In this document: positions 1-64,000 of the stretch, piece by piece
How positions within the stretch are numbered: position 1 is the first letter of the stretch
How the letters are laid out: the number at the start of each line of letters is the position of its first letter
DNA from: Winogradskyella alexanderae
GTDB lineage: Bacteria; Bacteroidota; Bacteroidia; Flavobacteriales; Flavobacteriaceae
Direction: 5' to 3'
NCBI RefSeq assembly: GCF_020166335.1
Contig: NZ_JAIUJR010000008.1
Span: 62,001-126,000 of the forward strand
Length of the DNA stretch: 64,000 nucleotides
Translations under genes and position numbers: made by a program
The notes under the pieces: generated by a model
Told to the model about the DNA's origin: nothing
The model's database searches: none
What the model saw: the letters and a program-made list of their open reading frames with translations, nothing else

Positions 1-402
1 TCCTTGATCGGTTTTGTGTAGTACATTCTGAAAATAGGTATTGGCAAATTCACTAACTAAATAAAGACTTTCTCTTTCGTCCGCTCTTGCTTTTTCCTCG
101 TCTGTTCGCTGGGTCTCCTCTACCTCAATATTATATTTCTTAGCAAGGTATTTTATAGCCTCAGGATATGTAAAATGCTCGTGTTCCATTAAAAAGGTTA
201 CTGCATTACCGCCTTTTCCAGTTGAAAAATCTTTCCAAATCTGTTTTACAGGAGAGACCATAAAACTTGGTGTACGCTCATCGCTAAACGGACTGAGGCC
301 TTTAAAATTACTTCCAGCTTTTTTTAACTGTACAAAATCGCCAATTACCTCCTCGACACGAGCAGTTTCAAAAACTTGAGATATGGTATTCTGAGAAATC
401 AA
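1..402 (-). CDS. dnaG: DNA primase DnaG, N-terminal part (cut by window edge)
   Basis: Reading leftward from a TTG at 402 gives 134 residues that match the DnaG N-terminus: the helix with ETARVEEVIGDFVQLKK, then SPFSDERTPSF, KQIWKDFSTGKGG and NAVTFLME. DnaG makes RNA primers for replication. No ATG lies between the in-frame stop at 441-439 and this point, so TTG at 402 is the best start. In canonical primases this region is a CHC2 zinc ribbon; here the four ligands (C, H, C, C) are replaced by S, S, D and T, so the fold is kept but zinc binding is probably lost. The C-terminal catalytic TOPRIM domain is outside the window. Confidence 0.9.
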   Translation of the reverse strand, partial: MISQNTISQVFETARVEEVIGDFVQLKKAGSNFKGLSPFSDERTPSFMVSPVKQIWKDFSTGKGGNAVTFLMEHEHFTYPEAIKYLAKKYNIEVEETQRTDEEKARADERESLYLVSEFANTYFQNVLHKTDQG

Positions 403-533
403 AGCTTCAACAATTAGTAAGTCTGTAAAGTTAAAAAACTATATGGTTATCCGATTTAATGTTAAAAAGTAATTTGCCTAATACAGGAAAAACAACGAAC
501 TTAGTTTATCTCAGGCATTAATATATCAAAATA

Positions 534-1358
534 ATGAAAACAAGAATAGTTTTTATTCTGCTATTGTTGTCGTTTACATGCAACCAAGAAAAGGCTGGAT
601 CTAATGATTCGAAGGAATCATATAATTTGAAAAAAATATCTGACAGAAGAATAGTTGACCTTTCGCATTCTTATTCGCGTGAAACTGTCTATTGGGTTAC
701 CGCTAAAGAGTTTGAATTAGATACCGTATTTGAAGGCGAGACCGATAAAGGGTATTATTATTCTGCCTTTAATTTTAGTACCGCAGAACATGGTGGCACT
801 CATTTAGATGCACCAATTCATTTCGCAAAAAAAGGCCAAACCGTTGATGAAATACCTCTCGAAAAACTGATAGGACATGCCATAAAAATAGATGTGTCAT
901 CAAATGCCTTAAATAATCCCGATTATTTAATAACTATTGATGATATAATAGCCTGGGAAAAACAGGAAAAAACTAAAATTTCGGATGGTAGTATTGTTTT
1001 ATTACAAACAGGATTTTCAAAATTCTATCCAAATAGAGTCAAATATTTGGGAACTGACGAAAAAGGAGAAGCCGCAGTTAAAAAGCTTCATTTTCCAGGA
1101 CTATCTCCAGAAGCAGCCAAATGGCTTGTTGAACAACGGAATATTAATGCCATAGGAATTGACACTCCTAGTATTGATTATGGCCAATCAGAATATTTCC
1201 AAAGTCATGTTATTTTATTATCAGAAAATATCCCGGCATTCGAAAATCTTACCAATTTAGACCAACTCCCTAATAGTGGGTTTGAAATAGTTGCTTTGCC
1301 AATGAAAATTAAAGGTGGCAGTGGAGCTCCTTTGCGAATAATTGCACTACTAAAGTAA
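534..1358 (+). CDS. Cyclase-family (kynurenine-formamidase-like) metal-dependent hydrolase, predicted lipoprotein
   Basis: This 274-residue protein starts with a signal peptide ending in a lipobox-like cysteine at residue 16 (LSFTC), so it is probably membrane-anchored and faces the periplasm. Residues 86-97 (HGGTHLDAPIHF) are the metal-binding HxGTHxDxPxH motif of the cyclase/KynB formamidase family (PF04199). These enzymes hydrolyse N-formylkynurenine or related amides and esters; the real substrate cannot be read from the sequence. The C-terminal SENIPAFENL segment is also family-typical. It is divergent from dnaG and followed directly by a hairpin terminator. Export of a cyclase-family enzyme is less common than a cytosolic form. 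Confidence 0.8.
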   Translation: MKTRIVFILLLLSFTCNQEKAGSNDSKESYNLKKISDRRIVDLSHSYSRETVYWVTAKEFELDTVFEGETDKGYYYSAFNFSTAEHGGTHLDAPIHFAKKGQTVDEIPLEKLIGHAIKIDVSSNALNNPDYLITIDDIIAWEKQEKTKISDGSIVLLQTGFSKFYPNRVKYLGTDEKGEAAVKKLHFPGLSPEAAKWLVEQRNINAIGIDTPSIDYGQSEYFQSHVILLSENIPAFENLTNLDQLPNSGFEIVALPMKIKGGSGAPLRIIALLK

Positions 1359-1359
1359 A

Positions 1360-1400
1360 AAGCCTCAATCGAAAATTAGATTAAGGCTTATTAACGATTT
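1360..1400 (+). terminator. Rho-independent terminator after the cyclase-family gene
   Basis: Arms AAGCCTcAATC (1360-1370) and GATTaAGGCTT (1379-1389) pair around an 8-nt loop, and a T-rich run follows at about 1398-1405. It lies between two convergent genes. Confidence 0.7.
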
Positions 1401-1411
1401 TTTTGATTGAT

Positions 1412-2545
1412 TTAGTCCATATCAAATCGAAGACCAACAGAAATCGATTTTTGATCTATTGCCTGATCTTTAAATAATGGATTAAGATCGTACTTAACAT
1501 ATAATGCGGCACCTCCCCAAGCTAAATAACCGCTTAGCCCATAAACGAATTCGCTTACTTCAAAGCCACTTCTTTGCTTGTCTTTAACGCGCTCACCATT
1601 ATCTTTATATTTAAGCTTCTGCATACTTCCGATATTGAAACCAGCATAACCACCAAGACCAATTTTTAATTTATTTCGCGTTGAATATCTGAAATAATCA
1701 TCACGTTCTATCTTTTTTGATGGTCCAAATTCTAAGTGTACGGGGAAAACTAAATTGGTGGTTCTAAATTTTGCCTTATCTAAATCTAAGGCAAACTCTT
1801 GAAGTTCAATTTGATCGTTATTGTTTACCAGGAACATGTTGTCTTTAATATCAAATTTGTTCCATTGAAAGGAGAATCCATACTTTAATCTCCAGAAATT
1901 CGTATTATCAAATAACCTCGTCTTCCAGGCATAACCCAATTCTACAAAACCAGAACCTCCAAGTTTATATGGTGAATCATCTAAACCTTGCCCATCAATA
2001 AGCGCATTATTAAAGCCTATGGCAAAAACAAAATCTTCAACAGTTCTTTTATCATAGCGTCTTGGTTTGTCGTATTCTCTTTTTCCAATATAGATGAAAC
2101 TTTCGCTAGTATCTTCATCTCCTCCAATTCTAATAATTGTCTGATCGTCATCAGAACGTGGCATACCTACTTGATATGCTTTGTCGGTTCTTTCATAAAG
2201 TGCAATTTGCTTATCAATTATTGCCAATTTATCTGCAATGTTCGCCGCTCTTTTTTCGGCTGCTTCTTTCTTTAATTGCTCTGCTTTCTCTGCTGTTATC
2301 TCACCATTGTCTAATTGAACATTAATTCTCTCAATGTCTTCCTTTAAGTATTCACGTTCTTGTTTTTCAACATTTTCTTTCTGTTTTTTAAGTTTTTCAA
2401 TTTGCTCATTTTTATAAATCTCTTGCGTTGATTTTAGTTGTAGCGAATCTATGTTAACGCTATCCATCTTTTTGGTTTGACCATAAGATAAGGTACATAA
2501 AAATGATACTAATAATGGGACTACGATTCTTGTAAATGTGTTCAT
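1412..2545 (-). CDS. Outer-membrane beta-barrel protein with N-terminal coiled coil
   Basis: This 377-residue protein has a type I signal peptide (residues 1 to about 22, ending SYGQ). A charged heptad-rich segment at about 40-115 (many K/E/Q/L) is predicted to form a coiled coil. The C-terminal half alternates aromatic and polar residues and ends in an aromatic-rich beta strand (SVGLRFDMD), like an OmpA/porin-type barrel. It is the last gene of an apparent operon with the ECF sigma factor (3361-3924) and the anti-sigma-like gene (2595-3374), 49 bp downstream of the latter, so it may be a target or partner of that system. No specific function is recognised. Confidence 0.65.
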   Translation of the reverse strand: MNTFTRIVVPLLVSFLCTLSYGQTKKMDSVNIDSLQLKSTQEIYKNEQIEKLKKQKENVEKQEREYLKEDIERINVQLDNGEITAEKAEQLKKEAAEKRAANIADKLAIIDKQIALYERTDKAYQVGMPRSDDDQTIIRIGGDEDTSESFIYIGKREYDKPRRYDKRTVEDFVFAIGFNNALIDGQGLDDSPYKLGGSGFVELGYAWKTRLFDNTNFWRLKYGFSFQWNKFDIKDNMFLVNNNDQIELQEFALDLDKAKFRTTNLVFPVHLEFGPSKKIERDDYFRYSTRNKLKIGLGGYAGFNIGSMQKLKYKDNGERVKDKQRSGFEVSEFVYGLSGYLAWGGAALYVKYDLNPLFKDQAIDQKSISVGLRFDMD

Positions 2546-2594
2546 AACTGTTCGTTTTTTGATGATTATTATTTAATTTAAAATTGATTCTCTT

Positions 2595-3374
2595 TTAATC
2601 ATTTCTCTGGGCTACAGCAGTTTTAACGGTTTTGTAGCTGTCCTTAAGCATTTCATATACTTTACTTCTAAAGGACTGGCCCATTTCGTCCTGTACCTGC
2701 TCTAGCAAGGCGTTTGCGCCTACCATTTTACTGGTATCTTTCATGAGTTTACTTTTCGTAAGTTCTTTACTCGCAAGTTTTAGCAATGAATCTACTTCTC
2801 TATTAAGTTCCGCCTCATTTTTATTATCTATAGTTTCAAGTGCCTCAGCAATTGCTGTCTTATTAATTTCAGGTTGCTTTATGATCTCTTCTTTAAGCTT
2901 TATTGGATTGTTTTCTTCCAATTTCTCCACAAGTCCATTTGTATTGGATACCAATTGGGATTCTGGTTCAGCTTTAGTTACAGGTAATCTTTTGATATTG
3001 TTTACTGAAGGTCGTTTAGTCTGTGACGCTTTAACCTCTTGCATCTCTTCAATAATGTTGCTTTCGTTTGCTAACTGTGTATTATCGGACTCAATTACAA
3101 CAGCATTTTTATTGGTTTTAACTTCATTTGGTTGTTCGTTAACTACTTGTGGAGCAACCGATGTACTTTCTTCTTTATTAAAAAACTGCACTGAAATTGC
3201 AATCATTACTACTAACATAGCGGCAATACTCAACCACCAGTAGATTGGTCTTTTAGTCTTTTTGTCTTCAGCATCCAATCTGTCAGACAGTTTGGCCCAT
3301 CCCTCTGCAGATGGCGACAAAGTGCGCTTCTCTAGCTTTTCCTTTAGTTGTTCTTCAAATTTAATTGGTGCCAT
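2595..3374 (-). CDS. Single-pass membrane protein, probable anti-sigma factor
   Basis: This 259-residue protein has a cytoplasmic N-terminus of about 44 residues (FEEQLKEKLEKRTLSPSAEGWAKLSDRLD), one transmembrane helix at about 45-65 (YWWLSIAAMLVVMIAISVQFF), and a long low-complexity charged periplasmic part rich in E, K, N and Q. Its start overlaps the end of the ECF sigma gene by 14 bp, so the two are translationally coupled. This layout is typical of Bacteroidota anti-sigma factors, although no zinc-binding HxxxCxxC motif is visible. The call rests on topology and context. Confidence 0.6.
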   Translation of the reverse strand: MAPIKFEEQLKEKLEKRTLSPSAEGWAKLSDRLDAEDKKTKRPIYWWLSIAAMLVVMIAISVQFFNKEESTSVAPQVVNEQPNEVKTNKNAVVIESDNTQLANESNIIEEMQEVKASQTKRPSVNNIKRLPVTKAEPESQLVSNTNGLVEKLEENNPIKLKEEIIKQPEINKTAIAEALETIDNKNEAELNREVDSLLKLASKELTKSKLMKDTSKMVGANALLEQVQDEMGQSFRSKVYEMLKDSYKTVKTAVAQRND

Positions 3375-3924
3375 AACTGTTGTTATTTAATTCTTTAATT
3401 TTCTGTTGTAGTATTTGTCTTGCTTTGAACAATTGCGATTTTGATGTCCCTTCCGAAATGTTAAGCAACTCTGCTATTTCATAATGTTTATAACCTTCAA
3501 TAGCATACATAACAAATACCATCTTATAGCCCTCTGGTAAACTATCAATCACCTGCTGTATTTCAGCAACCTCAATAGTTGTATTAATATTATTTGAGTA
3601 ATCTTTTTCCAAGTAACCATCTTCTGCAACAAACTCTATATTCTTTTGATTGCGCAAAAACGAAATAGCTTCCCTGACCATAATTCGTCTTATCCAACCT
3701 TCAAAACTGCCATTATTTTTAAATGACTTAAGGTGCTTAAAAACCTTAAAAAAACCATTAAGCATAACCTCTTCTGCTTGGTGTACATCCTTTATGTAGT
3801 ATCTGCAGACACTGAGCATTTTTGGTGCATGCAACTCATAAAGTATATGCTGTGCTTCTCGATTATTCTTTGAAGCCTTCTGTATGAGTTTTGTTTCGTT
3901 TTTATGAAGTTGTATAACTTTCAT
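3361..3924 (-). CDS. ECF-type RNA polymerase sigma factor
   Basis: The 187 residues contain sigma region 2 at about 28-95 (HAPKMLSVCRYYI, then DVHQAEEVMLNGFFKVFKHL and the DNA-melting stretch FEGWIRRIMVREAISFLR). Region 4 is at about 125-177 (SLPEGYKMVFVMYAIEGYKHYEIAELLNIS, a helix-turn-helix). There is no region 1 or 3, as usual for extracytoplasmic-function sigma factors. It overlaps the anti-sigma-like gene downstream by 14 bp and likely directs transcription of its own operon (see the candidate promoter at 3956-3982). Confidence 0.9.
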   Translation of the reverse strand: MKVIQLHKNETKLIQKASKNNREAQHILYELHAPKMLSVCRYYIKDVHQAEEVMLNGFFKVFKHLKSFKNNGSFEGWIRRIMVREAISFLRNQKNIEFVAEDGYLEKDYSNNINTTIEVAEIQQVIDSLPEGYKMVFVMYAIEGYKHYEIAELLNISEGTSKSQLFKARQILQQKIKELNNNSYGTN

Positions 3925-3955
3925 GTTGGTTTACGATTGCTCTTCTACTATTAAA

Positions 3956-3982
3956 GACGCAAATATCGTGTAAATGGTTGCC
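3956..3982 (-). promoter_or_regulatory. Candidate ECF-sigma promoter, possible autoregulation
   Basis: On the minus strand GGCAACC (3982-3976) is followed after exactly 16 nt by CGTC (3959-3956), 32 nt before the sigma factor start. An AAC-containing -35 and a CGTC -10 at 16-nt spacing is the general ECF-promoter architecture, so the sigma factor may transcribe its own gene. This is inferred from one site. The same stretch also holds GATATTTG, one mismatch from the housekeeping TAnnTTTG box. Confidence 0.35.
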
Positions 3983-4041
3983 TGAAAATTAAAAAAAAGT
4001 TGAAATATATTTCTTATACCTTGATTATCAGCATTATAAAA

Positions 4042-5019
4042 TCACTTTTTTCTATCAATAACATACTCAACCATAAGCTCAAGTGAAGCCTTGTATGGTG
4101 AATCAGGATAATCTTGAAGTAGTTGGATGGCCTCTTCCTGAAAACTTTTCATTTTTTTAATCGCATAGTCCAGTCCACCCTTTTCCTTAACGAAGGCAAT
4201 AACTTCCTTAACCCTTTTTTTATCCTTGTTGTAGTTCTTTACCGAATTGATGAGCCAAGCTTTCTCCTTCCTTGAGCTATTGTTAAGAACATAAATTAAG
4301 GGCAAGGTCATTTTTTGTTCCTTTATATCAATACCTGTGGGTTTGCCAATTTTTTCTTCTCCGTAATCAAAAAGGTCATCTTTTATTTGAAAGGCCATGC
4401 CAATGAGTTCACCAAATTTTCGCATGGTATCAATTTGAGGTGTGTTTGGCTTTACGGATGCCGCTCCCAAACTGCAACATGCCGCAATTAGTGTGGCAGT
4501 TTTTTGTCTTATGATATCATAGTACACCGCTTCTGTAATATCCAGTTGACGTGCTTTTTCAATTTGAAGTAGTTCGCCCTCACTCATTTCCTTAACCGCA
4601 ATGGATATTATTTTTAGAAGATCAAAATCATTGTTATCTATTGAGAGCAGCAACCCTTTTGATAACAGATAATCACCTATTAGAACGGCAATTTTATTTT
4701 TCCACAATGCATTTATTGAGAAAAACCCACGTCTTCGATTACTATCGTCTACAACATCATCGTGAACTAAAGTGGCTGTATGAATAAGCTCTATTACTGA
4801 TGCACCTCTGTAAGTACGCTCACTAACCTCGCCATTATTAAGCATTTTAGCCACAAGAAAAACAAACATCGGTCGCATTTGTTTTCCTTTTCTATTAACT
4901 ATGTAGTGCGTAATTCTATTTAAAAGAGCAACCTTACTAGCCATGGAAAGTTGAAATTTCTGCTCAAAAAGCTCCATTTCATAGGCAATAGGTTGTTTAA
5001 TCTGTTCTGTAATTTTCAT
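4042..5019 (-). CDS. ispB: Polyprenyl diphosphate synthase (octaprenyl/solanesyl type)
   Basis: This 325-residue trans-prenyltransferase carries the first Asp-rich motif DDVVDD at 87-92 (within LVHDDVVDDSNRRRG) and the second at 214-218 (KDDLFD), plus GKQMRP near residue 45 for isopentenyl-PP binding. It adds IPP units to an allylic diphosphate to make the long side chain of menaquinone. Length and motifs are normal for the family. Chain length cannot be read securely, so the ispB label is by family position. It stands alone upstream of the sigma operon. Confidence 0.88.
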   Translation of the reverse strand: MKITEQIKQPIAYEMELFEQKFQLSMASKVALLNRITHYIVNRKGKQMRPMFVFLVAKMLNNGEVSERTYRGASVIELIHTATLVHDDVVDDSNRRRGFFSINALWKNKIAVLIGDYLLSKGLLLSIDNNDFDLLKIISIAVKEMSEGELLQIEKARQLDITEAVYYDIIRQKTATLIAACCSLGAASVKPNTPQIDTMRKFGELIGMAFQIKDDLFDYGEEKIGKPTGIDIKEQKMTLPLIYVLNNSSRKEKAWLINSVKNYNKDKKRVKEVIAFVKEKGGLDYAIKKMKSFQEEAIQLLQDYPDSPYKASLELMVEYVIDRKK

Positions 5020-5193
5020 TTATACTTCTGAAAACTTGTGATTTTATGAATCAAGTGGGCAAACCATTACTGAAAAATGTAAAATTACGAATTACAATGC
5101 GCTTTAACGTTAAAATTATCAATATTAAGGATTTAACATTTCTAACAGTTAATTATTTGTAACTTAGAATCAATTAATTAATCCTTATTAAAT

Positions 5194-6357
5194 ATGAAAA
5201 AAATTACTTTACTCTTTACATTATTATTTTCAACTAGTATCATTTTCTCGCAAGTCGTATTGACTGAAGATTTTGAAGGCGGTCTAAGTTTACCAGCTGG
5301 TTGGGCCAATACGGACACACCAGGTAATGGAGAAATCTGGACTTTTGAAACTGGTGGCGAAGCACCATTTTTTGGAGCTGGCAATACAGTTTTTTATGAT
5401 CCAGCTGGTATGGCCGGAAATTATGCAATATTCAATAGTGATGCATACGGCAACAATGGAACTGCGGAAGAATCAGCACTAGAAAGCCCTATTTTTGACT
5501 GTGGGTCTTTAACAAATGTTACATTACGATTTAATCATTTATTTTTAAGTGGCTTCGGCGGTGAAGGTTATGTTGAAGTTTTTGATGGTACTACCTGGCA
5601 AACCGTAATAGATTATATGGAACCTCCTATAGCATCTGGTACACCTGAATTTGGTTTGGTTGAATTAGATGTATCTGCTGAATTAGCAGGCGTGACAAAT
5701 GCGCAGGTAAGGTTTAGATGGGTAGGAAACTGGTCTTATTACTGGGCCTTTGACAATGTTGAAGTATTCCAGTGTACTGTGAGTGCTCCTGCTCCTGTAG
5801 TTTCACCTATGCCAATGGACGCGGCAACAAATGTAGCCTTAGATCAGACTGACGCTACTAACTTCCCAAACAGAGTATTTTTCTCATGGGTAGATGGACC
5901 TGGTGATCCCGGAAATTCCTACACACTAAATTTAGGCGTGCAGAATCCACCAACAGATAATACTTTTACCGGATTCCCTAATGGCGATTTTATTTTCAAT
6001 TTAGCCTACGATACTACATATTTTTGGTCAGTTGAAAGTATTAATTGTGCAGGTTCTTCTACATCTGCCGTTTGGAGTTTTACAACGGAACAAGATCCTG
6101 CCTTATCTATTGATGAAGTCGATTTAAATGTAGTTAGTGTTTCTCCTAATCCTACAAAAGACATTCTCAACATTAGAACTAATTTAGATTTGGATAGTGT
6201 ACAAGTATATAATTTACTTGGTCAATCTGTGGCTCAATTCAGTGGTAATAGTTTGGCTAATAAGTCAATTAACTTATCAAATCTTGAAGATGGGTTATAT
6301 ATGGTTGAGGTCATTGCTGGAAATAAGCGCCAAACTTTTAAGGTGAATAAAAACTAA
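5194..6357 (+). CDS. Secreted T9SS cargo protein with MAM/choice-of-anchor-J and fibronectin-like domains
   Basis: The 387-residue protein has a signal peptide (1 to about 20, ending IIFSQ). A jelly-roll domain at about 24-195 (TEDFEGGLSLPAGW, then WAFDNVEVFQC) resembles MAM/'choice-of-anchor J' adhesive domains. An Ig/FN3-like domain follows at about 198-298 (YDTTYFWSVESINCAGSSTS, then WSFTT). The type A T9SS sorting domain is at about 312-387 (SPNPTKDILNI, VQVYNLLGQ, LEDGLYMVEV, ending FKVNKN). It is therefore expected to be exported by the Por/Gld/Spr machinery and anchored at or released from the cell surface. No catalytic motif is visible; an adhesin-like role is an inference. Confidence 0.82.
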   Translation: MKKITLLFTLLFSTSIIFSQVVLTEDFEGGLSLPAGWANTDTPGNGEIWTFETGGEAPFFGAGNTVFYDPAGMAGNYAIFNSDAYGNNGTAEESALESPIFDCGSLTNVTLRFNHLFLSGFGGEGYVEVFDGTTWQTVIDYMEPPIASGTPEFGLVELDVSAELAGVTNAQVRFRWVGNWSYYWAFDNVEVFQCTVSAPAPVVSPMPMDAATNVALDQTDATNFPNRVFFSWVDGPGDPGNSYTLNLGVQNPPTDNTFTGFPNGDFIFNLAYDTTYFWSVESINCAGSSTSAVWSFTTEQDPALSIDEVDLNVVSVSPNPTKDILNIRTNLDLDSVQVYNLLGQSVAQFSGNSLANKSINLSNLEDGLYMVEVIAGNKRQTFKVNKN

Positions 6358-6374
6358 ATAATTATTATTTAATC

Positions 6375-6425
6375 AAAAAAAAGCGACCGCACTTCGAGAA
6401 CCTCAGTGACCGGTCGCTTTTTTTA
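6375..6425. terminator. Bidirectional terminator between the T9SS gene and rlmN
   Basis: AAGCGACCG (6381-6389) pairs with CGGTCGCTT (6411-6419), with A-rich and T-rich flanks on the two sides. The T run overlaps the rlmN stop codon. It serves both convergent genes. Confidence 0.85.
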
Positions 6426-7466
6426 TGTTTTATTGGCCAATTGACCACATGCTGCGTCAATATCCTTACCTCTACTTCGCCTTACCGTTACCGTAATATT
6501 ATTGGCCTCTAAAATATTTATATACATGTCTAAGGCTTTGTTGTCTGCTTGTTGAAACTCACCATCATCAATAGGATTATACTCAATTAAGTTTACCTTG
6601 CTTGGGGCAAACTTGCAAAACGCTACTAGTGCATCTACATCTTTTCTTTTATCATTTATTCCTTCCCAAACTACATATTCATATGTTATTCTATTCTTAG
6701 TTTTGGCATACCAATATTGAAGTGCCTCCCTTAAATCTTTCAATGGAAAAGTCGCGTTGAAAGGCATAATCGATGTACGCACTTCATCTAATGCAGAATG
6801 CAAGGATACGGCAAGCTTAAACTTAACCTCGTCATCTGCCAATTTCTTAATCATTTTTGGAACACCAGAGGTTGATACTACAATCCTTTTTGGAGACATG
6901 CCTAAACCTTCTGGCGATGTAATTTTATCTATGGCCTTTAAAACATTATTATAATTCATTAGCGGTTCTCCCATTCCCATAAAAACAATATTGCTCAAAG
7001 GCCTGTTAAAATACAATCTGCTTTCATTATCTATTGCTACGACCTGATCATAGATCTCATCGGGATTGAGATTACGCATGCGCTTTAAGCGCGCTGTGGC
7101 ACAAAACCTGCAATCTAAACTACATCCTACTTGTGAAGAAACACAAGCTGTTGTGCGGTTTGGTGTTGGAATTAACACCGATTCAACAATTAAATCGTCA
7201 TGTAGTCTAACCGCGTTTTTTATTGTGCCATCTGCACTGCGCTGCATTTGATCTACCTTTATGTGGTTAATAACAAAATGCGCCTTCAACATTTCCCTTG
7301 TATCTAGAGAGATGTTGGTCATGTCTTCAAAACTATGCGCAGACTTTTGCCACAACCATTCATATACTTGATTACCACGAAAGGCCTTGTCCCCTTGTTT
7401 TATAAAGAAATTTCTTAATTGCGCTTTAGTTAAAGCACGTATATCTTTTTTCTTGACCTCCATCAT
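6423..7466 (-). CDS. rlmN: 23S rRNA (adenine-C2)-methyltransferase RlmN
   Basis: This 347-residue radical-SAM enzyme methylates C2 of A2503 in 23S rRNA (and A37 of some tRNAs). The iron-sulfur cluster motif CxxxCxxC is at C115, C119 and C122 (CSLDCRFC). The methyl-carrying cysteines correspond to C108 (in ACVSSQVGC) and C340 (in AACGQL near the C-terminus). GMGEPLMNY and VSTSGVP are further family signatures. Two consecutive ATG codons begin the gene and either could serve. It is the last gene of the leftward housekeeping run but is separated from queA by a terminator. Confidence 0.96.
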   Translation of the reverse strand: MMEVKKKDIRALTKAQLRNFFIKQGDKAFRGNQVYEWLWQKSAHSFEDMTNISLDTREMLKAHFVINHIKVDQMQRSADGTIKNAVRLHDDLIVESVLIPTPNRTTACVSSQVGCSLDCRFCATARLKRMRNLNPDEIYDQVVAIDNESRLYFNRPLSNIVFMGMGEPLMNYNNVLKAIDKITSPEGLGMSPKRIVVSTSGVPKMIKKLADDEVKFKLAVSLHSALDEVRTSIMPFNATFPLKDLREALQYWYAKTKNRITYEYVVWEGINDKRKDVDALVAFCKFAPSKVNLIEYNPIDDGEFQQADNKALDMYINILEANNITVTVRRSRGKDIDAACGQLANKT

Positions 7467-7502
7467 TGCAAAAGTACTTAATTGTATGGTAATGGTACTA
7501 CA

Positions 7503-7527
7503 TAAAAAAAGCCTCTTAACGAGGCTT
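7503..7527 (-). terminator. Terminator downstream of queA
   Basis: On the minus strand AAGCCTC (7527-7521) pairs with GAGGCTT (7515-7509) over a 5-nt loop, followed by a run of seven T. It separates queA from rlmN. Confidence 0.8.
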
Positions 7528-7546
7528 ATCTTTGGTTATTTCTATC

Positions 7547-8596
7547 TTAAATAATAAGCATTGCATCACCATATGAATAGAATCTGTATTTTTCTTTCAC
7601 AGCTTCTTCGTATGCATGTTTTACGAAGTCGTGACCTGCAAACGCCGAAATCATCATTAATAAGGTTGATTTAGGTGTATGGAAGTTTGTAATCATACTA
7701 TTGGCGATGCTGAACTCATATGGTGGAAAAATAAACTTATTGGTCCAACCTTCGTATGGATTCAATCTGCCACTGGATGATACAGAACTCTCAATTGTTC
7801 GCATTGAAGTTGTACCTACTGCACAAACACGTTTCTTTTTTTCAATGCCACGGTTTACAATGGCTGCTGCTCTTTCGTCAATGAAGATTTCTTCACTGTC
7901 CATTTTATGCTTAGACAAATCTTCTACTTCAACTGGGTTAAAAGTACCTAAGCCAACATGCAGGGTTACTTCAGCCATTTCTACACCTTTAATTTCTAGT
8001 CGCTTCAATAAATGCTTAGAAAAGTGCAGTCCAGCAGTTGGTGCCGCAACAGCACCTTCATTTTTTGCAAAAATGGTTTGGTAGCGCTCTTCATCTTCTG
8101 GCTCTACATCTCTTTTAATATACTTTGGAAGCGGTGTTTCCCCTAGTTCGCGTAATTTACTTCTAAAATCCCTGTAGGAACCATCATATAGAAAACGAAG
8201 TGTTCTTCCCCTTGAGGTTGTATTGTCAATAACCTCAGCCACTAAACTTTCGTCTTCACCAAAATAAAGCTTATTACCTATTCTAATTTTACGTGCTGGA
8301 TCTACCAATACATCCCATAACCTTTGATCTTGATTTAACTCACGTAACAAGAATACTTCAATGCGAGCACCGGTTTTTTCCTTATTACCGTATAAACGCG
8401 CTGGAAAAACTTTCGTGTTGTTTAGGATCATAACATCACCTTCATCAAAATAATCAATCACATCCTTAAAGTGTTTATGCTCAATGGTTTGATTTTGCCT
8501 GTCTAAAACCATTAAGCGCGATTCGTCTCTGTGCTCTGCAGGATGTTCAGCTAATAATTCTTCTGGAAGGTTAAAGTTAAAGTGTGATAGTTTCAT
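7547..8596 (-). CDS. queA: S-adenosylmethionine:tRNA ribosyltransferase-isomerase QueA
   Basis: QueA transfers the ribosyl part of SAM to 7-aminomethyl-deazaguanine in tRNA, the next-to-last step of queuosine synthesis. Family blocks are [21 protein letters not shown] at the N-terminus, [13 protein letters not shown] in the middle, and [12 protein letters not shown] and [18 protein letters not shown] near the end. The start is set at 8596 ([15 protein letters not shown]), giving 349 residues, the normal length. The open frame extends further upstream, but that would overlap aroA and has no family similarity. It lies 71 bp downstream of aroA. Confidence 0.95.
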
Positions 8597-8667
8597 AAGC
8601 GAATTCGAATTTTTTTGAAGTTGCAAATATACAACCTCCACATAGGCGTTGTCAAGTAATTGAAGGT

Positions 8668-9897
8668 TTATTTTAATTCGAAGCCTATATGGCCTAAATC
8701 CTCCCAAAACCCTGGATACGACTTGCTAACTACATGAGCATCTTTAATTGTCAAGGTAGTTTTAAGTCCCAAAGGTGCAAATGCCATTGCCATACGATGG
8801 TCATTATAAGTTGCAACGTTAACATTTTCCCCTATTTCATTGGATGCCTTGAGATGTAATGAATTTTCTGTAATACTAACCTCAGCGCCAAATTTTTCAA
8901 GTTCAGTTTTAAGTGCAACAAGCCTATCTGTTTCTTTAATTTTTAAAGTATGTAATCCTGTTAAACTACAAGTCCTTCCACTTCCAAAAGCCGTGACCAC
9001 AATAGTCTGCGCTATGTCTGGAGCATCACTTAAATCCAATTCTATTGGATTTTCGGAATCATATTGATTCGTTTTCTTTAGTATAATCGAATCATTATTA
9101 TAGGTTGTTTGTACACCAAACATCTTGTAAATCTCGGCTAAGACAGCGTCACCTTGTAAGGAATTTTTCTTGTATGATGAAAGCTCTATTTCAGTATTTA
9201 TATTACTCAACGCAACCACACTATAGAAATAGGATGCCGAAGACCAGTCGGACTCAACAACTAATTTTTTCCTCTTTGGTTTACCATAAAGTGGATTTAC
9301 ACTAATTGTATTTCCTATAAACTGAGTTTCAATTCCTATTTCATTTAATAAAGAAAGGGTCATTTTGATATAAGGAACCGATGTAATTTCACCGTCTAAT
9401 TTTAGAGTAATACCATTTTTTAGTGTTGATGCTATTAACAATAACGCGGAAATATACTGACTGCTCACGTTTGCTTGAAGTGACACTTTATCTTTTGATA
9501 ATGGTTTACCAACAATCTTAAGAGGTGGATAACCTTCCTTTTCCAAGTAGAAGATTTCCGCCCCTAATTCCCTCAACGCATCAACAAGAATTTTTATTGG
9601 TCGTTCTTTCATACGTTTTGATCCTGTAAGCACAATTTCTCTTTCTACTTGGGTCGAAAAATAAGCGGTTAAAAAACGCATTGCTGTACCTGCGTGATGA
9701 ATATCAATGACGGTATCAGTAGATTTTAATGCCTTTTGCATCAACACAGAGTCATCAGAATTTGAAAGGTTGAAAACTTGAATTTCTGGATAAAGTGCCT
9801 GAAGTAAGAGTAAGCGGTTAGACTCGCTCTTAGAACCCGTTATTTCAATCTTTGATTTTGGATGAATTTTAGATGTTTTGAGTAGTTGTATATCCAT
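8668..9897 (-). CDS. aroA: 3-phosphoshikimate 1-carboxyvinyltransferase (EPSP synthase)
   Basis: This enzyme joins shikimate-3-phosphate and PEP in the shikimate pathway. Diagnostic blocks are the N-terminal [26 protein letters not shown] (canonical GNAGTAMRPL, here with HHAGT and F for P), [16 protein letters not shown] and [14 protein letters not shown]. At 409 residues it is slightly shorter than the E. coli enzyme, as is common in Bacteroidota. Its ATG is directly preceded by the U-tract of a strong hairpin (9898-9923), with no room for a conventional promoter. Expression must come from read-through or from within the upstream gene. Confidence 0.92.
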
Positions 9898-9923
9898 AAA
9901 AAAATTCCCGCATTTTGCGGGAA
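9898..9923 (-). terminator. Hairpin plus U-tract abutting the aroA start codon
   Basis: On the minus strand TTCCCGCA (9923-9916) pairs perfectly with TGCGGGAA (9912-9905) over a 3-nt loop. Seven T follow (9904-9898), then the aroA ATG at 9897. It looks like a rho-independent terminator for the mazG gene but leaves aroA with no leader of its own. Confidence 0.75.
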
Positions 9924-9928
9924 TAAAA

Positions 9929-10255
9929 TTACTTTAATTTCTCATTATTATGATGCCTATTGTGGTCGCGTTTTGTTTTTTTATCCATTTTTCTGTCAAA
10001 AGCCTCTTGCAGGTCAATCCCTGTTTGATTGGCAAGGCAGAGCACAACAAAAACAACATCTGCTAATTCTTCTCCAAGGTCTTTGTCCTTATCACTTTCT
10101 TTCTCGCTCTGTTCGCCATAGCGCCTAGCAATAATTCGCGCTACCTCACCTACCTCTTCTGTTAGTTGAGCCATATTGGTTAGCTCATTAAAATAGCGCA
10201 CACCGTGCTCTTTTATCCAATGGTCTACTACTTCTTGTGCGTTTTTGATCTCCAT
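9929..10255 (-). CDS. MazG-like nucleotide pyrophosphohydrolase
   Basis: This 108-residue all-alpha protein has the MazG-type metal-binding pattern: LTEEVGEVARI (ExxE) at about 28-38 and LGEELADVVFVVLCLAN (ExxD) further on. Such enzymes hydrolyse NTPs or dNTPs to monophosphate and pyrophosphate, which cleans the nucleotide pool. It is a single-domain form, much shorter than E. coli MazG. It starts 3 bp after the dtd stop region and is cotranscribed with dtd and rsgA. The basic, His-rich C-terminus (KKTKRDHNRHHNNEKLK) is not part of the fold. Confidence 0.85.
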   Translation of the reverse strand: MEIKNAQEVVDHWIKEHGVRYFNELTNMAQLTEEVGEVARIIARRYGEQSEKESDKDKDLGEELADVVFVVLCLANQTGIDLQEAFDRKMDKKTKRDHNRHHNNEKLK

Positions 10256-10258
10256 GAT

Positions 10259-10711
10259 TTATTCTCTGTTTTTTGAATCTATAATTATGGTAACCGGCCC
10301 ATCGTTTACCAAGTTCACTTTCATATCGGCACCAAACTCACCGGTTTGTATAGGCTTACCCAATGTGTATTGAAGTTCTTCAACAAACTTCTCATACAAC
10401 GGTATAGCAACATCTGGTTTGGCAGCTTTGATATAACTAGGCCTATTACCTTTTTTGGTACTTGCATGCAATGTAAACTGGCTTACTGCGATAATCTCTC
10501 CACCTAAGTCTAATATCGATTTATTCATTACATTGTTCTCATCAGGGAAAATCCTAAGATTTACAATTTTATTGCACAACCAATTAATATCTTCATGATT
10601 ATCCTCATTAACAACTCCCAAAAGCACTAAAAGACCATTGCCTATTGACGCCACTTCCTTATCACCAATTATTACCGAAGCTTCTGAAACTCTTTGAATC
10701 ACAACCCTCAT
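10259..10711 (-). CDS. dtd: D-aminoacyl-tRNA deacylase
   Basis: Dtd cleaves D-amino acids from mischarged tRNAs. The 150-residue length and the motifs MRVVIQRVSEASV, AVSQFTLHASTKKGNRPSY (the SQxT active-site loop) and VNDGPVTI (the Gly-cisPro loop, here DGP) identify it securely. It overlaps rsgA upstream by 4 bp and is 3 bp from the MazG-like gene, so the three form a translationally coupled quality-control and assembly operon. Confidence 0.95.
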   Translation of the reverse strand: MRVVIQRVSEASVIIGDKEVASIGNGLLVLLGVVNEDNHEDINWLCNKIVNLRIFPDENNVMNKSILDLGGEIIAVSQFTLHASTKKGNRPSYIKAAKPDVAIPLYEKFVEELQYTLGKPIQTGEFGADMKVNLVNDGPVTIIIDSKNRE

Positions 10712-11658
10712 AAGTTATCCCAATTATCAGTTCTATAACTTTCTTCCTCACCTTCTAATATTTGCAGATAACTTCTGTATCTTGAATAGGAAATGTCATC
10801 GTTTTCCAATGCCTCCTTCACAGCACATTTAGGTTCTTTTAAATGCAAGCAATTATTGAATTTACAGTCTTGTTTTAAAGCAAAAAATTCCGGAAAATAA
10901 TCGCCTACTTCCTCCTGTTCCATATCCACAACGCCAAAACCTTTTATACCTGGAGTATCAATAATCTTTGCATCAAAACTAAGATCAAACATTTCAGCAA
11001 ATGTTGTGGTATGTTGACCTTGCATATGCTGTTCTGAAATTTCTTTGGTCTTTAAATCAAGAGAAGGTTCTATTGCATTTACCAAAGTAGATTTACCGAC
11101 ACCCGAATGCCCACTAAACATACTTACTTTATTCTCCATCAATGCTTTCACCTTATCCACATTTTCACCTGTTACTGCAGAAATTTCAATACACTCATAA
11201 CCAATTTTTCGATACAGACTGGCCAAATATTTTACCTCAAGTAATTCATCCTCATTATAGGTGTCTATTTTATTGAAAAGCAGTATGGTTTTGATTGAGT
11301 AAGCTTCTGCTGTTACTAAAAACCGATCAATAAAACTTGTAAAGGTCTGGGGATTATTAATAGTAATTAAAAGAAAGACCTGGTCTATATTTGAAGCAAT
11401 AATATGTGTTTGCTTAGATAGCTTAACGGATTTACGGACGATGTAGTTCTTGCGTTCCTCAATGCGATTAATTACACCTGTCTCCTCATTATTTTTGGTC
11501 TCCAACTCGAATTGTACAATATCACCAACGGCTATAGGATTGGTACTCTTAATGTCGTCAATTCTAAAACGACCTTTAATTCTACATTGGTAAAACTTAC
11601 CATTCATGGTTTTAACTGAGTACCAGCTCCCTGTAGATTTATAAACCGTTCCGACCAT
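10708..11658 (-). CDS. rsgA: Ribosome small-subunit-dependent GTPase A
   Basis: RsgA is a circularly permuted GTPase that checks late 30S assembly. An N-terminal OB fold (GTVYKSTGSWYSVK, then VGDIVQFE) is followed by G4 (LLFNKIDT), then G1/P-loop (SGHSGVGKSTLVN) and G3 (DTPGIKGFG), the permuted order typical of the family. A zinc domain closes the protein (CKFNNCLHLKEPKCAVKEA). An ATG at 11667 is also in frame; 11658 (MVGTVYKS) is preferred because it matches the usual family N-terminus. It is the first gene of the leftward run. Confidence 0.94.
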   Translation of the reverse strand: MVGTVYKSTGSWYSVKTMNGKFYQCRIKGRFRIDDIKSTNPIAVGDIVQFELETKNNEETGVINRIEERKNYIVRKSVKLSKQTHIIASNIDQVFLLITINNPQTFTSFIDRFLVTAEAYSIKTILLFNKIDTYNEDELLEVKYLASLYRKIGYECIEISAVTGENVDKVKALMENKVSMFSGHSGVGKSTLVNAIEPSLDLKTKEISEQHMQGQHTTTFAEMFDLSFDAKIIDTPGIKGFGVVDMEQEEVGDYFPEFFALKQDCKFNNCLHLKEPKCAVKEALENDDISYSRYRSYLQILEGEEESYRTDNWDNL

Positions 11659-11667
11659 TGTTAACAT

Positions 11668-11990
11668 TAATCATAACAAAGAAACAATAATTAAGAATAA
11701 ACCAATAATAATAATTCAATTTGAATTACTATTTCCTGCATCAGGACAAACCTTTTGTAATCTTGTTTCATTTTTGCAGATACAAAATAGTATAGAAATA
11801 CCTTCCTTTACATATACAATATCAATCAAAGACGATAAGCTTGAACAATTTAAATGAACTTATGAAATTCAATTTTAAAATTCAGGAAAAATATTTGACC
11901 AAAAATTTCTAAATATTGAAATGATCTGATTTTTATCTCTATTCGAAAAAAAGTAGTATTTTTTGTTTTATTGCCTAAAATTATTACAAA
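11668..11990. other. 323-bp intergenic region between divergent rsgA and cls
   Basis: This very A+T-rich spacer must hold the promoters of both the leftward rsgA run and the rightward cardiolipin synthase gene. TTTTG/TTTTTG clusters occur near 11750-11780, but no pair with the usual -33/-7 spacing could be fixed. No RNA gene, convincing small ORF or long inverted repeat was seen. Confidence 0.4.
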
Positions 11991-13436
11991 ATGGAATTTA
12001 GTAATGTTATCCTTATTATCTATGTTATTATACTGATAATCATTTGCTTAAGAATAATTCTTAATACCACAACACCAAGTAAGGGTTTAGCTTATTTACT
12101 ATTAATATTTTCATTGCCTATTGTTGGAATTATATTTTATTTAAGCGTTGGATTAAACTACAGAAAGCGCAAACTGTATCAAAAAAAAATAGATATTGAT
12201 AGTAAAGCATTGCCCCAATTAAAGGAAAAAAGCCTTTACTACACTGAGAGTTTATTACGTAGACATAAGGCTAAACTTGCCATTTTCTACCCTCTTGCTC
12301 AATTTCTTAGTAATAAGCATATCATATCAGACAATAATGATGTTAAACTTCTGTTCAATGGGGAAAAGACTTTTCCGGAAATATTAAAAAGTTTAAAGTT
12401 AGCAAAGCATCATATTCATTTTGAATACTATATCTATGAGAATGATATTATAGGAAATGAAATTGCTCAAATTCTCATTTCTAAAGCAAGGGAAGGTGTT
12501 GAAGTTCGGTTTATATACGATGACTTTGGGAGTAAAAATATCCGATCAAATATTGTAAAAAAGCTTCAAAAAAATGGTGTTGAGGCTTATGCATTCAACA
12601 AAATTAATTTTGTTCAACTAGCAAATAGGCTCAACTACAGAAACCATAGAAAGATAATCGTTATTGATGGCGTAATTGGCTATGTTGGTGGTATTAACAT
12701 CTCTGACAAATATATAAATCCAACCAAAACAAATGTCTATTGGAGAGACACGCATTTAAAGATTCAAGGCAATGCGGTTTTTAATCTCCAATACACATTT
12801 TTAACAGACTGGAATTTTTGCTCTAAGCAAAATCTTGGGTTTTCGAGTGATTTTTTCCCAATAGATGAGATGAAACTCAAAAAAGGTGAAGAATTGGTTC
12901 AAATTGTATCAAGCGGACCTGATACGGACCATCCGAACATTATGTATTCATTAATACAATCAATTCTTTTGGCTAAAAAAGAAATCTTGATCACCACACC
13001 ATATTTAATTCCTAACAATTCTTTCTTGAATGCGCTAAAAATAGCCGCATTAAGTAATGTAAGTATAAAAATTATAGTTCCTAAGGTTTCAGATTCAATT
13101 ATTGTTGGAGTCACGACTACCTCATTTTTTGAGGAGCTACTCGAAGTTGGTATTAAGATATATCGCTATAATAAAGGATTTGTACACGCCAAAACTATGG
13201 TATGTGATGAATTGGTATCACACGTTGGTACTGCAAACTTAGACAATCGTAGTTTTGAATTGAATTTTGAGATTAATGCTATAGTATTTAATGAAAAAAC
13301 AGCAAAATCACTGAAAATACAATTTGAAAAGGATTTGAAAGATTCAAAAGAAGTTTATCTTAACAATTGGAAAAAAAGACCTTTCTTCCGATTATTAATA
13401 GAGAAAATTCTTCATCTTTTTTCCTCATTAATGTAA
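11991..13436 (+). CDS. cls: Cardiolipin synthase (phospholipase D superfamily)
   Basis: The 481-residue protein has two N-terminal transmembrane helices (about 4-24 and 33-54, the PLDc_N anchor). Two HKD motifs follow: H219-x-K221-x4-D226 (HRKIIVID) and H399-x-K401-x4-D406 (HAKTMVCD), each followed by the expected Gly/Asn-rich segment (YVGGINISD; VGTANLDNRS). It condenses two phosphatidylglycerol molecules to cardiolipin at the inner membrane. Length and order are standard for bacterial Cls. The next gene, an MscS channel, lies 80 bp downstream on the same strand, so both may serve membrane-stress adaptation. Confidence 0.93.
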   Translation: MEFSNVILIIYVIILIIICLRIILNTTTPSKGLAYLLLIFSLPIVGIIFYLSVGLNYRKRKLYQKKIDIDSKALPQLKEKSLYYTESLLRRHKAKLAIFYPLAQFLSNKHIISDNNDVKLLFNGEKTFPEILKSLKLAKHHIHFEYYIYENDIIGNEIAQILISKAREGVEVRFIYDDFGSKNIRSNIVKKLQKNGVEAYAFNKINFVQLANRLNYRNHRKIIVIDGVIGYVGGINISDKYINPTKTNVYWRDTHLKIQGNAVFNLQYTFLTDWNFCSKQNLGFSSDFFPIDEMKLKKGEELVQIVSSGPDTDHPNIMYSLIQSILLAKKEILITTPYLIPNNSFLNALKIAALSNVSIKIIVPKVSDSIIVGVTTTSFFEELLEVGIKIYRYNKGFVHAKTMVCDELVSHVGTANLDNRSFELNFEINAIVFNEKTAKSLKIQFEKDLKDSKEVYLNNWKKRPFFRLLIEKILHLFSSLM

Positions 13437-13516
13437 TTTAGACAAACCAAATTTGTAATGTACATAATACCCATCCAAAGTTAACTTTCTTTAAGGTGCT
13501 AAAAACTAAATTCAAA

Positions 13517-15298
13517 ATGAAATGCAATATATCAGCTCTTATCACAGCGTTAGTAATTTTCGGTCTTCTGTCTTGTAATAGTTTATTTGGGCAAAATATT
13601 ATAACAAATCAAAGTATTGATTCTACGGAAATTAAAGTTAATAAAACTGATCCTCTAGGTCGTTTAACTCCTCGAAGTTGTATTGATGGTTTTTTTAAAT
13701 CCATAGCTAATAACAACTACTTAAAAGCTTCAAAATACATTAATTATCCCGTGAATATAGAAACGGATAATGATAGCATAATGATAGCGCTTGTTAAAAA
13801 GTTTGAAGTAGTTTTAAATAAGCATGGCAAAATCGATCCTGTAAGAATATTAAATAATTCAACCGAAGGTAATAATAATGATGGTTTGGGCCTCAATTTT
13901 GAGAATGTTGGCACCCTAGAATTAGACCAAAATACGGCACCCTTTTTACTCGAAAAAGTCAAATTAGATAACAATCTTAAAATATGGTTGATTTCTAGTG
14001 AAACTTCAGGTAATATTATTAACTACCTCAATAATAATATTAACTACTACAACAATTACACATCCACCAACAATAAGTATTCTAAATGGTTAGGTGCCCC
14101 TGCCCTTGACTGGTTAGCTATGATCATTCTGGCCTTAGCTTCCTATGTTTTAGCTTGGTTAATTACTGTTATAATCTCGTTTTTTGTAAGGTCATTTTGG
14201 AAAAATTTTAAGCAAAGTAAGTATAGTAGGTTTCTCAGAGCTTTACTAATTCCGCTTCGTTTAGTTTTTACAGTCTTAATTGTCTTGAATATTTCAAGAA
14301 TTCTAGGACTGTCAATTGTGGTGAGGCAAGCATTTGGTGTTATAAACCTCATACTAATGTGGACTGCATTGTTCATTTTTATCTGGTTACTAATTGACGC
14401 CCTTTCTTCTTTTGCCGATGATCGTTTGCGAGAACGACAGATTTTTAGTGGTCTTTCTGCCATATCATTCCTTAAAAACAGTGCAAAATTTTCCTTGATC
14501 ATTATTGCCATATTGATCATTTTTGAAACCTTAGGATTCAATATCACAGCTGGGATTGCGGCCTTAGGTGTTGGCGGTATTGCTTTAGCCCTTGGTGCTC
14601 AGAAAACTGTAGAAAATATCGTTGGTGGATTGTCTGTTGTCTTTGACCAGCCTGTAAGTGTTGGTGACTTCTGTAAATTTGGAAATACCTTAGGGACCGT
14701 CGAAAAAATAGGCATGCGCTCCACTAGAATTAGAACCACAGCAAGGACTGTGGTTACAATACCTAATGCTGATTTTTCATCACAAATAATTGAAAACTTT
14801 GCTAAACGTGATATGTTTCTATTTCAAACCACTATTGGATTGAGATATGAAACATCGACCAATCAAATGCGATACATCCTTATTGAATTAAGAAATTTAT
14901 TGTATGCACATCCAAAAGTAGATCGAAATCCAGCCAGAGCAAGATTCATTGGTTATGGCAGTGATGCACTTAATGTAGAGTTGTATGCATATATTCTAGC
15001 TGCCGATTGGAATGAGTTTTTAGCGGTACAAGAAGACATTAATTTAAGAATTGCAGAAGTTGTAGAGTCTAGCGGTAGTGGTTTTGCATTTCCATCACAA
15101 ACAGTTTACCTTTCTAAGGATCAAGGACTTTCAGAATCTAAAAAGAAAGCTGCCGAAGAGAAAGTTCAAAAATGGATTGATGATGACGAACTCCAAATGC
15201 CTGAGTTTGATGAAAATACAATAGTCAAAATTGAAAATACAATTCAATATCCTATTAGAAAATCAAATAATAATTCAGAAAACGAACAGAAGTTATAA
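13517..15298 (+). CDS. Large MscS-family mechanosensitive channel with N-terminal exported domain
   Basis: From ATG 13517 the protein has 593 residues; a GTG seven codons earlier (13496) is possible but would spoil the signal sequence. After a signal or lipobox-like segment (GLLSCNSLFGQ) comes a periplasmic domain of about 170 residues, then several membrane helices. The conserved MscS pore and beta domain follows (GLGQ-like ALGVGGIALALGAQKTVENIVGG, then VGDFCKFGNTLGTVEKIGMRSTRIRT and VTIPNADF). It should open under turgor to protect against hypo-osmotic shock. The extra exported domain makes it larger than E. coli MscS (286 residues), closer to YbiO/MscK-type channels. Confidence 0.88.
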   Translation: MKCNISALITALVIFGLLSCNSLFGQNIITNQSIDSTEIKVNKTDPLGRLTPRSCIDGFFKSIANNNYLKASKYINYPVNIETDNDSIMIALVKKFEVVLNKHGKIDPVRILNNSTEGNNNDGLGLNFENVGTLELDQNTAPFLLEKVKLDNNLKIWLISSETSGNIINYLNNNINYYNNYTSTNNKYSKWLGAPALDWLAMIILALASYVLAWLITVIISFFVRSFWKNFKQSKYSRFLRALLIPLRLVFTVLIVLNISRILGLSIVVRQAFGVINLILMWTALFIFIWLLIDALSSFADDRLRERQIFSGLSAISFLKNSAKFSLIIIAILIIFETLGFNITAGIAALGVGGIALALGAQKTVENIVGGLSVVFDQPVSVGDFCKFGNTLGTVEKIGMRSTRIRTTARTVVTIPNADFSSQIIENFAKRDMFLFQTTIGLRYETSTNQMRYILIELRNLLYAHPKVDRNPARARFIGYGSDALNVELYAYILAADWNEFLAVQEDINLRIAEVVESSGSGFAFPSQTVYLSKDQGLSESKKKAAEEKVQKWIDDDELQMPEFDENTIVKIENTIQYPIRKSNNNSENEQKL

Positions 15299-15310
15299 AG
15301 AATAAAAGCA

Positions 15311-16339
15311 TTACCACTCCCAACCAATTCCTGTTCTTAGGATATAATCGGTATCGCTTGCATTTAATGCTGGTCGGTTATCATAATTCAATGAAAATCC
15401 TATACGAATAAACAGATCCCAAGGTAGATCATATTTAATATCTATATTGGTGTCAGCTCGAAAACGCCCTTTTTCAGTCATCCCACTGTATCCCATAAAA
15501 ACAAAGGCTAAATTAAAATCTTGAATATCATACAAATTCAATTCCGTTCCATAAAAAGCCTCCCAGGTATTGCGATTACTGCCAGTATTAGTAAAGCGTT
15601 CCAGATTATTATTAACTCCGGCTTTTAAGCCCCAATAGGCCCTATTGGTTGCATATAGGTAGTTTCCAACACCTAGTTGGGTGTTAGCCCGTAAATCAAT
15701 CTTTTGCTCTGTATTAGAAAGTGTATAGATACTGGCAATACCGTACCATTTTTTAATTAATAATCGACTGTATTTGAGCAAACCATCGGTTCGCTTTACA
15801 GGTTCGGTATTAGTTTGCGACGCCCGAAGGATATTGTAGGATGCTTCAACAGTAGATTTACTGGTTTTATAACCCATGGAACTTCGCAGTGAAAATTGAC
15901 GGACATCCTGAGCTTTAGTCAAATTAAATCCAAGCTCTGCCGCTGCACTAAAACGATTGGAAAAGCCTTCCTTAAATTGCTTTAAATAGACAATATCCTT
16001 TTTAGGACAAACAATGTAAGTGGTGTCTGCGTCAAAGACTCGTACCTCGTCATCTGACACCGATTCAATTTGACCTTCATAAATCTCTGTTCTTATACTA
16101 ACTAGAAAAACAGAGCTAGTCTGAATTCTTTTGATTTGTAACCATTTAATCTTAAAATTCTCATCCCCATCTAAAGCATCAATTTCAAGCATCCCTCTTT
16201 CCATTTTCTTAATCTCACCAATAATTTTGGTCCCCGAGCTAAAAACTAGCGTATCAGATTGAGCCATACCTTTCAACGTGCAAACCAAAGGTAATAGCAC
16301 CGAAAGAATTGAATATAAGTGCTTTAATAATGTATTCAT
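15311..16339 (-). CDS. DUF481-type outer-membrane protein
   Basis: The 342-residue protein has a signal peptide ending near GMAQ (residue 26). Two short SH3-like repeats at about 30-115 follow (SGTKIIGEIKKMERGMLEI and IRTEIYEGQIESVSDDEVRVF). A C-terminal antiparallel beta-barrel of about 215 residues ends in GIGWEW. This fits DUF481 (salt-induced outer-membrane) proteins. Its start overlaps the stop of the amidohydrolase gene by 4 bp, so it is the last gene of the eleven-gene leftward cluster. It meets the MscS gene tail-to-tail with a 12-bp gap. Confidence 0.75.
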   Translation of the reverse strand: MNTLLKHLYSILSVLLPLVCTLKGMAQSDTLVFSSGTKIIGEIKKMERGMLEIDALDGDENFKIKWLQIKRIQTSSVFLVSIRTEIYEGQIESVSDDEVRVFDADTTYIVCPKKDIVYLKQFKEGFSNRFSAAAELGFNLTKAQDVRQFSLRSSMGYKTSKSTVEASYNILRASQTNTEPVKRTDGLLKYSRLLIKKWYGIASIYTLSNTEQKIDLRANTQLGVGNYLYATNRAYWGLKAGVNNNLERFTNTGSNRNTWEAFYGTELNLYDIQDFNLAFVFMGYSGMTEKGRFRADTNIDIKYDLPWDLFIRIGFSLNYDNRPALNASDTDYILRTGIGWEW

Positions 16340-18051
16340 TTACCAAATATTACTTTACCGTCCTTTATGGTTTTCAAAACTTTAACACCTTTTAAATCTT
16401 CGGGATTTACCTTTAGCGGATTCTTTTCTAAGATTACAAAATCTGCAACTTTACCAGGTTCCAGAGACCCTTTCAAATTCTCATCAAAATGCTCATATGC
16501 GGCATGGATAGTAATTGCCTTAAGCGCCTGATAAGGTGTTGCTCTTTCGGCATCACCAACAATCACACCATTGCGGGATTCGCGGTTTACTGCAGACCAG
16601 ACGGTCATCATTGGATTTAATGGTGTTACGGTTGCATCGGAGTGATTAGTGTACTTAATGCCCAATTTATCAGCTGAGGCTATAGGACTAAGAAAGCCTG
16701 CTCGTTCTTTGCCCAAATTCTCTATGTGAACATCTCCCCAAAAATAAGCATGATTGGTAAAAAAAGATGGTAATATATTATAATCTACATATTTCTGAAG
16801 CTGATCGGGTCTTACGAACTGAGAATGAATAATCACCGTTCTGCGATCTTTGTCTAAAGATTGTTCTAACACTTTACAAGCATTTTCATGTGCTGCTATA
16901 GCCATATCAATAGAAGCATCGCCGTTGCAGTGAATAAATAATTGATTGTTGTTTTTATACCCAGTAATAAATAATTTGTTCATGGCTTCCTGAGTTAGGC
17001 TTGGTAAACCCGTGCAGTTTTCTTCACAACCATCGACTGGCGTTAAATATGGCTTTGTGAAAAATGCTGTTTTTCCTTGTGGCGAACCATCACCTATTAG
17101 CTTAGTACCTTGTACTTTGAAACGATTACCATACGTGTTGAATGTAATAGTGCTATCCTTTAAATTTTGTTCTAATTCTGAATAACCGGCTAAGGCAATA
17201 AGGTCTATTATCATATTGCCGGCATCGGCTTGTTTCTGATAAAATTTAATCTTTCGTCTGTTGATCAGTCCATCCTGTGCAGTAGTAATGCCATTTTCAG
17301 CATAATAATTTTGGGTAGCAATGAAAAAGCCTTCGGCTTTGGTTTCAAGAATTTGAAGCATATTACCTACAAAAGGATACATAGCCGTTTCTTGAACTAA
17401 CCCATTTGGCTCATTTGAATCTGGATATCTTCCAATATTCCCGCCTGGTGGATTAACACTTTCAGAAGTCACATTCATCATCTTGAGCGCCATACCGTTT
17501 GCAACACCCATATGACCACTGGTGTGGTCCAAATAAACAGGATTGTTTGGCAGAACCTCATCTATTTCTTTATTGGTTGGATGTCGCCCTTCTTCTAATA
17601 AATTCTCGTCATAACCCCATGCAAAAATCCATTCGCCGTCAGGAATCTTCTTTTCGATCTTATAACGTTTTAACATCTCTAGTATCTGAGGGATATTAGT
17701 AACCTCGCCAACTGGTGGCGGACTAATATTAAGCTGACCCATTGTATTAGAGACTTTTTCAAAGTGACTATGCGGATCAATAAATCCAGGAAGCATGGTA
17801 TTTCCATTTAGATTGATTTTTTTTGCTCCAACATAATTATCTTCGGCATCTTTCATACTGCCAACGAAAACTATTTTACCATCCTGCTCCACCACAACTT
17901 CTGCATATTCAGGCGTAACTGAGGCCATAGTTATAATATCGCCATTGTAATAGAGGTTTGCATTCGTCTCCGTTTGTTCTGTTTTTTTTGAATCTGCACA
18001 TCCTATATTTAGAAATGCTATGATCCCTAAGAGAAAAATATTCTTATTCAT
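16336..18051 (-). CDS. Exported amidohydrolase (Amidohydro_3 / YtcJ-like), lipoprotein
   Basis: The 571-residue protein begins with a lipoprotein signal (AFLNIGC, Cys18). The amidohydrolase TIM barrel is marked by GFIDPHSH (metal HxH), LDHTSGHMGVANG, the mid-barrel histidines in LFIHCNGDASID and VIIHSQFV, and the catalytic aspartate in TNHSDATVTPLNP. The C-terminal LEPGKVADFVILEKNPL block is family-typical. Substrates of this branch are mostly unknown amides or N-acyl compounds. It sits 40 bp after the MscS gene and is coupled to the DUF481 gene. Confidence 0.85.
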   Translation of the reverse strand: MNKNIFLLGIIAFLNIGCADSKKTEQTETNANLYYNGDIITMASVTPEYAEVVVEQDGKIVFVGSMKDAEDNYVGAKKINLNGNTMLPGFIDPHSHFEKVSNTMGQLNISPPPVGEVTNIPQILEMLKRYKIEKKIPDGEWIFAWGYDENLLEEGRHPTNKEIDEVLPNNPVYLDHTSGHMGVANGMALKMMNVTSESVNPPGGNIGRYPDSNEPNGLVQETAMYPFVGNMLQILETKAEGFFIATQNYYAENGITTAQDGLINRRKIKFYQKQADAGNMIIDLIALAGYSELEQNLKDSTITFNTYGNRFKVQGTKLIGDGSPQGKTAFFTKPYLTPVDGCEENCTGLPSLTQEAMNKLFITGYKNNNQLFIHCNGDASIDMAIAAHENACKVLEQSLDKDRRTVIIHSQFVRPDQLQKYVDYNILPSFFTNHAYFWGDVHIENLGKERAGFLSPIASADKLGIKYTNHSDATVTPLNPMMTVWSAVNRESRNGVIVGDAERATPYQALKAITIHAAYEHFDENLKGSLEPGKVADFVILEKNPLKVNPEDLKGVKVLKTIKDGKVIFGK

Positions 18052-18091
18052 AGTTTTACATTTTATCTAATTGAAACTTGTATATATTAAA

Positions 18092-18967
18092 TTATTTTGG
18101 AAACGCTGTAATTTCCATAGCGGCCGATGCCACTTCTAACTTTCCATTAGAATCCCTAATTGTTGAAAGCACACGCTCATAGATCCAATCTTTAGTGCCA
18201 CCTCTCTTGTTATAATGGACCACATATCTTAAAGTCAATGTAATCCAGTTTTCGTCAAATCTCATAAAGACAAAAGGATCAACGCGTGCATGTTCAACCA
18301 AATATTTTGTTGTCATATTATGCCAATGTTCTTCAGCAACTTGCACGAAATCGCCTTGAGCTTCTATTAATATCTCAAGGAATTTCTCTTTTGCATATAT
18401 GAAATCACAATGTGTTTTAATAGGTATTTGGATTTCATCCCAAAGAAATGGGAAATCTCCAGAATAATTATGTACTGGTGCTTTAAATATAAAGCTATTT
18501 GCTACTTTAGTAATTCTACCATTATAGCGGTCACCATTAATCCAATCGCCAGTTTCCATTAATGATGTTCTTAGAAGTCCTACATCAATTACATCACCTT
18601 TAATCCCACCTAACATGACACGATCTCCAACTTTAAAAAAGCTTGAAGAGTGTAAGACAAGATACCCAGCAAAACTTGCAATGACTTCTTGAAAGGCAAA
18701 CGCCACTCCTGCCCCTGCAACACCAAGTAATACATTTAGGGCAGACAATTGACTACTGAAAACAACAAGAGTAACCACAAGAGCAGAAACATAACCAATG
18801 ACGTTCACAAATTTTCGAGCACGATATTTAGAACTTGTGTCTTCTATATGACGCGGAATAATTCGCTTAATCAATTTAGAAATAATGATAATTGCTATAA
18901 TTGATATAACAACCGTTATGATATTAATGCCTAAAGGTGTTTTAAAGAATTTGATGATCTCTTCCAT
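18092..18967 (-). CDS. Small MscS-family mechanosensitive channel
   Basis: The 291-residue protein has three N-terminal membrane helices (about 10-30, 52-72 and 75-108). The last is the Gly/Ala-rich pore helix (LNVLLGVAGAGVAFAFQEVIASFAGYLVL), followed by the MscS beta domain (FKVGDRVMLGGIKGDVIDVGLLRTSLMETG) and the NSFIFKAPVHNYS block. Size is that of classical MscS. It is one of two MscS proteins in this window and belongs to the eleven-gene envelope cluster (22 bp after the 18990-20414 gene). Confidence 0.88.
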   Translation of the reverse strand: MEEIIKFFKTPLGINIITVVISIIAIIIISKLIKRIIPRHIEDTSSKYRARKFVNVIGYVSALVVTLVVFSSQLSALNVLLGVAGAGVAFAFQEVIASFAGYLVLHSSSFFKVGDRVMLGGIKGDVIDVGLLRTSLMETGDWINGDRYNGRITKVANSFIFKAPVHNYSGDFPFLWDEIQIPIKTHCDFIYAKEKFLEILIEAQGDFVQVAEEHWHNMTTKYLVEHARVDPFVFMRFDENWITLTLRYVVHYNKRGGTKDWIYERVLSTIRDSNGKLEVASAAMEITAFPK

Positions 18968-18989
18968 GATATATTCCTCTCAAATTGAA

Positions 18990-20414
18990 TTAATAGTTAA
19001 AAACAATGTTAACAAAAGCACCCGTCCAGGTATCTGTGGTATCCGTTAGCGCAGTAATTCCATCTCCTGCCAACCCAACACTAAATCCTGCATTAAAAAA
19101 TATGTTCTTATTGATTACTCGGTTGTACTCTATAAAGAAATCATCTCCCAAACCTCGTTCAGTTACACCTGATACAACGGTAGAACCACCATCTGAAAAG
19201 TCTACCCTAGCCGCTTGACCGAACTGAATTGGACTTCTAAGTTGATGAACTGCAATATTTGTATAACGCAAAGTAATAATATCTCGTGGTGAGGGTACCA
19301 TTCTAAAACTAAATGTAAAAGCCTTAACGTTTGAATTAATAAATACCATTGATGATTTTGAGCCCGTGGACCAGGCACTAGGAGAACCTTCATAGTATAG
19401 AGGATCAAATCGTTCAAGACCTTCCGTATTTGGATCATCTCCTGAGAAGATCTGATAAGCCAGCATCAATGTAGGTCGCCACTTAACATTAGTAAGATCA
19501 TAGCCTATTTGGGCGCGACCTCCCCAAGCATTTAGATCAATCCTACTATTCCATTGGTAGGCAAAATCAATGGCTGTAAAGAAGTTTTCTAGTTCATTTT
19601 TAAAAGGGTAAGACTTACCATAAAAGTTAATGGCGTTTAAATCCTCCCTAGCACCAAATGTAATTTCTGGAGGTCCATCCCCATTGGGAGCAGCCTTTGG
19701 ATATGGTGCATTAGAACTAACAACATTCACATAACTTAGTCCTATATATTTATTTGCAGATTTGTATAAATTAACGTCAAAACCAACAATCTCATTTTCG
19801 GTATCATTAGACGGCAGTTCATTAGGATCAATATAAAATCCTGTAACATTAAGATCTTTTACTTTTAATTTTCCAACAGCTCCCATTTCCCAAGCCTTAC
19901 GTGGGCCAAATTTTAAGGCTCCTCGTTCAAATCCACTAACGCCTCCATTGGCGATGAGCATCCCAGTGCCAAGTTTTAATTCCTGAGCCCCAACTGAAAA
20001 GTCTAAACTACTGGTTTCGTTTAGAGCGAATTTATAACCAATATGTGCTTGTTCAATTGTGGTACGACCAGTATTGCCTTCGTCAAAAGCGTCGGTACCT
20101 AAAGTTGATGACCAAACCAAAGATATCTTTCCATATAAATTGGAAGTTTTAGAGTCTCCTGGAATAAACGAAAAGCCAAGACCTGGCTTTGCATAATTTT
20201 CAAACCATTGGGTGTCCGAGTCGTAATCCAGTTCTGGAACGTCTGCTAAATTCCAAAACAGATTATTCTCTGCAACCAAATTACTTCCAAATTGCAAGTA
20301 GCCCTGTACTTTGAATTTTTCAGAATCATGTAAGGTCAGAAAGTTTGTTTCCTGAGCACATAGTAGAGTACTACATATTAGGAAATTTAAAAATAGTAAT
20401 GGTTTTAATTTCAT
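18990..20414 (-). CDS. Outer-membrane porin-like beta-barrel protein
   Basis: The 474-residue protein has a signal peptide (1-21, ending LLCAQ) followed entirely by predicted amphipathic beta strands with many aromatic girdle residues. It closes with a terminal strand ending VNIVFNY. The pattern LKLGTGMLIANGG and KAWEMGAVGKLKV resembles alginate-export or OprD-like porins, but a family cannot be fixed. It may let small solutes through the outer membrane for the enzymes encoded nearby. It is flanked by the META lipoprotein and MscS genes in one run. Confidence 0.65.
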   Translation of the reverse strand: MKLKPLLFLNFLICSTLLCAQETNFLTLHDSEKFKVQGYLQFGSNLVAENNLFWNLADVPELDYDSDTQWFENYAKPGLGFSFIPGDSKTSNLYGKISLVWSSTLGTDAFDEGNTGRTTIEQAHIGYKFALNETSSLDFSVGAQELKLGTGMLIANGGVSGFERGALKFGPRKAWEMGAVGKLKVKDLNVTGFYIDPNELPSNDTENEIVGFDVNLYKSANKYIGLSYVNVVSSNAPYPKAAPNGDGPPEITFGAREDLNAINFYGKSYPFKNELENFFTAIDFAYQWNSRIDLNAWGGRAQIGYDLTNVKWRPTLMLAYQIFSGDDPNTEGLERFDPLYYEGSPSAWSTGSKSSMVFINSNVKAFTFSFRMVPSPRDIITLRYTNIAVHQLRSPIQFGQAARVDFSDGGSTVVSGVTERGLGDDFFIEYNRVINKNIFFNAGFSVGLAGDGITALTDTTDTWTGAFVNIVFNY

Positions 20415-20449
20415 AAGGTTGGTATATTATAGTTGGTAATATTTTTAGG

Positions 20450-21217
20450 TTAGTCGACTTTCATAAAAGCCAATACTTCCTCTTCATCTTTGTTAAAAAA
20501 TACTAAGATGTTGTCATCTGTAAATTTATAGTTATCAATATTCTTTAAAGCGTTTATATAACGTTGAGGGAACTCCATTTCAGGACACATTTTGCGAGTG
20601 CTGCCTACATTTCCGAGTGTAATTTTTTCTTCTGAAAGTTTTGAAATCGTTCCAAAATACTCATTACAACCATCGTTACCGTAAAATTTCATGTCTGTTG
20701 TGTTAAATTCTATCCTCGGTACTGTAACCATTCTATTAATAGGGTTTCCTTCAACCCTTACAGCACTCCATATATCATGTATTCTCATATTTTTCTTGGT
20801 ACCTGAATATTTTTTAAATTCTAAAATCACTTTTTCTGCACTATTTTTAAATGTTAGGCTAGAATCATTTACTTCATATATTTTTACTTGATTCATAAGA
20901 TTCACATATTGGTCCTCATAATTTCCTTCTACACACATTTTTAGTGTTGTGGCAATATTTTCAAGAACTATGTCTTTTTCTCCTAATTCAGAAATACTAC
21001 CTGTGTAACTATTGCAACCTGTGTTTCCACTTAACTGCATTTTAGCAAGATCAATCTGCAACATGGGTATTTGCATACTATCACTAAGAAGTTCACCATT
21101 GATTTTTTCCAATTGCCAATCGGACTGCAATAACGTATTCATAACTGTCTTAGATTCTTTTGAGTTACATGAGGTGATAAGAATTAAAATACTGAAAACA
21201 ATCCCGTTTTTTTTCAT
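20450..21217 (-). CDS. Lipoprotein with two META/HslJ-like domains
   Basis: The 255-residue protein has a short lipoprotein signal (ILILITSC, Cys16). It has two consecutive META (heat-shock protein HslJ-like) domains, at about 28-135 and 143-255. Each carries the signature Asn-x-Gly-Cys-Asn: SGNTGCNSYTGSISELGE in the first and YGNDGCNEYFGTISKLSE in the second. Each also has a second cysteine in the later strand (KMC). HslJ-type domains are linked to outer-membrane integrity and novobiocin or heat resistance in E. coli. The internal duplication is visible directly. It starts 3 bp from the preceding gene in the cluster. Confidence 0.8.
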   Translation of the reverse strand: MKKNGIVFSILILITSCNSKESKTVMNTLLQSDWQLEKINGELLSDSMQIPMLQIDLAKMQLSGNTGCNSYTGSISELGEKDIVLENIATTLKMCVEGNYEDQYVNLMNQVKIYEVNDSSLTFKNSAEKVILEFKKYSGTKKNMRIHDIWSAVRVEGNPINRMVTVPRIEFNTTDMKFYGNDGCNEYFGTISKLSEEKITLGNVGSTRKMCPEMEFPQRYINALKNIDNYKFTDDNILVFFNKDEEEVLAFMKVD

Positions 21218-21220
21218 GGT

Positions 21221-22399
21221 TTAGTCTGATTTAAATTTACGTTTACCTGTCAAATATCCTAGATAGAAGGGTAATCCCAATACTACCATAAAGAGTAAAA
21301 TAAAGTACAAGATTAAATTGCGTAGTGTTTTGCCTATACTATCAAAAGCATTTTCGATACCACTTTCAACCAAGGCATCTGCTTTAGTCAACAATGCAAT
21401 CCGTTCACGTTGAATAATCGAATCAAGCGCGACGCGTTCACGCGCCAACATCATATCAATATCTTGGACATCGGAAGACAAACTTTTCATAGCCGAACCA
21501 ATCTCATAATTCAAATTTCTGAATAACGGACTAATATTACTTCTGAATTCCTTGATTGCCTCTTCAATGGTCTCTGGGGAATTTTCTGCAACAACAATTA
21601 ATCGATTGAATTGAGCTTCGATTTCTGCGAGTTTTGCCTCAAAGGCAATTGAATCTAATCCTTTATCTTTTAGAATCATTTCAGCTTTCCAATTAAATCG
21701 TTTTCCCGATGCATCAGAGTAATAGCCAAATCTATTGGTTGCATCGGCTACAACCTCAGACAAAGTTCCTACAGTTTGAACTGCAGTACTATCCGGAATA
21801 TTCTTAAATTTTAGATAGGATTCACGTACTGATTGATGCTTAAACTCTTTTTGCATGAACAAAGGTGTATTCTCAGCATGTTCTTTTACAAAGTTTTTTA
21901 TTTGACTATATTCCTCCTTTGGAAGTACATTTAAGGCAATATTATCAATCTCTTTAATATTTTTATCAATGGCCTCTAAGGCGAGTCCTTTATGCGTTCC
22001 AAAAATGCCATCTAATTCAGGTAATTCCAAAGACTGTTTTGCTTCAAGGAAATAGGCCCATGTATCCATCAGAGCAACCTTAGGTTCGGTTTGAAAACTT
22101 ACTTTTCCCAATTCTTCAGAGGTTTGAATTTTCCAGTGTAACGTATTTATTTGAATATTCTTTTTGTCCGGGTACAGACTGGAGATACTGTCTGCAGCTA
22201 ATTCAACGCGATCCATAGCTGTTCTCGCAAAATTTTGTGTAAGTAACCTGGTGTTAAGCTCTCTAACTCCCAAAGGCTTTTGTTCACTTTCAATTTTAAC
22301 CAGAGAACATGACGTAACCAACAACATGATCGTCATAACTCTTAGTATTTTGAAAGCACGTTTTTTTTGTATTTGATGTTTGAATTGAAAGCTCAGCAT
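21221..22399 (-). CDS. Helical lipoprotein with C-terminal membrane anchor, unknown function
   Basis: The 392-residue protein has a lipobox MLLVTSC at about residues 25-31. An internal ATG at 22336 (MTIMLLVTSC) is an equally good start and would give a more usual signal length. The body is almost wholly alpha-helical with coiled-coil stretches (DRVELAADSISSLY, IEEAIKEFRSNISPLFRNL). It ends with one transmembrane helix (LILYFILLFMVVLGLPFYLGYL) and basic residues. It may span the periplasm as a tethered helical protein. No family was recognised; it lies 14 bp from the PsiE-like gene and 3 bp from the META gene. Confidence 0.6.
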   Translation of the reverse strand: MLSFQFKHQIQKKRAFKILRVMTIMLLVTSCSLVKIESEQKPLGVRELNTRLLTQNFARTAMDRVELAADSISSLYPDKKNIQINTLHWKIQTSEELGKVSFQTEPKVALMDTWAYFLEAKQSLELPELDGIFGTHKGLALEAIDKNIKEIDNIALNVLPKEEYSQIKNFVKEHAENTPLFMQKEFKHQSVRESYLKFKNIPDSTAVQTVGTLSEVVADATNRFGYYSDASGKRFNWKAEMILKDKGLDSIAFEAKLAEIEAQFNRLIVVAENSPETIEEAIKEFRSNISPLFRNLNYEIGSAMKSLSSDVQDIDMMLARERVALDSIIQRERIALLTKADALVESGIENAFDSIGKTLRNLILYFILLFMVVLGLPFYLGYLTGKRKFKSD

Positions 22400-22413
22400 A
22401 GTAATGAAATGGT

Positions 22414-22902
22414 TTAATGACCAGAATCGTCATTCTGATTTTGTTTCTTTAAATTGGTTAGCTTTTTGATGATAGATGGTTTATTAAAATAATTTAGAGC
22501 ACCAAGTACAAGCACTAATATCGAAATACCTATTAGTTCATTCCCATGTATATGTTCTAAATCCAAGGTAAAGAGATGTCTAACAATGGCAATCATTGCA
22601 ATCTCATAAATTATCACCAGATATTTAGAATGTGCTTCAGACTTAACAAAAACAAAGAAGGACTGGATCAATTCAATGATAATGGTTAACATTAGAATAC
22701 CTGCGATAAATCTTTGGACATGATTAACAAATAAACCGGAGGTATCTACCCGATCTGTCGAAAAATCAAACACCACCAGACTATTCGTTAGTGTTCGCCA
22801 GATTAACACGATAAGTTCAACCGTTGAAAAGATTAGAATAATAAATAGAGCGACTATAATTACCCAATAAAATCCCTTAATCAGTTTTTCAATTATACTC
22901 AT
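22414..22902 (-). CDS. PsiE-family four-helix membrane protein
   Basis: The 162 residues contain four hydrophobic helices (about 10-32, 60-82, 90-110 and 118-138). The pattern of the phosphate-starvation-inducible PsiE family is visible, with the conserved VIIYEIAMIAIVRHLFTLD core and an AGILMLTIIIELI helix. The function of PsiE is not known. The protein ends in a charged cytosolic tail (KNQNDDSGH). It lies within the eleven-gene cluster, 18 bp after the PCMD gene. Confidence 0.75.
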   Translation of the reverse strand: MSIIEKLIKGFYWVIIVALFIILIFSTVELIVLIWRTLTNSLVVFDFSTDRVDTSGLFVNHVQRFIAGILMLTIIIELIQSFFVFVKSEAHSKYLVIIYEIAMIAIVRHLFTLDLEHIHGNELIGISILVLVLGALNYFNKPSIIKKLTNLKKQNQNDDSGH

Positions 22903-22920
22903 AGATACATCACTAATTAA

Positions 22921-23982
22921 TTAGTATATAAGTTCCAAGTTATTGATCCATAATTCGCTTCCTATTGCTCCAGTGAAGAAGTCTCCAAGAGCACTTGAAG
23001 AAAATACAACCGTGATATGCGTAGGTGTATCTGAGGGATTTCCCCAGAATTCCCCTTCACGAATGTTTGCATATTCGAACTCAGGATCTGCTGAAGTGAG
23101 TTCTCCATATTTCACTGGGATCTCAATGGTAGTCCAATCTTGAACGGTATTAGCACTACGGAACCAACCAGTACCTATACGCTCCACAGTATCTCCTTCT
23201 CTTTTTTCTAACAAAACGTAGATATCACATTGATCGCCCCCTGATAAAGAATTCCCGTCAGCATCTTCATAGGAGTCCCCTGGTAGATATCTATATTCTA
23301 CCCTAAAGGCATCTGGGCGACCATTAAATGGTGTGCCAAAATCTATGTTTGATCTAGGGTCTGTAGGATTTGGAAAGCCCTCTGTAAATCTGCCTGTAAA
23401 TAATGTGGCCGCTGCCATTCGTACCAGTAAAGGAGCGGCTACACTGGTAAGTTTTACTGCAAAATCACCATTACCAAGATCTTCTGGATTTGTATTTGCA
23501 TCTCCTGCTATGGCTAATGCACGATTAGCGGTTCCCCAAACCGTATTATCTGCACTTTCTCCTGGTTGTTGATAACTTCCGACTGCATACCATAGGTCAA
23601 AATCACTATTTGGTAATTGTGGATTGGGTAAAGCAGGAATAGCTGTCACAGTCCATATCGCGGTTGAATTATTCTCTGCTGTAACCGTATAATTTACAGG
23701 TTGAGTAAAATCCTGTGGACTATCCTTAGATGGTGATATCTCAGCGAGATTGGAGATCTCAATCAAAGATGGTACTACCCCAGTAAGACCTGCTTCTTCA
23801 CTCATTGGAATAATGATCGTTTTATCTGCAATATTTATAGTGGTCAAACCTGCCTGACCAGGCAATTGAAAGGCCTTAATATCATTGAAAGGTGACTTAT
23901 CAAACGCATCGTCACTTATACAATTAGTAAAAGTGGATACTAAAAAGATCAGTAATAGAAAGGAAGATATATATTGTTTCAT
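22921..23982 (-). CDS. PCMD-domain lipoprotein (putative carbohydrate-binding)
   Basis: The 353-residue protein has a lipoprotein signal ending FTNC (Cys21). An Ig-like DUF5018-type domain at about 35-115 (FQLPGQAGLTTINIADKTI, then YTVTAENNSTAIWTVT) is followed by a C-terminal beta-sandwich of the PCMD type ('putative carbohydrate metabolism domain', about 120-353). Block landmarks are NSDFDLWYAVGSYQQ, WGTANRALA, FRVEYRYLPGD and TGAIGSELWINNLELIY. PCMD proteins occur on Bacteroidota surfaces and are thought to bind glycans; enzymatic activity is not established. Confidence 0.75.
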   Translation of the reverse strand: MKQYISSFLLLIFLVSTFTNCISDDAFDKSPFNDIKAFQLPGQAGLTTINIADKTIIIPMSEEAGLTGVVPSLIEISNLAEISPSKDSPQDFTQPVNYTVTAENNSTAIWTVTAIPALPNPQLPNSDFDLWYAVGSYQQPGESADNTVWGTANRALAIAGDANTNPEDLGNGDFAVKLTSVAAPLLVRMAAATLFTGRFTEGFPNPTDPRSNIDFGTPFNGRPDAFRVEYRYLPGDSYEDADGNSLSGGDQCDIYVLLEKREGDTVERIGTGWFRSANTVQDWTTIEIPVKYGELTSADPEFEYANIREGEFWGNPSDTPTHITVVFSSSALGDFFTGAIGSELWINNLELIY

Positions 23983-24016
23983 TTTTATATTCTAAAAGTT
24001 ATCATTGGTATTTCGT

Positions 24017-24733
24017 CTAGAAATAATAGGCTACTCCCAAATTCAATTCTAGTAAATTCAACTTAAGATCTATTTTGGTTTCAGAAATACGCTGTCGGTT
24101 GGCTTCATCATTATTAGTTACTAATTCCTCAACTCGAGTTGAAAACCCCGCAACATTTACACGTGTTTCAAATGCCCAATTCTTTGTAAAGAACAAGGCT
24201 ACTCCAGGGCTAACACCTACATCAAATTCAAAGAAATCGCTTTCAATCTTATCGACATTATCACTACGGTAGATTCTCTGCAGAGACTCACCAAATGTGA
24301 ATCCAAGTTCAGTCTGAACCAAAATTTGCAATTTGCCTTTACCTAAAGGAATATAATTCCTCATATTTGGCGTTATTGACAAACCGCGTTGCAATCTTTT
24401 CGAATTCAATTCGGCATCATTCTCATCTGTGTAAAGAATATCTTCTTTCGATTCACCATAGCCTAATGACAAACCAAGAGTAAAGTTATCTTTAATGGCA
24501 TATCCACCATTACCAACTATCCTGAAGGTATATCGCTCCTGATCTATTACCTGCCGCAATAATTGGTCTTCATTCTCTGCATTTCTGCTATTCAGTGAAA
24601 ACGTTAAAGATGTGTAATATCTGCCTTTAGTAATCCCATATTCGGTTTCAGACAAATCTTGATCTTGTCCATGGGTATTAAAAAACAGGCTTAAACCAAT
24701 TAAAAATATGAAGTTATGTCGAAGTTTAATCAT
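24017..24733 (-). CDS. Small outer-membrane beta-barrel protein
   Basis: The 238-residue protein has a signal peptide (1-23, ending NTHGQ) and a barrel of about eight strands. Recurrent aromatic/Gly patterns are visible (YTFRIVGNGGYAIKDNFTLGLSLGYG, VGVSPGVALFFTKNWAFETRVN), with a terminal strand LELNLGVAYYF. It matches the general shape of porin-family (OMP_b-brl) proteins. No substrate is suggested. It lies 15 bp downstream of the serine hydrolase gene and 34 bp upstream of the PCMD gene. Confidence 0.65.
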   Translation of the reverse strand: MIKLRHNFIFLIGLSLFFNTHGQDQDLSETEYGITKGRYYTSLTFSLNSRNAENEDQLLRQVIDQERYTFRIVGNGGYAIKDNFTLGLSLGYGESKEDILYTDENDAELNSKRLQRGLSITPNMRNYIPLGKGKLQILVQTELGFTFGESLQRIYRSDNVDKIESDFFEFDVGVSPGVALFFTKNWAFETRVNVAGFSTRVEELVTNNDEANRQRISETKIDLKLNLLELNLGVAYYF

Positions 24734-24748
24734 AGAAATTAATTTGAA

Positions 24749-26044
24749 TCATTTAGATAATAAGTATTTAGCAACTGCATGATAGGCTGGTAGCGATGTA
24801 GGATCTATCTTAGAATTCTTCGCTTCCGGATGAGAAGAAAATCGCACCAAAACCATCTCGGCTTTTGGATCAATATAAATAGTTTGCCCATGCACGCCTC
24901 TTGCGGCAAAAGCTCCATGTTCATTATGAGTGTGCCACCACATATTGCGATAACTCCATCCTTTTAAAGAGGAATAAGCAGATTTACTGAAGGCCTCTTT
25001 GTCACCACCATTCATAATATCTTCAATAAGTTCCTGAGGTAAAATCTGTTTTCTATTAAACTTACCCTTTTTTCGTATCATTTCACCAAACATTGCCATA
25101 TCTCTCATATTGGCACTAAAACCACCACCTGCAAAGGCGATTCCAGCCCCATCAATCTGAAAGTAACCATCATAATGGGTCCCAAGCGGCTGCCAGATAC
25201 GTTCTGACAATAACTCAGGAATACTTTTACCAGTGACTCTCGAGACAATCCATCCCATTACATCCGTATTGACAGTCTTGTACCCAAATATTTCACCATG
25301 CTCACCTTCCTTTTGTACAGTTTTTAAATACTCATAATAATTGGAAGGACCATTCTCTATTTTAGAAAATGGATTTCCTGCAGCCGAAAATGCCCATATC
25401 TCGGCCTTTGGATTTGAATAGTCTTCACTATACTTCAGTCCGGTGGTCATATCCAAAATCTCCCTTATCGTTGCATCACCAAATGCAGAACCTTTAAGTT
25501 CTGGAATATAGTAAGCTCCTCTCTTATTTTCATCTAGCAAACCCTCTTCAACTAAAAGGCCACCTAAAGTACCTGTAAATGTCTTACTTACAGACATAGC
25601 CGCGTGAAGACCATCGGGTTTTAATTCACCAAAATACTTTTCATAGACTATTTTGCCCTTGTGCAGAATAAGCATCCCATCGGTATAGTTCTTAGAAAGT
25701 GATTCTCTCCATAACATCGGTTTAGGATCATTTGTTGGCATAAATGCAATGTTATCTATAGCATTATCGAGCCTTACTTTAAATTTATAGCGTTTACCAT
25801 TAGAAGCCTTAACTACAGTAGTTGGCATAAACTGTCGCATATGACAAACACTATAGCGTAATGCTGGAAACCGAAAGAAACTTCCATCAATAGCAGAAAC
25901 TATTTTATCATCTGATGGAGGAAAACCCTGCATCCAACCCATTTTTACTGGGTCTGATTCATTAAAATCCAAGTAGTTTTGCCCAAATATATTGGCTTGG
26001 ATACTTGCCATTAAAACTAGAAAAGAAAAGCGTAATTTTCGCAT
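24749..26044 (-). CDS. Exported serine hydrolase of the beta-lactamase / class C family
   Basis: The 431-residue protein has a signal peptide ending IFGQ. The catalytic SxxK motif is S-V-S-K within AAMSVSKTFTGTLGG. The preceding block MLILHKGKIVYEKYFGELKPDG and the following IREILDMTTGLKYSEDYSNP (a possible Tyr-x-Asn region) are typical of penicillin-binding-protein-like esterases and 6-aminohexanoate-dimer hydrolases. GVHGQTIYIDPKAEMVLVRFSS stands where the KTG-like strand is expected (HGQ instead). It probably acts in the periplasm on an amide or ester. It is the second gene of the cluster, 3 bp after the first. Confidence 0.83.
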   Translation of the reverse strand: MRKLRFSFLVLMASIQANIFGQNYLDFNESDPVKMGWMQGFPPSDDKIVSAIDGSFFRFPALRYSVCHMRQFMPTTVVKASNGKRYKFKVRLDNAIDNIAFMPTNDPKPMLWRESLSKNYTDGMLILHKGKIVYEKYFGELKPDGLHAAMSVSKTFTGTLGGLLVEEGLLDENKRGAYYIPELKGSAFGDATIREILDMTTGLKYSEDYSNPKAEIWAFSAAGNPFSKIENGPSNYYEYLKTVQKEGEHGEIFGYKTVNTDVMGWIVSRVTGKSIPELLSERIWQPLGTHYDGYFQIDGAGIAFAGGGFSANMRDMAMFGEMIRKKGKFNRKQILPQELIEDIMNGGDKEAFSKSAYSSLKGWSYRNMWWHTHNEHGAFAARGVHGQTIYIDPKAEMVLVRFSSHPEAKNSKIDPTSLPAYHAVAKYLLSK

Positions 26045-26047
26045 GTG

Positions 26048-26824
26048 TCAAAAGTTTTTCGTGATACCAAATGAAATTAAAAGCCCTCTGTTGTCTAAAG
26101 TCTCCCTTTTTATTGGAAATTCCGCAACAGAAGTGATGTTAAAGCCTCCTCCAAGTGATTTACCTATTATAGGCGAAAAAACTAGGTCGAAGTTGTTATT
26201 TTCGAAATCGTTGATAATTCTGGGTTCGAATACAAAGAACCAGCCAGAGCTCATAAATTTTGCCAAAAAAGTCCTGATTGTAAAAACACTTAAGGCTGGG
26301 AAATCAATATTTCTTGATAAATGAAAAAGATATTGAGGCTGTATTGCAAAAAACAAACTGGAATTAATCGTGTAAGAATAGGTTAAAGATGGATTAACTG
26401 AAAAATATTGACTTCCAAAACCTAAAGGTCCTGTTGGCAAAGTAAACTCAGCGGCGCCTGCAAGTGCATGTTTCCCTTTTACATAAAAGGCATTTAAAAT
26501 AGAAAAACGTAAATCACCAGCTTTGGTTTCGAAAGTTCCGCTGGGCAACCCATTATTGAGGGTTATAATTTCTGGCTTTAAAGCAAAACTCCATCGATTA
26601 ACACCAATTGTAAAATTCAATCGGTTATTTATTTGGGCTCTGTTATCTGATTTGTCATAATACCATATGGAATAGACCAGTTTAGTTACCACTCGAGTAG
26701 GATCGACACCCGACTGCGTTCTCAATGTCTCAAGTTTCGTAGAGTCTTGAGCCTGTTGCCCCAAGCAGACAAAACAAAACATCCAAAGTAAAATAGCAAG
26801 AGAAAGAGTGCTTCTGCGAAACAT
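26048..26824 (-). CDS. Outer-membrane beta-barrel protein, first gene of the envelope cluster
   Basis: The 258-residue protein has a signal peptide (1-23, ending VCLGQ) and a barrel with strand patterns such as NNRLNFTIGVNRWSFALKPEI, HALAGAAEFTLPTGPLGFG and SSLFFAIQPQYLFHLS. It ends LLISFGITKNF. No family was recognised. It is the promoter-proximal gene of the run 26824-15311. It is separated from the divergent TetR-like gene by about 190 bp of A/T-rich DNA, which probably carries the control region. Confidence 0.6.
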   Translation of the reverse strand: MFRRSTLSLAILLWMFCFVCLGQQAQDSTKLETLRTQSGVDPTRVVTKLVYSIWYYDKSDNRAQINNRLNFTIGVNRWSFALKPEIITLNNGLPSGTFETKAGDLRFSILNAFYVKGKHALAGAAEFTLPTGPLGFGSQYFSVNPSLTYSYTINSSLFFAIQPQYLFHLSRNIDFPALSVFTIRTFLAKFMSSGWFFVFEPRIINDFENNNFDLVFSPIIGKSLGGGFNITSVAEFPIKRETLDNRGLLISFGITKNF

Positions 26825-27012
26825 GGCTGATGGTGTTAGAGTTATTTTGTTTCGATTTAGGAAATCACTATTTCATGTACCATTAGCACAGAAACAGTTG
26901 TTTACAATATAAAAAAAATAAAATTTTTTTTTATATTTTTTTGATAAAGTTATTTTTTGGATAATAAGAGCTTACAAATAAATATCTTATATTGTTATTA
27001 ATAATCATAGAT

Positions 27013-27651
27013 ATGACCAAATTTAGTAAGGGTGAAAAGACCAAAAAAACTATTGTTAAAAGAGTCAATAAACTTTTTAACAAAAAAGAAATGCTCTTAA
27101 CTTGGGATGAAATGGCCGCTGAACTTAATTTAAGTAGAAGTATAATCACCAATTATTTTCCAAGGAAGGAACTTTTGATTCTGGCAATATATTATGAGTT
27201 TGAACATACGCTTAAGCTATTTCTTAAGAATCATAACCAAAATTCTGAAGCCACTAGTTTACAGCATCTCAAAGTATATTATTCTGGTGTTATGGATTTG
27301 TTGTTTGAGTATCGTTTTTCGATTTCTTACGTTTTGGTTAATCCTATGAATGATGAAGCTTTGAGAAGTCATTTGGATAGCACTTATGAAAACAATAAGA
27401 TTAGACTTCTTGATAGAATAAAAAATCTTGTGAAATTTGGCATTATAAACAAAGCGCTATTAAAAGATGACAACTTCTCCTCGTTCACTTTTCAGCACAC
27501 AAACTTGCTAACTACTTGGGTTATTAGCTATCGTTTATATGATAAAAACTTAGGGTATAAAAAAATGAAACCTATTTACCTCAAAGGTGTTTTAGACTGC
27601 TACTTGCCTTACTTAACGTCAAAAGGCAAATTTGATTATGATAATCTTTAA
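27013..27651 (+). CDS. TetR/AcrR-like transcriptional regulator
   Basis: Starting at ATG 27013 (MTKFSKGEKTKK) the protein has 212 residues; an upstream in-frame start at 26992 is less likely. The N-terminal helix-turn-helix is at about 30-60 (TWDEMAAELNLSRSIITNYFPRKELLILAIYYEFEHTL), with the TetR-typical 'NYF..KE.L' in the recognition helix. The remainder is helical and probably binds a ligand. It is divergent from the eleven-gene envelope cluster, so it is the natural candidate for its regulator. The ligand is unknown. Confidence 0.75.
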   Translation: MTKFSKGEKTKKTIVKRVNKLFNKKEMLLTWDEMAAELNLSRSIITNYFPRKELLILAIYYEFEHTLKLFLKNHNQNSEATSLQHLKVYYSGVMDLLFEYRFSISYVLVNPMNDEALRSHLDSTYENNKIRLLDRIKNLVKFGIINKALLKDDNFSSFTFQHTNLLTTWVISYRLYDKNLGYKKMKPIYLKGVLDCYLPYLTSKGKFDYDNL

Positions 27652-27798
27652 TTGAACTTTTATCAAATTTATTCTTGATCGCATTAATTACAACTTTATT
27701 TAATTTGAAAAACACAACCAAGCTTTGCAGTATTGTTTGAAGTTAAATGAACACAAATTTTTTTTAAATTATAGGCCATTTATTAAACATATAAAATC

Positions 27799-28329
27799 AT
27801 GAAAACTTATTTACCAGCAATTTACTTTTTTATAGGTATGTTATTTTTTTCTTGTTCATCAACTAAAGTTATTTCTGACTTTGATGATACCGCAAATTTT
27901 AAAAGCTACAAAACCTTTGCTTTCTCAAAAGAAGCTAAACAAATTCCAGTTGACGACTTGGTTAAAACCAGAATCCTAAACAGTATTATCTCAAATCTTA
28001 AAAATAAAGGTTTAAGTGAATCCGATACACCAGATATTATAGTTGATCTCGCTGTAAAAACAAAAAACAAAAAAGACTATGCGAATACAAACGTCAATAT
28101 TAGCAGTGTTTGGGGCAAGCGTTGGCGATTTAGAACCGGCATAGGCAAATCTTACAGTAAAGAAATTAACTACAAAGAGGGCACCTTGATTATTAATCTT
28201 ATAGATAAGGCGAAGAATCATCTCGTCTGGAAAGGGTCTGGAACAGATATTGTAAAGACCAAGAACTTAAATAAGGACGCTATCAATGAAGGAATAGGTA
28301 AAATCCTAGAAAGCTATCCATCTTTTTAA
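27799..28329 (+). CDS. DUF4136 lipoprotein
   Basis: The 176-residue protein has a lipoprotein signal (GMLFFSC, Cys20) and the DUF4136 pattern: FDDTANFKSYKTFAFSKEA near the N-terminus, then ILNSIISNLKNKGLSESDTPDIIVDLAVKTK. The C-terminal LIINLIDKAKNHLVWKGSGTDIV and EGIGKILESYP segments complete it. These small periplasmic lipoproteins are widespread in Bacteroidota and of unknown function. It is followed after 41 bp by another exported protein on the same strand. Confidence 0.85.
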   Translation: MKTYLPAIYFFIGMLFFSCSSTKVISDFDDTANFKSYKTFAFSKEAKQIPVDDLVKTRILNSIISNLKNKGLSESDTPDIIVDLAVKTKNKKDYANTNVNISSVWGKRWRFRTGIGKSYSKEINYKEGTLIINLIDKAKNHLVWKGSGTDIVKTKNLNKDAINEGIGKILESYPSF

Positions 28330-28370
28330 TCTGCCTCAACTAAATATTTAGCATCAAAGCCAAGAATATC

Positions 28371-28829
28371 ATGAAAAAATTAGCACTATTTATTAGTATT
28401 TTGTTTTGTTCTTTTCTAACTGCCAGTGCACAATTGGAATACAAAGTTATAACTAGCGTTGAATCTATAGTACCAAGTGGATTAGGGCGGTCTAGACTAA
28501 TATCATCTAATGTTGAACGCGATTACGGCGAGTTTACATCCGAGCGCTCAAGTGATGAAAAAGAAAATAGCAGAAATAAATCAAAACGAAGCGATATTAG
28601 AATAAAAGACTTTGAAGAGACAAAGTTGCTTAATTTTTTTAATCTAGGCGGTATCCGTTTTCAAAATATTGTTGCTAATGATGCGGTAATAAGCTCTAAA
28701 CTTACCTCAATGGCAGAGGACGGCTGGGAACTTGTCTTTGTATCTAGTGCTGTTGAAAGTGATGCTGGAAAGGATGACGGACAAGGGATTTTTATTACGC
28801 GTTATATTTTTAAAAGAAACTTAAACTAA
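28371..28829 (+). CDS. Small exported protein with DUF4177-like C-terminus
   Basis: The 152-residue protein has a signal peptide (1-21, ending TASAQ). A middle part is polar and charged (ERDYGEFTSERSSDEKENSRNKSKRSD), probably disordered. A C-terminal segment (SKLTSMAEDGWELVFVSSAVES, then GIFITRYIFKR) resembles DUF4177-type domains, where 'GWELV' is the hallmark. It probably shares a transcript with the DUF4136 gene and ends at a strong terminator. Function unknown. Confidence 0.6.
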   Translation: MKKLALFISILFCSFLTASAQLEYKVITSVESIVPSGLGRSRLISSNVERDYGEFTSERSSDEKENSRNKSKRSDIRIKDFEETKLLNFFNLGGIRFQNIVANDAVISSKLTSMAEDGWELVFVSSAVESDAGKDDGQGIFITRYIFKRNLN

Positions 28830-28855
28830 AAAGGCTCGCGTTTGCGAGCCTTTTT
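28828..28855. terminator. Bidirectional terminator between the small exported gene and the DAHP synthase gene
   Basis: AAAAAGGCTCGC (28828-28839) pairs with GCGAGCCTTTTT (28844-28855) over a GTTT loop. It is perfectly symmetric and lies between convergent genes, ending the aromatic operon as well. Confidence 0.9.
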
Positions 28856-28865
28856 AAATCCGATT

Positions 28866-29948
28866 CTAGTGATTTATTATCTCTTCTTGGTGATTAATGG
28901 ACTCCTGGTGAATTGCCTTAAACATGCGGAGAATAAATTCTTCACTTAAATTCTTTTCCTCTCCTTCTAAAATCATTTTACCAAGGATTTCGTTCCAACG
29001 TTTAGATTGTAAAACAGCAACGTTGTAATCTTTCTTTAATTGGCCAATATCGTCTGCTACTTTCATACGTTTTCCCAAAATCTCAATTAATTGATGATCA
29101 ATTACATCAATTTTTGTTCTGAGGGTGTTTATTTTATTGTTAAACGCAGCATCATCTCCTGTTTCTTTTCTTATTCTTAAATCCTCAGTGTACTTAATTA
29201 GTGCTTCTGGTGTAATTTGCTGTGCCGCATCACTCCATGCATTATCAGGATCGTGATGGGTTTCTATCATCAGGCCGTCGTAATTAAGGTCTAATGCAGT
29301 TTGACTCAGATCAAAAATTATATCACGCTTTCCTGCAATATGGGAAGGGTCTAAAATTAGAGGTAAATCCGGAAAACGGTTTTGTAAATCTATTGCAATC
29401 TGCCATTCTGGATTATTTCTGTAACGTGTTTTTTCATAGGTTGAAAACCCTCGGTGTATCACGCCTAAATTCTTCACATCTGCTGTGTAAAATCGCTCTA
29501 CAGCCCCTAACCAAAGTGATAAATCTGGATTGACAGGATTTTTAATTAAAACAGGTTTATCAGTACCTCTTAAAGCTTCAGCAATCTCCTGCACAATAAA
29601 AGGACTTACCGTTGTTCTTGCTCCTATCCAAAGCACATCTACATCGTGATTTAAAGCCAGCTCTACATGGTTTGGGTTGGCCACTTCAGTGGTAATCATC
29701 ATTCCAGTCTCTTGCTTTGCCTTTTGCAACCATTTTAAACCTAAAGCTCCTACACCTTCAAAATTGCCAGGACGTGTTCTAGGTTTCCAAATACCTGCTC
29801 TAAAAATAGTAGCATCACTATCTTTTAGTTGATGGGCTATATTTAAAACCTGTTCCTCTGTTTCTGCACTGCATGGTCCTGCAATTACAAGCGGATGCTC
29901 TAAGTTAAAGGCATCTAACCAGTTTCTCAATTCCTTTTTATTTTCCAT
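28866..29948 (-). CDS. Bifunctional DAHP synthase / chorismate mutase
   Basis: The 360-residue protein joins a DAHP synthase domain (about 10-250) to a C-terminal chorismate mutase type II (AroQ) domain (about 265-345). The synthase part shows VIAGPCSAETEEQVL, IFRAGIWKPRTRPGNFEGVG, VLIKNPVNPDLSLWLGAVER and LILDPSHIAGKRD. The mutase part shows LRTKIDVIDHQLIEILGKRMKVADDIGQLKK and the basic SKRWNEIL. It catalyses the first step of aromatic synthesis and the chorismate-to-prephenate branch, a fusion typical of Bacteroidota. It is the last gene of the four-gene operon under leader-peptide control. Confidence 0.93.
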   Translation of the reverse strand: MENKKELRNWLDAFNLEHPLVIAGPCSAETEEQVLNIAHQLKDSDATIFRAGIWKPRTRPGNFEGVGALGLKWLQKAKQETGMMITTEVANPNHVELALNHDVDVLWIGARTTVSPFIVQEIAEALRGTDKPVLIKNPVNPDLSLWLGAVERFYTADVKNLGVIHRGFSTYEKTRYRNNPEWQIAIDLQNRFPDLPLILDPSHIAGKRDIIFDLSQTALDLNYDGLMIETHHDPDNAWSDAAQQITPEALIKYTEDLRIRKETGDDAAFNNKINTLRTKIDVIDHQLIEILGKRMKVADDIGQLKKDYNVAVLQSKRWNEILGKMILEGEEKNLSEEFILRMFKAIHQESINHQEEIINH

Positions 29949-29975
29949 TTTGCTATTTTTCTCTTTTTCTAATTT

Positions 29976-30827
29976 TTATTTTATTCCGTTTAAAATATGT
30001 TTAATGTGGTTGGCATCTTCCATTTCTTTAAAAACTGCCTCAAAATCTTCATTTTCCATTAGTTTTTTAAAGTGCTTTAGGTTAGAAATGTATTCATCCA
30101 AAGTCTCAATAACATTTGTTTTGTTTTGTTGAAAAATTGGTGTCCACATAGCTGGAGAGCTTTTGGCAAGCCTCACTGTACTTTCAAAACCACTGCCTGC
30201 CATATCGAAAATATCCCTTTCGTTTTTCTCTTTTTCAATAACTGTTTTTCCTAACATAAATGAACTGATATGAGATAAATGCGAAACATAGGCAATGTGC
30301 TTGTCATGTGCCTTGGGATTCATATATCTTATTCGCATTCCCAAATCTGAAAACAATTTTAATGCGCGTTCCTGTAGCTTAAAGGCTGTGTCTTCAACTT
30401 CACAAATTATATTAGTTTTGTTTTTATAAAGCCCCTTAATTGCGGCTTTTGGTCCAGAGAATTCAGTTCCTGCTATTGGATGTGCAGCCAAATAATTCCT
30501 TCGCCTAGGATGATTTTTAACCTGAAGGCAAATGTCTTCCTTTGTAGAGCCAGCATCAAAAACTATGGTTTCTTCAGAAATGTTATCAAGTACTTCTGGT
30601 AATACGTTTAATGTTGCATCTACAGGTATAGCAATAACAACTAAATCTGCAGATTTTAAATCTTGTAATGATGCTTCTGCATCAATTATACCGACTTCTT
30701 TAGCTTCTTGTAAGTGACTTTTATTTGTATCTATACCAAAAATCTTACAATTAGGGTAAATTCCTTTGATGTCTAAAGCAAAGCTCCCTCCAATTAAACC
30801 AACTCCTATTACAAATACACTATTCAT
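29976..30827 (-). CDS. tyrA: Prephenate dehydrogenase
   Basis: The 283-residue NAD-dependent enzyme oxidatively decarboxylates prephenate to 4-hydroxyphenylpyruvate for tyrosine. It has an N-terminal Rossmann fingerprint VIGVGLIGGSFALDI, then DAGSTKEDIC, HPIAGTEFSGPKAA (catalytic His) and SHLSHISSF. It lacks a fused chorismate mutase, which is supplied by the next gene. It lies 5 bp after the aminotransferase gene and 27 bp before the DAHP synthase gene. Confidence 0.93.
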   Translation of the reverse strand: MNSVFVIGVGLIGGSFALDIKGIYPNCKIFGIDTNKSHLQEAKEVGIIDAEASLQDLKSADLVVIAIPVDATLNVLPEVLDNISEETIVFDAGSTKEDICLQVKNHPRRRNYLAAHPIAGTEFSGPKAAIKGLYKNKTNIICEVEDTAFKLQERALKLFSDLGMRIRYMNPKAHDKHIAYVSHLSHISSFMLGKTVIEKEKNERDIFDMAGSGFESTVRLAKSSPAMWTPIFQQNKTNVIETLDEYISNLKHFKKLMENEDFEAVFKEMEDANHIKHILNGIK

Positions 30828-30832
30828 AGCAT

Positions 30833-31975
30833 CTATACTCTAGCAATAGCCTCCTCAATTAATTCTTCTGAAGCACATAAGGAAAACCTTATGTAACCCT
30901 CCCCATTACTTCCAAAAACCGTACCTGGTGTAATAAATATGGAATGTTCTTTTAGTACCAAATCTGTAAATTCTTCAGACTTTAAATGCGGCGGCAATTT
31001 AGCCCAAACGAACATACCAGATGTATCTTTGTCATAAGTACAGTTTAAATCTGTTGCTAATTTCCAAATAAGCTCTCTTCTTTGTTGGTAAACACTGTTT
31101 AAACTTACAAACCATAAATCAGAACATTTTAAAGCTTCGATTGCTCCTTTTTGTACGCCATAAAACATGCCAGAATCCATATTACTCTTTACTTGTAAAA
31201 CGGCCTTAACAAAATCGTAATTCCCAACCAGCATACCAACACGCCAACCTGCCATATTGAATGTTTTGCTGAGCGAATTTAACTCTATACACACATCTTT
31301 AGCATTTCGATATCGCATTATACTTATTGGTTTGTCATTTAAAATAAAACTGTATGGATTATCATTTACAATTAAAATATTATGGCGTTTGCCAAATGCA
31401 ATTACTTCGTCATAAAATTTATTTGTTGCCTTTGCACCTGTTGGCATGTGCGGATAACTAATCCACATTATCTTAACCTTACTTAGATCCAGACGTTCTA
31501 AGGCTATAAAATCTGGCAACCAATTTGTGTCCTCTGTTAAATCATAATAAACGGGGCTTGCCTCTATGAGCTTAGTTACTGCAGCATAAGTAGGGTAACC
31601 AGGATTTGGAACCAACACCTCATCTCCTGGGTTTAGAAATGCCATGGAGATATGCATTATCCCTTCTTTACTTCCTAAAAGAGGTAGTATTTCTGTTTGT
31701 GAACTTAGGTTTACTTTATACCTCTTCTTATAAAAGTTCGCAATCTCATCTCTTAATTCCGGTAAACCTTGATAGCTTTGGTATTTGTGTGCTCCTTCAT
31801 CTGCAAGACTATCCTGCAGTACTGATGTCGCTTTAATTGGTGGTTCTAGATCAGGACTACCAATTCCTAAATTGATAATAGGTTTTCCCTGAGACTTTAA
31901 AAACGCAACTTCTCTTAATTTTTTGGAGAAATAGTATTCTTCTACATTTTTTAATCGATTTGCAACTTCAATCAT
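30833..31975 (-). CDS. Class I/II PLP-dependent aminotransferase (aromatic pathway)
   Basis: The 380-residue fold-type I aminotransferase carries the PLP lysine in ELNSLSKTFNMAGWRVGM, the cofactor-phosphate region LLGSKEGI, the Asn/Asp contacts in VNDNPYSFIL, and the substrate-binding arginine in EGYIRFSLC. From its place between prephenate dehydratase and prephenate dehydrogenase it most likely makes phenylalanine and tyrosine from the corresponding keto acids, though the fold alone also fits aspartate or diaminopimelate transaminases. It overlaps the pheA stop by 4 bp. Confidence 0.88.
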   Translation of the reverse strand: MIEVANRLKNVEEYYFSKKLREVAFLKSQGKPIINLGIGSPDLEPPIKATSVLQDSLADEGAHKYQSYQGLPELRDEIANFYKKRYKVNLSSQTEILPLLGSKEGIMHISMAFLNPGDEVLVPNPGYPTYAAVTKLIEASPVYYDLTEDTNWLPDFIALERLDLSKVKIMWISYPHMPTGAKATNKFYDEVIAFGKRHNILIVNDNPYSFILNDKPISIMRYRNAKDVCIELNSLSKTFNMAGWRVGMLVGNYDFVKAVLQVKSNMDSGMFYGVQKGAIEALKCSDLWFVSLNSVYQQRRELIWKLATDLNCTYDKDTSGMFVWAKLPPHLKSEEFTDLVLKEHSIFITPGTVFGSNGEGYIRFSLCASEELIEEAIARV

Positions 31976-32799
31976 AATCTCGCATTTTTATATTCTCCTA
32001 ATATTTTAAAGTCTTCGGCCATAAGGGTTATAATAGATTTTGCCTTGGCGTAATCATCATACGTATCAAAAGTCACATCGACAAAAAAAGCATACTTCCA
32101 AGGTGTATCAATTTTTGGCAAGGATTGTATTTTGGTTAAATTAAGCTTGCAATCACTCATAACATTGAGGAGGGTTGCCAAGCTCCCTCGCTTGTGATCT
32201 AAAATAAACTTTAAGGATGCCTTATTAAGTAATTGAGGATTTATAAACGGACTCTCTCGTTTTACAATTACAAAGCGCGTTTCGTTGTGTTTAATTGTTT
32301 GAATACTTTCTGCTAGGATATTAAGACCAAACATCAATGCCGCATTTTTACTTGCGATTGCTGCAACACCATGCGTATTTTCCTCAGAAATTAGCCGCGC
32401 AACATCTGCCGTATCCTTGGCTTCTACAAGTTTGATATGTGGATAATTTTTTAGGAATTCCTTGCACTGCAATAATGCCATGGGATGAGAATGAACCTCC
32501 TTAATATCGTTAATAGAATGACCATTTAATGCCATAAGATTATGTTGAATATCTAGAAAGTACTCACCTACAATCTTTAAATTGTTCTTATCCAACAAGG
32601 CATAGTTTGGCAAAATAGATCCTGCAATAGAGTTTTCCAGTGCCATAACGATATCATCCGTTTTACCATTTAATAAATTATCTACAGCACTGTCAAAAGA
32701 CATGCATTCAATTACATTATCACTTCCATTAAAGTAGTGCCGCACCACTTCATGATGGAAAGAACCTCTTATTCCTTGTATTGCTATTGGCTTGCTCAT
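31972..32799 (-). CDS. pheA: Prephenate dehydratase
   Basis: The 275-residue enzyme converts prephenate to phenylpyruvate. The catalytic domain shows GIRGSFHHEVVRHYF, VMALENSIAGSI, SHPMALLQC and the NETRF motif (here HNETRFVIV). A C-terminal ACT domain (about 190-265, LDHKRGSLATLLNVMSDCKLNLTKIQS) probably gives phenylalanine feedback inhibition. It is not fused to chorismate mutase. Its ATG directly follows the U-tract of a terminator hairpin that ends a leader-peptide region, so its operon appears to be controlled by transcription attenuation. Confidence 0.94.
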   Translation of the reverse strand: MSKPIAIQGIRGSFHHEVVRHYFNGSDNVIECMSFDSAVDNLLNGKTDDIVMALENSIAGSILPNYALLDKNNLKIVGEYFLDIQHNLMALNGHSINDIKEVHSHPMALLQCKEFLKNYPHIKLVEAKDTADVARLISEENTHGVAAIASKNAALMFGLNILAESIQTIKHNETRFVIVKRESPFINPQLLNKASLKFILDHKRGSLATLLNVMSDCKLNLTKIQSLPKIDTPWKYAFFVDVTFDTYDDYAKAKSIITLMAEDFKILGEYKNARL

Positions 32800-32802
32800 A
32801 AT

Positions 32803-32831
32803 AAAAAAGTCCCGATTAAATCGAGACTTTT
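32803..32831 (-). terminator. Attenuator: terminator hairpin of the aromatic-operon leader
   Basis: On the minus strand AAAAGTCTCGAT (32831-32820) pairs with ATCGGGACTTTT (32816-32805) over a 3-nt loop, with one G-U pair. It is followed by a T run that stops 3 nt before the pheA ATG. Its 5' arm (AAGTCTCG, 32829-32822) can instead pair with CGAGGCTT (32867-32860) at the end of the leader peptide ORF, forming an antiterminator. Confidence 0.82.
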
Positions 32832-32857
32832 ATAATTATATTTTTCAATTAAACATA

Positions 32858-32929
32858 CTAAGCCTCGCTCCTTTTGCTAAAAAAGAAATAAAACCAGCTG
32901 TAATATGTTTGCGTATTATTCATTGTCAT
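32858..32929 (-). CDS. Aromatic amino-acid leader peptide (23 residues)
   Basis: An ORF too short for ordinary gene calling begins with ATG at 32929 (or in-frame ATG at 32923) and ends with TAG at 32860-32858. Its residues 9-17 are YYSWFYFFF: three Tyr, one Trp and four Phe in nine codons, eight aromatic residues of 23 in total. It lies 59 bp upstream of pheA, just before a terminator hairpin. This is the hallmark of a ribosome-stalling leader peptide that senses charged tRNA-Phe, tRNA-Tyr and tRNA-Trp. A stall in the aromatic run would leave CGAGGCTT (32867-32860) free for the antiterminator; a ribosome at the stop codon would cover it and allow termination. Translation itself is inferred. 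Confidence 0.82.
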   Translation of the reverse strand: MTMNNTQTYYSWFYFFFSKRSEA

Positions 32930-32939
32930 TATTCTGTCG

Positions 32940-32947
32940 CTAAAGTA
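32940..32947 (-). promoter_or_regulatory. Candidate -7 box of the aromatic operon
   Basis: Minus-strand TACTTTAG (32947-32940) matches the Bacteroidota -7 consensus TAnnTTTG except for one base. It would start transcription about 4-12 nt before the leader peptide start codon. No TTG at standard -33 spacing was found, so this is weak. Confidence 0.3.
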
Positions 32948-33048
32948 AATAATATTTTTACAATTAAAAATTGAAAGCATTTTTTTTGAATAATAATTGA
33001 AATTTTTAAACATTTATAAATAACTATAGGTCTAAATTTTAGATTACT

Positions 33049-33056
33049 TACTTTTG
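33049..33056 (+). promoter_or_regulatory. Candidate -7 box of gldA
   Basis: TACTTTTG matches TAnnTTTG exactly, 16 nt upstream of the gldA ATG. No clear TTG element at -33 was seen. Confidence 0.4.
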
Positions 33057-33072
33057 AATAAACACTGATAAA

Positions 33073-33966
33073 ATGTCTATTGAGGTCACAAATATTACAA
33101 AGCGCTATAAAAATCAAAAAGCTTTACATAACGTTTCATTTAAGGTAAATGATGCTGAAATTGTTGGATTTCTAGGTCCTAATGGCGCGGGTAAGTCTAC
33201 AATGATGAAAATCTTAACAACCTATATAAATGCAAATGAGGGTAAAGCAAAAGTAAATGGGTATGATGTTATTAATAATAAAAAAAATGTACAGCAAAGT
33301 GTTGGCTATTTACCAGAGCACAATCCTCTTTATATCGAATTATATGTAAAGGAATACCTTAATTTTAATGCTGATGTCTACGGTGTACCCAAATCTAGGA
33401 TTAATGAGGTTATTGAACTTACTGGATTAACGCCTGAAGCACACAAAAAAATAAGTCAATTATCCAAGGGCTACAGGCAGCGCGTAGGATTGGCAAATGC
33501 ATTGCTACATAATCCTGATGTCTTAATTCTCGATGAACCAACGACAGGTCTAGATCCAAACCAGCTTGTTGAAATTAGAAACTTGATTAAATCCATAGGG
33601 AAAGAGAAAACGGTATTTCTATCTACTCATATCATGCAAGAGGTGGAAGCCATGTGCGATCGTGTGATTATAATTAACAAAGGTGAAGTTGTTGCAGACA
33701 AATACCTGAAAGATTTAAGAGATGGCCAGGAGCAAATTGTTGTCGTAGAATTTGATTACCGCGTTGAAGATGCGTTTCTGCTAAAACTACCAAAAGTTAA
33801 ATCTGTAAAAAACACTACTGGGTTTGTTTATGAAATTACATTTACCACAAAGGAAGACATGAGATCGTATGTCTTTGATTTTGCCCATGATAACGCACTT
33901 AAAATTTTACAGCTCAATCAAAAGAATGCAAGCTTAGAGAGTTTGTTTAGGGATTTGACTAATTAA
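33073..33966 (+). CDS. gldA: Gliding-motility ABC transporter ATP-binding protein GldA
   Basis: The 297-residue ABC ATPase has Walker A GPNGAGKSTMMKI (about 35-47), the ABC signature LSKGYRQRVGLANALL, Walker B DVLILDEPTTGLD and the H-loop STHIMQEVEAM. The VGYLPEHNPLYIELYVKEYLNFNADVYG segment and C-terminal domain match GldA of Flavobacteriia. GldA works with GldF/GldG, which are not in this window, and is needed for gliding in Flavobacterium johnsoniae. Its 3' end overlaps the convergent 33959-34702 gene by 8 bp. A generic ABC-2 type ATPase is the alternative. Confidence 0.82.
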   Translation: MSIEVTNITKRYKNQKALHNVSFKVNDAEIVGFLGPNGAGKSTMMKILTTYINANEGKAKVNGYDVINNKKNVQQSVGYLPEHNPLYIELYVKEYLNFNADVYGVPKSRINEVIELTGLTPEAHKKISQLSKGYRQRVGLANALLHNPDVLILDEPTTGLDPNQLVEIRNLIKSIGKEKTVFLSTHIMQEVEAMCDRVIIINKGEVVADKYLKDLRDGQEQIVVVEFDYRVEDAFLLKLPKVKSVKNTTGFVYEITFTTKEDMRSYVFDFAHDNALKILQLNQKNASLESLFRDLTN

Positions 33967-34702
33967 ACAGCAGAGTACCAGTATAAAGAATACTAACATC
34001 TACCATAGGTGGCTCATTTAATGAAATTACATCTCCTGTCCCTCGTATTACACCAGTCAGAGACTGCTGTGGATTTATAATCATATCGTTGCTACCACGA
34101 TGATTTATATCAACGTCTTGAGCAATGAGATTCTGGCCTTCAAACCTACCTGAGCCTGAAAAAAATCCTATGAACAATTCATCGACTTCCCCTTCTATGT
34201 AGAAGAAGGAGATATTGTTTGATATTATGGATAGTTGTTGTGCATCAATTTGCATTCTGAAATCGCCAACAGTAAACTCACTACCACCATTAAAATCCTC
34301 AGACTGTAAGGTTAGATCTGTAAAATTAAGAATACCATCAGACGACACATCATACTGTGAGGATGTTCTAATTTCCGACAAATCCGGAGCCTCCACATAA
34401 ACCTTTGTGATACCAAAATCTCTCACAAAATTGCAGGTATTGTTATCTGTTAAAATTAAACGATTACCTATTACTTCAACTTCAACATCATTTAGTAAGT
34501 TTTCTCCTGTTTCAACCGTTACTTTATAATCCTGTGCTTGCTTAATTATCAATTCAATATCTCTATTGACCAAAATCTCGTCAAAATCTGTCACCTCAAC
34601 CTCAACTTGTATAATGTCTCCTGAGGTCTGGAAACAATCGTTTGCACTTTCGCTATCACAGGCAAATAATAACACTATGGCTATGTAAATAATTCTTTTC
34701 AT
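33959..34702 (-). CDS. Lipoprotein with head-GIN (DUF2807) auto-transporter adhesin-like domain
   Basis: The 247-residue protein has a short lipoprotein signal (IVLLFAC, Cys15). A DUF2807 'head GIN' beta-helix domain follows (FDEILVNRDIELIIKQAQDYKVTVETGENLL, then LTLQSEDFNGGSEFTVGDF and DVDINHRGSNDMIINPQQSLTGVIRGTGDV). These domains are common in Bacteroidota envelope proteins, with an adhesin-like or sensory role suggested but not proven. It is coupled to the upstream deacylase gene by a 4-bp overlap and overlaps gldA tail-to-tail. Confidence 0.82.
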   Translation of the reverse strand: MKRIIYIAIVLLFACDSESANDCFQTSGDIIQVEVEVTDFDEILVNRDIELIIKQAQDYKVTVETGENLLNDVEVEVIGNRLILTDNNTCNFVRDFGITKVYVEAPDLSEIRTSSQYDVSSDGILNFTDLTLQSEDFNGGSEFTVGDFRMQIDAQQLSIISNNISFFYIEGEVDELFIGFFSGSGRFEGQNLIAQDVDINHRGSNDMIINPQQSLTGVIRGTGDVISLNEPPMVDVSILYTGTLLFN

Positions 34703-35799
34703 AATCTAACACCTATACCAAATTCTACTGCTTCAGCTTTTGCACCATGTGATTTTAAGGTAATTGCTCCAAATAGTTTATCACCAAAATAGCGTTTTAA
34801 TCCAATACGTATGTAGGTTCTACCCTCAAAATCAAATGGGTAGTAAATGTAATACCCCAATTGTGTTTCAACGGACATTTTATTGATGAACAACTCGTGC
34901 CCTGCAAATAGCCCAACACGTCTATAATCTTCATCTCCAGTTACATTTTCCTCTGGAAATGAAACAGACTGATAATAAATCAACTCTTTTAAAAAGTTGG
35001 CAAAAAAAGCATCCACACCAATCTGAACTGCACTTACATGACTTAATCGTTTATCTGCATATGCGGATAGTACATAAAATGGAAATTGGCCACTATTAAT
35101 CACATCACTCTCATTTATGCCAGTTCTAAAGGCAAGATTATAGCGGATCGGTTCTGTATATGTTTTCCCTTGTTCGTTTTCATTATAAATCAACTCCCTT
35201 TCACTTTGAGACAAATCATAGGTTAGACCAACGTTTAAAGCTATGGTATTAATACTTGTATTTGGTGCTTTAACATTAGCATTAGAATAATGAATTAAGG
35301 ACAATCCACCTTGCACACCAATACGCCTAAAAACGTTGTCTTTCTTATAATTTATCATAAGATAAGTTGAACTCAAAAACCGAGATCCAAAAGCGATATT
35401 CTTTGGGTTTTTGGTCTTGTCATAGGGATTAGTGTTATAAGCAATCCCTTGTGCCACGCGAAGCGATAGGTGTCTTTTAAAAAAGTAGAAATTATAATGA
35501 GCATACAATCCAAAATTATCACCAAGTCGCTCGTCTACTAAGTCTTGAAAAATGAACGAGGCTCCGTAATCGGGAAAATTATAACGTTGTTCCCAAGCCT
35601 CATCCCCAAAAGTCTTTTTGTTCCAGCTGAAAATAAATCCCTGAGGTCTGCCACTAATTAAGTGCAAAATATCTGTATTGTGAAGTGCAATATTACCAGT
35701 GAAATAATTGAGGTCCAAATAAGTCTCTGAAGCCTTTTGACTTTGAGAAAAAACCATACAACTCAACAGAAAAAAAAGGAAACTAAGCCTTTGCCTCAT
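34699..35799 (-). CDS. PagL-like acyloxyacyl hydrolase (lipid A deacylase family)
   Basis: The 366-residue outer-membrane protein has a signal peptide ending MVFSQ and a beta-barrel body. The segment GLSLIHYSNANVKAPNTSINTIALNVG fits the conserved His-x-Ser plus Asn-rich region of PagL/acyloxyacyl hydrolases (PF09411), where H and S are catalytic for removing a 3-O acyl chain from lipid A. YNFPDYGASFIFQD and GIAYNTNPYDKTKNPKNIAFGS support the family. It is longer than PagL of enterics, as usual for Bacteroidota homologues. It begins a two-gene operon with the head-GIN lipoprotein. Confidence 0.82.
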   Translation of the reverse strand: MRQRLSFLFFLLSCMVFSQSQKASETYLDLNYFTGNIALHNTDILHLISGRPQGFIFSWNKKTFGDEAWEQRYNFPDYGASFIFQDLVDERLGDNFGLYAHYNFYFFKRHLSLRVAQGIAYNTNPYDKTKNPKNIAFGSRFLSSTYLMINYKKDNVFRRIGVQGGLSLIHYSNANVKAPNTSINTIALNVGLTYDLSQSERELIYNENEQGKTYTEPIRYNLAFRTGINESDVINSGQFPFYVLSAYADKRLSHVSAVQIGVDAFFANFLKELIYYQSVSFPEENVTGDEDYRRVGLFAGHELFINKMSVETQLGYYIYYPFDFEGRTYIRIGLKRYFGDKLFGAITLKSHGAKAEAVEFGIGVRL

Positions 35800-35883
35800 A
35801 GATAACTAATAAGTCGTAAAAATAAATGTTTTTATTTAAGAGTATCTTAAGCAATTAAGGTTTTCTGTTATCATTTTAATATG

Positions 35884-35891
35884 TATTTTTG
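35884..35891 (+). promoter_or_regulatory. -7 box of metK
   Basis: TATTTTTG matches TAnnTTTG exactly. Transcription would begin near 35897, just before the riboswitch-like fold that starts at about 35902. Confidence 0.5.
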
Positions 35892-35901
35892 CCTCGAAAA
35901 T

Positions 35902-35954
35902 TAGAGGAATGATTTGACTGATTGCAACCTCTGGAAAAAATGCTAAAGACAGTG
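35902..35954 (+). ncRNA. SAM-II-type riboswitch upstream of metK
   Basis: P1 is AGAGG (35903-35907) with CCTCT (35928-35932). The loop reads GATTTGACTGATTGCAA, very close to the GATTTAAC...TTGCAA of known SAM-II RNAs. ACTG in that loop (35917-35920) can pair with CAGT (35950-35953), giving the H-type pseudoknot. The joining strand AAAAAATGCTAAAG carries the conserved A-rich and GCTAAA parts of the class. The position directly before S-adenosylmethionine synthetase fits feedback by SAM. The aptamer ends 48 nt before the ATG, so the usual direct masking of a nearby ribosome site is not obvious. The class call is by eye. Confidence 0.8.
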
Positions 35955-36001
35955 TTAACTTTCCCAACAATTACGTCAAATCCATAGATAAAATTAATTA
36001 T

Positions 36002-37255
36002 ATGGCGTATTTATTTACCTCAGAAAGTGTGTCTGAAGGACATCCTGATAAAGTAGCAGACCAAATTAGCGATGCTTTAATCGACAATTTTTTAGCCTTT
36101 GATCCAGAATCTAAAGTTGCTTGCGAAACTTTGGTAACAACAGGTCAGGTTGTACTCGCAGGAGAAGTAAAGTCTAACACTTATTTAGACGTACAGAAAA
36201 TTGCTAGAGACACCATAAATAAGATTGGATATACTAAGGGCGAATATATGTTCGATGGAAATTCGTGTGGTGTCTTATCGGCCATTCATGAACAATCAGA
36301 GGACATTAATCGAGGTGTTGATAGAGCTACCAAAGAAGAGCAAGGTGCTGGAGATCAAGGAATGATGTTTGGTTACGCTACGAATGAAACCTATAATTAC
36401 ATGCCATTGGCACTTCACCTTTCCCACTTAATATTAAAGGAGCTAGCAACATTGCGCCACGAAAGTAATGAAATTCCTTATTTGAGACCGGATTCTAAAA
36501 GTCAGGTTACCATAGAATATAGCGATGACAATGTCCCACAAAGAATAGAAGCTATAGTTATATCTACGCAACATGACAACTTTGACGATGAAGAAAAGAT
36601 GCTTAAAAAAATTAAGGAAGACATCATTGGCATATTAATACCAAGAGTATTAGCAAAAGTTCCAGATGACATAAGAGCCTTATTTACTGATAAGATTAAA
36701 TATCACATTAATCCAACAGGAAAGTTTGTAATTGGTGGCCCGCATGGCGATACTGGTTTAACAGGAAGAAAGATTATAGTTGATACGTATGGTGGCAAAG
36801 GCGCTCATGGTGGTGGAGCATTTTCTGGTAAAGACCCAAGCAAAGTAGATCGAAGTGCAGCTTATGCAACGAGACATATAGCCAAAAATCTAGTTGCAGC
36901 CGGTTTATGTGATGAAGTCTTAGTACAAGTATCTTATGCCATTGGTGTGGTAGAACCAATGGGTATTTTTATTGATACCTATGGTACCTGTCCTTTTAAT
37001 ATAACCGATGGTGAAATTGCCCAAAAAGTTTCTCAGATTTTTGATATGCGACCTGCAGCAATTGAAAAACGACTAAAACTGCGACAACCTATGTATAGTG
37101 AAACCGCGTCATACGGACATATGGGACGTGAAAACAAAACCGTTCAAAAAACCTTTGAACAACCGAATGGTGAAAAACGCACTATGGATGTAGAATTATT
37201 TACTTGGGAAAAACTAGATTATGTCGACAAGATAAAAGAGGCATTTGATTTATAA
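36002..37255 (+). CDS. metK: S-adenosylmethionine synthetase
   Basis: The 417-residue enzyme makes SAM from methionine and ATP. Signatures are [35 protein letters not shown] (canonical L replaced by M), [21 protein letters not shown] and [19 protein letters not shown]. The size is normal. Its 5' leader holds a SAM-II-like riboswitch, so it is probably repressed by its product. It is monocistronic, with a hairpin after the stop codon. Confidence 0.97.
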
Positions 37256-37272
37256 GTCTAAACAATAAATTC

Positions 37273-37305
37273 AAACCCTCATTATGTAATTCATTTTGAG
37301 GGTTT
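37273..37305. terminator. Terminator after metK
   Basis: AAACCCTCA (37273-37281) pairs with TGAGGGTTT (37297-37305) over a 15-nt loop, followed by TCTTTTG. It may also serve the convergent 37347-40139 gene. Confidence 0.65.
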
Positions 37306-37346
37306 TCTTTTGCAAGTATCCATAAAATGGAAGGCTTTTTTTAATT

Positions 37347-40139
37347 TTACAAGGTATAAGTCAACCTTAAAGTTATAAACCGTGGTTGTATAAATGTTTC
37401 TGAGCTAAATACCGAGATATTAGAAGCATTATTACTAATGTTAGAATCAATATCCAGGATATTTGACGCACGTAACGAATACTCCCATTTGGCATCTCTA
37501 TCTTTTCTGTATCGCAAGGACGCATCCCAAGTCTTAAAAGACTCAATTTGCTGGCCATTATCTTGTTCTGAGTATCTAAAATCTGTAATAAACGTCACCG
37601 AATTCCAGATGTAAGCATCAAAACGAATAGAAGGCGTTCTTGTAATAAAGCGTGTTGAGTTAGTGCCTTGATCGTTATCTCTTACCGTTAGCGAATACCT
37701 TAATCTAACATTTGGTGCTTCCCTAAAATTGGTACGAATTTCAGGCGAATAGGTTTGAATATAATTCTCATTCAAAGATTGACTCCCTTGTATAAACTGG
37801 TTTAGTTTGCTGTAATTAAAGTTTGCAAATAAACTTGCTCTTATCTTTCCAAAAGTTCTTTGTACTCGACCACTAGCGGTAAACGTTTCATCTGCAAATT
37901 GCGAATTAAAAAAGGAGTTGGTTCTAATGACGCTTTCAAAATTCGTTAAAGAGCGTATTTGATCAATATTTTTATTATAACTGATCCTAGCGAAAACGTT
38001 CGTATAATTGAATAAATTAAAACTTCTGTAGAACAAGCTCAAATTATGCGATAGTGCATTTTGTAATTCTGAGTTACCATACTGAATACTATTGAAGTTG
38101 TTTAACACCAAACCCTCAGCGATGTTAGTCACGTCCGTAAACGTGTTAAGCATTCTATAGTTAAACGTTAAAGATTCACTTTTCTTAAATTGAATCAGTG
38201 CCTCAAAATCTGGTAATACATCAAAGAAATTATCCTTAAAGTTGTTTCCTAATTGTGTATTTTGGTTGCTGTAAGCGTGGAACGACACACCTGGTGTGAA
38301 GGTGAACTTACCCGTTTTAAATCTGTAGTGCACACCAAGGTAGACATCACTAAAGGTATAGTCTACATTGTTATTCGATGCCGAAAGCAAATTACCATCT
38401 AAACCTGTAATATTAGGAGTAGGGTCTAAACGCGTTCCATCATCTAAGAATTGAAAAATATTAGAATCAAACTTTTGGTTGCTAAAGATGGTACCCAAGG
38501 TTAAATTAATATTGCTTTTTGCGTTTAAGATGTTATAGTAATCTAATTTGGCATCTAACTTATTGCTCTTTACACGTCTTGATTGATTAATATCATAACC
38601 AAATTGGTCTAAGTCCAGTCCTAAACCTGAAGCTGTAGTATCAAATGCATCTCTATCGTTAGGATCAGGTTCATTGTTATTTGTAGGGTCATTTACCAAT
38701 AATGCGTTATAAAATGGATCCTCATCGCTCAATAAGTGCTGTACTTCTAACGCAAAGATATTATCCTCATTAAGGGTAAAATAATAGTTTAAATTCTGGT
38801 TAATACTGTAAGGTTTAACCGCATTAATCTGATCTGTATTCCCAACTATGGACGAAACCAAATTTTGACGTTCTTCATCATCTGAAACTCTGGCCAGTAC
38901 ATCGTAATCCAATTGATTATTAAAATTAGGTTTGTAAACTGCACTTAGTTTTGCAACAATCTGATTGGTAGCCTCTCTACCTTGCTGCACAGTAGCTTCA
39001 TCTGGTGGCAATTGAGCCGATTCGTCTATAGGCGTGGTAGGGTCGTCCTCAATTTCTATATAGTCAATAAAATTTTCTTCCCGTGTTCTTAATCGACTAC
39101 TATTCAAGATTACGAAACCACTTAAATCCAAAGCCTTGTTGGGTGAATAGCTAAAGTTTGCCGTTGCCAATTTTGTAGTTACCTCTTGAGCATCTGCTAT
39201 ATTGGTAAGTCCACCCAAACCGTTATTGCCCAGATTAATATTAGTACCACTCGTTCTACTGGGCAATCTAAAACCACCGCCAAAACCACGAATATCCCTA
39301 TTGGTCAGGGCCACCTCTCCAATATTGTTTAAATCGCTAATAAAATTGATACTGTATTTTGGACTGTAATAAAAGAGTTTAGGTTGCACGAGATATAACT
39401 CATCATTTGGGGATGGTGCCTGACCAGCGCCTGCAGTAACATCACCGAACCAAAAATTCTCTTTGCCTTCTTTCAGTTTAATATTTATTGCAACATTATT
39501 CTGATTATTCTGCACACCACTGAGTTGACCTACCTCAGCATAGTTTCGCAAAACTTGAATCTTATCTACGGCATTAGAAGGAATATTCTTGGTAGCTAGC
39601 TTGGTATCGCCATCAAAAAAATCTTTTCCATTAACCATTAACTTTTGAACGGTATTGCCTTCTACCTCAATTTGTCCATTTTCATTAATTTCTACTCCAG
39701 GAAGTTTTTCGAGTACATCTTCAAGTTTACGTTCCGAACCATTTTTAAAAGAGTCTGCATTGTAAATAAGCGTATCGCCCTTAATTGTGACCGGCATTTC
39801 GTATGTTAATTCTACCGCATCTAGGGCGTTATCTGGCATTAAGGTAAAATCTCTAGTGATATCGGTTTCTTTGGTTGTAATAACTTCATTTATCGATTTT
39901 AAGCCAATGTAACTCACTTGAATTTTGTAGGTGCCATTTTTTCCTAAAGAGAGTATATACTTGCCTTTATCGTTTGTAACAGCATAGGATTCAAGTGCAT
40001 TAGATTCTTGATTAATTGCGATAACATTGGCCAATTCTAAAGGACTGCCAATGCTATCTTTTACTATTCCTTGCATTTTTATTTGTGCATAGGAACTACT
40101 TACCACTACGATTAATAGAAGTAATATTAATTTTTTCAT
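37347..40139 (-). CDS. TonB-dependent-receptor-like outer-membrane barrel with carboxypeptidase-regulatory-like N-terminus
   Basis: The 930-residue protein has a signal peptide (1-18), then a carboxypeptidase-D regulatory-like domain at about 20-105 (GIVKDSIGSPLELANVIAI, GKYILSLGKNGTYKIQVSYIGLK). A plug-like segment at about 125-225 (ERKLEDVLEKLPGVEINENGQIEVEGNTVQKLMVNGKDFF) is followed by a large barrel ending ITLRLTYTL. It looks like the outer-membrane beta-barrel family often found next to GLPGLI proteins. No clear TonB box was identified, so active transport is uncertain. It is the last gene of the leftward run that begins with the small exported gene at 43498. Confidence 0.75.
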   Translation of the reverse strand: MKKLILLLLIVVVSSSYAQIKMQGIVKDSIGSPLELANVIAINQESNALESYAVTNDKGKYILSLGKNGTYKIQVSYIGLKSINEVITTKETDITRDFTLMPDNALDAVELTYEMPVTIKGDTLIYNADSFKNGSERKLEDVLEKLPGVEINENGQIEVEGNTVQKLMVNGKDFFDGDTKLATKNIPSNAVDKIQVLRNYAEVGQLSGVQNNQNNVAINIKLKEGKENFWFGDVTAGAGQAPSPNDELYLVQPKLFYYSPKYSINFISDLNNIGEVALTNRDIRGFGGGFRLPSRTSGTNINLGNNGLGGLTNIADAQEVTTKLATANFSYSPNKALDLSGFVILNSSRLRTREENFIDYIEIEDDPTTPIDESAQLPPDEATVQQGREATNQIVAKLSAVYKPNFNNQLDYDVLARVSDDEERQNLVSSIVGNTDQINAVKPYSINQNLNYYFTLNEDNIFALEVQHLLSDEDPFYNALLVNDPTNNNEPDPNDRDAFDTTASGLGLDLDQFGYDINQSRRVKSNKLDAKLDYYNILNAKSNINLTLGTIFSNQKFDSNIFQFLDDGTRLDPTPNITGLDGNLLSASNNNVDYTFSDVYLGVHYRFKTGKFTFTPGVSFHAYSNQNTQLGNNFKDNFFDVLPDFEALIQFKKSESLTFNYRMLNTFTDVTNIAEGLVLNNFNSIQYGNSELQNALSHNLSLFYRSFNLFNYTNVFARISYNKNIDQIRSLTNFESVIRTNSFFNSQFADETFTASGRVQRTFGKIRASLFANFNYSKLNQFIQGSQSLNENYIQTYSPEIRTNFREAPNVRLRYSLTVRDNDQGTNSTRFITRTPSIRFDAYIWNSVTFITDFRYSEQDNGQQIESFKTWDASLRYRKDRDAKWEYSLRASNILDIDSNISNNASNISVFSSETFIQPRFITLRLTYTL

Positions 40140-40216
40140 GTCCGGTTGTTTAAGTCTGGTTAGTTGTAAAAATTCTTAAGTAGGACTTAATGTTAATGTG
40201 CTTATATAATTAGTTC

Positions 40217-41104
40217 TCAATTGCGACCTCTGCCTCCTCTACGACCACCATACATATCTCGCATCTCCTGCATTTTCTGCGTAATTATCTCGGTATATTC
40301 TGATTGGGTGACTTCGTCTCCTTTATAGGGTTTTTTTATCTCTTCCTTCTCCTCAGGATTCATTATGATTTTTGTACAGAGAATAGTGGTTCTATCCGCA
40401 TTTACCTCTAATATGAGTCCTGGCAGTCCCCAATAATCGTCTGGACCTTGATTTACAGGAATTTGAGGTGTGTACCATGCAACTACTTCAACAGTTTTTG
40501 GTACTTCTATCTCACTCATTGGATCGTCCGAATCTGCTTTTGCACTGTCATCACTCTTCGCAGAATCTTTCTTTTTTGGTGGAGGTGGTTGTCTTCTACG
40601 CATACTTCTCCAGTCAAACTGATCTACTACTTTTGTCGCTGTTGCTTTAAAACATGTGTACTGACCAATCTGTTTGGTTTCAGTACCCATTTTCCATTCG
40701 AGTGCTTTCAACTCATCCTTAATTAAAAACTGCTTACCAAAAAATTCCTGATCTTGAAGCAATTCCTTTTCCTTTACATTTTTGTACTTGGGGCCTCCAG
40801 TAAAACTACTACCAAAACCTCCCCATCCTCTTCCTGTACCAGGTGTTTCTAATCGTTCATCCTCTTTATAAATGGATTCTGTTTTATTGAAGGTTAAAAC
40901 GTACTCTTTTTCTAGAAAGCTTTTCATGCGTTCTTGCATACGCTTTTTTTGATCTGGAGACATTTGTTCTCCTCCCCATTGGTCTAAATCCATAGTGGTT
41001 TTAGACATGTAGTATGCTTTTCCTTGAAAGTCTTGAGCTATGGCTGTAAAGCTAAAGCAAAATGTTAGTAGTACTAAGTTTAGTTTAAGTGCTAGTGTTT
41101 TCAT
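40217..41104 (-). CDS. GLPGLI-family exported protein (copy 1)
   Basis: The 295-residue protein has a signal peptide ending AIAQ and begins its mature part with FQGKAYYMSKTTMDL. It contains LTFNKTESIYKEDERL, KQIGQYTCFKATAT and WYTPQIPVNQGPDDYWGLPGLILEV, the motif that names the family, then NPEEKEEIKKPYKG. A Pro/Lys/Asp/Ser-rich insert lies near 165-195 and the tail is Gly/Arg-rich. Function unknown. It has its own predicted promoter (TTG at 41157-41155, TACATTTG at 41137-41130) with the shared 19-bp motif just upstream. Confidence 0.88.
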   Translation of the reverse strand: MKTLALKLNLVLLTFCFSFTAIAQDFQGKAYYMSKTTMDLDQWGGEQMSPDQKKRMQERMKSFLEKEYVLTFNKTESIYKEDERLETPGTGRGWGGFGSSFTGGPKYKNVKEKELLQDQEFFGKQFLIKDELKALEWKMGTETKQIGQYTCFKATATKVVDQFDWRSMRRRQPPPPKKKDSAKSDDSAKADSDDPMSEIEVPKTVEVVAWYTPQIPVNQGPDDYWGLPGLILEVNADRTTILCTKIIMNPEEKEEIKKPYKGDEVTQSEYTEIITQKMQEMRDMYGGRRGGRGRN

Positions 41105-41129
41105 TGTAGAGTGCTAATTGATTGTGCAA

Positions 41130-41182
41130 CAAATGTAACGCAATGGTAACCTGTCAATGTTTGGTTTATCAAAATATTAACA
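41130..41182 (-). promoter_or_regulatory. Promoter of GLPGLI copy 1 with upstream shared motif
   Basis: On the minus strand TTG (41157-41155) lies 17 nt upstream of TACATTTG (41137-41130), an exact -33/-7 pair. The motif TGTTAATATTTTGATAAAC (41182-41164) ends 26 nt before the -7 box. The same motif with one mismatch precedes GLPGLI copy 2 at the equivalent distance. Confidence 0.6.
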
Positions 41183-41265
41183 CGGCCATATCATTACCGA
41201 CAGCACTTGGACTTAACTTTGCAAGTTTAGTTTAATGGTCTTAAGTTAAATTGCTGTTAAATAAA

Positions 41266-42108
41266 TTAACTTCGTCTTCTGCCTCTATTATCCCTGAATT
41301 CCTTCATTTTAGCAGTTATGGTTTGTTGGTAGTCTGTTTTAGTAATCTCCTTACCCTTGTTTGGCGCAACAATTTCAATTTTTTCTTCCGGATTCAATAC
41401 AATCTTAGAACATAACATAGTAGTATTATCCGCACTTACTTCTAGAATTAACCCTGGCAATCCCCAATATTCTAATGGTCCATGACGCACAGGGATTTGA
41501 ACAGTATACCATGCTTCAATTTCTGTCATTTTAACTTCTGGTTCTACTGCTACTCCTGTAGAATCTGTCTGTGCTTGTTCTTGATTTCTTAATCTATCCC
41601 AAGAAAAATTGTACCAAGTTAAATCATTTGTAGGCACGGAAGCGGTTGCTTTAAAACACATGTAATTACCAATCTGTTTAGTCTCAGATCCCATAACCCA
41701 TTCTATTGGTTGCAGGTTATCCTTAACCAAAAACTTCTTACCATAGAATTCTTGTGTTTGGATTTGAGTATTGGTCTTTACGTTTTTATACTGATCTCCC
41801 GGAGCAAAGTTTTTACCCCATGAATCTGTAGCTCCTGACATTGCATCAAGCTTATCTTCCTCTTCAAAAAATGACTCTTCTTTATTAAAGGTTAACACAT
41901 AGGTCTTCTCTAATCTATTTTTCATTCGCGCAGCAATTTGTTTTTTTTGCGCTTCACTTAACCGTGCACCCCATCTTCCAAGTTCCATTTTAGATTTTGA
42001 AAAGTAATAGGCTTTTCCTTGAAACTCCTGCTTTACCTCTGGTTTTGGGTTTTCTGCAAACACGAATAGTAATACAAAAACACTGATTTTTAAAAGGATT
42101 GATTTCAT
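41266..42108 (-). CDS. GLPGLI-family exported protein (copy 2)
   Basis: The 280-residue protein is paralogous to its two neighbours. It has a signal peptide, then FQGKAYYFSKSKMEL, LTFNKEESFFEEEDKL, FLVKDNLQPIEWVMGSETKQIGNYMCFKATA, VQIPVRHGPLEYWGLPGLILEV and LNPEEKIEI. It is closest to copy 1 in order of blocks. The function of the family is unknown; tandem copies suggest duplication and specialisation. It has a separate predicted promoter with the shared 19-bp motif. Confidence 0.88.
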   Translation of the reverse strand: MKSILLKISVFVLLFVFAENPKPEVKQEFQGKAYYFSKSKMELGRWGARLSEAQKKQIAARMKNRLEKTYVLTFNKEESFFEEEDKLDAMSGATDSWGKNFAPGDQYKNVKTNTQIQTQEFYGKKFLVKDNLQPIEWVMGSETKQIGNYMCFKATASVPTNDLTWYNFSWDRLRNQEQAQTDSTGVAVEPEVKMTEIEAWYTVQIPVRHGPLEYWGLPGLILEVSADNTTMLCSKIVLNPEEKIEIVAPNKGKEITKTDYQQTITAKMKEFRDNRGRRRS

Positions 42109-42140
42109 AATGAGATGGATATTTAAGTAATTTTGTCTAA

Positions 42141-42192
42141 CAAATTTATAAATACATTAAACATTACTTGTCTGTTTATCAAAAAATTAACA
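42141..42192 (-). promoter_or_regulatory. Promoter of GLPGLI copy 2 with upstream shared motif
   Basis: Minus-strand TAAATTTG (42148-42141) is an exact -7 box. TGTTAATTTTTTGATAAAC (42192-42174) ends 25 nt upstream of it and differs from the copy 1 motif by one base. No TTG at -33 is present, which fits an activator-dependent promoter. Confidence 0.55.
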
Positions 42193-42252
42193 GTATGCCC
42201 AATCTCTGTTTTAAATAATTCAGAATCCTTTAGAAAAAAGACAATCCATAAT

Positions 42253-43107
42253 TTATCCTCCAATTCTAATGCTAATGTTCTCACCATTCCTATCACCTTT
42301 TGCCGGTCTATACCGCTCCATCATTTCCTTAGCCTTTTTATCCATTATATCTTCATAAGTCTCTTGGTTGACTTCTTTGCCCTTTGTTGGCTCTGCAATT
42401 TCAATTTTGTCCTCTGGATTTAATACAATCTTACTACATATAATTGTGAGGTTACCATCATGAACTTCCAAAATTAAACCTGGCAGGCCTTGATAATTAT
42501 CTGGTCCGTTATTTACCGGTATTTGTGGAGTATACCATGCCGTAACTGTTCGTTCTTCCATTTCAGGCGCTTTATCTAACGTTTCATCATCTTCATCACC
42601 AAAAGACACTCTAGGCTTTTCTACCATTTTTGTATATGTTGCTTTAAAACATTGATATTCGCCAATATATTTATTTTCGGATTCTAGTTTCCACTCTAAC
42701 TTTTCGATATCATCCTTTACCAAGAAAATTTTTCCATAAGTATCAACCTGTTCAGCATAGCGATTTTCTTTTGTGTTCTTGTAAAGCACATCAGATCCTC
42801 CACCACCTCCAATTGAAACAATTTGGATACCATCACCCATTCCAACATTTGGCTTATCTAATTCTTCTTCTTGTTTATAAATGGAAGCTTCCTTGTTAAA
42901 AGTGAGAAGAAACGTTTTTTGAAATTGCTTTTTCATCATTTCCATCATTCTCTCATGCATTTCTGTATTCACTTGGGTACTGTCTAATTTAATATCGATT
43001 TTGCGTTGTGTTTTGTAAGTAGCAACACCCTGAAATTCTTGAGCACTAACAGCAGTAGTAAAAACTACTGCTAGTGCTACAACGATTACTCTAATAATTG
43101 TTGTCAT
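42253..43107 (-). CDS. GLPGLI-family exported protein (copy 3)
   Basis: The 284-residue protein has a signal peptide (ending TAVSAQ), then FQGVATYKTQRKIDI, LLTFNKEASIYKQEEEL, ENKYIGEYQCFKATYTK, WYTPQIPVNNGPDNYQGLPGLILEV and LNPEDKIEI. It is more divergent than copies 1 and 2 and has a Gly-rich loop (SIGGGGGSDV) near residue 105. It lies 19 bp after the small exported gene 43127-43498 and is probably cotranscribed with it. Confidence 0.88.
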   Translation of the reverse strand: MTTIIRVIVVALAVVFTTAVSAQEFQGVATYKTQRKIDIKLDSTQVNTEMHERMMEMMKKQFQKTFLLTFNKEASIYKQEEELDKPNVGMGDGIQIVSIGGGGGSDVLYKNTKENRYAEQVDTYGKIFLVKDDIEKLEWKLESENKYIGEYQCFKATYTKMVEKPRVSFGDEDDETLDKAPEMEERTVTAWYTPQIPVNNGPDNYQGLPGLILEVHDGNLTIICSKIVLNPEDKIEIAEPTKGKEVNQETYEDIMDKKAKEMMERYRPAKGDRNGENISIRIGG

Positions 43108-43126
43108 TTTTTGATTGATTTAAGTT

Positions 43127-43498
43127 TTACGCTTTATTCTTGTAAAATTTTATAGCTGCCTTTCTTATAGCTTCTGCCTGTTTAATAAACGTTTCTTTAT
43201 CACTCGTTGAGCCTTCAATCTTATAGGACATACTTGATTTTTTTCCATTGGACATTTTATCGCCATTGCATACCAGCTTGAACGTAACAGATTCATCCTC
43301 ACCGGTCATACCAAAAACTTCTTCAAGATCGTTAATTGAAAATGTCTCCTGTAATTCCTCTAAGGAATCTACAGTAACAGTAACCTCCACACAGTTTACT
43401 TTTACTTCTTTTCTAATTTCAATCTCCTCGACAGATTTTGACTGTGCCGTTGCTAATAAACCTACTAACATTACGAAAGGTAAAATAAATTTTCTCAT
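43127..43498 (-). CDS. Small exported protein, unknown function
   Basis: The 123-residue protein has a signal peptide (1-18, ending LATAQ). The mature part is a small acidic alpha/beta domain (EIRKEVKVNCVEVTVTVDSLEELQETFSI, then VTFKLVCNGDKMSNGKKSSMSYKIEGSTSD) with two cysteines that could form a disulfide. No family was recognised. It is the first gene of the leftward GLPGLI run, divergent from the sensor kinase, and shares its control region. Confidence 0.6.
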   Translation of the reverse strand: MRKFILPFVMLVGLLATAQSKSVEEIEIRKEVKVNCVEVTVTVDSLEELQETFSINDLEEVFGMTGEDESVTFKLVCNGDKMSNGKKSSMSYKIEGSTSDKETFIKQAEAIRKAAIKFYKNKA

Positions 43499-43531
43499 GA
43501 TTTTAATTGTTTTTTTATGTTTATGATGTTA

Positions 43532-43539
43532 CAAATATC
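43532..43539 (-). promoter_or_regulatory. Candidate -7 box of the small exported / GLPGLI copy 3 transcript
   Basis: Minus-strand GATATTTG (43539-43532) is one base from TAnnTTTG and lies 33 nt before the ATG at 43498. The GTTAAC triplet starts 22 nt upstream of it. Confidence 0.35.
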
Positions 43540-43561
43540 ACGACACATTTTTAGTTATTGC

Positions 43562-43587
43562 GTTAACGAGTGTTAACGTGTGTTAAC
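43562..43587. promoter_or_regulatory. Tandem GTTAAC triplet, candidate response-regulator operator
   Basis: GTTAAC occurs at 43562-43567, 43572-43577 and 43582-43587, an exact 10-bp period, so all three face the same side of the helix. It lies between the divergent kinase and small exported genes. OmpR-family regulators typically bind such phased direct repeats. Confidence 0.6.
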
Positions 43588-43590
43588 CGA

Positions 43591-43622
43591 TTGGTTTTAA
43601 TGTATGATAACACATACATTTG
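43591..43622 (+). promoter_or_regulatory. Promoter of the histidine kinase gene
   Basis: TTG (43591-43593) lies 21 nt upstream of TACATTTG (43615-43622), an exact Bacteroidota -33/-7 pair. The kinase ATG is at 43627, only 5 nt after the -7 box, so the mRNA should be leaderless. The spacer also holds the inverted repeat AATGTATG (43599-43606) / CATACATT (43613-43620), which overlaps the -7 box and could bind a repressor. Confidence 0.6.
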
Positions 43623-43626
43623 ATAT

Positions 43627-45165
43627 ATGAATGATAAACGATACCGATATATTTTATATGTAATAGTTATAGTAATTATAGGAACTATTACTATACAAGT
43701 GTATTGGAATTACAAAAATTACCTCAATAACAAACAACAACTCATTAGTGACGTACAAGCGAGTTTAGATAAAGCCGTAGACGACTATTATACCAATTTG
43801 GCAGAACGTACCACCTTAGGAATTTTTCTTGAAGGTGACCAGCAGAAGGATCCTTTTGCCGATGGAGGCGATATAGACAAGTTGATAAAAAGTATTGATA
43901 CCATACGAAATGAATTTAAAAACCTAGATCATTTGAACATAAATACATCTGAGGGTATCACGGTATTACGTGGTCGCCAAGCAGACTCCATGGCTCAAGT
44001 TCATGATGATCTCAATCCCACCATCTCTAAGGCTGATTTTAAAAAACGTATTGACAGTTTAAACGAAAATGATACTAATTTTGATATCGAAAATATTGAG
44101 TTACTTACGTCTAAAATCGTGATCTCAATCGGTAAAGATTCTCTTGACATAAAGGAAGTAGATAGTCTTTTGAATGAAGAATTCAATAGAAAACAAATAG
44201 GGATAAAAAGTAAACTTTCCTTTTATCAATCTGATGTCAAGCGGCAGGTCGCAATGATAAAGGATTCCATTTTTAACAAAGATAAATCCAAACAAAACTT
44301 TAATCTAAACGCAATATCCAGATCTAGCTTCTTACCAAAAGGAAGTGTACTAGAATTAAAGTATAGCAACGAAACCCTAACCATATTAAAGCGAAGTTTT
44401 ACTGGTATTTTAATATCTATGATTCTAGTGCTCGCAGTAATTAGTTGCTTGTTTTACCTGTTAAAAATAATTAAGCATCAAAAGCAACTCGCAGAGGTTA
44501 AAAATGACCTTATAAGCAACATAACACATGAATTTAAAACACCAATAGCAACAATTGGTGTAGCACTTGAAAGCATAAGAGATTTTAACGGTATCGATGA
44601 TAAAGAGAAGACCAAAAGGTATGTAGATATGTCTTCGAATCAATTAAACAAACTCAACGTAATGGTTGAGAAACTTCTTGAAACTGCGACTTTAGACAGC
44701 GATAGTTTGGAATTAAATAAGGAAGAAACAAATATTGCAGAGCTACTTAAAATGCTTATAGATAGATATAGAATTCAATTCCCTGACAAAACTTTTAACA
44801 CCAACATAATGGTAAAAGCGTTAATGGTGAATGTAGATGCATTTCATTTTGAAAATGCGATAAATAATATTCTTGACAATGCCGTTAAGTATGGTGGTGC
44901 TATTATAGGCGCAACACTTACTAAAACCGATAAAGGTGTTGAGATACGTATTTCAGACAATGGAAATGGACTCTTCAAGGCGAATAAGGATCAAATTTTT
45001 GAAAAATTCTATCGTGTACCAAAAGGTAACACGCACGATGTAAAAGGATTTGGTATTGGTTTGTATTATACAAAATCAATCATTGAAAAGCACAATGGCT
45101 CCATTCAATTAGACCTTTCAAATAAGCTTACTACCTTTAAAATTTGGTTACCAAATGGCAAGTAA
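43627..45165 (+). CDS. Sensor histidine kinase
   Basis: The 512-residue protein has a first transmembrane helix at about 8-27, a periplasmic sensor region of about 225 residues (no known domain recognised, predicted helical), and a second helix at about 258-281. HisKA has the phospho-acceptor His301 (ISNITHEFKTPIATIG), and HATPase_c shows N-box ILDNAVKYGG, G1 ISDNGNGL and G2 KGFGIGLYYTKSIIEKHNG. Its 3' end overlaps the response regulator by 11 bp, which indicates coupling. No start other than 43627 is available before the first helix. It probably senses an envelope cue tied to the divergent GLPGLI genes. Confidence 0.92.
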   Translation: MNDKRYRYILYVIVIVIIGTITIQVYWNYKNYLNNKQQLISDVQASLDKAVDDYYTNLAERTTLGIFLEGDQQKDPFADGGDIDKLIKSIDTIRNEFKNLDHLNINTSEGITVLRGRQADSMAQVHDDLNPTISKADFKKRIDSLNENDTNFDIENIELLTSKIVISIGKDSLDIKEVDSLLNEEFNRKQIGIKSKLSFYQSDVKRQVAMIKDSIFNKDKSKQNFNLNAISRSSFLPKGSVLELKYSNETLTILKRSFTGILISMILVLAVISCLFYLLKIIKHQKQLAEVKNDLISNITHEFKTPIATIGVALESIRDFNGIDDKEKTKRYVDMSSNQLNKLNVMVEKLLETATLDSDSLELNKEETNIAELLKMLIDRYRIQFPDKTFNTNIMVKALMVNVDAFHFENAINNILDNAVKYGGAIIGATLTKTDKGVEIRISDNGNGLFKANKDQIFEKFYRVPKGNTHDVKGFGIGLYYTKSIIEKHNGSIQLDLSNKLTTFKIWLPNGK

Positions 45166-45838
45166 AATAAAACTCATTTTAGCAGAAGACGAAGTGGCAT
45201 TAGGTCAAATCATTAAGGAAAGTTTAGAGACACGAGACTTTGAAGTTATACTTTGTGATAATGGTGAGAAAGCTTTTGAAAAATACAAATCTGAAAACCC
45301 TGAAATCTTGGTACTTGACGTTATGATGCCAAAAAAAGATGGCTTTACATTAGCAAAGGAAATTAGAGCTATAGACGATACCATCCCAATTATTTTCCTT
45401 ACGGCCAAATCCCAAACTGCAGACGTCGTAGAAGGCTTTTCAATTGGCGGTAATGACTATCTTAAAAAGCCATTTAGCATGGAAGAGTTAATTGTAAGAA
45501 TTCATAACCTTCTAAAACGAACCAAACTCCAAAAGACTGCTGATATTTTAACTGTTGGAAACTATTCCTTTAATTTTCCAAAGCAATTATTACACTTCAA
45601 AGAAGAGGAACCAACGCAGCTCACGCATCGTGAGGCACATTTACTGTTCCACCTTATTAAGAATCAAAACAAGGTACTGGACAGGTCACTGATATTAAAT
45701 AAACTTTGGGGTACTGACGATTTCTTTTCGGCTCGTAGTATGGATGTTTTCATAACAAAACTGAGAAAAAAGCTTAACAGGGACGAAAACATACAAATAA
45801 TAAATGTTAGGGGATTTGGGTATAAACTCACCGTCTAA
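45155..45838 (+). CDS. OmpR/PhoB-family response regulator
   Basis: The 227-residue protein has a receiver domain (1 to about 120) with acidic pocket AEDE, phospho-acceptor Asp55 (ILVLDVMMPKKDG), switch Thr (FLTAKS) and the conserved Lys in YLKKPF. A C-terminal winged-helix DNA-binding domain (about 130-227) shows LTHREAHLLFHLIKN, LNKLWG and the recognition region SARSMDVFITKLRKKL, ending VRGFGYKL. It is cotranscribed with the kinase and most likely binds the GTTAAC-type repeats before its own operon and the GLPGLI genes; that link is inferred from position. Confidence 0.93.
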   Translation: MASKIKLILAEDEVALGQIIKESLETRDFEVILCDNGEKAFEKYKSENPEILVLDVMMPKKDGFTLAKEIRAIDDTIPIIFLTAKSQTADVVEGFSIGGNDYLKKPFSMEELIVRIHNLLKRTKLQKTADILTVGNYSFNFPKQLLHFKEEEPTQLTHREAHLLFHLIKNQNKVLDRSLILNKLWGTDDFFSARSMDVFITKLRKKLNRDENIQIINVRGFGYKLTV

Positions 45839-45904
45839 AGCATAAATTCATATCATTTTCGTTTTACAAAAGTGTGGTTCAATTTTTGTATTTTTCAAAT
45901 CGGA

Positions 45905-46687
45905 ATGAATAAAATACTTTATTTTCTTTTCTTGTTTTGTGGCTTGTGTTTTTCTCAAAATACAATTAAGGCCAATTTCATAGATTCTATGGTAATAGAT
46001 GTCCAAAAGATTTTTGGAGTAGATACCTTTGGAACCATGTACTACAGCACAGACGACAACACATTTAATAAGCGCACCAAGGATACTACAATCACCTATA
46101 CCAATTATCAACTTGCTGAAATCACATCAGCAAATGCTTTTAATCCATTAAAGATTAATCTGTTTTATAGTGATTTTAATACAGTCATCATTTTAGACAA
46201 TAGATTGGCCGAAGTGTATAAAGTGGATTTCAATACTGTAGTACCATATAAAAATGTTACCTACATTTCTACAGGTTTTGATAATACCATTTGGATCTAC
46301 AACCAGGATTTACAACAACTTGAACTTTATGATTACAAAACGAATAAGATTAGGTTAAAAACCGTGCCTTTGCAGTCTGAAGCCCTAGATTTAAAGAGCG
46401 ATTATAATTATTGCTATCTCTTAACCGAAAACTATCTGTACATCTATAATTATTTTGGTAGCCTCGTTAATAAATTCGAAAATATCGGCTATGATAGTTT
46501 AGCATTTAGCAAGGCCCATCTTATACTAAAAGAAAAAAATCAACTTCATATTTTAACTAAAAACAACACTGAAATTAAACGCATTCAGCATCCAAATTTG
46601 TTAATAAGTCAGTTTTTGGTAACCAATGAAACCTTGTATATTTACAACGACGGAATTCTACGTCAATATCGACTTAAACTAGAATAG
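45905..46687 (+). CDS. Exported beta-propeller-like protein, unknown function
   Basis: From ATG 45905 (MNKILYFLFLFCGLCFSQ) the protein has 260 residues and a clear signal peptide; the longer frame from 45872 has none. The mature part is rich in short beta repeats with Tyr/Asn/Asp (YISTGFDNTIWIYNQDLQQLELYDY, YCYLLTENYLYIYNYFGSLVNKF, ILTKNNTEIKRIQHPN), which suggests a small propeller or NHL-like fold. It directly precedes the deoxynucleoside kinase with a 3-bp gap. No function is recognised. Confidence 0.65.
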   Translation: MNKILYFLFLFCGLCFSQNTIKANFIDSMVIDVQKIFGVDTFGTMYYSTDDNTFNKRTKDTTITYTNYQLAEITSANAFNPLKINLFYSDFNTVIILDNRLAEVYKVDFNTVVPYKNVTYISTGFDNTIWIYNQDLQQLELYDYKTNKIRLKTVPLQSEALDLKSDYNYCYLLTENYLYIYNYFGSLVNKFENIGYDSLAFSKAHLILKEKNQLHILTKNNTEIKRIQHPNLLISQFLVTNETLYIYNDGILRQYRLKLE

Positions 46688-46690
46688 ATT

Positions 46691-47305
46691 ATGCATGTTG
46701 CTGTTGCTGGAAACATAGGAGCTGGTAAGACTACGCTCACCAAATTACTTTCTAAACACTACAAATGGGAAGCCCAACTAGAGGATGTTGTGGACAATCC
46801 ATATCTGGATGATTTTTATAATCAAATGGAGCGTTGGAGTTTTAATTTGCAGGTGTATTTTCTAAACAGTAGATTTAGACAAGTAAATCAGATTCACAGT
46901 AGCGGTAAAGACATTATTCAAGACCGAACCATTTATGAAGACGCTCATATTTTTGCTCCTAATCTTCATGCAATGGGATTAATGACCAATCGTGATTTTG
47001 AAAACTATTCGTCCTTATTTAATTTGATGGAATCCTTTGTTAAAGGACCCGATTTACTGATTTACTTAAGAAGCTCAATTCCAAATCTTGTTGCACAAAT
47101 TCATAAACGTGGTCGTGACTACGAAAACTCAATTAGTATAGATTATCTCAGTAGATTAAATGAGCGCTACGAAGCCTGGATTCACGGCTATGACAAAGGC
47201 AACCTATTGATTATAAATGTCGATGATTTGGATTTCGTAGACAATCCAGAAGATCTAGGTGGAATAATAAATAAAATCGATGCACAGATTCATGGTTTAT
47301 TCTAA
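46691..47305 (+). CDS. Deoxynucleoside kinase
   Basis: The 204-residue kinase phosphorylates deoxynucleosides for salvage. P-loop GNIGAGKTTL is at 7-16. The DRTIYEDAHIFA block corresponds to the ERS/DR substrate-binding motif, and KRGRDYENSI is the LID arginine region. LQVYFLNSRFRQVNQI is typical of the deoxyadenosine/deoxyguanosine kinase branch, but specificity cannot be fixed. Its stop codon overlaps the convergent App1-like gene by 4 bp. Confidence 0.9.
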   Translation: MHVAVAGNIGAGKTTLTKLLSKHYKWEAQLEDVVDNPYLDDFYNQMERWSFNLQVYFLNSRFRQVNQIHSSGKDIIQDRTIYEDAHIFAPNLHAMGLMTNRDFENYSSLFNLMESFVKGPDLLIYLRSSIPNLVAQIHKRGRDYENSISIDYLSRLNERYEAWIHGYDKGNLLIINVDDLDFVDNPEDLGGIINKIDAQIHGLF

Positions 47306-48306
47306 TGAATAAAACCATAAGTTCTAGCGTGCGTTAGCGCCTCATCTCCGTCTTCAACAATCAAAACAGGCACTTCGTTATAATCTTTAAATAGATTACT
47401 TACTCGTTTCATGCGTTTCGTATGTTCAACTGCTCTTAAGTAAATGGCTGCAATTCTATTTGGAAACTCCTTAACCACATCTAAATAGATGTAGGCATCC
47501 TTTTCACCACAGTCTCCAATCAAAATAAAATCTAGTTTAGGGTAAGTTTTTAAAATATTAAAAATCTCATGATATTTATGAGCTAACTCCATTTTCGGTG
47601 TTCTGTCAAATGGTGTTCTAAAATCTCTTAGTAAAATAGGTCCTTTTGGAAAATTATTTCGCTTCAGGAAAAATGCAAGATAGCGATAGAGGTTCCATGG
47701 ACTATTGCTAACATAAAAAATAGGATTGGCATCGGTATTGGATTTACCTCTATGTAGTAAATGGTAAAACTCGGAAGCTCCCTCTAGGGCTTTCCTTTTA
47801 TGCGGCGTCTTAAATAAGGTATTTACCACCACTCGCCATTTTAATCTAGACGTAACACCTGTATGGAGTATGGTATCATCAATATCGCTTATTACACCAA
47901 AACTTGTATTGTCACTTGGTATAAGCATTTGACCATTGAATCTATTATCTAGCTGTATTTGTCTTTTCTTGCTTTTAGTTTCATAAGACACGCTATACTC
48001 TAACCAACCTTCTGAATCGATATACTGGTCTAAACAATCTGAAGTTTGATCAATAAGATAATAACCTTCGGCATCTGTTGTACAGTTTAAAACTTTATCA
48101 TTTGGAAGATATACTAATAAAGGCGTTTTTCTAATCTCGTCTGTCTCGAATCGTTTCCATGAATTAAGTAGCAAACTGAACCAATCCTTTTTATCCAAAT
48201 CAATATCCTCGTCCTCTAAAGCGCGACCCTTTAAATACAGATGTTCCTTCGTTCCATAAGTGTCAAAAGGAATAATTTGCAAAGGATCTTTCTTAAACCA
48301 ACTCAA
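47302..48306 (-). CDS. App1-family phosphatase (DUF2183)
   Basis: The 334-residue protein holds the DUF2183/App1 catalytic domain: the HAD-type DxDxT motif in FGVISDIDDTILHTGVTS, then FYVSNSPWNLYRYLAFFLKRNNFPKGP and KLDFILIGDCGEKD. Yeast App1 dephosphorylates phosphatidate, so a lipid-phosphatase role is possible here. The start is a TTG at 48306 (MSWFKKDPLQ); a stop codon lies immediately upstream in frame and no ATG occurs in the first half. No signal peptide is seen, so it is probably cytosolic. Confidence 0.88.
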   Translation of the reverse strand: MSWFKKDPLQIIPFDTYGTKEHLYLKGRALEDEDIDLDKKDWFSLLLNSWKRFETDEIRKTPLLVYLPNDKVLNCTTDAEGYYLIDQTSDCLDQYIDSEGWLEYSVSYETKSKKRQIQLDNRFNGQMLIPSDNTSFGVISDIDDTILHTGVTSRLKWRVVVNTLFKTPHKRKALEGASEFYHLLHRGKSNTDANPIFYVSNSPWNLYRYLAFFLKRNNFPKGPILLRDFRTPFDRTPKMELAHKYHEIFNILKTYPKLDFILIGDCGEKDAYIYLDVVKEFPNRIAAIYLRAVEHTKRMKRVSNLFKDYNEVPVLIVEDGDEALTHARTYGFIH

Positions 48307-48461
48307 TTAAATGCAATTTTAAAAACTTGAATATACTAAATCTATCATTCATCAATTAATCGCCATTCGAAAAACTAAGGGAAATGTTAAAGTGGGAAAA
48401 ACTTCAGCAATTAACAAGTATTTTAGTGGGATTACCATTGTATACAAAAAACCAACTAAAT

Positions 48462-50981
48462 ATGAAGAGAATACTTATACTCATACTGTTATCCGTTTCT
48501 TTTGGATTTATTAATTCCCAGAATGTAATTGAAAATAATACTCCAACACCAAATTATCGGGCGGCTTCAAAATATTCACCAACCAATATTGCTAAAATGG
48601 TACACTCTACATCAGTACGCCCTAATTGGCTAAAAAATGGAAATCGTTTTTGGTATCAGTACAAAACAACCGAAGGCTCCAAATACTATATCGTAGATGC
48701 TGATAACAGAACTAAAAAAGAATTATTTGACAATGAAAAAATGGCAAGATGGCTTACCGAGATTACTAAGGATCCTTACGATGCGAAGCATCTACCCAAG
48801 TTTGATTTTAAGTTTGTAAAAAATGAAACCGCTATTCAATTCTATGTTACTGCTACAGAACAAGTAGAGGATAACCAAGATGAAGAAGAAGGCGAACAAA
48901 AAACAGATACTACATCTACCAAAAAGAAAAAAAACAAGCCAAAGATGGTCAATAAGGTCTACCACCTTGAGTATCGCCTTGGTGGTAATTCTTTAACTGT
49001 TTTGAGTAACGAGAAAAAAGGAAAAGAGGAATGGAAACAATGGGCTAATATAGCACCTGATAGTTCAATCGTTCTTTTTTCTAAAAATTTTAATCTTTAT
49101 TGGATGGATAAAGCGAACTTTCTCAAAGCTGTTAAAAATGCAAAAGACTCCACCATTGTAGAAAATCAATGGACAACAGATGGTGAAGAAAACTATAGTT
49201 ATGGCGGAAGAACTCGTGGAGAAAACAACGAAACTAAACTTAAAAATAAAGATAAGCGTAAATTCGTAGGAGGAATTTGGTCTCATGATTCCAAAAAATT
49301 CGTTTTCCAAAGACGAGATGCCAGACATATTAAGGATTTATGGGTTATAAATACAACCTCTAGTAAGAGACCAACACTTGAAACTTACAAATACCATATG
49401 CCAGGTGAGGACGAATTCTATAAAACAGAAATCCATGTATTTGATACTGAAACAAAAACCAATATTCAAGTTAAATTAGATACGGTAAAACAACAAAGTA
49501 TCCAAATCTATAGAGCACCAAGAAAGAAATCCATTTACAGAGATGACTTTCAGCCTTCACTTTTACTATCTAAAAAAGGTAAAATCTACTTCAATACTAT
49601 AAGTCGAGACCGAAAGAAACTAGACATTTGTGTAGCCGATTTAAATACAGGTGAGGTTAAAGTCTTAATAGAAGAACGATTCAATACTTACATTGAAACG
49701 CGACCATTAGTACTCTTTAATAACGAGACTGAAATGCTACACTGGGCGGAACGATCTGGCTGGGCGCATTATTATTTATATGATGCAGAGGGCAATCTCA
49801 AGAATCAAGTAACAAATGGGTCCTATCATGTAGAGCGGGCAATTGGTGTAGATGAAAAAACTCGAACACTTTATTTTACTGCCCATGGCATTCCGAAAGA
49901 TCAAGATCCATATTATGAGCATATGTATAGAATTAACCTTAACGGAACTGGATTAGGGGCTTTGAATTCGGGCGACTTTAATACCAATATCGACATGGCT
50001 GATTCCAATAAGTACTTTGTTAGTAATTATTCAAGGGTTAATACTGTTCCCAAATCAGAATTGAGAGATAGCAACGGAAAAGTTGTTATGCAACTAGAAG
50101 AAGCCGATCTTTCACAATTAATAGCCTCTGGTTATAAGTTCCCAGAACCTTTTAAAATGAAAGCTGATGATGGCATTACCGACATTTATGGTGTGATGTA
50201 CAAACCGTTTGATTTTGACGAAACAAAAAAATATCCATTATTAGAATATGTCTATCCCGGACCTCAAACTGAAGCTGTAAATAAATCCTTTTCAGTGCGA
50301 ATGGATCGACTTGACCGAATGGCACAACTTGGTTTTATAGTTGTAACAATGGGCAATAGAGGTGGTCATCCAGACAGATCTAAATGGTACCATAACTATG
50401 GTTATGGAAATCTCAGAGATTATGGCCTAGCTGATAAAAAATATGTAGCTGAGCAACTTGCCGACAAGCACGACTTTATCGATATTGAAAAAGTAGGTAT
50501 CTATGGGCATTCTGGAGGTGGTTTTATGTCTACCGCAGCTATGCTTGTCTATCCAGATTTCTTTAAAGCTGCTGTTTCATCTGCAGGAAATCATGACAAT
50601 ACCATTTACAACAGTTGGTGGAGTGAAACACATCATGGTGTACAAGAGGAAATGGATGAAAAAGGGAATACCAAATATAAATATATGATTGACACCAATC
50701 AGGAACTTGCCGATAATCTAAAAGGACATTTAATGTTGATCACGGGAGATGTAGATAACAATGTCCACCCAGGAGGCACAATAAGAATGGCGAATGCCCT
50801 GATAAAAGCTCATAAGCGCTTCGAATTTATGTTAATGCCTGGACAACGTCACGGTTTTGGTAATATGACTGAATATTCGTTTTGGTTAAGAGCAGATCAC
50901 TTCAGTAAATATCTACTAGGACACGAGATGACTGATATTGACATTACCGAAATGAACAGGGATATTCCAAAAAAGAAATAA
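48462..50981 (+). CDS. Exported S9 prolyl-oligopeptidase-family (DPP-IV-like) peptidase
   Basis: From ATG 48462 (MKRILILILLSVSFGFINSQ) it has 839 residues; the frame opens 26 codons earlier but only the internal ATG gives a signal peptide. An N-terminal beta-propeller (DPPIV_N, about 90-560) is followed by an alpha/beta hydrolase. The nucleophile is in YGHSGGGFMS, the Asp in ITGDVDNNVHPGG and the His in GQRHGFGN. YPLLEYVYPGPQTEAV and MGNRGGHPDRSKWY are typical. It probably cleaves Xaa-Pro dipeptides in the periplasm. A Lys/Glu-rich low-complexity stretch near 145-165 is an insertion. It stands alone with its own terminator. Confidence 0.9.
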   Translation: MKRILILILLSVSFGFINSQNVIENNTPTPNYRAASKYSPTNIAKMVHSTSVRPNWLKNGNRFWYQYKTTEGSKYYIVDADNRTKKELFDNEKMARWLTEITKDPYDAKHLPKFDFKFVKNETAIQFYVTATEQVEDNQDEEEGEQKTDTTSTKKKKNKPKMVNKVYHLEYRLGGNSLTVLSNEKKGKEEWKQWANIAPDSSIVLFSKNFNLYWMDKANFLKAVKNAKDSTIVENQWTTDGEENYSYGGRTRGENNETKLKNKDKRKFVGGIWSHDSKKFVFQRRDARHIKDLWVINTTSSKRPTLETYKYHMPGEDEFYKTEIHVFDTETKTNIQVKLDTVKQQSIQIYRAPRKKSIYRDDFQPSLLLSKKGKIYFNTISRDRKKLDICVADLNTGEVKVLIEERFNTYIETRPLVLFNNETEMLHWAERSGWAHYYLYDAEGNLKNQVTNGSYHVERAIGVDEKTRTLYFTAHGIPKDQDPYYEHMYRINLNGTGLGALNSGDFNTNIDMADSNKYFVSNYSRVNTVPKSELRDSNGKVVMQLEEADLSQLIASGYKFPEPFKMKADDGITDIYGVMYKPFDFDETKKYPLLEYVYPGPQTEAVNKSFSVRMDRLDRMAQLGFIVVTMGNRGGHPDRSKWYHNYGYGNLRDYGLADKKYVAEQLADKHDFIDIEKVGIYGHSGGGFMSTAAMLVYPDFFKAAVSSAGNHDNTIYNSWWSETHHGVQEEMDEKGNTKYKYMIDTNQELADNLKGHLMLITGDVDNNVHPGGTIRMANALIKAHKRFEFMLMPGQRHGFGNMTEYSFWLRADHFSKYLLGHEMTDIDITEMNRDIPKKK

Positions 50982-50986
50982 ACAAA

Positions 50987-51014
50987 AAAAGCCACGCTTA
51001 AAAGCGTGGCTTTT
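50987..51014. terminator. Bidirectional terminator between the S9 peptidase and hppA
   Basis: AAAAGCCACGCTT (50987-50999) pairs perfectly with AAGCGTGGCTTTT (51002-51014) over a 2-nt gap. It serves both convergent genes. Confidence 0.9.
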
Positions 51015-51029
51015 ATTATAAGCTTTTAT

Positions 51030-53399
51030 TTAACTTTTTGAAACATCAATTTTCTCAATAATAGTTTCAACTTCAGCATCTTTCTCTGCAGATTTTAAAT
51101 TCTCTTCAAAAGCTTTAAGTTGTGCTTCAACCTCAGCTTCCGTTCCTTTAAAAGTTTTGCTTTCTGTCACCTCTTCACCATTCACTACCATAGTGTATTC
51201 AACAGTAGCCTCAGCTTCATTACTATCAGAGACTATGATCTCTTTTTTAACTTCCTCTGTCTCATAAGATGCCAGCCCAGTAGCAGAAATAGCAATACTC
51301 GGTGCAATAACCAAAGCAACTACAGACATTAATTTCAATAATATATTTAATGAAGGTCCTGAAGTGTCCTTGAAAGGATCACCAACAGTATCACCAACAA
51401 CAGCCGCTTTATGAGCATCTGTTCCTTTACGTCCCTGCTCTTCGATCATCTTTTTAGCATTATCCCAAGCACCACCTGCGTTAGATTGGAAGATAGCCAT
51501 TAAAACTCCGCATGTTGTAACACCTGCCAACAGTCCGCCTAACATTTCGGCTCCACCTATAAATCCTACTGCCACAGGAACTGCAATTGCTAACAAACCT
51601 GGTAATACCATTTCCTTAATCGAAGCAGTAGTAGAAATTTCAACACATTTTTCATATTCAGCAACACCATCTGCTTCATCAAACGTTGCTCTTTGAGCTT
51701 CTGTTGCTTTTGACATATCAGAATCTACAGCTCTCATAACCTCTAATGCCGCTTTTAACTTAGGTATATCTCTAAACTGACGTCTTACTTCTTCAATCAT
51801 TGCCATTGCAGCACGTCCTACAGCATTCATTGACAGTGCTGAAAAGACAAATGGCAACATACCACCTACTAAGAGTCCAGCCATAACTGTTGGCTTTGAA
51901 ACATCTATTGCTGTAACATTTGCTGTTTTCATAAAGGCTGCAAACAAAGCCAATGCTGTTAATGCAGCAGAAGCAATTGCGAATCCTTTACCTATCGCTG
52001 CAGTTGTATTACCCACTGCATCTAATTTGTCTGTACGCTCACGTACCTCGCTAGGTAGCTCTGCCATTTCTGCAATTCCTCCCGCATTATCCGAAATTGG
52101 TCCATAAGCATCAACTGCTAATTGAATTCCTGTATTTGCAAGCATACCTACAGCTGCAATTGCAATACCGTAAAGCCCTGCATAATGGTGAGATACTAAT
52201 ATCGCTGCGGCAATGAGAAGTATTGGAATCATTGTAGACATCATTCCAACACCTAAACCTGCGATTATATTTGTCGCACTACCCGTTTCAGATTGTCTAA
52301 CAATAGATTTAACTGGCTTTGTGCCAGTACCTGTATAATATTCTGTTACCTTACCAACAGCCAACCCAGCAATTAAACCAGCAATTACTGCAATAAAAAC
52401 ACCGAAAGCACCGCTTGGTAAGCCTTCAACCGTTTCAGGTATTAAAGCATTGATTAAAAAGTATGATGCAACAAGCATTAAACCTGCAGATCCAAATTCA
52501 CCAATATTCAATGCCGTTTGTGGATTTCCGCCATCCTTTACTCTTACAAAGAAGGTACCGATGATTGACATAACAATACCAACTGCCGCCAATACCAATG
52601 GTAAATAAACAGCTCCTAAACCGTTAAAATCTGGAGTGACTATATAAGCACCTAATACCATTGTACCGATTATAGAACCTACATAAGATTCGAATAAATC
52701 AGCTCCCATACCTGCTACATCCCCTACATTATCACCTACGTTATCAGCAATGGTTGCTGGGTTTAAGGGGTGATCTTCCGGAATACCAGCTTCCACCTTA
52801 CCTACAAGGTCAGCTCCAACGTCAGCCGCTTTAGTGTAGATACCTCCACCAACACGAGCAAATAATGCAATAGAAGATGCACCTAATGAAAATCCAGAAA
52901 GTACATTTAATACTTCATTGATTCCCCAGCCCATTTCACTGTAGATCATAAATAATCCACTTAGACCTAAAACACCAAGACCAACAACTCCAAGACCCAT
53001 TACAGCACCTCCTGCAAAAGCTACCTCTAAGGCTTTACCTAATGAAGTTCTAGCCGCACTTGTCGTTCTAACATTTGCTTTGGTTGCAACCTTCATTCCT
53101 ATAAATCCTGCAAGTCCAGAACAAATTGCTCCAATAATGAATGATATTGCTACAACCCCGTTTGATCCTTCTTCATTACTACCTTTAAAGAAAAGTAATA
53201 TTGCCACAGCAGCCACAAAAATCGCTAGAATTTTGTATTCCGCTTTCAAAAAAGACATTGCACCATCTGCAATGTTCTTTGCAATTCGTTTCATTTTATC
53301 CGTTCCTTGGTCTTGTTTACTTACCCATGCACTCTTAATGAATACAAACAATAATCCTAAAACACCAAAAGCTGGAAGAGCTTTAATTAAAATATCCAT
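51030..53399 (-). CDS. hppA: Membrane-bound ion-translocating pyrophosphatase with C-terminal tail
   Basis: The 789-residue integral membrane protein pumps H+ and/or Na+ using pyrophosphate. Motifs are [34 protein letters not shown] and the C-terminal [25 protein letters not shown] has Ala where potassium-independent enzymes have Lys, which marks the K+-dependent subfamily. Ion choice cannot be read. About 70 acidic residues after the last membrane helix ([13 protein letters not shown] to the end, Glu/Lys/Val-rich) are not part of the usual fold. The soluble pyrophosphatase gene lies directly upstream. Confidence 0.93.
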
Positions 53400-53438
53400 A
53401 TTAATATGTGTTAGTTAGTTACTAATTTTTAACGCTGC

Positions 53439-53446
53439 CAAAAATA
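53439..53446 (-). promoter_or_regulatory. -7 box of hppA
   Basis: Minus-strand TATTTTTG (53446-53439) matches TAnnTTTG exactly, 40 nt before the hppA ATG. With the ppa terminator just upstream, hppA has its own promoter. Confidence 0.45.
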
Positions 53447-53462
53447 GAAAAATATACCTGAT

Positions 53463-53491
53463 AAAAAAAGCTACCTTTAATTAAAGATAGC
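53463..53491 (-). terminator. Terminator downstream of ppa
   Basis: On the minus strand GCTATCTTTA (53491-53482) pairs with TAAAGGTAGC (53479-53470), with one mismatch, followed by seven T. Confidence 0.75.
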
Positions 53492-53520
53492 ATTCGATTT
53501 TATTGTGTTCAAGGCTCTTG

Positions 53521-54048
53521 TTAAATTGTAAATGTTCTTTTCTTTTTGTGTTCACTCTCCTCATAGCGCTCTACACATTTCAAATAAATTTTCCGGGCTT
53601 CTTCGGCATTTCCCCAACCACCTACATCTACTTTTTTCTCCTCTAAATCTTTATAAACCTGAAAAAAATGTTCAATTTCACGAAGTCGATGTGGATTTAA
53701 ATCATCAATATCTGAACGCTTATTCCACACTGGATCTGAAACCGGTACACAAATAATTTTTTCATCAGGTCCTTTTTCGTCAGTCATATGGAAAACACCA
53801 ATTGGTCTTACCTCCATAACTACCATAGGGTACGATGGTTCTGTAGAAAGGACCAATACATCCAGGGGATCTTGATCTAACGCAAGCGTTTCTGGCACAA
53901 AGCCGTAATCACCAGGATACATCATGGAAGAGAACAAGGTTCTATCGAATCTTATTTTGTTCAATGCAAAATCGTACTCGTATTTATTTCTACTTCCTTT
54001 TGGAATTTCAATTAGAACATCAAAGGTAATTTTCTTACTATCTTTCAT
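53521..54048 (-). CDS. ppa: Soluble inorganic pyrophosphatase (family I)
   Basis: The 175-residue enzyme hydrolyses pyrophosphate. The signature DQDPLDVLVLS (the D-x-D-P-x-D metal site), EIPKGSRNKYEYD and YPGDYGFVPETLALD are typical of family I. The C-terminal tail is basic (HKKKRTFTI). It lies just upstream of hppA but is separated by a terminator and a new promoter, so the two PPi-consuming enzymes are neighbours but separate transcripts. Confidence 0.96.
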   Translation of the reverse strand: MKDSKKITFDVLIEIPKGSRNKYEYDFALNKIRFDRTLFSSMMYPGDYGFVPETLALDQDPLDVLVLSTEPSYPMVVMEVRPIGVFHMTDEKGPDEKIICVPVSDPVWNKRSDIDDLNPHRLREIEHFFQVYKDLEEKKVDVGGWGNAEEARKIYLKCVERYEESEHKKKRTFTI

Positions 54049-54105
54049 TTAATTCATATTTAGGTTACGCCAATATTGGAGCATTTGGTTCAAATTTTTG
54101 GGCTG

Positions 54106-54113
54106 CAAATATA
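54106..54113 (-). promoter_or_regulatory. -7 box of ppa
   Basis: Minus-strand TATATTTG (54113-54106) matches TAnnTTTG exactly, about 57 nt before the ppa ATG. No -33 TTG at proper spacing was seen. Confidence 0.4.
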
Positions 54114-54180
54114 TAACATCAAGTCTGTTTTACCTAAGAAATTAGGCATTGTAATTTTTGACATTGGCGGCATTAATCCA

Positions 54181-56709
54181 TTAAAAATAAAATCCAAAAC
54201 TCCCTGTCACACCAAAGCGTCTGGCATCTGGTAAATCAAGATAATTCCCTCTAAAGTTGAAATCTATTCTTAGAATTTTAAAAATGTTTGCAATGCCAAA
54301 ACTGTATTCATAATACACTTTAGAATTAGGTGCTATTAATGGGAATTCAAGCGGATTTCCTGTTGTGCTCAAAGCAATATTTTCGTCTGATAATTCACCC
54401 CAAACACCACGTAATGCTAGAATCGCCCTAAGATTGTATTTCTTTAAAAATGGTATTCTCGAAAATAGTCTACCATTAAAATTGTGTTCTAAATGGAGTG
54501 ACGTATAAGTATCCGTAACAAACTCATAAAAATCTAACTGTGGGAATGTATTGTAAATTGAAAAATAAGTTTGGTTACCTGGAACAACACTCAACAATGC
54601 CAAAGGGACCTCGCCAAATGTTTTACCCATCTCCACAGAACTCACCAATCTTCCAAAACCTCCTATCTGCCATGGTTGAATATATGAAAACTGAAGTTTA
54701 GTATAATTAAAATCACTATTAAACCAATCGCTATCGCCTCGAGTTACTTGAGCAAATAATCTTGCGAAACTGTCATTTTTCTCTTTTCGTTCTACCCCAA
54801 ATCCTGTCATTTGACGTTTAGGAAAGTAACCAAGTGAAAACCTACTTTCAAATTGGTAAACTTCAGATGAAACTCCTGTGGCAGAATCTGGGTCATTAAA
54901 ATCCAAGCTAAAAGTTGGTGACGCACTGCTTATGCGTCTAAAGCTACCATCCCAACGTACTTCTAAATTTCGAAAAGGTTCTAATGCAATACCAAAATTA
55001 GTTAGGTTAATATTAGATAACTTATCATTTGCTCCCGCTGTAAATACAGCATTTGAGGCTAAGCTACGACCCAGTACATCCGTAGAACTGGTTAAGCTGG
55101 CTCCGATTTGTTCTATATCCCTCCTGTGACCCCCAAAAATGGTAAACCTACTTTTTTTGTCTAGTAACCATTTTCCGGAAATACCATGTTTGAATTTATT
55201 ATCCCTAAAACCATATGCCAAAAACCCTTCTAATCGCCACAAATCATTTGGACCAAAATAAGTACGACCACCTGTTCGAATTCGTAAACCTTCAACATCG
55301 TTAAACCCTAAAGTTGAAAATATTGGCCCGTAATCAAAGTTGATGCTGGGGAATTCAATGTAACCAGATGCCAAAATACTTCCAAGGTTATAAAGTCGCT
55401 TAAACTTTTTGACTGTTTTAAGTGTATCAAGCATAGTGTAGACGCCCTTTTCATCCTTGTTTAGCGCTTCTAATCTATTTCTTTCCCAAAACTCGTCATT
55501 TCGGTTATATACATCCTCGTCATAATTATAAACCACTTTGTCATAATACTTTGGATCCTTTGGTTCATTAAATTTATAATTATCATAGAGGGTGGTCCGT
55601 TTCCCGTAAATGCCGCGAGATTTTTCTTTCTTATTTAAAGCAAAATCAGACAGAAAATAATCCCGCTTAATCAAAAAGACCGAATCATTTAGAACTTCAA
55701 ATTCTTGTTCTATGTAAATTTCCTTGACCCAATTAATATTAGCACTCTTTGAGGCTTGCATATTAATTTCTTTTATGGCATAGGTCGAATCATTAACCCA
55801 AAAATCTCCTTTAAAAGTGAGTTCATTTCTACGCCTTGGGTAATACACAATATTATAACACCATTTGTTGTCTATAAATGCACTGTCCGACAGAACATAG
55901 TTATAAGTCTGGATACCTGATCTACCTATTGGGCTCACAAAACTTTTGTCAAAAAATTTAATGTAGTTGCTGTAAACATTATATTCTGAATAGAGATCGT
56001 CAATAAAATCTATTATGACTTGGTTGTTGCTAAAACCACTATTCTTATTTCCAACTAAATCCTGACGCTCTTTACCTATGACATTATCACCTGAAATATG
56101 TTTTACCGATTCGTTTAGAAAAACGGGCAGGTACGTTTTTCCTGTTACACTTGAGGTATCTACTTCCTCAAAAACAAATTCCATCCCCTTAAAGAGTTTA
56201 CTCTTTATCAAGGTGCTATCAATTGTATTGAGATCAAATTCTACTTTTTCGTATTGATCGTATTCGTATTGATTAAACTGATTTAATCCATTTTGACGTT
56301 TGCGTTCCCATATTTTCTTAAGAAGCCTAATGGCAGGGTTTTCTGATGCTTTCTTCGACTGTTTACCTGTAACGATTACAACTTCATCAAGTGATGAGAC
56401 TTCCTCTTTTAGAATAAACTTTAGATCAAAATTAACGCGTTTAACAATTGGGATTTCCAAACGCTCATAACCTATAAACGAAACCACTAGGGTATCCCAA
56501 TTTTCGCTTGACTCAAGATAAAACCGACCATTCTCATTCGAAGTAGTCCCTTCTGTAGAACCTTTAAAGAGGATATTTGCATAGGCAATAGGTTCATTGT
56601 TTTCATCATAAACGTGACCACTTACCTTTGTTTGGGCAAATGCACAAATAGAAAATAGGGCAAATAGACTTGTAAGTAGTTTTAACCTCATACTAAAAAC
56701 AAACTTCAT
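54181..56709 (-). CDS. DUF5686 outer-membrane barrel with carboxypeptidase-regulatory-like domain
   Basis: From ATG 56709 the protein has 842 residues; a TTG one codon earlier and an internal ATG at 56691 (MRLKLLTSLFALF) are alternatives, the latter giving the most compact signal peptide (ending CAFAQ). A regulatory-like domain follows (VSGHVYDENNEPIAYANILFKGSTEGTTSNENGRFYL). The DUF5686 region (PAIRLLKKIWERKRQNGLNQFNQYEYDQYEKVEFDL, then RRNELTFKGDFWVNDSTYAIKEI) comes next, and the barrel ends FGVTGSFGFYF. These proteins are widespread in Bacteroidota and of unknown function. It appears monocistronic. Confidence 0.85.
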   Translation of the reverse strand: MKFVFSMRLKLLTSLFALFSICAFAQTKVSGHVYDENNEPIAYANILFKGSTEGTTSNENGRFYLESSENWDTLVVSFIGYERLEIPIVKRVNFDLKFILKEEVSSLDEVVIVTGKQSKKASENPAIRLLKKIWERKRQNGLNQFNQYEYDQYEKVEFDLNTIDSTLIKSKLFKGMEFVFEEVDTSSVTGKTYLPVFLNESVKHISGDNVIGKERQDLVGNKNSGFSNNQVIIDFIDDLYSEYNVYSNYIKFFDKSFVSPIGRSGIQTYNYVLSDSAFIDNKWCYNIVYYPRRRNELTFKGDFWVNDSTYAIKEINMQASKSANINWVKEIYIEQEFEVLNDSVFLIKRDYFLSDFALNKKEKSRGIYGKRTTLYDNYKFNEPKDPKYYDKVVYNYDEDVYNRNDEFWERNRLEALNKDEKGVYTMLDTLKTVKKFKRLYNLGSILASGYIEFPSINFDYGPIFSTLGFNDVEGLRIRTGGRTYFGPNDLWRLEGFLAYGFRDNKFKHGISGKWLLDKKSRFTIFGGHRRDIEQIGASLTSSTDVLGRSLASNAVFTAGANDKLSNINLTNFGIALEPFRNLEVRWDGSFRRISSASPTFSLDFNDPDSATGVSSEVYQFESRFSLGYFPKRQMTGFGVERKEKNDSFARLFAQVTRGDSDWFNSDFNYTKLQFSYIQPWQIGGFGRLVSSVEMGKTFGEVPLALLSVVPGNQTYFSIYNTFPQLDFYEFVTDTYTSLHLEHNFNGRLFSRIPFLKKYNLRAILALRGVWGELSDENIALSTTGNPLEFPLIAPNSKVYYEYSFGIANIFKILRIDFNFRGNYLDLPDARRFGVTGSFGFYF

Positions 56710-56779
56710 CAATAACCAAATCTTTTGATTTTTTCTAGTTATTAATGAAGTTCATTAAACGCAAAAAAATGCGAATTAT

Positions 56780-57757
56780 TTATTTATACATTACTTTTTT
56801 GACCGCTTTGATGACATCGTTACTGTTTGGAAGCCATTCTTCTAATAAAACTGGTGAATACGGTGCAGGTGTGTCTGCTGTATTAAGTTTAATAACTGGG
56901 GCATCCAAATAGTCAAATGCTTCAGATTGTACCAAATATGTAATTTCTGTCGCCACATTTCCAAATGGCCATGCCTCTTCTAGTACTACTAAGCGATTGG
57001 TTTTCTTAACTGAGTCTAGGATTGCTTTTCGGTCCATAGGTCTTACCGTGCGCAAATCGATAATCTCACAGCTAATTCCTTCTTCCGCTAAAGCATCTGC
57101 CGCTTTATACGCTTCCTTAATGATTTTACCAAAAGAAACAATTGTCACGTCAGTACCCTCGCGCTTTATATCCGCAACACCTATTGGAATTGTGTATTCG
57201 CCTTCAGGAACCTCTCCTTTATCACCATACATTTGTTCACTCTCCATAAAAATCACAGGATCATCGTCTCTAATAGCAGATTTCAATAATCCTTTTGCAT
57301 CGTAAGGATTTGAAGGTACAATTACCTTTAAGCCTGGTGTGTTCGCAAACCAATTTTCAAATGCTTGTGAGTGTGTTGCTGCCAATTGACCTGCAGAAGC
57401 AGTAGGGCCTCTAAATACAATAGGACACTTAAATTGACCTCCAGACATCTGCCTAATTTTTGCAGCGTTGTTTATTATTTGATCAATTCCTACTAGTGAG
57501 AAGTTAAATGTCATATACTCAACAATTGGTCTGTTGCCAGTCATCGTAGATCCTATGGCAACACCAGCAAATCCTAATTCTGCAATGGGTGTATCAATGA
57601 CACGTTTAGGCCCGAACTCATCGAGCATGCCCTTTGATGCCTTATAGGCTCCATTATACTCTGCAACCTCCTCACCCATTAGATAAACACTCTCATCACG
57701 GCGCATTTCCTCGCTCATGGCCTCGCATACAGCTTCTCTAAATTGAATTGTCTTCAT
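56780..57757 (-). CDS. pdhB: Pyruvate dehydrogenase E1 component, beta subunit
   Basis: The 325-residue protein matches the TPP-dependent E1 beta subunit: FREAVCEAMSEEMRRDESVYLMGEEVAEYNGAYK, TPIAELGFAGVAIGSTMTGNRPIVEYMTF, FRGPTASAGQLAATHSQAFENWFANTPGLKVIVPSNPYDAKGLL, and a C-terminal VLEEAWPFGNVATEI. With E1 alpha and E2, which are not in this window, it converts pyruvate to acetyl-CoA. A 2-oxoisovalerate E1 beta is the alternative, but the sequence is closer to PDH. It is transcribed away from etfB. Confidence 0.92.
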   Translation of the reverse strand: MKTIQFREAVCEAMSEEMRRDESVYLMGEEVAEYNGAYKASKGMLDEFGPKRVIDTPIAELGFAGVAIGSTMTGNRPIVEYMTFNFSLVGIDQIINNAAKIRQMSGGQFKCPIVFRGPTASAGQLAATHSQAFENWFANTPGLKVIVPSNPYDAKGLLKSAIRDDDPVIFMESEQMYGDKGEVPEGEYTIPIGVADIKREGTDVTIVSFGKIIKEAYKAADALAEEGISCEIIDLRTVRPMDRKAILDSVKKTNRLVVLEEAWPFGNVATEITYLVQSEAFDYLDAPVIKLNTADTPAPYSPVLLEEWLPNSNDVIKAVKKVMYK

Positions 57758-57779
57758 TATCTTTCTTTTAATCGAATAG

Positions 57780-57787
57780 CAAAAATA
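57780..57787 (-). promoter_or_regulatory. -7 box of pdhB
   Basis: Minus-strand TATTTTTG (57787-57780) is an exact TAnnTTTG box 22 nt before the ATG. A TTTG lies about 25 nt further upstream, slightly too far for an ideal -33. Confidence 0.45.
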
Positions 57788-57941
57788 GGAATAAATGAAA
57801 AACTAAATAAATCAAATTTCCTTTAAATTTATTATGCGTGCATAGTAAAAATTCGAAATAAAATAATTAACTTCGCAGTCGCAATTACTTAAACATTTAA
57901 GTACAATAAAATTGCCCAAAAAAGATTTTTTTTTTCTTCAT

Positions 57942-57959
57942 TACGATAACGTTATCGTA
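57942..57959. promoter_or_regulatory. 18-bp perfect palindrome upstream of etfB, candidate operator
   Basis: TACGATAACGTTATCGTA is a perfect palindrome with a central CG, 41 nt before the etfB ATG in the divergent pdhB-etfB spacer. The shape (GATAACGTTATC core) suits a dimeric repressor such as a LacI- or TetR-family protein. The regulator is unknown. Confidence 0.55.
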
Positions 57960-58000
57960 TTGATGCAATAAACAAACATAAACTTAAATAAGATTTGAAA

Positions 58001-58747
58001 ATGAAGATTTTAGTCTGTATTAGTCATGTGCCAGATACAACATCAAAGATCAATTTTACAGAAGGCGATACAAAGTTTGACACCAATGGAGTGCAATTTG
58101 TAATTAACCCTAATGATGAATTTGGTTTAACGCGTGCCATGTGGTTCAAAGAAAAACAAGGTGCTAGTGTAGATGTCGTAAATGTTGGCGGGCCAGAAAC
58201 TGAACCCACTTTAAGAAAAGCCTTGGCCATTGGAGCTGATGCCGCAATAAGAGTAAATACAGAAGCTGTAGACGGTGCAACAGTTGCTAAGCAATTAGCT
58301 AAAGTTGTTACAGATGGCGGTTATGATTTAGTAATTGCTGGACGTGAGTCTATTGACTACAACGGTGGAATGGTCCCTGGCATGTTAGCTGCTATGACAG
58401 GCGCAAACTTTGTTACCAACTGTATTAGCCTAGAAATAGATGGAACAAATGCTAAAGCTGTAAGGGAGATTGATGGTGGAAAAGAAACAGTTTCTACTTC
58501 TTTACCTTTGGTTATAGGTGGTCAAAAAGGTTTAGTTGAGGAAAGTGATCTTAGAATACCAAACATGAGAGGAATAATGATGGCAAGAAAGAAACCGTTA
58601 ACCATTGTTGAGCCGGTAGACGCAAATGTTGAAACTAAATCAACAGGTTTTGAAAAACCTGCACCTAAAGGAGCCGTTAAGCTTGTTGATGCTGAAAATA
58701 TAGATGAATTGGTGAATTTGCTTCATAACGAGGCAAAAGTGATTTAA
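58001..58747 (+). CDS. etfB: Electron transfer flavoprotein, beta subunit
   Basis: From ATG 58001 (MKILVCISHVPDTTSKI) the protein has 248 residues; the frame also has a TTG two codons earlier, which is not needed. Blocks are NPNDEFGLTRA, ALAIGADAAIRVN, DLVIAGRESIDYNGGMVPGMLAA (AMP-binding region) and the ETF-beta signature near LRIPNMRGIMMARKKPL. It pairs with etfA to pass electrons from acyl-CoA and other dehydrogenases to the quinone pool. An inverted repeat separates it from etfA. Confidence 0.95.
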   Translation: MKILVCISHVPDTTSKINFTEGDTKFDTNGVQFVINPNDEFGLTRAMWFKEKQGASVDVVNVGGPETEPTLRKALAIGADAAIRVNTEAVDGATVAKQLAKVVTDGGYDLVIAGRESIDYNGGMVPGMLAAMTGANFVTNCISLEIDGTNAKAVREIDGGKETVSTSLPLVIGGQKGLVEESDLRIPNMRGIMMARKKPLTIVEPVDANVETKSTGFEKPAPKGAVKLVDAENIDELVNLLHNEAKVI

Positions 58748-58756
58748 TTGAACTAA

Positions 58757-58833
58757 ATCATTCCGAACGTGTTTCGGAATCTTTTGAAATTAAAGAAATA
58801 ATTAATGAGATCCTGAAACAAGTTCAGGGTGAC
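58757..58833. repeat. REP/MITE-like inverted repeat between etfB and etfA
   Basis: The left half (from 58758) contains the hairpin ATTCCGAA (58760-58767) / TTCGGAAT (58773-58780). The right half (to about 58833) contains CCTGAA (58812-58817) / TTCAGG (58823-58828). The reverse complement of the right half matches the left half at 19 of 25 positions, so the element is a long inverted repeat with two nested hairpins. I infer a dispersed genomic repeat; the first hairpin could also act as a weak terminator or mRNA stabiliser. Confidence 0.6.
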
Positions 58834-58846
58834 AAAACTAAGGAAT

Positions 58847-59809
58847 ATGTCAGTAATAGTATATACAGAATCAGAAAAAGGAAAATTTAAAAAAGTTGCA
58901 TTTGAGGTTGTTTCTTATGCCAAGGCAATTGCAGACAAAATGGGTACGTCTGTAACAGCAATAGCTGTTAACGCTGAAAATCCTGAAAGCTTAGGCAATT
59001 ATGGCGCTTCAAAAGTATTAGCGGTTAATGACGACAGTTTAAATGTTTTTAATGCAAAAAAATATGCTTCGGCCATAGAGCAAGCTACTAAACAAGAAAA
59101 TGCAAATGTAGTTGTGTTGAGCTCTAGTGCAGACAGTAAATACTTAGCACCAATCTTAGCCGTTGGTTTAGAGGCAGGTTATGTATCAAATGTGGTTGAA
59201 GTACCTTCAAACACTGCGCCATTTACAGTTAAAAGAACAGCGTTTACAAACAAAGCATTTGCCCATACAGAAATAAACACAGAAGTTAAATTAATTGGTT
59301 TGTCCAATAATTCATTTGGTTTAGTAGAATCAGGAGGTAGTGCATCCGTTGAGACTTTTACTCCAAATATTCCTGACTCAGGCGTTACTGTAGAGTCCGT
59401 AGATAAGGCAACAGACAAAGTTAGCATCGCTGATGCTGAAGTAGTCGTTTCTGGCGGCAGAGGTTTAAAAGGACCGGAAAATTGGGCATTAATTGAAGAT
59501 TTAGCTGAAGTTCTAAATGCGGCAACTGCTTGTTCTAAGCCAGTTTCGGACCTTGGTTGGAGACCTCATAGCGAACATGTTGGCCAAACCGGTAAACCTG
59601 TGGCATCCAACTTATACATAGCAATTGGAATATCTGGAGCAATTCAGCATTTAGCAGGTATTAATTCTTCAAAGGTAAAGGTGGTTATCAACACAGATCC
59701 AGAAGCGCCATTTTTTAAAGCTGCAGATTACGGCATCGTTGGCGATGCTTTTGAAGTGGTTCCTGTTCTGACAGAAAAATTAAAAGCTTTTAAGGCACAA
59801 AACGCATAA
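58847..59809 (+). CDS. etfA: Electron transfer flavoprotein, alpha subunit
   Basis: From ATG 58847 (MSVIVYTESEKGKFKKV), with an AAGGA-like site just upstream, the protein has 320 residues. The C-terminal FAD domain is clear: VVSGGRGLKGPENWALIEDLAEVL, KPVSDLGWRPHSEHVGQTGKPVASNLYIAIGISGAIQHLAGI and INTDPEAPFFKAADYGIVGD. It holds FAD and docks with etfB. The upstream in-frame start at 58829 would lie inside the inverted repeat and is rejected. Confidence 0.95.
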   Translation: MSVIVYTESEKGKFKKVAFEVVSYAKAIADKMGTSVTAIAVNAENPESLGNYGASKVLAVNDDSLNVFNAKKYASAIEQATKQENANVVVLSSSADSKYLAPILAVGLEAGYVSNVVEVPSNTAPFTVKRTAFTNKAFAHTEINTEVKLIGLSNNSFGLVESGGSASVETFTPNIPDSGVTVESVDKATDKVSIADAEVVVSGGRGLKGPENWALIEDLAEVLNAATACSKPVSDLGWRPHSEHVGQTGKPVASNLYIAIGISGAIQHLAGINSSKVKVVINTDPEAPFFKAADYGIVGDAFEVVPVLTEKLKAFKAQNA

Positions 59810-59961
59810 TTTTATTAACTTGTATATTCCTTAGGACTGTTTAAATTAGGATTTTTTACTGTTGTATTATCGTTTTATCGATTGAACAGGAAAAACAACC
59901 AAAACTGTATTTTTCAGTTGGTAAAGTCCAAATTTAAACGGTTCTTTGTGTTTTAGATTTT

Positions 59962-60576
59962 ATGAGTTTAGTTCGTTTAAATATAAAGGGTATTTCCTAT
60001 AGCCAGACCCAAAATGGTGCTTATGCCCTTATACTCAATGAGGTTGATGGCGACAGAAAACTTCCTATCGTTATAGGTGCTTTTGAAGCACAATCCATTG
60101 CAATCGCATTAGAAAAAGAAATAAGGCCTCCACGACCGCTTACACATGATTTGTTTAAGAACTTTGCAGACCGTTTTGATATTGTTGTAAAACAAGTTAT
60201 TATTCACAAATTGGTAGATGGTGTATTCTATTCCAGCCTTATTTGTGAACGCGACAAAATTGAAGAAATAATTGATGCTAGAACCAGTGATGCTATTGCT
60301 TTAGCACTACGGTTTCAAGCACCAATTTTTACCTACAAAAACATTTTGGATAAAGCGGGAATATATCTTAAGGTAAATCCTAAAAAAGACGATGAGGATC
60401 AAGATAGCATTTTAGTCGATGACCTTGTCGCCGAAGAAATTGAAAATGCAGTCATTGAACAAGAAGGCTTTAAAGACAAGTCCTTAGACGAACTTGAAAA
60501 ACTACTGGAGGAGGCTGTAAAGAATGAAGATTACGAAAAAGCAGCCAAAATTCGCGATGAAATTTCCAAACGCTAA
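59962..60576 (+). CDS. Bifunctional nuclease family protein (DUF151) with UvrB/UvrC motif
   Basis: The 204-residue protein has the DUF151/BFN domain at about 1-130 (YALILNEVDGDRKLPIVIGAFEAQSIAIALE, RPLTHDLFKNFADRFD, IDARTSDAIALALRFQAPIFTYKNIL). An acidic linker is followed by a C-terminal UvrB/C motif at about 170-204 (LDELEKLLEEAVKNEDYEKAAKIRDEI). Plant BFN proteins show RNase and DNase activity; the bacterial role is unproven. It is 15 bp upstream of the nucleoside transporter, so nucleic-acid or nucleoside turnover is a reasonable theme. Confidence 0.88.
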   Translation: MSLVRLNIKGISYSQTQNGAYALILNEVDGDRKLPIVIGAFEAQSIAIALEKEIRPPRPLTHDLFKNFADRFDIVVKQVIIHKLVDGVFYSSLICERDKIEEIIDARTSDAIALALRFQAPIFTYKNILDKAGIYLKVNPKKDDEDQDSILVDDLVAEEIENAVIEQEGFKDKSLDELEKLLEEAVKNEDYEKAAKIRDEISKR

Positions 60577-60591
60577 CTAACTATCATTTCA

Positions 60592-62289
60592 ATGTCAAAA
60601 TTTTTCAAGGCCATCTTAGCTATATTTGTCTCAATTTGGTCAATTACCGCGCAAGATCTTGAAAAAAGCTGGCAATTTGAATCTATTAAAGACAGTACTA
60701 GCAATGCCCTTTTTGATATTACTGAGTCAGACACTTTAAACTTTAAAGATGGTAAGTTTAATTACACCCTTAAAGCCAAAAACAATTTAAAAGCACAAGG
60801 GGATTATCTTTACCAAAACAATATCTTGGTGTTATACTACACCACACCAAAAGACACAATTCGTCATTTTAGAATTGAGGCTTTGACCGACTCTTCATTG
60901 GTATTTACAGAAAACAAAATAACCTACAGTTACAAACCATTTGTTAAAGAACGAACAATTGCCAATGACATTATTCCCAGTCAAGGATTTACATTAAATA
61001 GTTTACTGCGTGGTGCATTGGGAATGCTTGTTTTACTTCTTATTGCCTTTTTATTAAGTAAAAATAGAAAAGCCATTAATTGGCGAACTGTTGGATTTGG
61101 CCTATTAGCACAACTTATTTTAGCAGTTGGTGTTCTTAAAGTCCCTTTTGTTCAGGCTGCTTTTGAATGGGTTGGCAGTCTTTTTATAAGCGTTTTAGAT
61201 TTTACAATGGCAGGTACTAAATTTTTATTTGCTGCTTTTAGTACAAATGAAATTGCAGATTCCTTGTTAACCTTTGCTGTTTCAATACTACCAACAATCA
61301 TTTTCTTTTCTGCATTGACATCGGTGCTTTTCTATTTGGGTATTATCCAGAAAGTAGTAAAAGGTATGGCTTGGTTGCTCACCAAATTATTACAAATATC
61401 TGGTGCAGAAAGCCTAAGTGTTGCAGGTAATATTTTCTTAGGACAAACAGAATCGCCTTTAATGATAAAGGCTTATCTCGAAAAAATGACCAAATCAGAA
61501 ATTCTCTTGGTAATGATTGGAGGTATGGCGACCGTTGCTGGAGGTGTATTAGCTGCTTATATAGGGTTTCTTGGAGGAACGGACGAAGCACTTCGTTTAT
61601 TTTATGCGAAACACCTACTAACTGCATCTGTGATGGCTGCTCCCGGTGCAATTGTAGTGTCTAAAATTCTGTATCCACAACAAGAAGAAATTAATTCAGA
61701 AATAAAAATAACCCAAGACAAGATAGGCTCTAATATTCTCGATGCGATTGCAAATGGAACAACAGAAGGATTAAAACTTGCTGTAAATGTTGGTGCCATG
61801 CTGTTGGTATTCTTAGCCTTTATTGCAATGATAAATGGTATTTTATCTTGGGCAGGGGATATTACCAATCTTAACTCATGGATTGCCAATAACACAACCT
61901 ATAAAACCTTCTCACTAGAATTTATACTTGGTTACACTTTTGCGCCTCTCATGTGGTTAATAGGTGTTGCTAAAGAAGATATTGCATTAATGGGGCAATT
62001 ATTGGGTATTAAACTGGCTGCTAGCGAGTTTGTGGGCTACATACAACTAGCAGAATTAAAAAATCCAGCTCAACTTCTTCATTTAAAATATCAGAAATCC
62101 ATAATCATGGCTACCTACATGCTATGTGGATTTGCCAATTTTGCATCTATCGGCATTCAAATTGGAGGCATAGGGTCACTTGCTCCAGGGCAACGTAAAA
62201 CCCTATCTGAATTTGGCATTAAAGCATTGATAGGTGGTACTTTGGCGTCTCTTTTATCTGCGACTATCGCTGGAATGATTATTGGATAA
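60592..62289 (+). CDS. nupC: NupC-type nucleoside transporter with exported N-terminal domain
   Basis: The 565-residue protein has a signal-like N-terminus (1-21, ending SITAQ), then about 110 residues of beta-rich sequence resembling a lipocalin-like domain (DLEKSWQFESIKDSTSNALFDI to VFTENKITYSYKP). The concentrative nucleoside transporter core is at about 135-565, with KVPFVQAAFEWVG, GQTESPLMIKAYLEKMTKSE, NGTTEGLKLAVNVGAMLLVFLA, CGFANFASIGIQIGGIG and LAPGQRK. CNTs import nucleosides with Na+ or H+. The periplasmic domain is an unusual addition. It is probably cotranscribed with the DUF151 gene. Confidence 0.9.
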   Translation: MSKFFKAILAIFVSIWSITAQDLEKSWQFESIKDSTSNALFDITESDTLNFKDGKFNYTLKAKNNLKAQGDYLYQNNILVLYYTTPKDTIRHFRIEALTDSSLVFTENKITYSYKPFVKERTIANDIIPSQGFTLNSLLRGALGMLVLLLIAFLLSKNRKAINWRTVGFGLLAQLILAVGVLKVPFVQAAFEWVGSLFISVLDFTMAGTKFLFAAFSTNEIADSLLTFAVSILPTIIFFSALTSVLFYLGIIQKVVKGMAWLLTKLLQISGAESLSVAGNIFLGQTESPLMIKAYLEKMTKSEILLVMIGGMATVAGGVLAAYIGFLGGTDEALRLFYAKHLLTASVMAAPGAIVVSKILYPQQEEINSEIKITQDKIGSNILDAIANGTTEGLKLAVNVGAMLLVFLAFIAMINGILSWAGDITNLNSWIANNTTYKTFSLEFILGYTFAPLMWLIGVAKEDIALMGQLLGIKLAASEFVGYIQLAELKNPAQLLHLKYQKSIIMATYMLCGFANFASIGIQIGGIGSLAPGQRKTLSEFGIKALIGGTLASLLSATIAGMIIG

Positions 62290-62457
62290 AAGCCCATTTA
62301 ATTCCCCAAAGGGGAAAACACATTCTCGTTAATAACTTTTTATATCTGCGGACAGAAATCTGACGTCTTTAATATTCATTTTAATTAATTTCGTCTTAAA
62401 TTATTTTAACTATATATAAAAGTTTCTTCCCTTTGGGAAGACAGTAGATGGGCCTAT
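62290..62457. repeat. MITE-like inverted repeat between nupC and thyA
   Basis: The left end (AGCCCATTTAATTCCCCAAAGGGGAA, split by eye into AGCCCAT plus TTCCCCAAAGGGGAA, 62291-62316) is matched in reverse complement at the right end (TTCCCTTTGGGAA, 62430-62443, then ATGGGCCT, 62448-62455). About 110 bp of A/T-rich sequence lies between. The right end stops exactly at the thyA ATG. The structure suggests a decayed miniature transposable element; its spread in the genome is not known. Confidence 0.5.
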
Positions 62458-63280
62458 GAAACAATATCACGACCTAGTAGAACATGTTTTAGAAAATGGT
62501 AACGAAAAAATGGATAGAACTGGCACTGGCACAAAGAGTGTTTTTGGCTATCAAATGCGTTTTGATTTGAGCGAAGGCTTTCCAATGGTTACTACAAAAA
62601 AATTGCACCTTAAATCCATAATTTACGAACTTCTTTGGTTTTTAAAAGGTGACACTAATATAAAATATCTCACAGAAAATGGTGTTAGAATTTGGAATGA
62701 ATGGGCGGACGAAAATGGTGACCTTGGGCCAGTTTACGGGCACCAATGGCGTAATTGGGCCAGTGAAGAAATCGATCAAATTAAAGCGGTCATTAATGGA
62801 TTAAAAAAGAATCCAGACAGTCGAAGAATGTTAGTTTCTGCTTGGAATCCCTCAGTCTTACCTGATACCTCCAAATCGTTCTCCGAGAATGTTGCTAACG
62901 GCAAAGCGGCTTTACCTCCTTGTCACGCATTTTTTCAGTTCTATGTTGCAGATGGGAAATTGTCTTGCCAATTGTACCAAAGAAGCGCAGATATTTTCTT
63001 AGGCGTTCCTTTTAATATTGCTTCTTATGCATTGCTTACCTTGATGGTAGCACAAGTTTGCGGCTTTCAGCCAGGAGAATTTATTCATACGTTTGGCGAT
63101 GCACATATTTATAATAATCATTTAGAGCAATTAGAATTGCAACTTTCAAGAGACATAAGGCCTTTACCAAAAATGATTTTAAATCCTGAAATAACAGATA
63201 TCTTTGACTTCAAGTTTGAAGATTTCACACTAGTGGATTACAATCCGCATCCGCATATAAAAGGGGTTGTTGCGGTATAA
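62456..63280 (+). CDS. thyA: Thymidylate synthase
   Basis: The 274-residue enzyme methylates dUMP with methylene-tetrahydrofolate. The active-site cysteine is in [13 protein letters not shown]. Other blocks are [74 protein letters not shown] and [16 protein letters not shown] segment of about 12-14 residues ([18 protein letters not shown]) precedes the cysteine and is longer than in the E. coli enzyme. Its start codon touches the right end of the MITE-like repeat. Confidence 0.96.
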
Positions 63281-63294
63281 AAAAACTTCATAAA

Positions 63295-63320
63295 AAAAGC
63301 GTCTCAATTGAGACGCTTTT
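63295..63320. terminator. Bidirectional terminator between thyA and the CBM48-like gene
   Basis: AAAAGCGTCTCAA (63295-63307) is followed at once by TTGAGACGCTTTT (63308-63320), a perfect 26-bp palindrome with A and T flanks. It serves both convergent genes. Confidence 0.9.
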
Positions 63321-63340
63321 CATTTTACTTTTTTAATTGC

Positions 63341-63640
63341 TTACAGGTTTAAAACACCATTCTCTGCTCCAGCGTAATCGCTCCATGCATATGCATCTGC
63401 TTGGTCGTCATTGATATAGGCACCATCAACAACATATCTAAACTCATAAGAATTATCTTTTTCTAAATCTACAGTCCCTTTAAAGGTTCCGTTTTTTAAC
63501 TTTTTAAGCTTAACAGCCTTCTTTTCGTTCCATTCGTTAAATGTTCCAACAACTGCTACTTTTTTTGCTTCTTCTGCAGGCACAGAAAATGTTACTTTAC
63601 AAACTGGCTTGCTTTTTAAATACTGCTTTTTAATTGCCAT
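63341..63640 (-). CDS. Small isoamylase N-terminal / CBM48-like (glycogen-recognition) protein
   Basis: The 99-residue protein is a single early-set immunoglobulin-like domain: CKVTFSVPAEEAKKVAVVGTFNEWNEKKAVKLKK, then GTFKGTVDLEKDNSYEFRYVVDGAYINDDQADAY. The VGTFNEWN and YEFRYVVDG segments are the CBM48/AMPK-glycogen-binding hallmark. No catalytic domain or signal peptide is present. Flavobacteria often encode such stand-alone domains; binding to glycogen is inferred. It has its own A/T-rich upstream region. Confidence 0.85.
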   Translation of the reverse strand: MAIKKQYLKSKPVCKVTFSVPAEEAKKVAVVGTFNEWNEKKAVKLKKLKNGTFKGTVDLEKDNSYEFRYVVDGAYINDDQADAYAWSDYAGAENGVLNL

Positions 63641-63874
63641 AATAGATAGATTTAATTTCGGGTCAAAAGTATAAAAGAAAAATCCACATATTGTAGTTTA
63701 ATTAACTTATAACTAAAGAATTATTATTTTGGTAAAATAGACTTTACTTTTTCGTAAAGTTCATAATAATAGGGCGTAAAAATTAGTATATTGATAAGAC
63801 TATTTTTATGGCTTAAGTATTGATAATCAACTATATCGTTTTCGATAATTACTAATTATCAAACTTCAGTTAAT

Positions 63875-63890
63875 ACTAAAACGTTTTAGT
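63875..63890. promoter_or_regulatory. 16-bp perfect palindrome, candidate operator
   Basis: ACTAAAACGTTTTAGT is a perfect palindrome with a central CG, 37 nt before the truncated gene at 63927. It sits in the 286-bp divergent spacer and resembles the etfB palindrome in size and central CG, though not in sequence. Confidence 0.4.
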
Positions 63891-63926
63891 TAAAAAAGGG
63901 TATCTTTAACCCGTCAAATTTAGATT

Positions 63927-64000
63927 ATGTTTGGAAAGAAAAAGCAAGTTTCTACGATAGACAAAGACCAGTTAGAGCTCATAGAATACGCTCAAAAAAG
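63927..64000 (+). CDS. Start of an unidentified protein (cut by window edge)
   Basis: An ATG at 63927 opens a frame that runs to the window edge for 24 codons (MFGKKKQVSTIDKDQLELIEYAQK). The basic start and the DQLELIEYAQK helix resemble the N-terminus of small 2TM-domain proteins common in Flavobacteriaceae, but this is from memory of the general pattern and cannot be confirmed from so short a piece. Confidence 0.45.
   Translation, partial: MFGKKKQVSTIDKDQLELIEYAQK

Follow-up and report, generated by a model that had tools for sequence, protein, structure and literature searches.

The short region ahead of pheA in Winogradskyella alexanderae (Flavobacteriaceae) is, with a probability that we put at about 0.93, a classical ribosome-mediated transcription attenuator. 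This reading comes from comparative sequence analysis and predicted folds, and all coordinates below refer to the window, a stretch of 64,000 nucleotides of this genome. The features of such a switch are present: a short ORF rich in aromatic codons, an intrinsic terminator before the first gene, and a mutually exclusive antiterminator whose arm is predicted, with an assumed ribosome footprint, to be covered at the leader end and freed by a stall. The layout of alternative helices (1:2, 2:3 and 3:4) is that of the trp attenuator. In the proposed mechanism, RNA polymerase would start a short distance ahead of the leader ORF, with a ribosome trailing it through the leader. When charged Phe- and Tyr-tRNA (and Trp-tRNA where TGG is present) are plentiful, the ribosome would reach the leader end and cover region 2, and with region 2 covered the 3:4 terminator would form before pheA. 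If a charged aromatic tRNA runs low, the ribosome would stall in the run YYSWFYFFF and leave region 2 free to form the 2:3 antiterminator, which would allow transcription of the operon, whose genes serve the synthesis of Phe and Tyr and the initial step of the common pathway. If no ribosome is present, a 1:2 hairpin would compete with the antiterminator. Leader-peptide attenuation had been claimed in the original prediction, and it is supported computationally by conservation, terminators, co-varying arms and folds with a masked ribosome.

The operon under control lies on the minus strand and contains four genes. The first is pheA, encoding prephenate dehydratase (31972..32799; Pfam PF00800 above its cut-off, NCBIfam equivalogs below theirs), which has a 4-base overlap with a class I/II aminotransferase gene (30833..31975; PF00155). 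These are followed by tyrA, encoding prephenate dehydrogenase (29976..30827; NF006307 above its cut-off), and by a DAHP synthase-chorismate mutase fusion (28866..29948; PF00793 and PF01817). Directly after the last of the four genes, a consensus scan places a terminator-like hairpin of 14 pairs (28826..28857, minus strand), although the total of such hairpins in the region is at chance level. On the other side, gldA runs divergently from the leader operon, from 33073 onwards.

The leader ORF (32858..32929, minus strand) has 23 codons followed by TAG and encodes MTMNNTQTYYSWFYFFFSKRSEA; a second possible start ATG lies at 32923-32921. The presumptive control codons, YYSWFYFFF, are residues 9-17 (32879..32905, minus strand), identified from the translation, from column-wise conservation and from masked-ribosome folds. 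Beyond them lies region 2 (32851..32867, minus strand), in which the antiterminator arm CGAGGCTT (32867-32860) overlaps the partner of region 1, TAGTATGTTT (32860-32851), as judged by pairing scores. Region 3, AAGTCTCG (32822..32829, minus strand), is both the 5' arm of the terminator and the alternative partner of region 2. The CGAGGCTT:AAGTCTCG helix has 8 pairs including one G-U and starts 11 nt past the last Phe codon. Region 1, AAACATATTA (32901..32910, minus strand), is located inside the Gln-Thr-Tyr-Tyr codons, and its helix with TAGTATGTTT has ten pairs, one of them G-U, and is present in the minimum-energy fold. Regions 3:4 make up the intrinsic terminator with its T run (32803..32831, minus strand), which adjoins the pheA start codon; the hairpin proper (32831-32805) has 12 pairs, and its 3' end is 5 nt before the pheA ATG. 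The original prediction had named the ORF and its aromatic run, the terminator hairpin with its T run, the 8-bp antiterminator 11 nt after the codon for F17, and the gene content of the operon, and these hold nearly to the base. The sole slip is the gap between leader stop and pheA, given as 59 bp, where the actual distance to the ATG (32799) is 58 bp. The 150-nt leader folds better than its shuffled versions (z -3.57), with an equally good fold in 1 of 200 shuffles.

A probable -7 promoter box, TACTTTAG (32940..32947, minus strand), can be recognized just upstream of the ORF from its sequence and from the corresponding elements of relatives. The -7 consensus of the Bacteroidota sigma-A is given as TAnnTTTG in the available part of PMC9723704. 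The -33 position of the leader promoter (32968-32966) reads TTT, not TTG. From these elements we infer a transcription start near 32935. Upstream of the leader ATG, a TTG-N17-20-TAnnTT-like element is found in 100/146 relatives, compared with a mean of 3.15/146 and at most 12 in 20 shuffles. This argues against a start downstream of 32880, which the original prediction had named as the result that would speak against it, the start near 32935 being a predicted one.

Conservation of the leader was assessed in the same family, where PheA was detected in 178 of 199 Flavobacteriaceae genomes; the upstream DNA of the best 150 of the 178 loci was used, the remaining 28 genomes being the weakest matches, one of which, L207, was examined separately. 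The closest PheA found to that of the window, from Winogradskyella vincentii, has 88% identity. Upstream of pheA, 146 of these best 150 loci have a short ORF in which a stretch of nine residues includes five or more aromatic ones, and 144 have one with six or more in nine. At the stricter threshold the controls give 5/150 on the opposite strand, 7/150 in DNA 1000-1500 bp upstream and 3/150 in shuffled DNA; at five in nine the corresponding values are 33/150, 23/150 and 17/150. The four misses can be described individually. Two have little upstream DNA near contig edges (L006, 128 bp; L139, 379 bp), and at a third, L143, no aromatic leader was found upstream of pheA. The fourth, L035, was counted as a miss and does have an aromatic leader, MNTTVYTYQTWNYFFFSKRNETSYV, 568 bp upstream of pheA; its separation of about 570 bp may reflect an insertion or rearrangement between switch and gene. 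A second set of 80 titled loci, mostly from Winogradskyella and Flavobacterium and with genomes partly shared with the first set, has both leader and terminator in 78, the two exceptions being L240 (150 bp of upstream DNA) and L278 (no leader within 500 bp).

The terminator is equally constant. A hairpin with a T run follows the leader in 146/146 relatives, 18-52 nt past the leader stop. The strong terminator score is reached by all 146, compared with 1, 0 and 0 of 146 in three shuffles of the same stretch. The opposite strand of the stretch gives terminator-like matches in 97/146 loci, 51 of them at the strong score, as expected for a stem beginning with A's. Within 28700-33100 of the window, three terminator-like hairpins are observed where 3.1 are expected in shuffles, so that the count alone is at chance level and it is the comparison among relatives that carries weight.

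Further evidence comes from the pairing between leader end and terminator. The stretch after the aromatic run pairs with the 5' arm of the terminator at a score of at least 13 in 140/146 loci, as opposed to a mean of 16.35/146 and at most 22/146 in 20 shuffles. Length alone is no strong test because, while 142/146 loci have a helix of at least 5 bp, shuffled leaders reach this length in 78/146 on average. Of the 142 loci with such a helix, 109 have a spacing of 10-11 nt between the last aromatic codon and the arm (range 7-15); the start of the arm precedes the leader stop codon in 128 loci and does not in 14. The mean 2:3 pairing score is 16.17 for a locus's own arms; swapping arms between loci lowers it to 13.47 (best of 30: 14.14), and shuffling the leader end lowers it to 10.06 (best of 30: 10.30). 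Taken alone the swap control overstates the case, since related genomes have both arms in common by descent, and a variable arm pair was therefore placed on the PheA tree. In the 118 readable loci (28 were set aside) this pair is T-A in 77, C-G in 32, T-G in 5 and unpaired in 4. Its two sides change on the same branch of the tree 3 times (6 and 10 changes over 290 branches), for which the hypergeometric P is about 0.0006, with branch lengths ignored. A cross-table of exact complements is less clear than the helix score. An exact six-base complement is found at the leader end in 37/82 GTCTCG loci and 22/36 GTCCCG loci, and in 71/82 and 26/36 of them, respectively, when G-U is allowed, in which case GTCTCG, GTCCTG and GTTCCG arms can also be matched by leader ends of the GTCCCG class. 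The competing 1:2 helix has a mean score of 18.19 for own arms, 15.60 for swapped arms (best of 20: 15.88) and 15.04 for shuffled ones (best of 20: 15.44). Thus the features expected in relatives by the original prediction can be seen: terminators in 146/146, a conserved aromatic run in 146/150 loci, with Phe/Tyr exchange, and terminator and antiterminator arms that co-vary in both the swap control and the tree.

The effect of a stalled ribosome can be approximated by folding the leader to the end of region 3 with a footprint masked from P-13 to P+15. A value of this kind comes from E. coli work. This was done for the 129/146 loci whose arms have at least 6 bases and start before the leader's end, and helices that would enclose the ribosome were allowed. 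With the A site placed upstream of the last aromatic codon by 8, 4, 2, 1 and 0 codons, the mean antiterminator probability is 0.975, 0.978, 0.969, 0.954 and 0.908, and with the A site 1, 2 and 3 codons past it the value falls to 0.26, 0.015 and 0.000. With the ribosome at the leader stop codon it is 0.008. When the ribosome is absent the average is 0.644 (0.36 in the window), and because the antiterminator still reaches 0.64 without a ribosome, the 1:2 competitor appears weak in many loci. The cut-off depends on the footprint assumed. A footprint reaching P+13 shifts it downstream by about one codon (0.78 with the A site one codon beyond the last aromatic codon), and with one reaching P+17 the last aromatic codon gives an antiterminator probability of only 0.576. 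The three sizes tried would thus place the end of the aromatic run at the switch point to within about one codon.

Which amino acids act as the signal can be approached through codon content. Phe codons occur in 146/146 leaders and Tyr codons in 146/146; Trp codons occur in 92/146 and are absent from 54/146, with TGG accounting for 2.7% of the leader codons overall. All three are present in the window, and the Trp part of the code is, from these counts, optional. Almost every locus of the two large arm classes (79 and 36 loci) has aromatic residues at the last four positions, and Phe and Tyr exchange at each of these, the minority ranging from 1/79 to 12/36. Such aromatic exchange fits better with a reading of tRNA charge than with a fixed arrest peptide. 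Against expectation, the third codon positions of the run are no more variable than the second in these two classes, and because second and third positions vary about equally, the silent-change signature of a selected peptide is invisible. The residues after the run track the RNA arm that they encode, being often Glu-Thr-Leu or Glu-Ala with the arms CGAGAC or CGAGGC, and Thr-Gly-Leu or Ala-Gly-Leu with the arm CGGGAC. The joint sensing of Phe, Tyr and Trp put forward in the original prediction is a possibility suggested by codon content.

Several other explanations of the same region can be weighed against the attenuator. It could be a chance aromatic ORF in AT-rich DNA beside an ordinary terminator, given that TTT and TAT are frequent in such DNA and that 33/150 opposite-strand windows pass the threshold of five in nine. 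A chance origin is nevertheless excluded because the leader is conserved across pheA loci of the family, and the leader, terminator and pairing controls together with the co-variation of the arms leave this explanation a negligible probability. Alternatively, the hairpin could serve mainly to hide the pheA start codon and thereby act on translation, which would suit a hairpin that stops 5 nt before the ATG in the window. However, the distance from the hairpin to the start of the pheA match ranges from 5 to 340 nt across the 146 relatives, and every hairpin found carries a T run (a tail demanded by the search and seldom present in shuffles), making translational control highly improbable. Only slightly less improbable is an arrest peptide of the TnaC kind that would sense a free aromatic metabolite in the ribosome tunnel rather than charged tRNA. 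In its favour, the peptide pattern varies rather little within a group, with a non-aromatic Asn in 47/79 loci of one class. Across the family, however, there are Phe/Tyr swaps, length changes and two different consensus types, and from group to group the residues that follow the run change together with the RNA arm that they encode.

A far stronger contender, to which we give slightly less than an even chance, accepts a real attenuator that senses essentially one amino acid, Phe, whose codons are nearest the switch point, with Tyr and Trp codons being cheap or serving the pairing of region 1. Phe occupies the aromatic position nearest the arm in 76/79 and 30/36 loci of the two large classes, the Trp codon is missing in 54/146 leaders, and there is overlap between region 1 and Tyr codons, both in the window and in several listed examples. 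The closest tested mixed leader found, the Phe-Tyr-Phe AroR leader of Corynebacterium glutamicum, answers to Phe and not to Tyr according to the accessible text of a review (PMC11802643). Set against this are the Tyr codons in 146/146 leaders, an operon that makes both Phe and Tyr, and masked folds in which a stall at the tested upstream codons also yields the antiterminator. A bolder version of the attenuator would have one leader peptide act as an OR gate over the charging of Phe-, Tyr- and Trp-tRNA. This three-amino-acid attenuator would be ancestral to Bacteroidota and would have been kept before pheA for most of the history of the phylum, in hosts that initiate without Shine-Dalgarno sequences, with changes confined to the arms and to the order in which aromatic codons follow one another. 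This proposal we advance tentatively, and we would not be surprised to see it fail.

The aromatic leader before pheA is not restricted to the family. DNA similarity extends to 13/21 genomes, all of one genus, and since it stops there, any wider comparison rests on the position of pheA and on leader content. A phylum-wide search detected PheA in 258/296 genomes. From these, 40 wider loci were taken. Of the 33 same-class genomes in which PheA was matched, 31 (six families) are represented; 8 loci come from seven further families of the phylum, and one from a low-scoring member of the window's own family. The sample does not extend to the remaining matches, among them all six in a family of the same order. 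An aromatic leader is found within 400 bp in 33/40 loci (27/31 same-class, 5/8 from further families, and 1/1), a frequency that is no phylum average because the loci are among the better-scoring PheA matches; one of the five further-family leaders, L201, forms the end of an ORF of 99 residues. Leader and terminator occur together in 30/40, and in these 30 loci the arm pairing scores 17.85 for own arms, 14.44 for swapped arms (best of 50: 15.73) and 10.46 for shuffled arms (best of 50: 11.17). The leader is absent within 400 bp in 7/40 loci. Four loci with no aromatic leader upstream of pheA (L175, L179, L190 and L197) are all same-class and belong to one family (f8), three other loci of which do have one, and they could represent lineage-specific losses. 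An old origin of the leader with some losses is likely on this distribution.

The same genome contains other apparent attenuators. A his leader, MNQNQLHHHFHLIAQAR, followed by a terminator hairpin, lies upstream of hisG (L290 1951-2004, contig C47), and an Rfam Bacteroid-trp leader (51.2 bits against a cut-off of 49) that holds the ORF MNFTKTHIWWWSLTKLCS lies before the trp operon (L289 6873-6992, contig C48), so that with the aromatic leader the genome has at least three apparent attenuators of this type. Searching the genome for Trp-rich leaders by pattern was also tried and was discarded as being at chance level (26 forward and 29 reverse, against 31 and 16 in the backwards control); the true trp leader (C48:76918) is in the resulting list and is recognizable only through the trp operon. 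A search for IlvD gave no match in this genome. Elsewhere in the window, a SAM-II (long loop) riboswitch (35898-35956, plus strand; 66.7 bits against a cut-off of 44) is found just upstream of an ORF (36002-37255, plus strand) that by eye resembles S-adenosylmethionine synthetase.

Ribosome-mediated attenuation of this clean, conserved and easily tested form would be of particular interest in a phylum whose mRNAs are without Shine-Dalgarno sequences, as stated for Bacteroidetes in the accessible part of PMC6847099. If true, it would mean that transcription and translation are coupled closely enough there for a stalled ribosome to steer RNA polymerase. The leader also lends itself naturally to testing whether three amino acids can be reported by a single leader, and the family of pheA leaders is a possible addition to Rfam.

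Comparison with known systems can begin with Rfam, in which no family reaches its gathering score in the leader region, SAM-II being the sole match in the window; a described riboswitch was accordingly rejected as the identity of the leader. The best match to the leader region is RF01859 Phe_leader, the enterobacterial pheL (31.3 bits, E 0.0012, below the 55-bit gathering score). The pheL leader codes for Phe and is not known to code for Tyr or Trp. The model is spanned end to end on the right strand (window 32800-32910, minus strand), and this sub-cut-off likeness could reflect either common descent or convergence. RF01692 Bacteroid-trp (2010) is a leader from the same phylum but has Trp codons and precedes the trp operon, and the pheA leader scores 20 bits against it, below the 49-bit gathering score. 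Bacteroid-trp was included in Weinberg et al. 2010 (PMC2864571, as far as its accessible text goes), and the available part of another report of that year (PMC2965389) states that, before its own case in Firmicutes, no leader-peptide system was known outside Proteobacteria and Actinobacteria. Closest to the present case are the available sections of Guerin et al. 2021 (PMC9723704), which describe, for Flavobacterium psychrophilum, strong clues that amino-acid operons are preceded by leader-peptide attenuators, and a conserved structured pheA 5' element, present also in other genera of Flavobacteriaceae and having no Rfam hit. That element concerns the same gene and family, and those sections contain no analysis of peptide, arms or codons. 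The original prediction had considered this form of control undescribed or little described; given that report, "little described" stands and "undescribed" does not. In the literature on leaders and attenuation covered by our search, which left most subscription journals outside, neither a three-amino-acid code nor a phylum-wide spread was found described. The mechanism is thus well known in kind and already suggested for Flavobacteriaceae, and the pheA leader version of it looks old and widespread in the phylum by its distribution. Added here are the full anatomy of the switch with co-variation, the simulation of stalls, the spread beyond the family and the counts that make Trp optional. Two leader ORFs with Phe and Tyr precede shikimate genes in the bacteria studied in PMC6429828, according to its available text, and the AroR leader of C. 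glutamicum (Neshat 2014, as presented in the accessible portion of the review PMC11802643) is a mixed Phe-Tyr-Phe attenuator located before a DAHP synthase operon. AroR differs from the leader in the window in belonging to Actinobacteria, in having no Trp codon mentioned in that portion and in being reported to respond to Phe, not Tyr.
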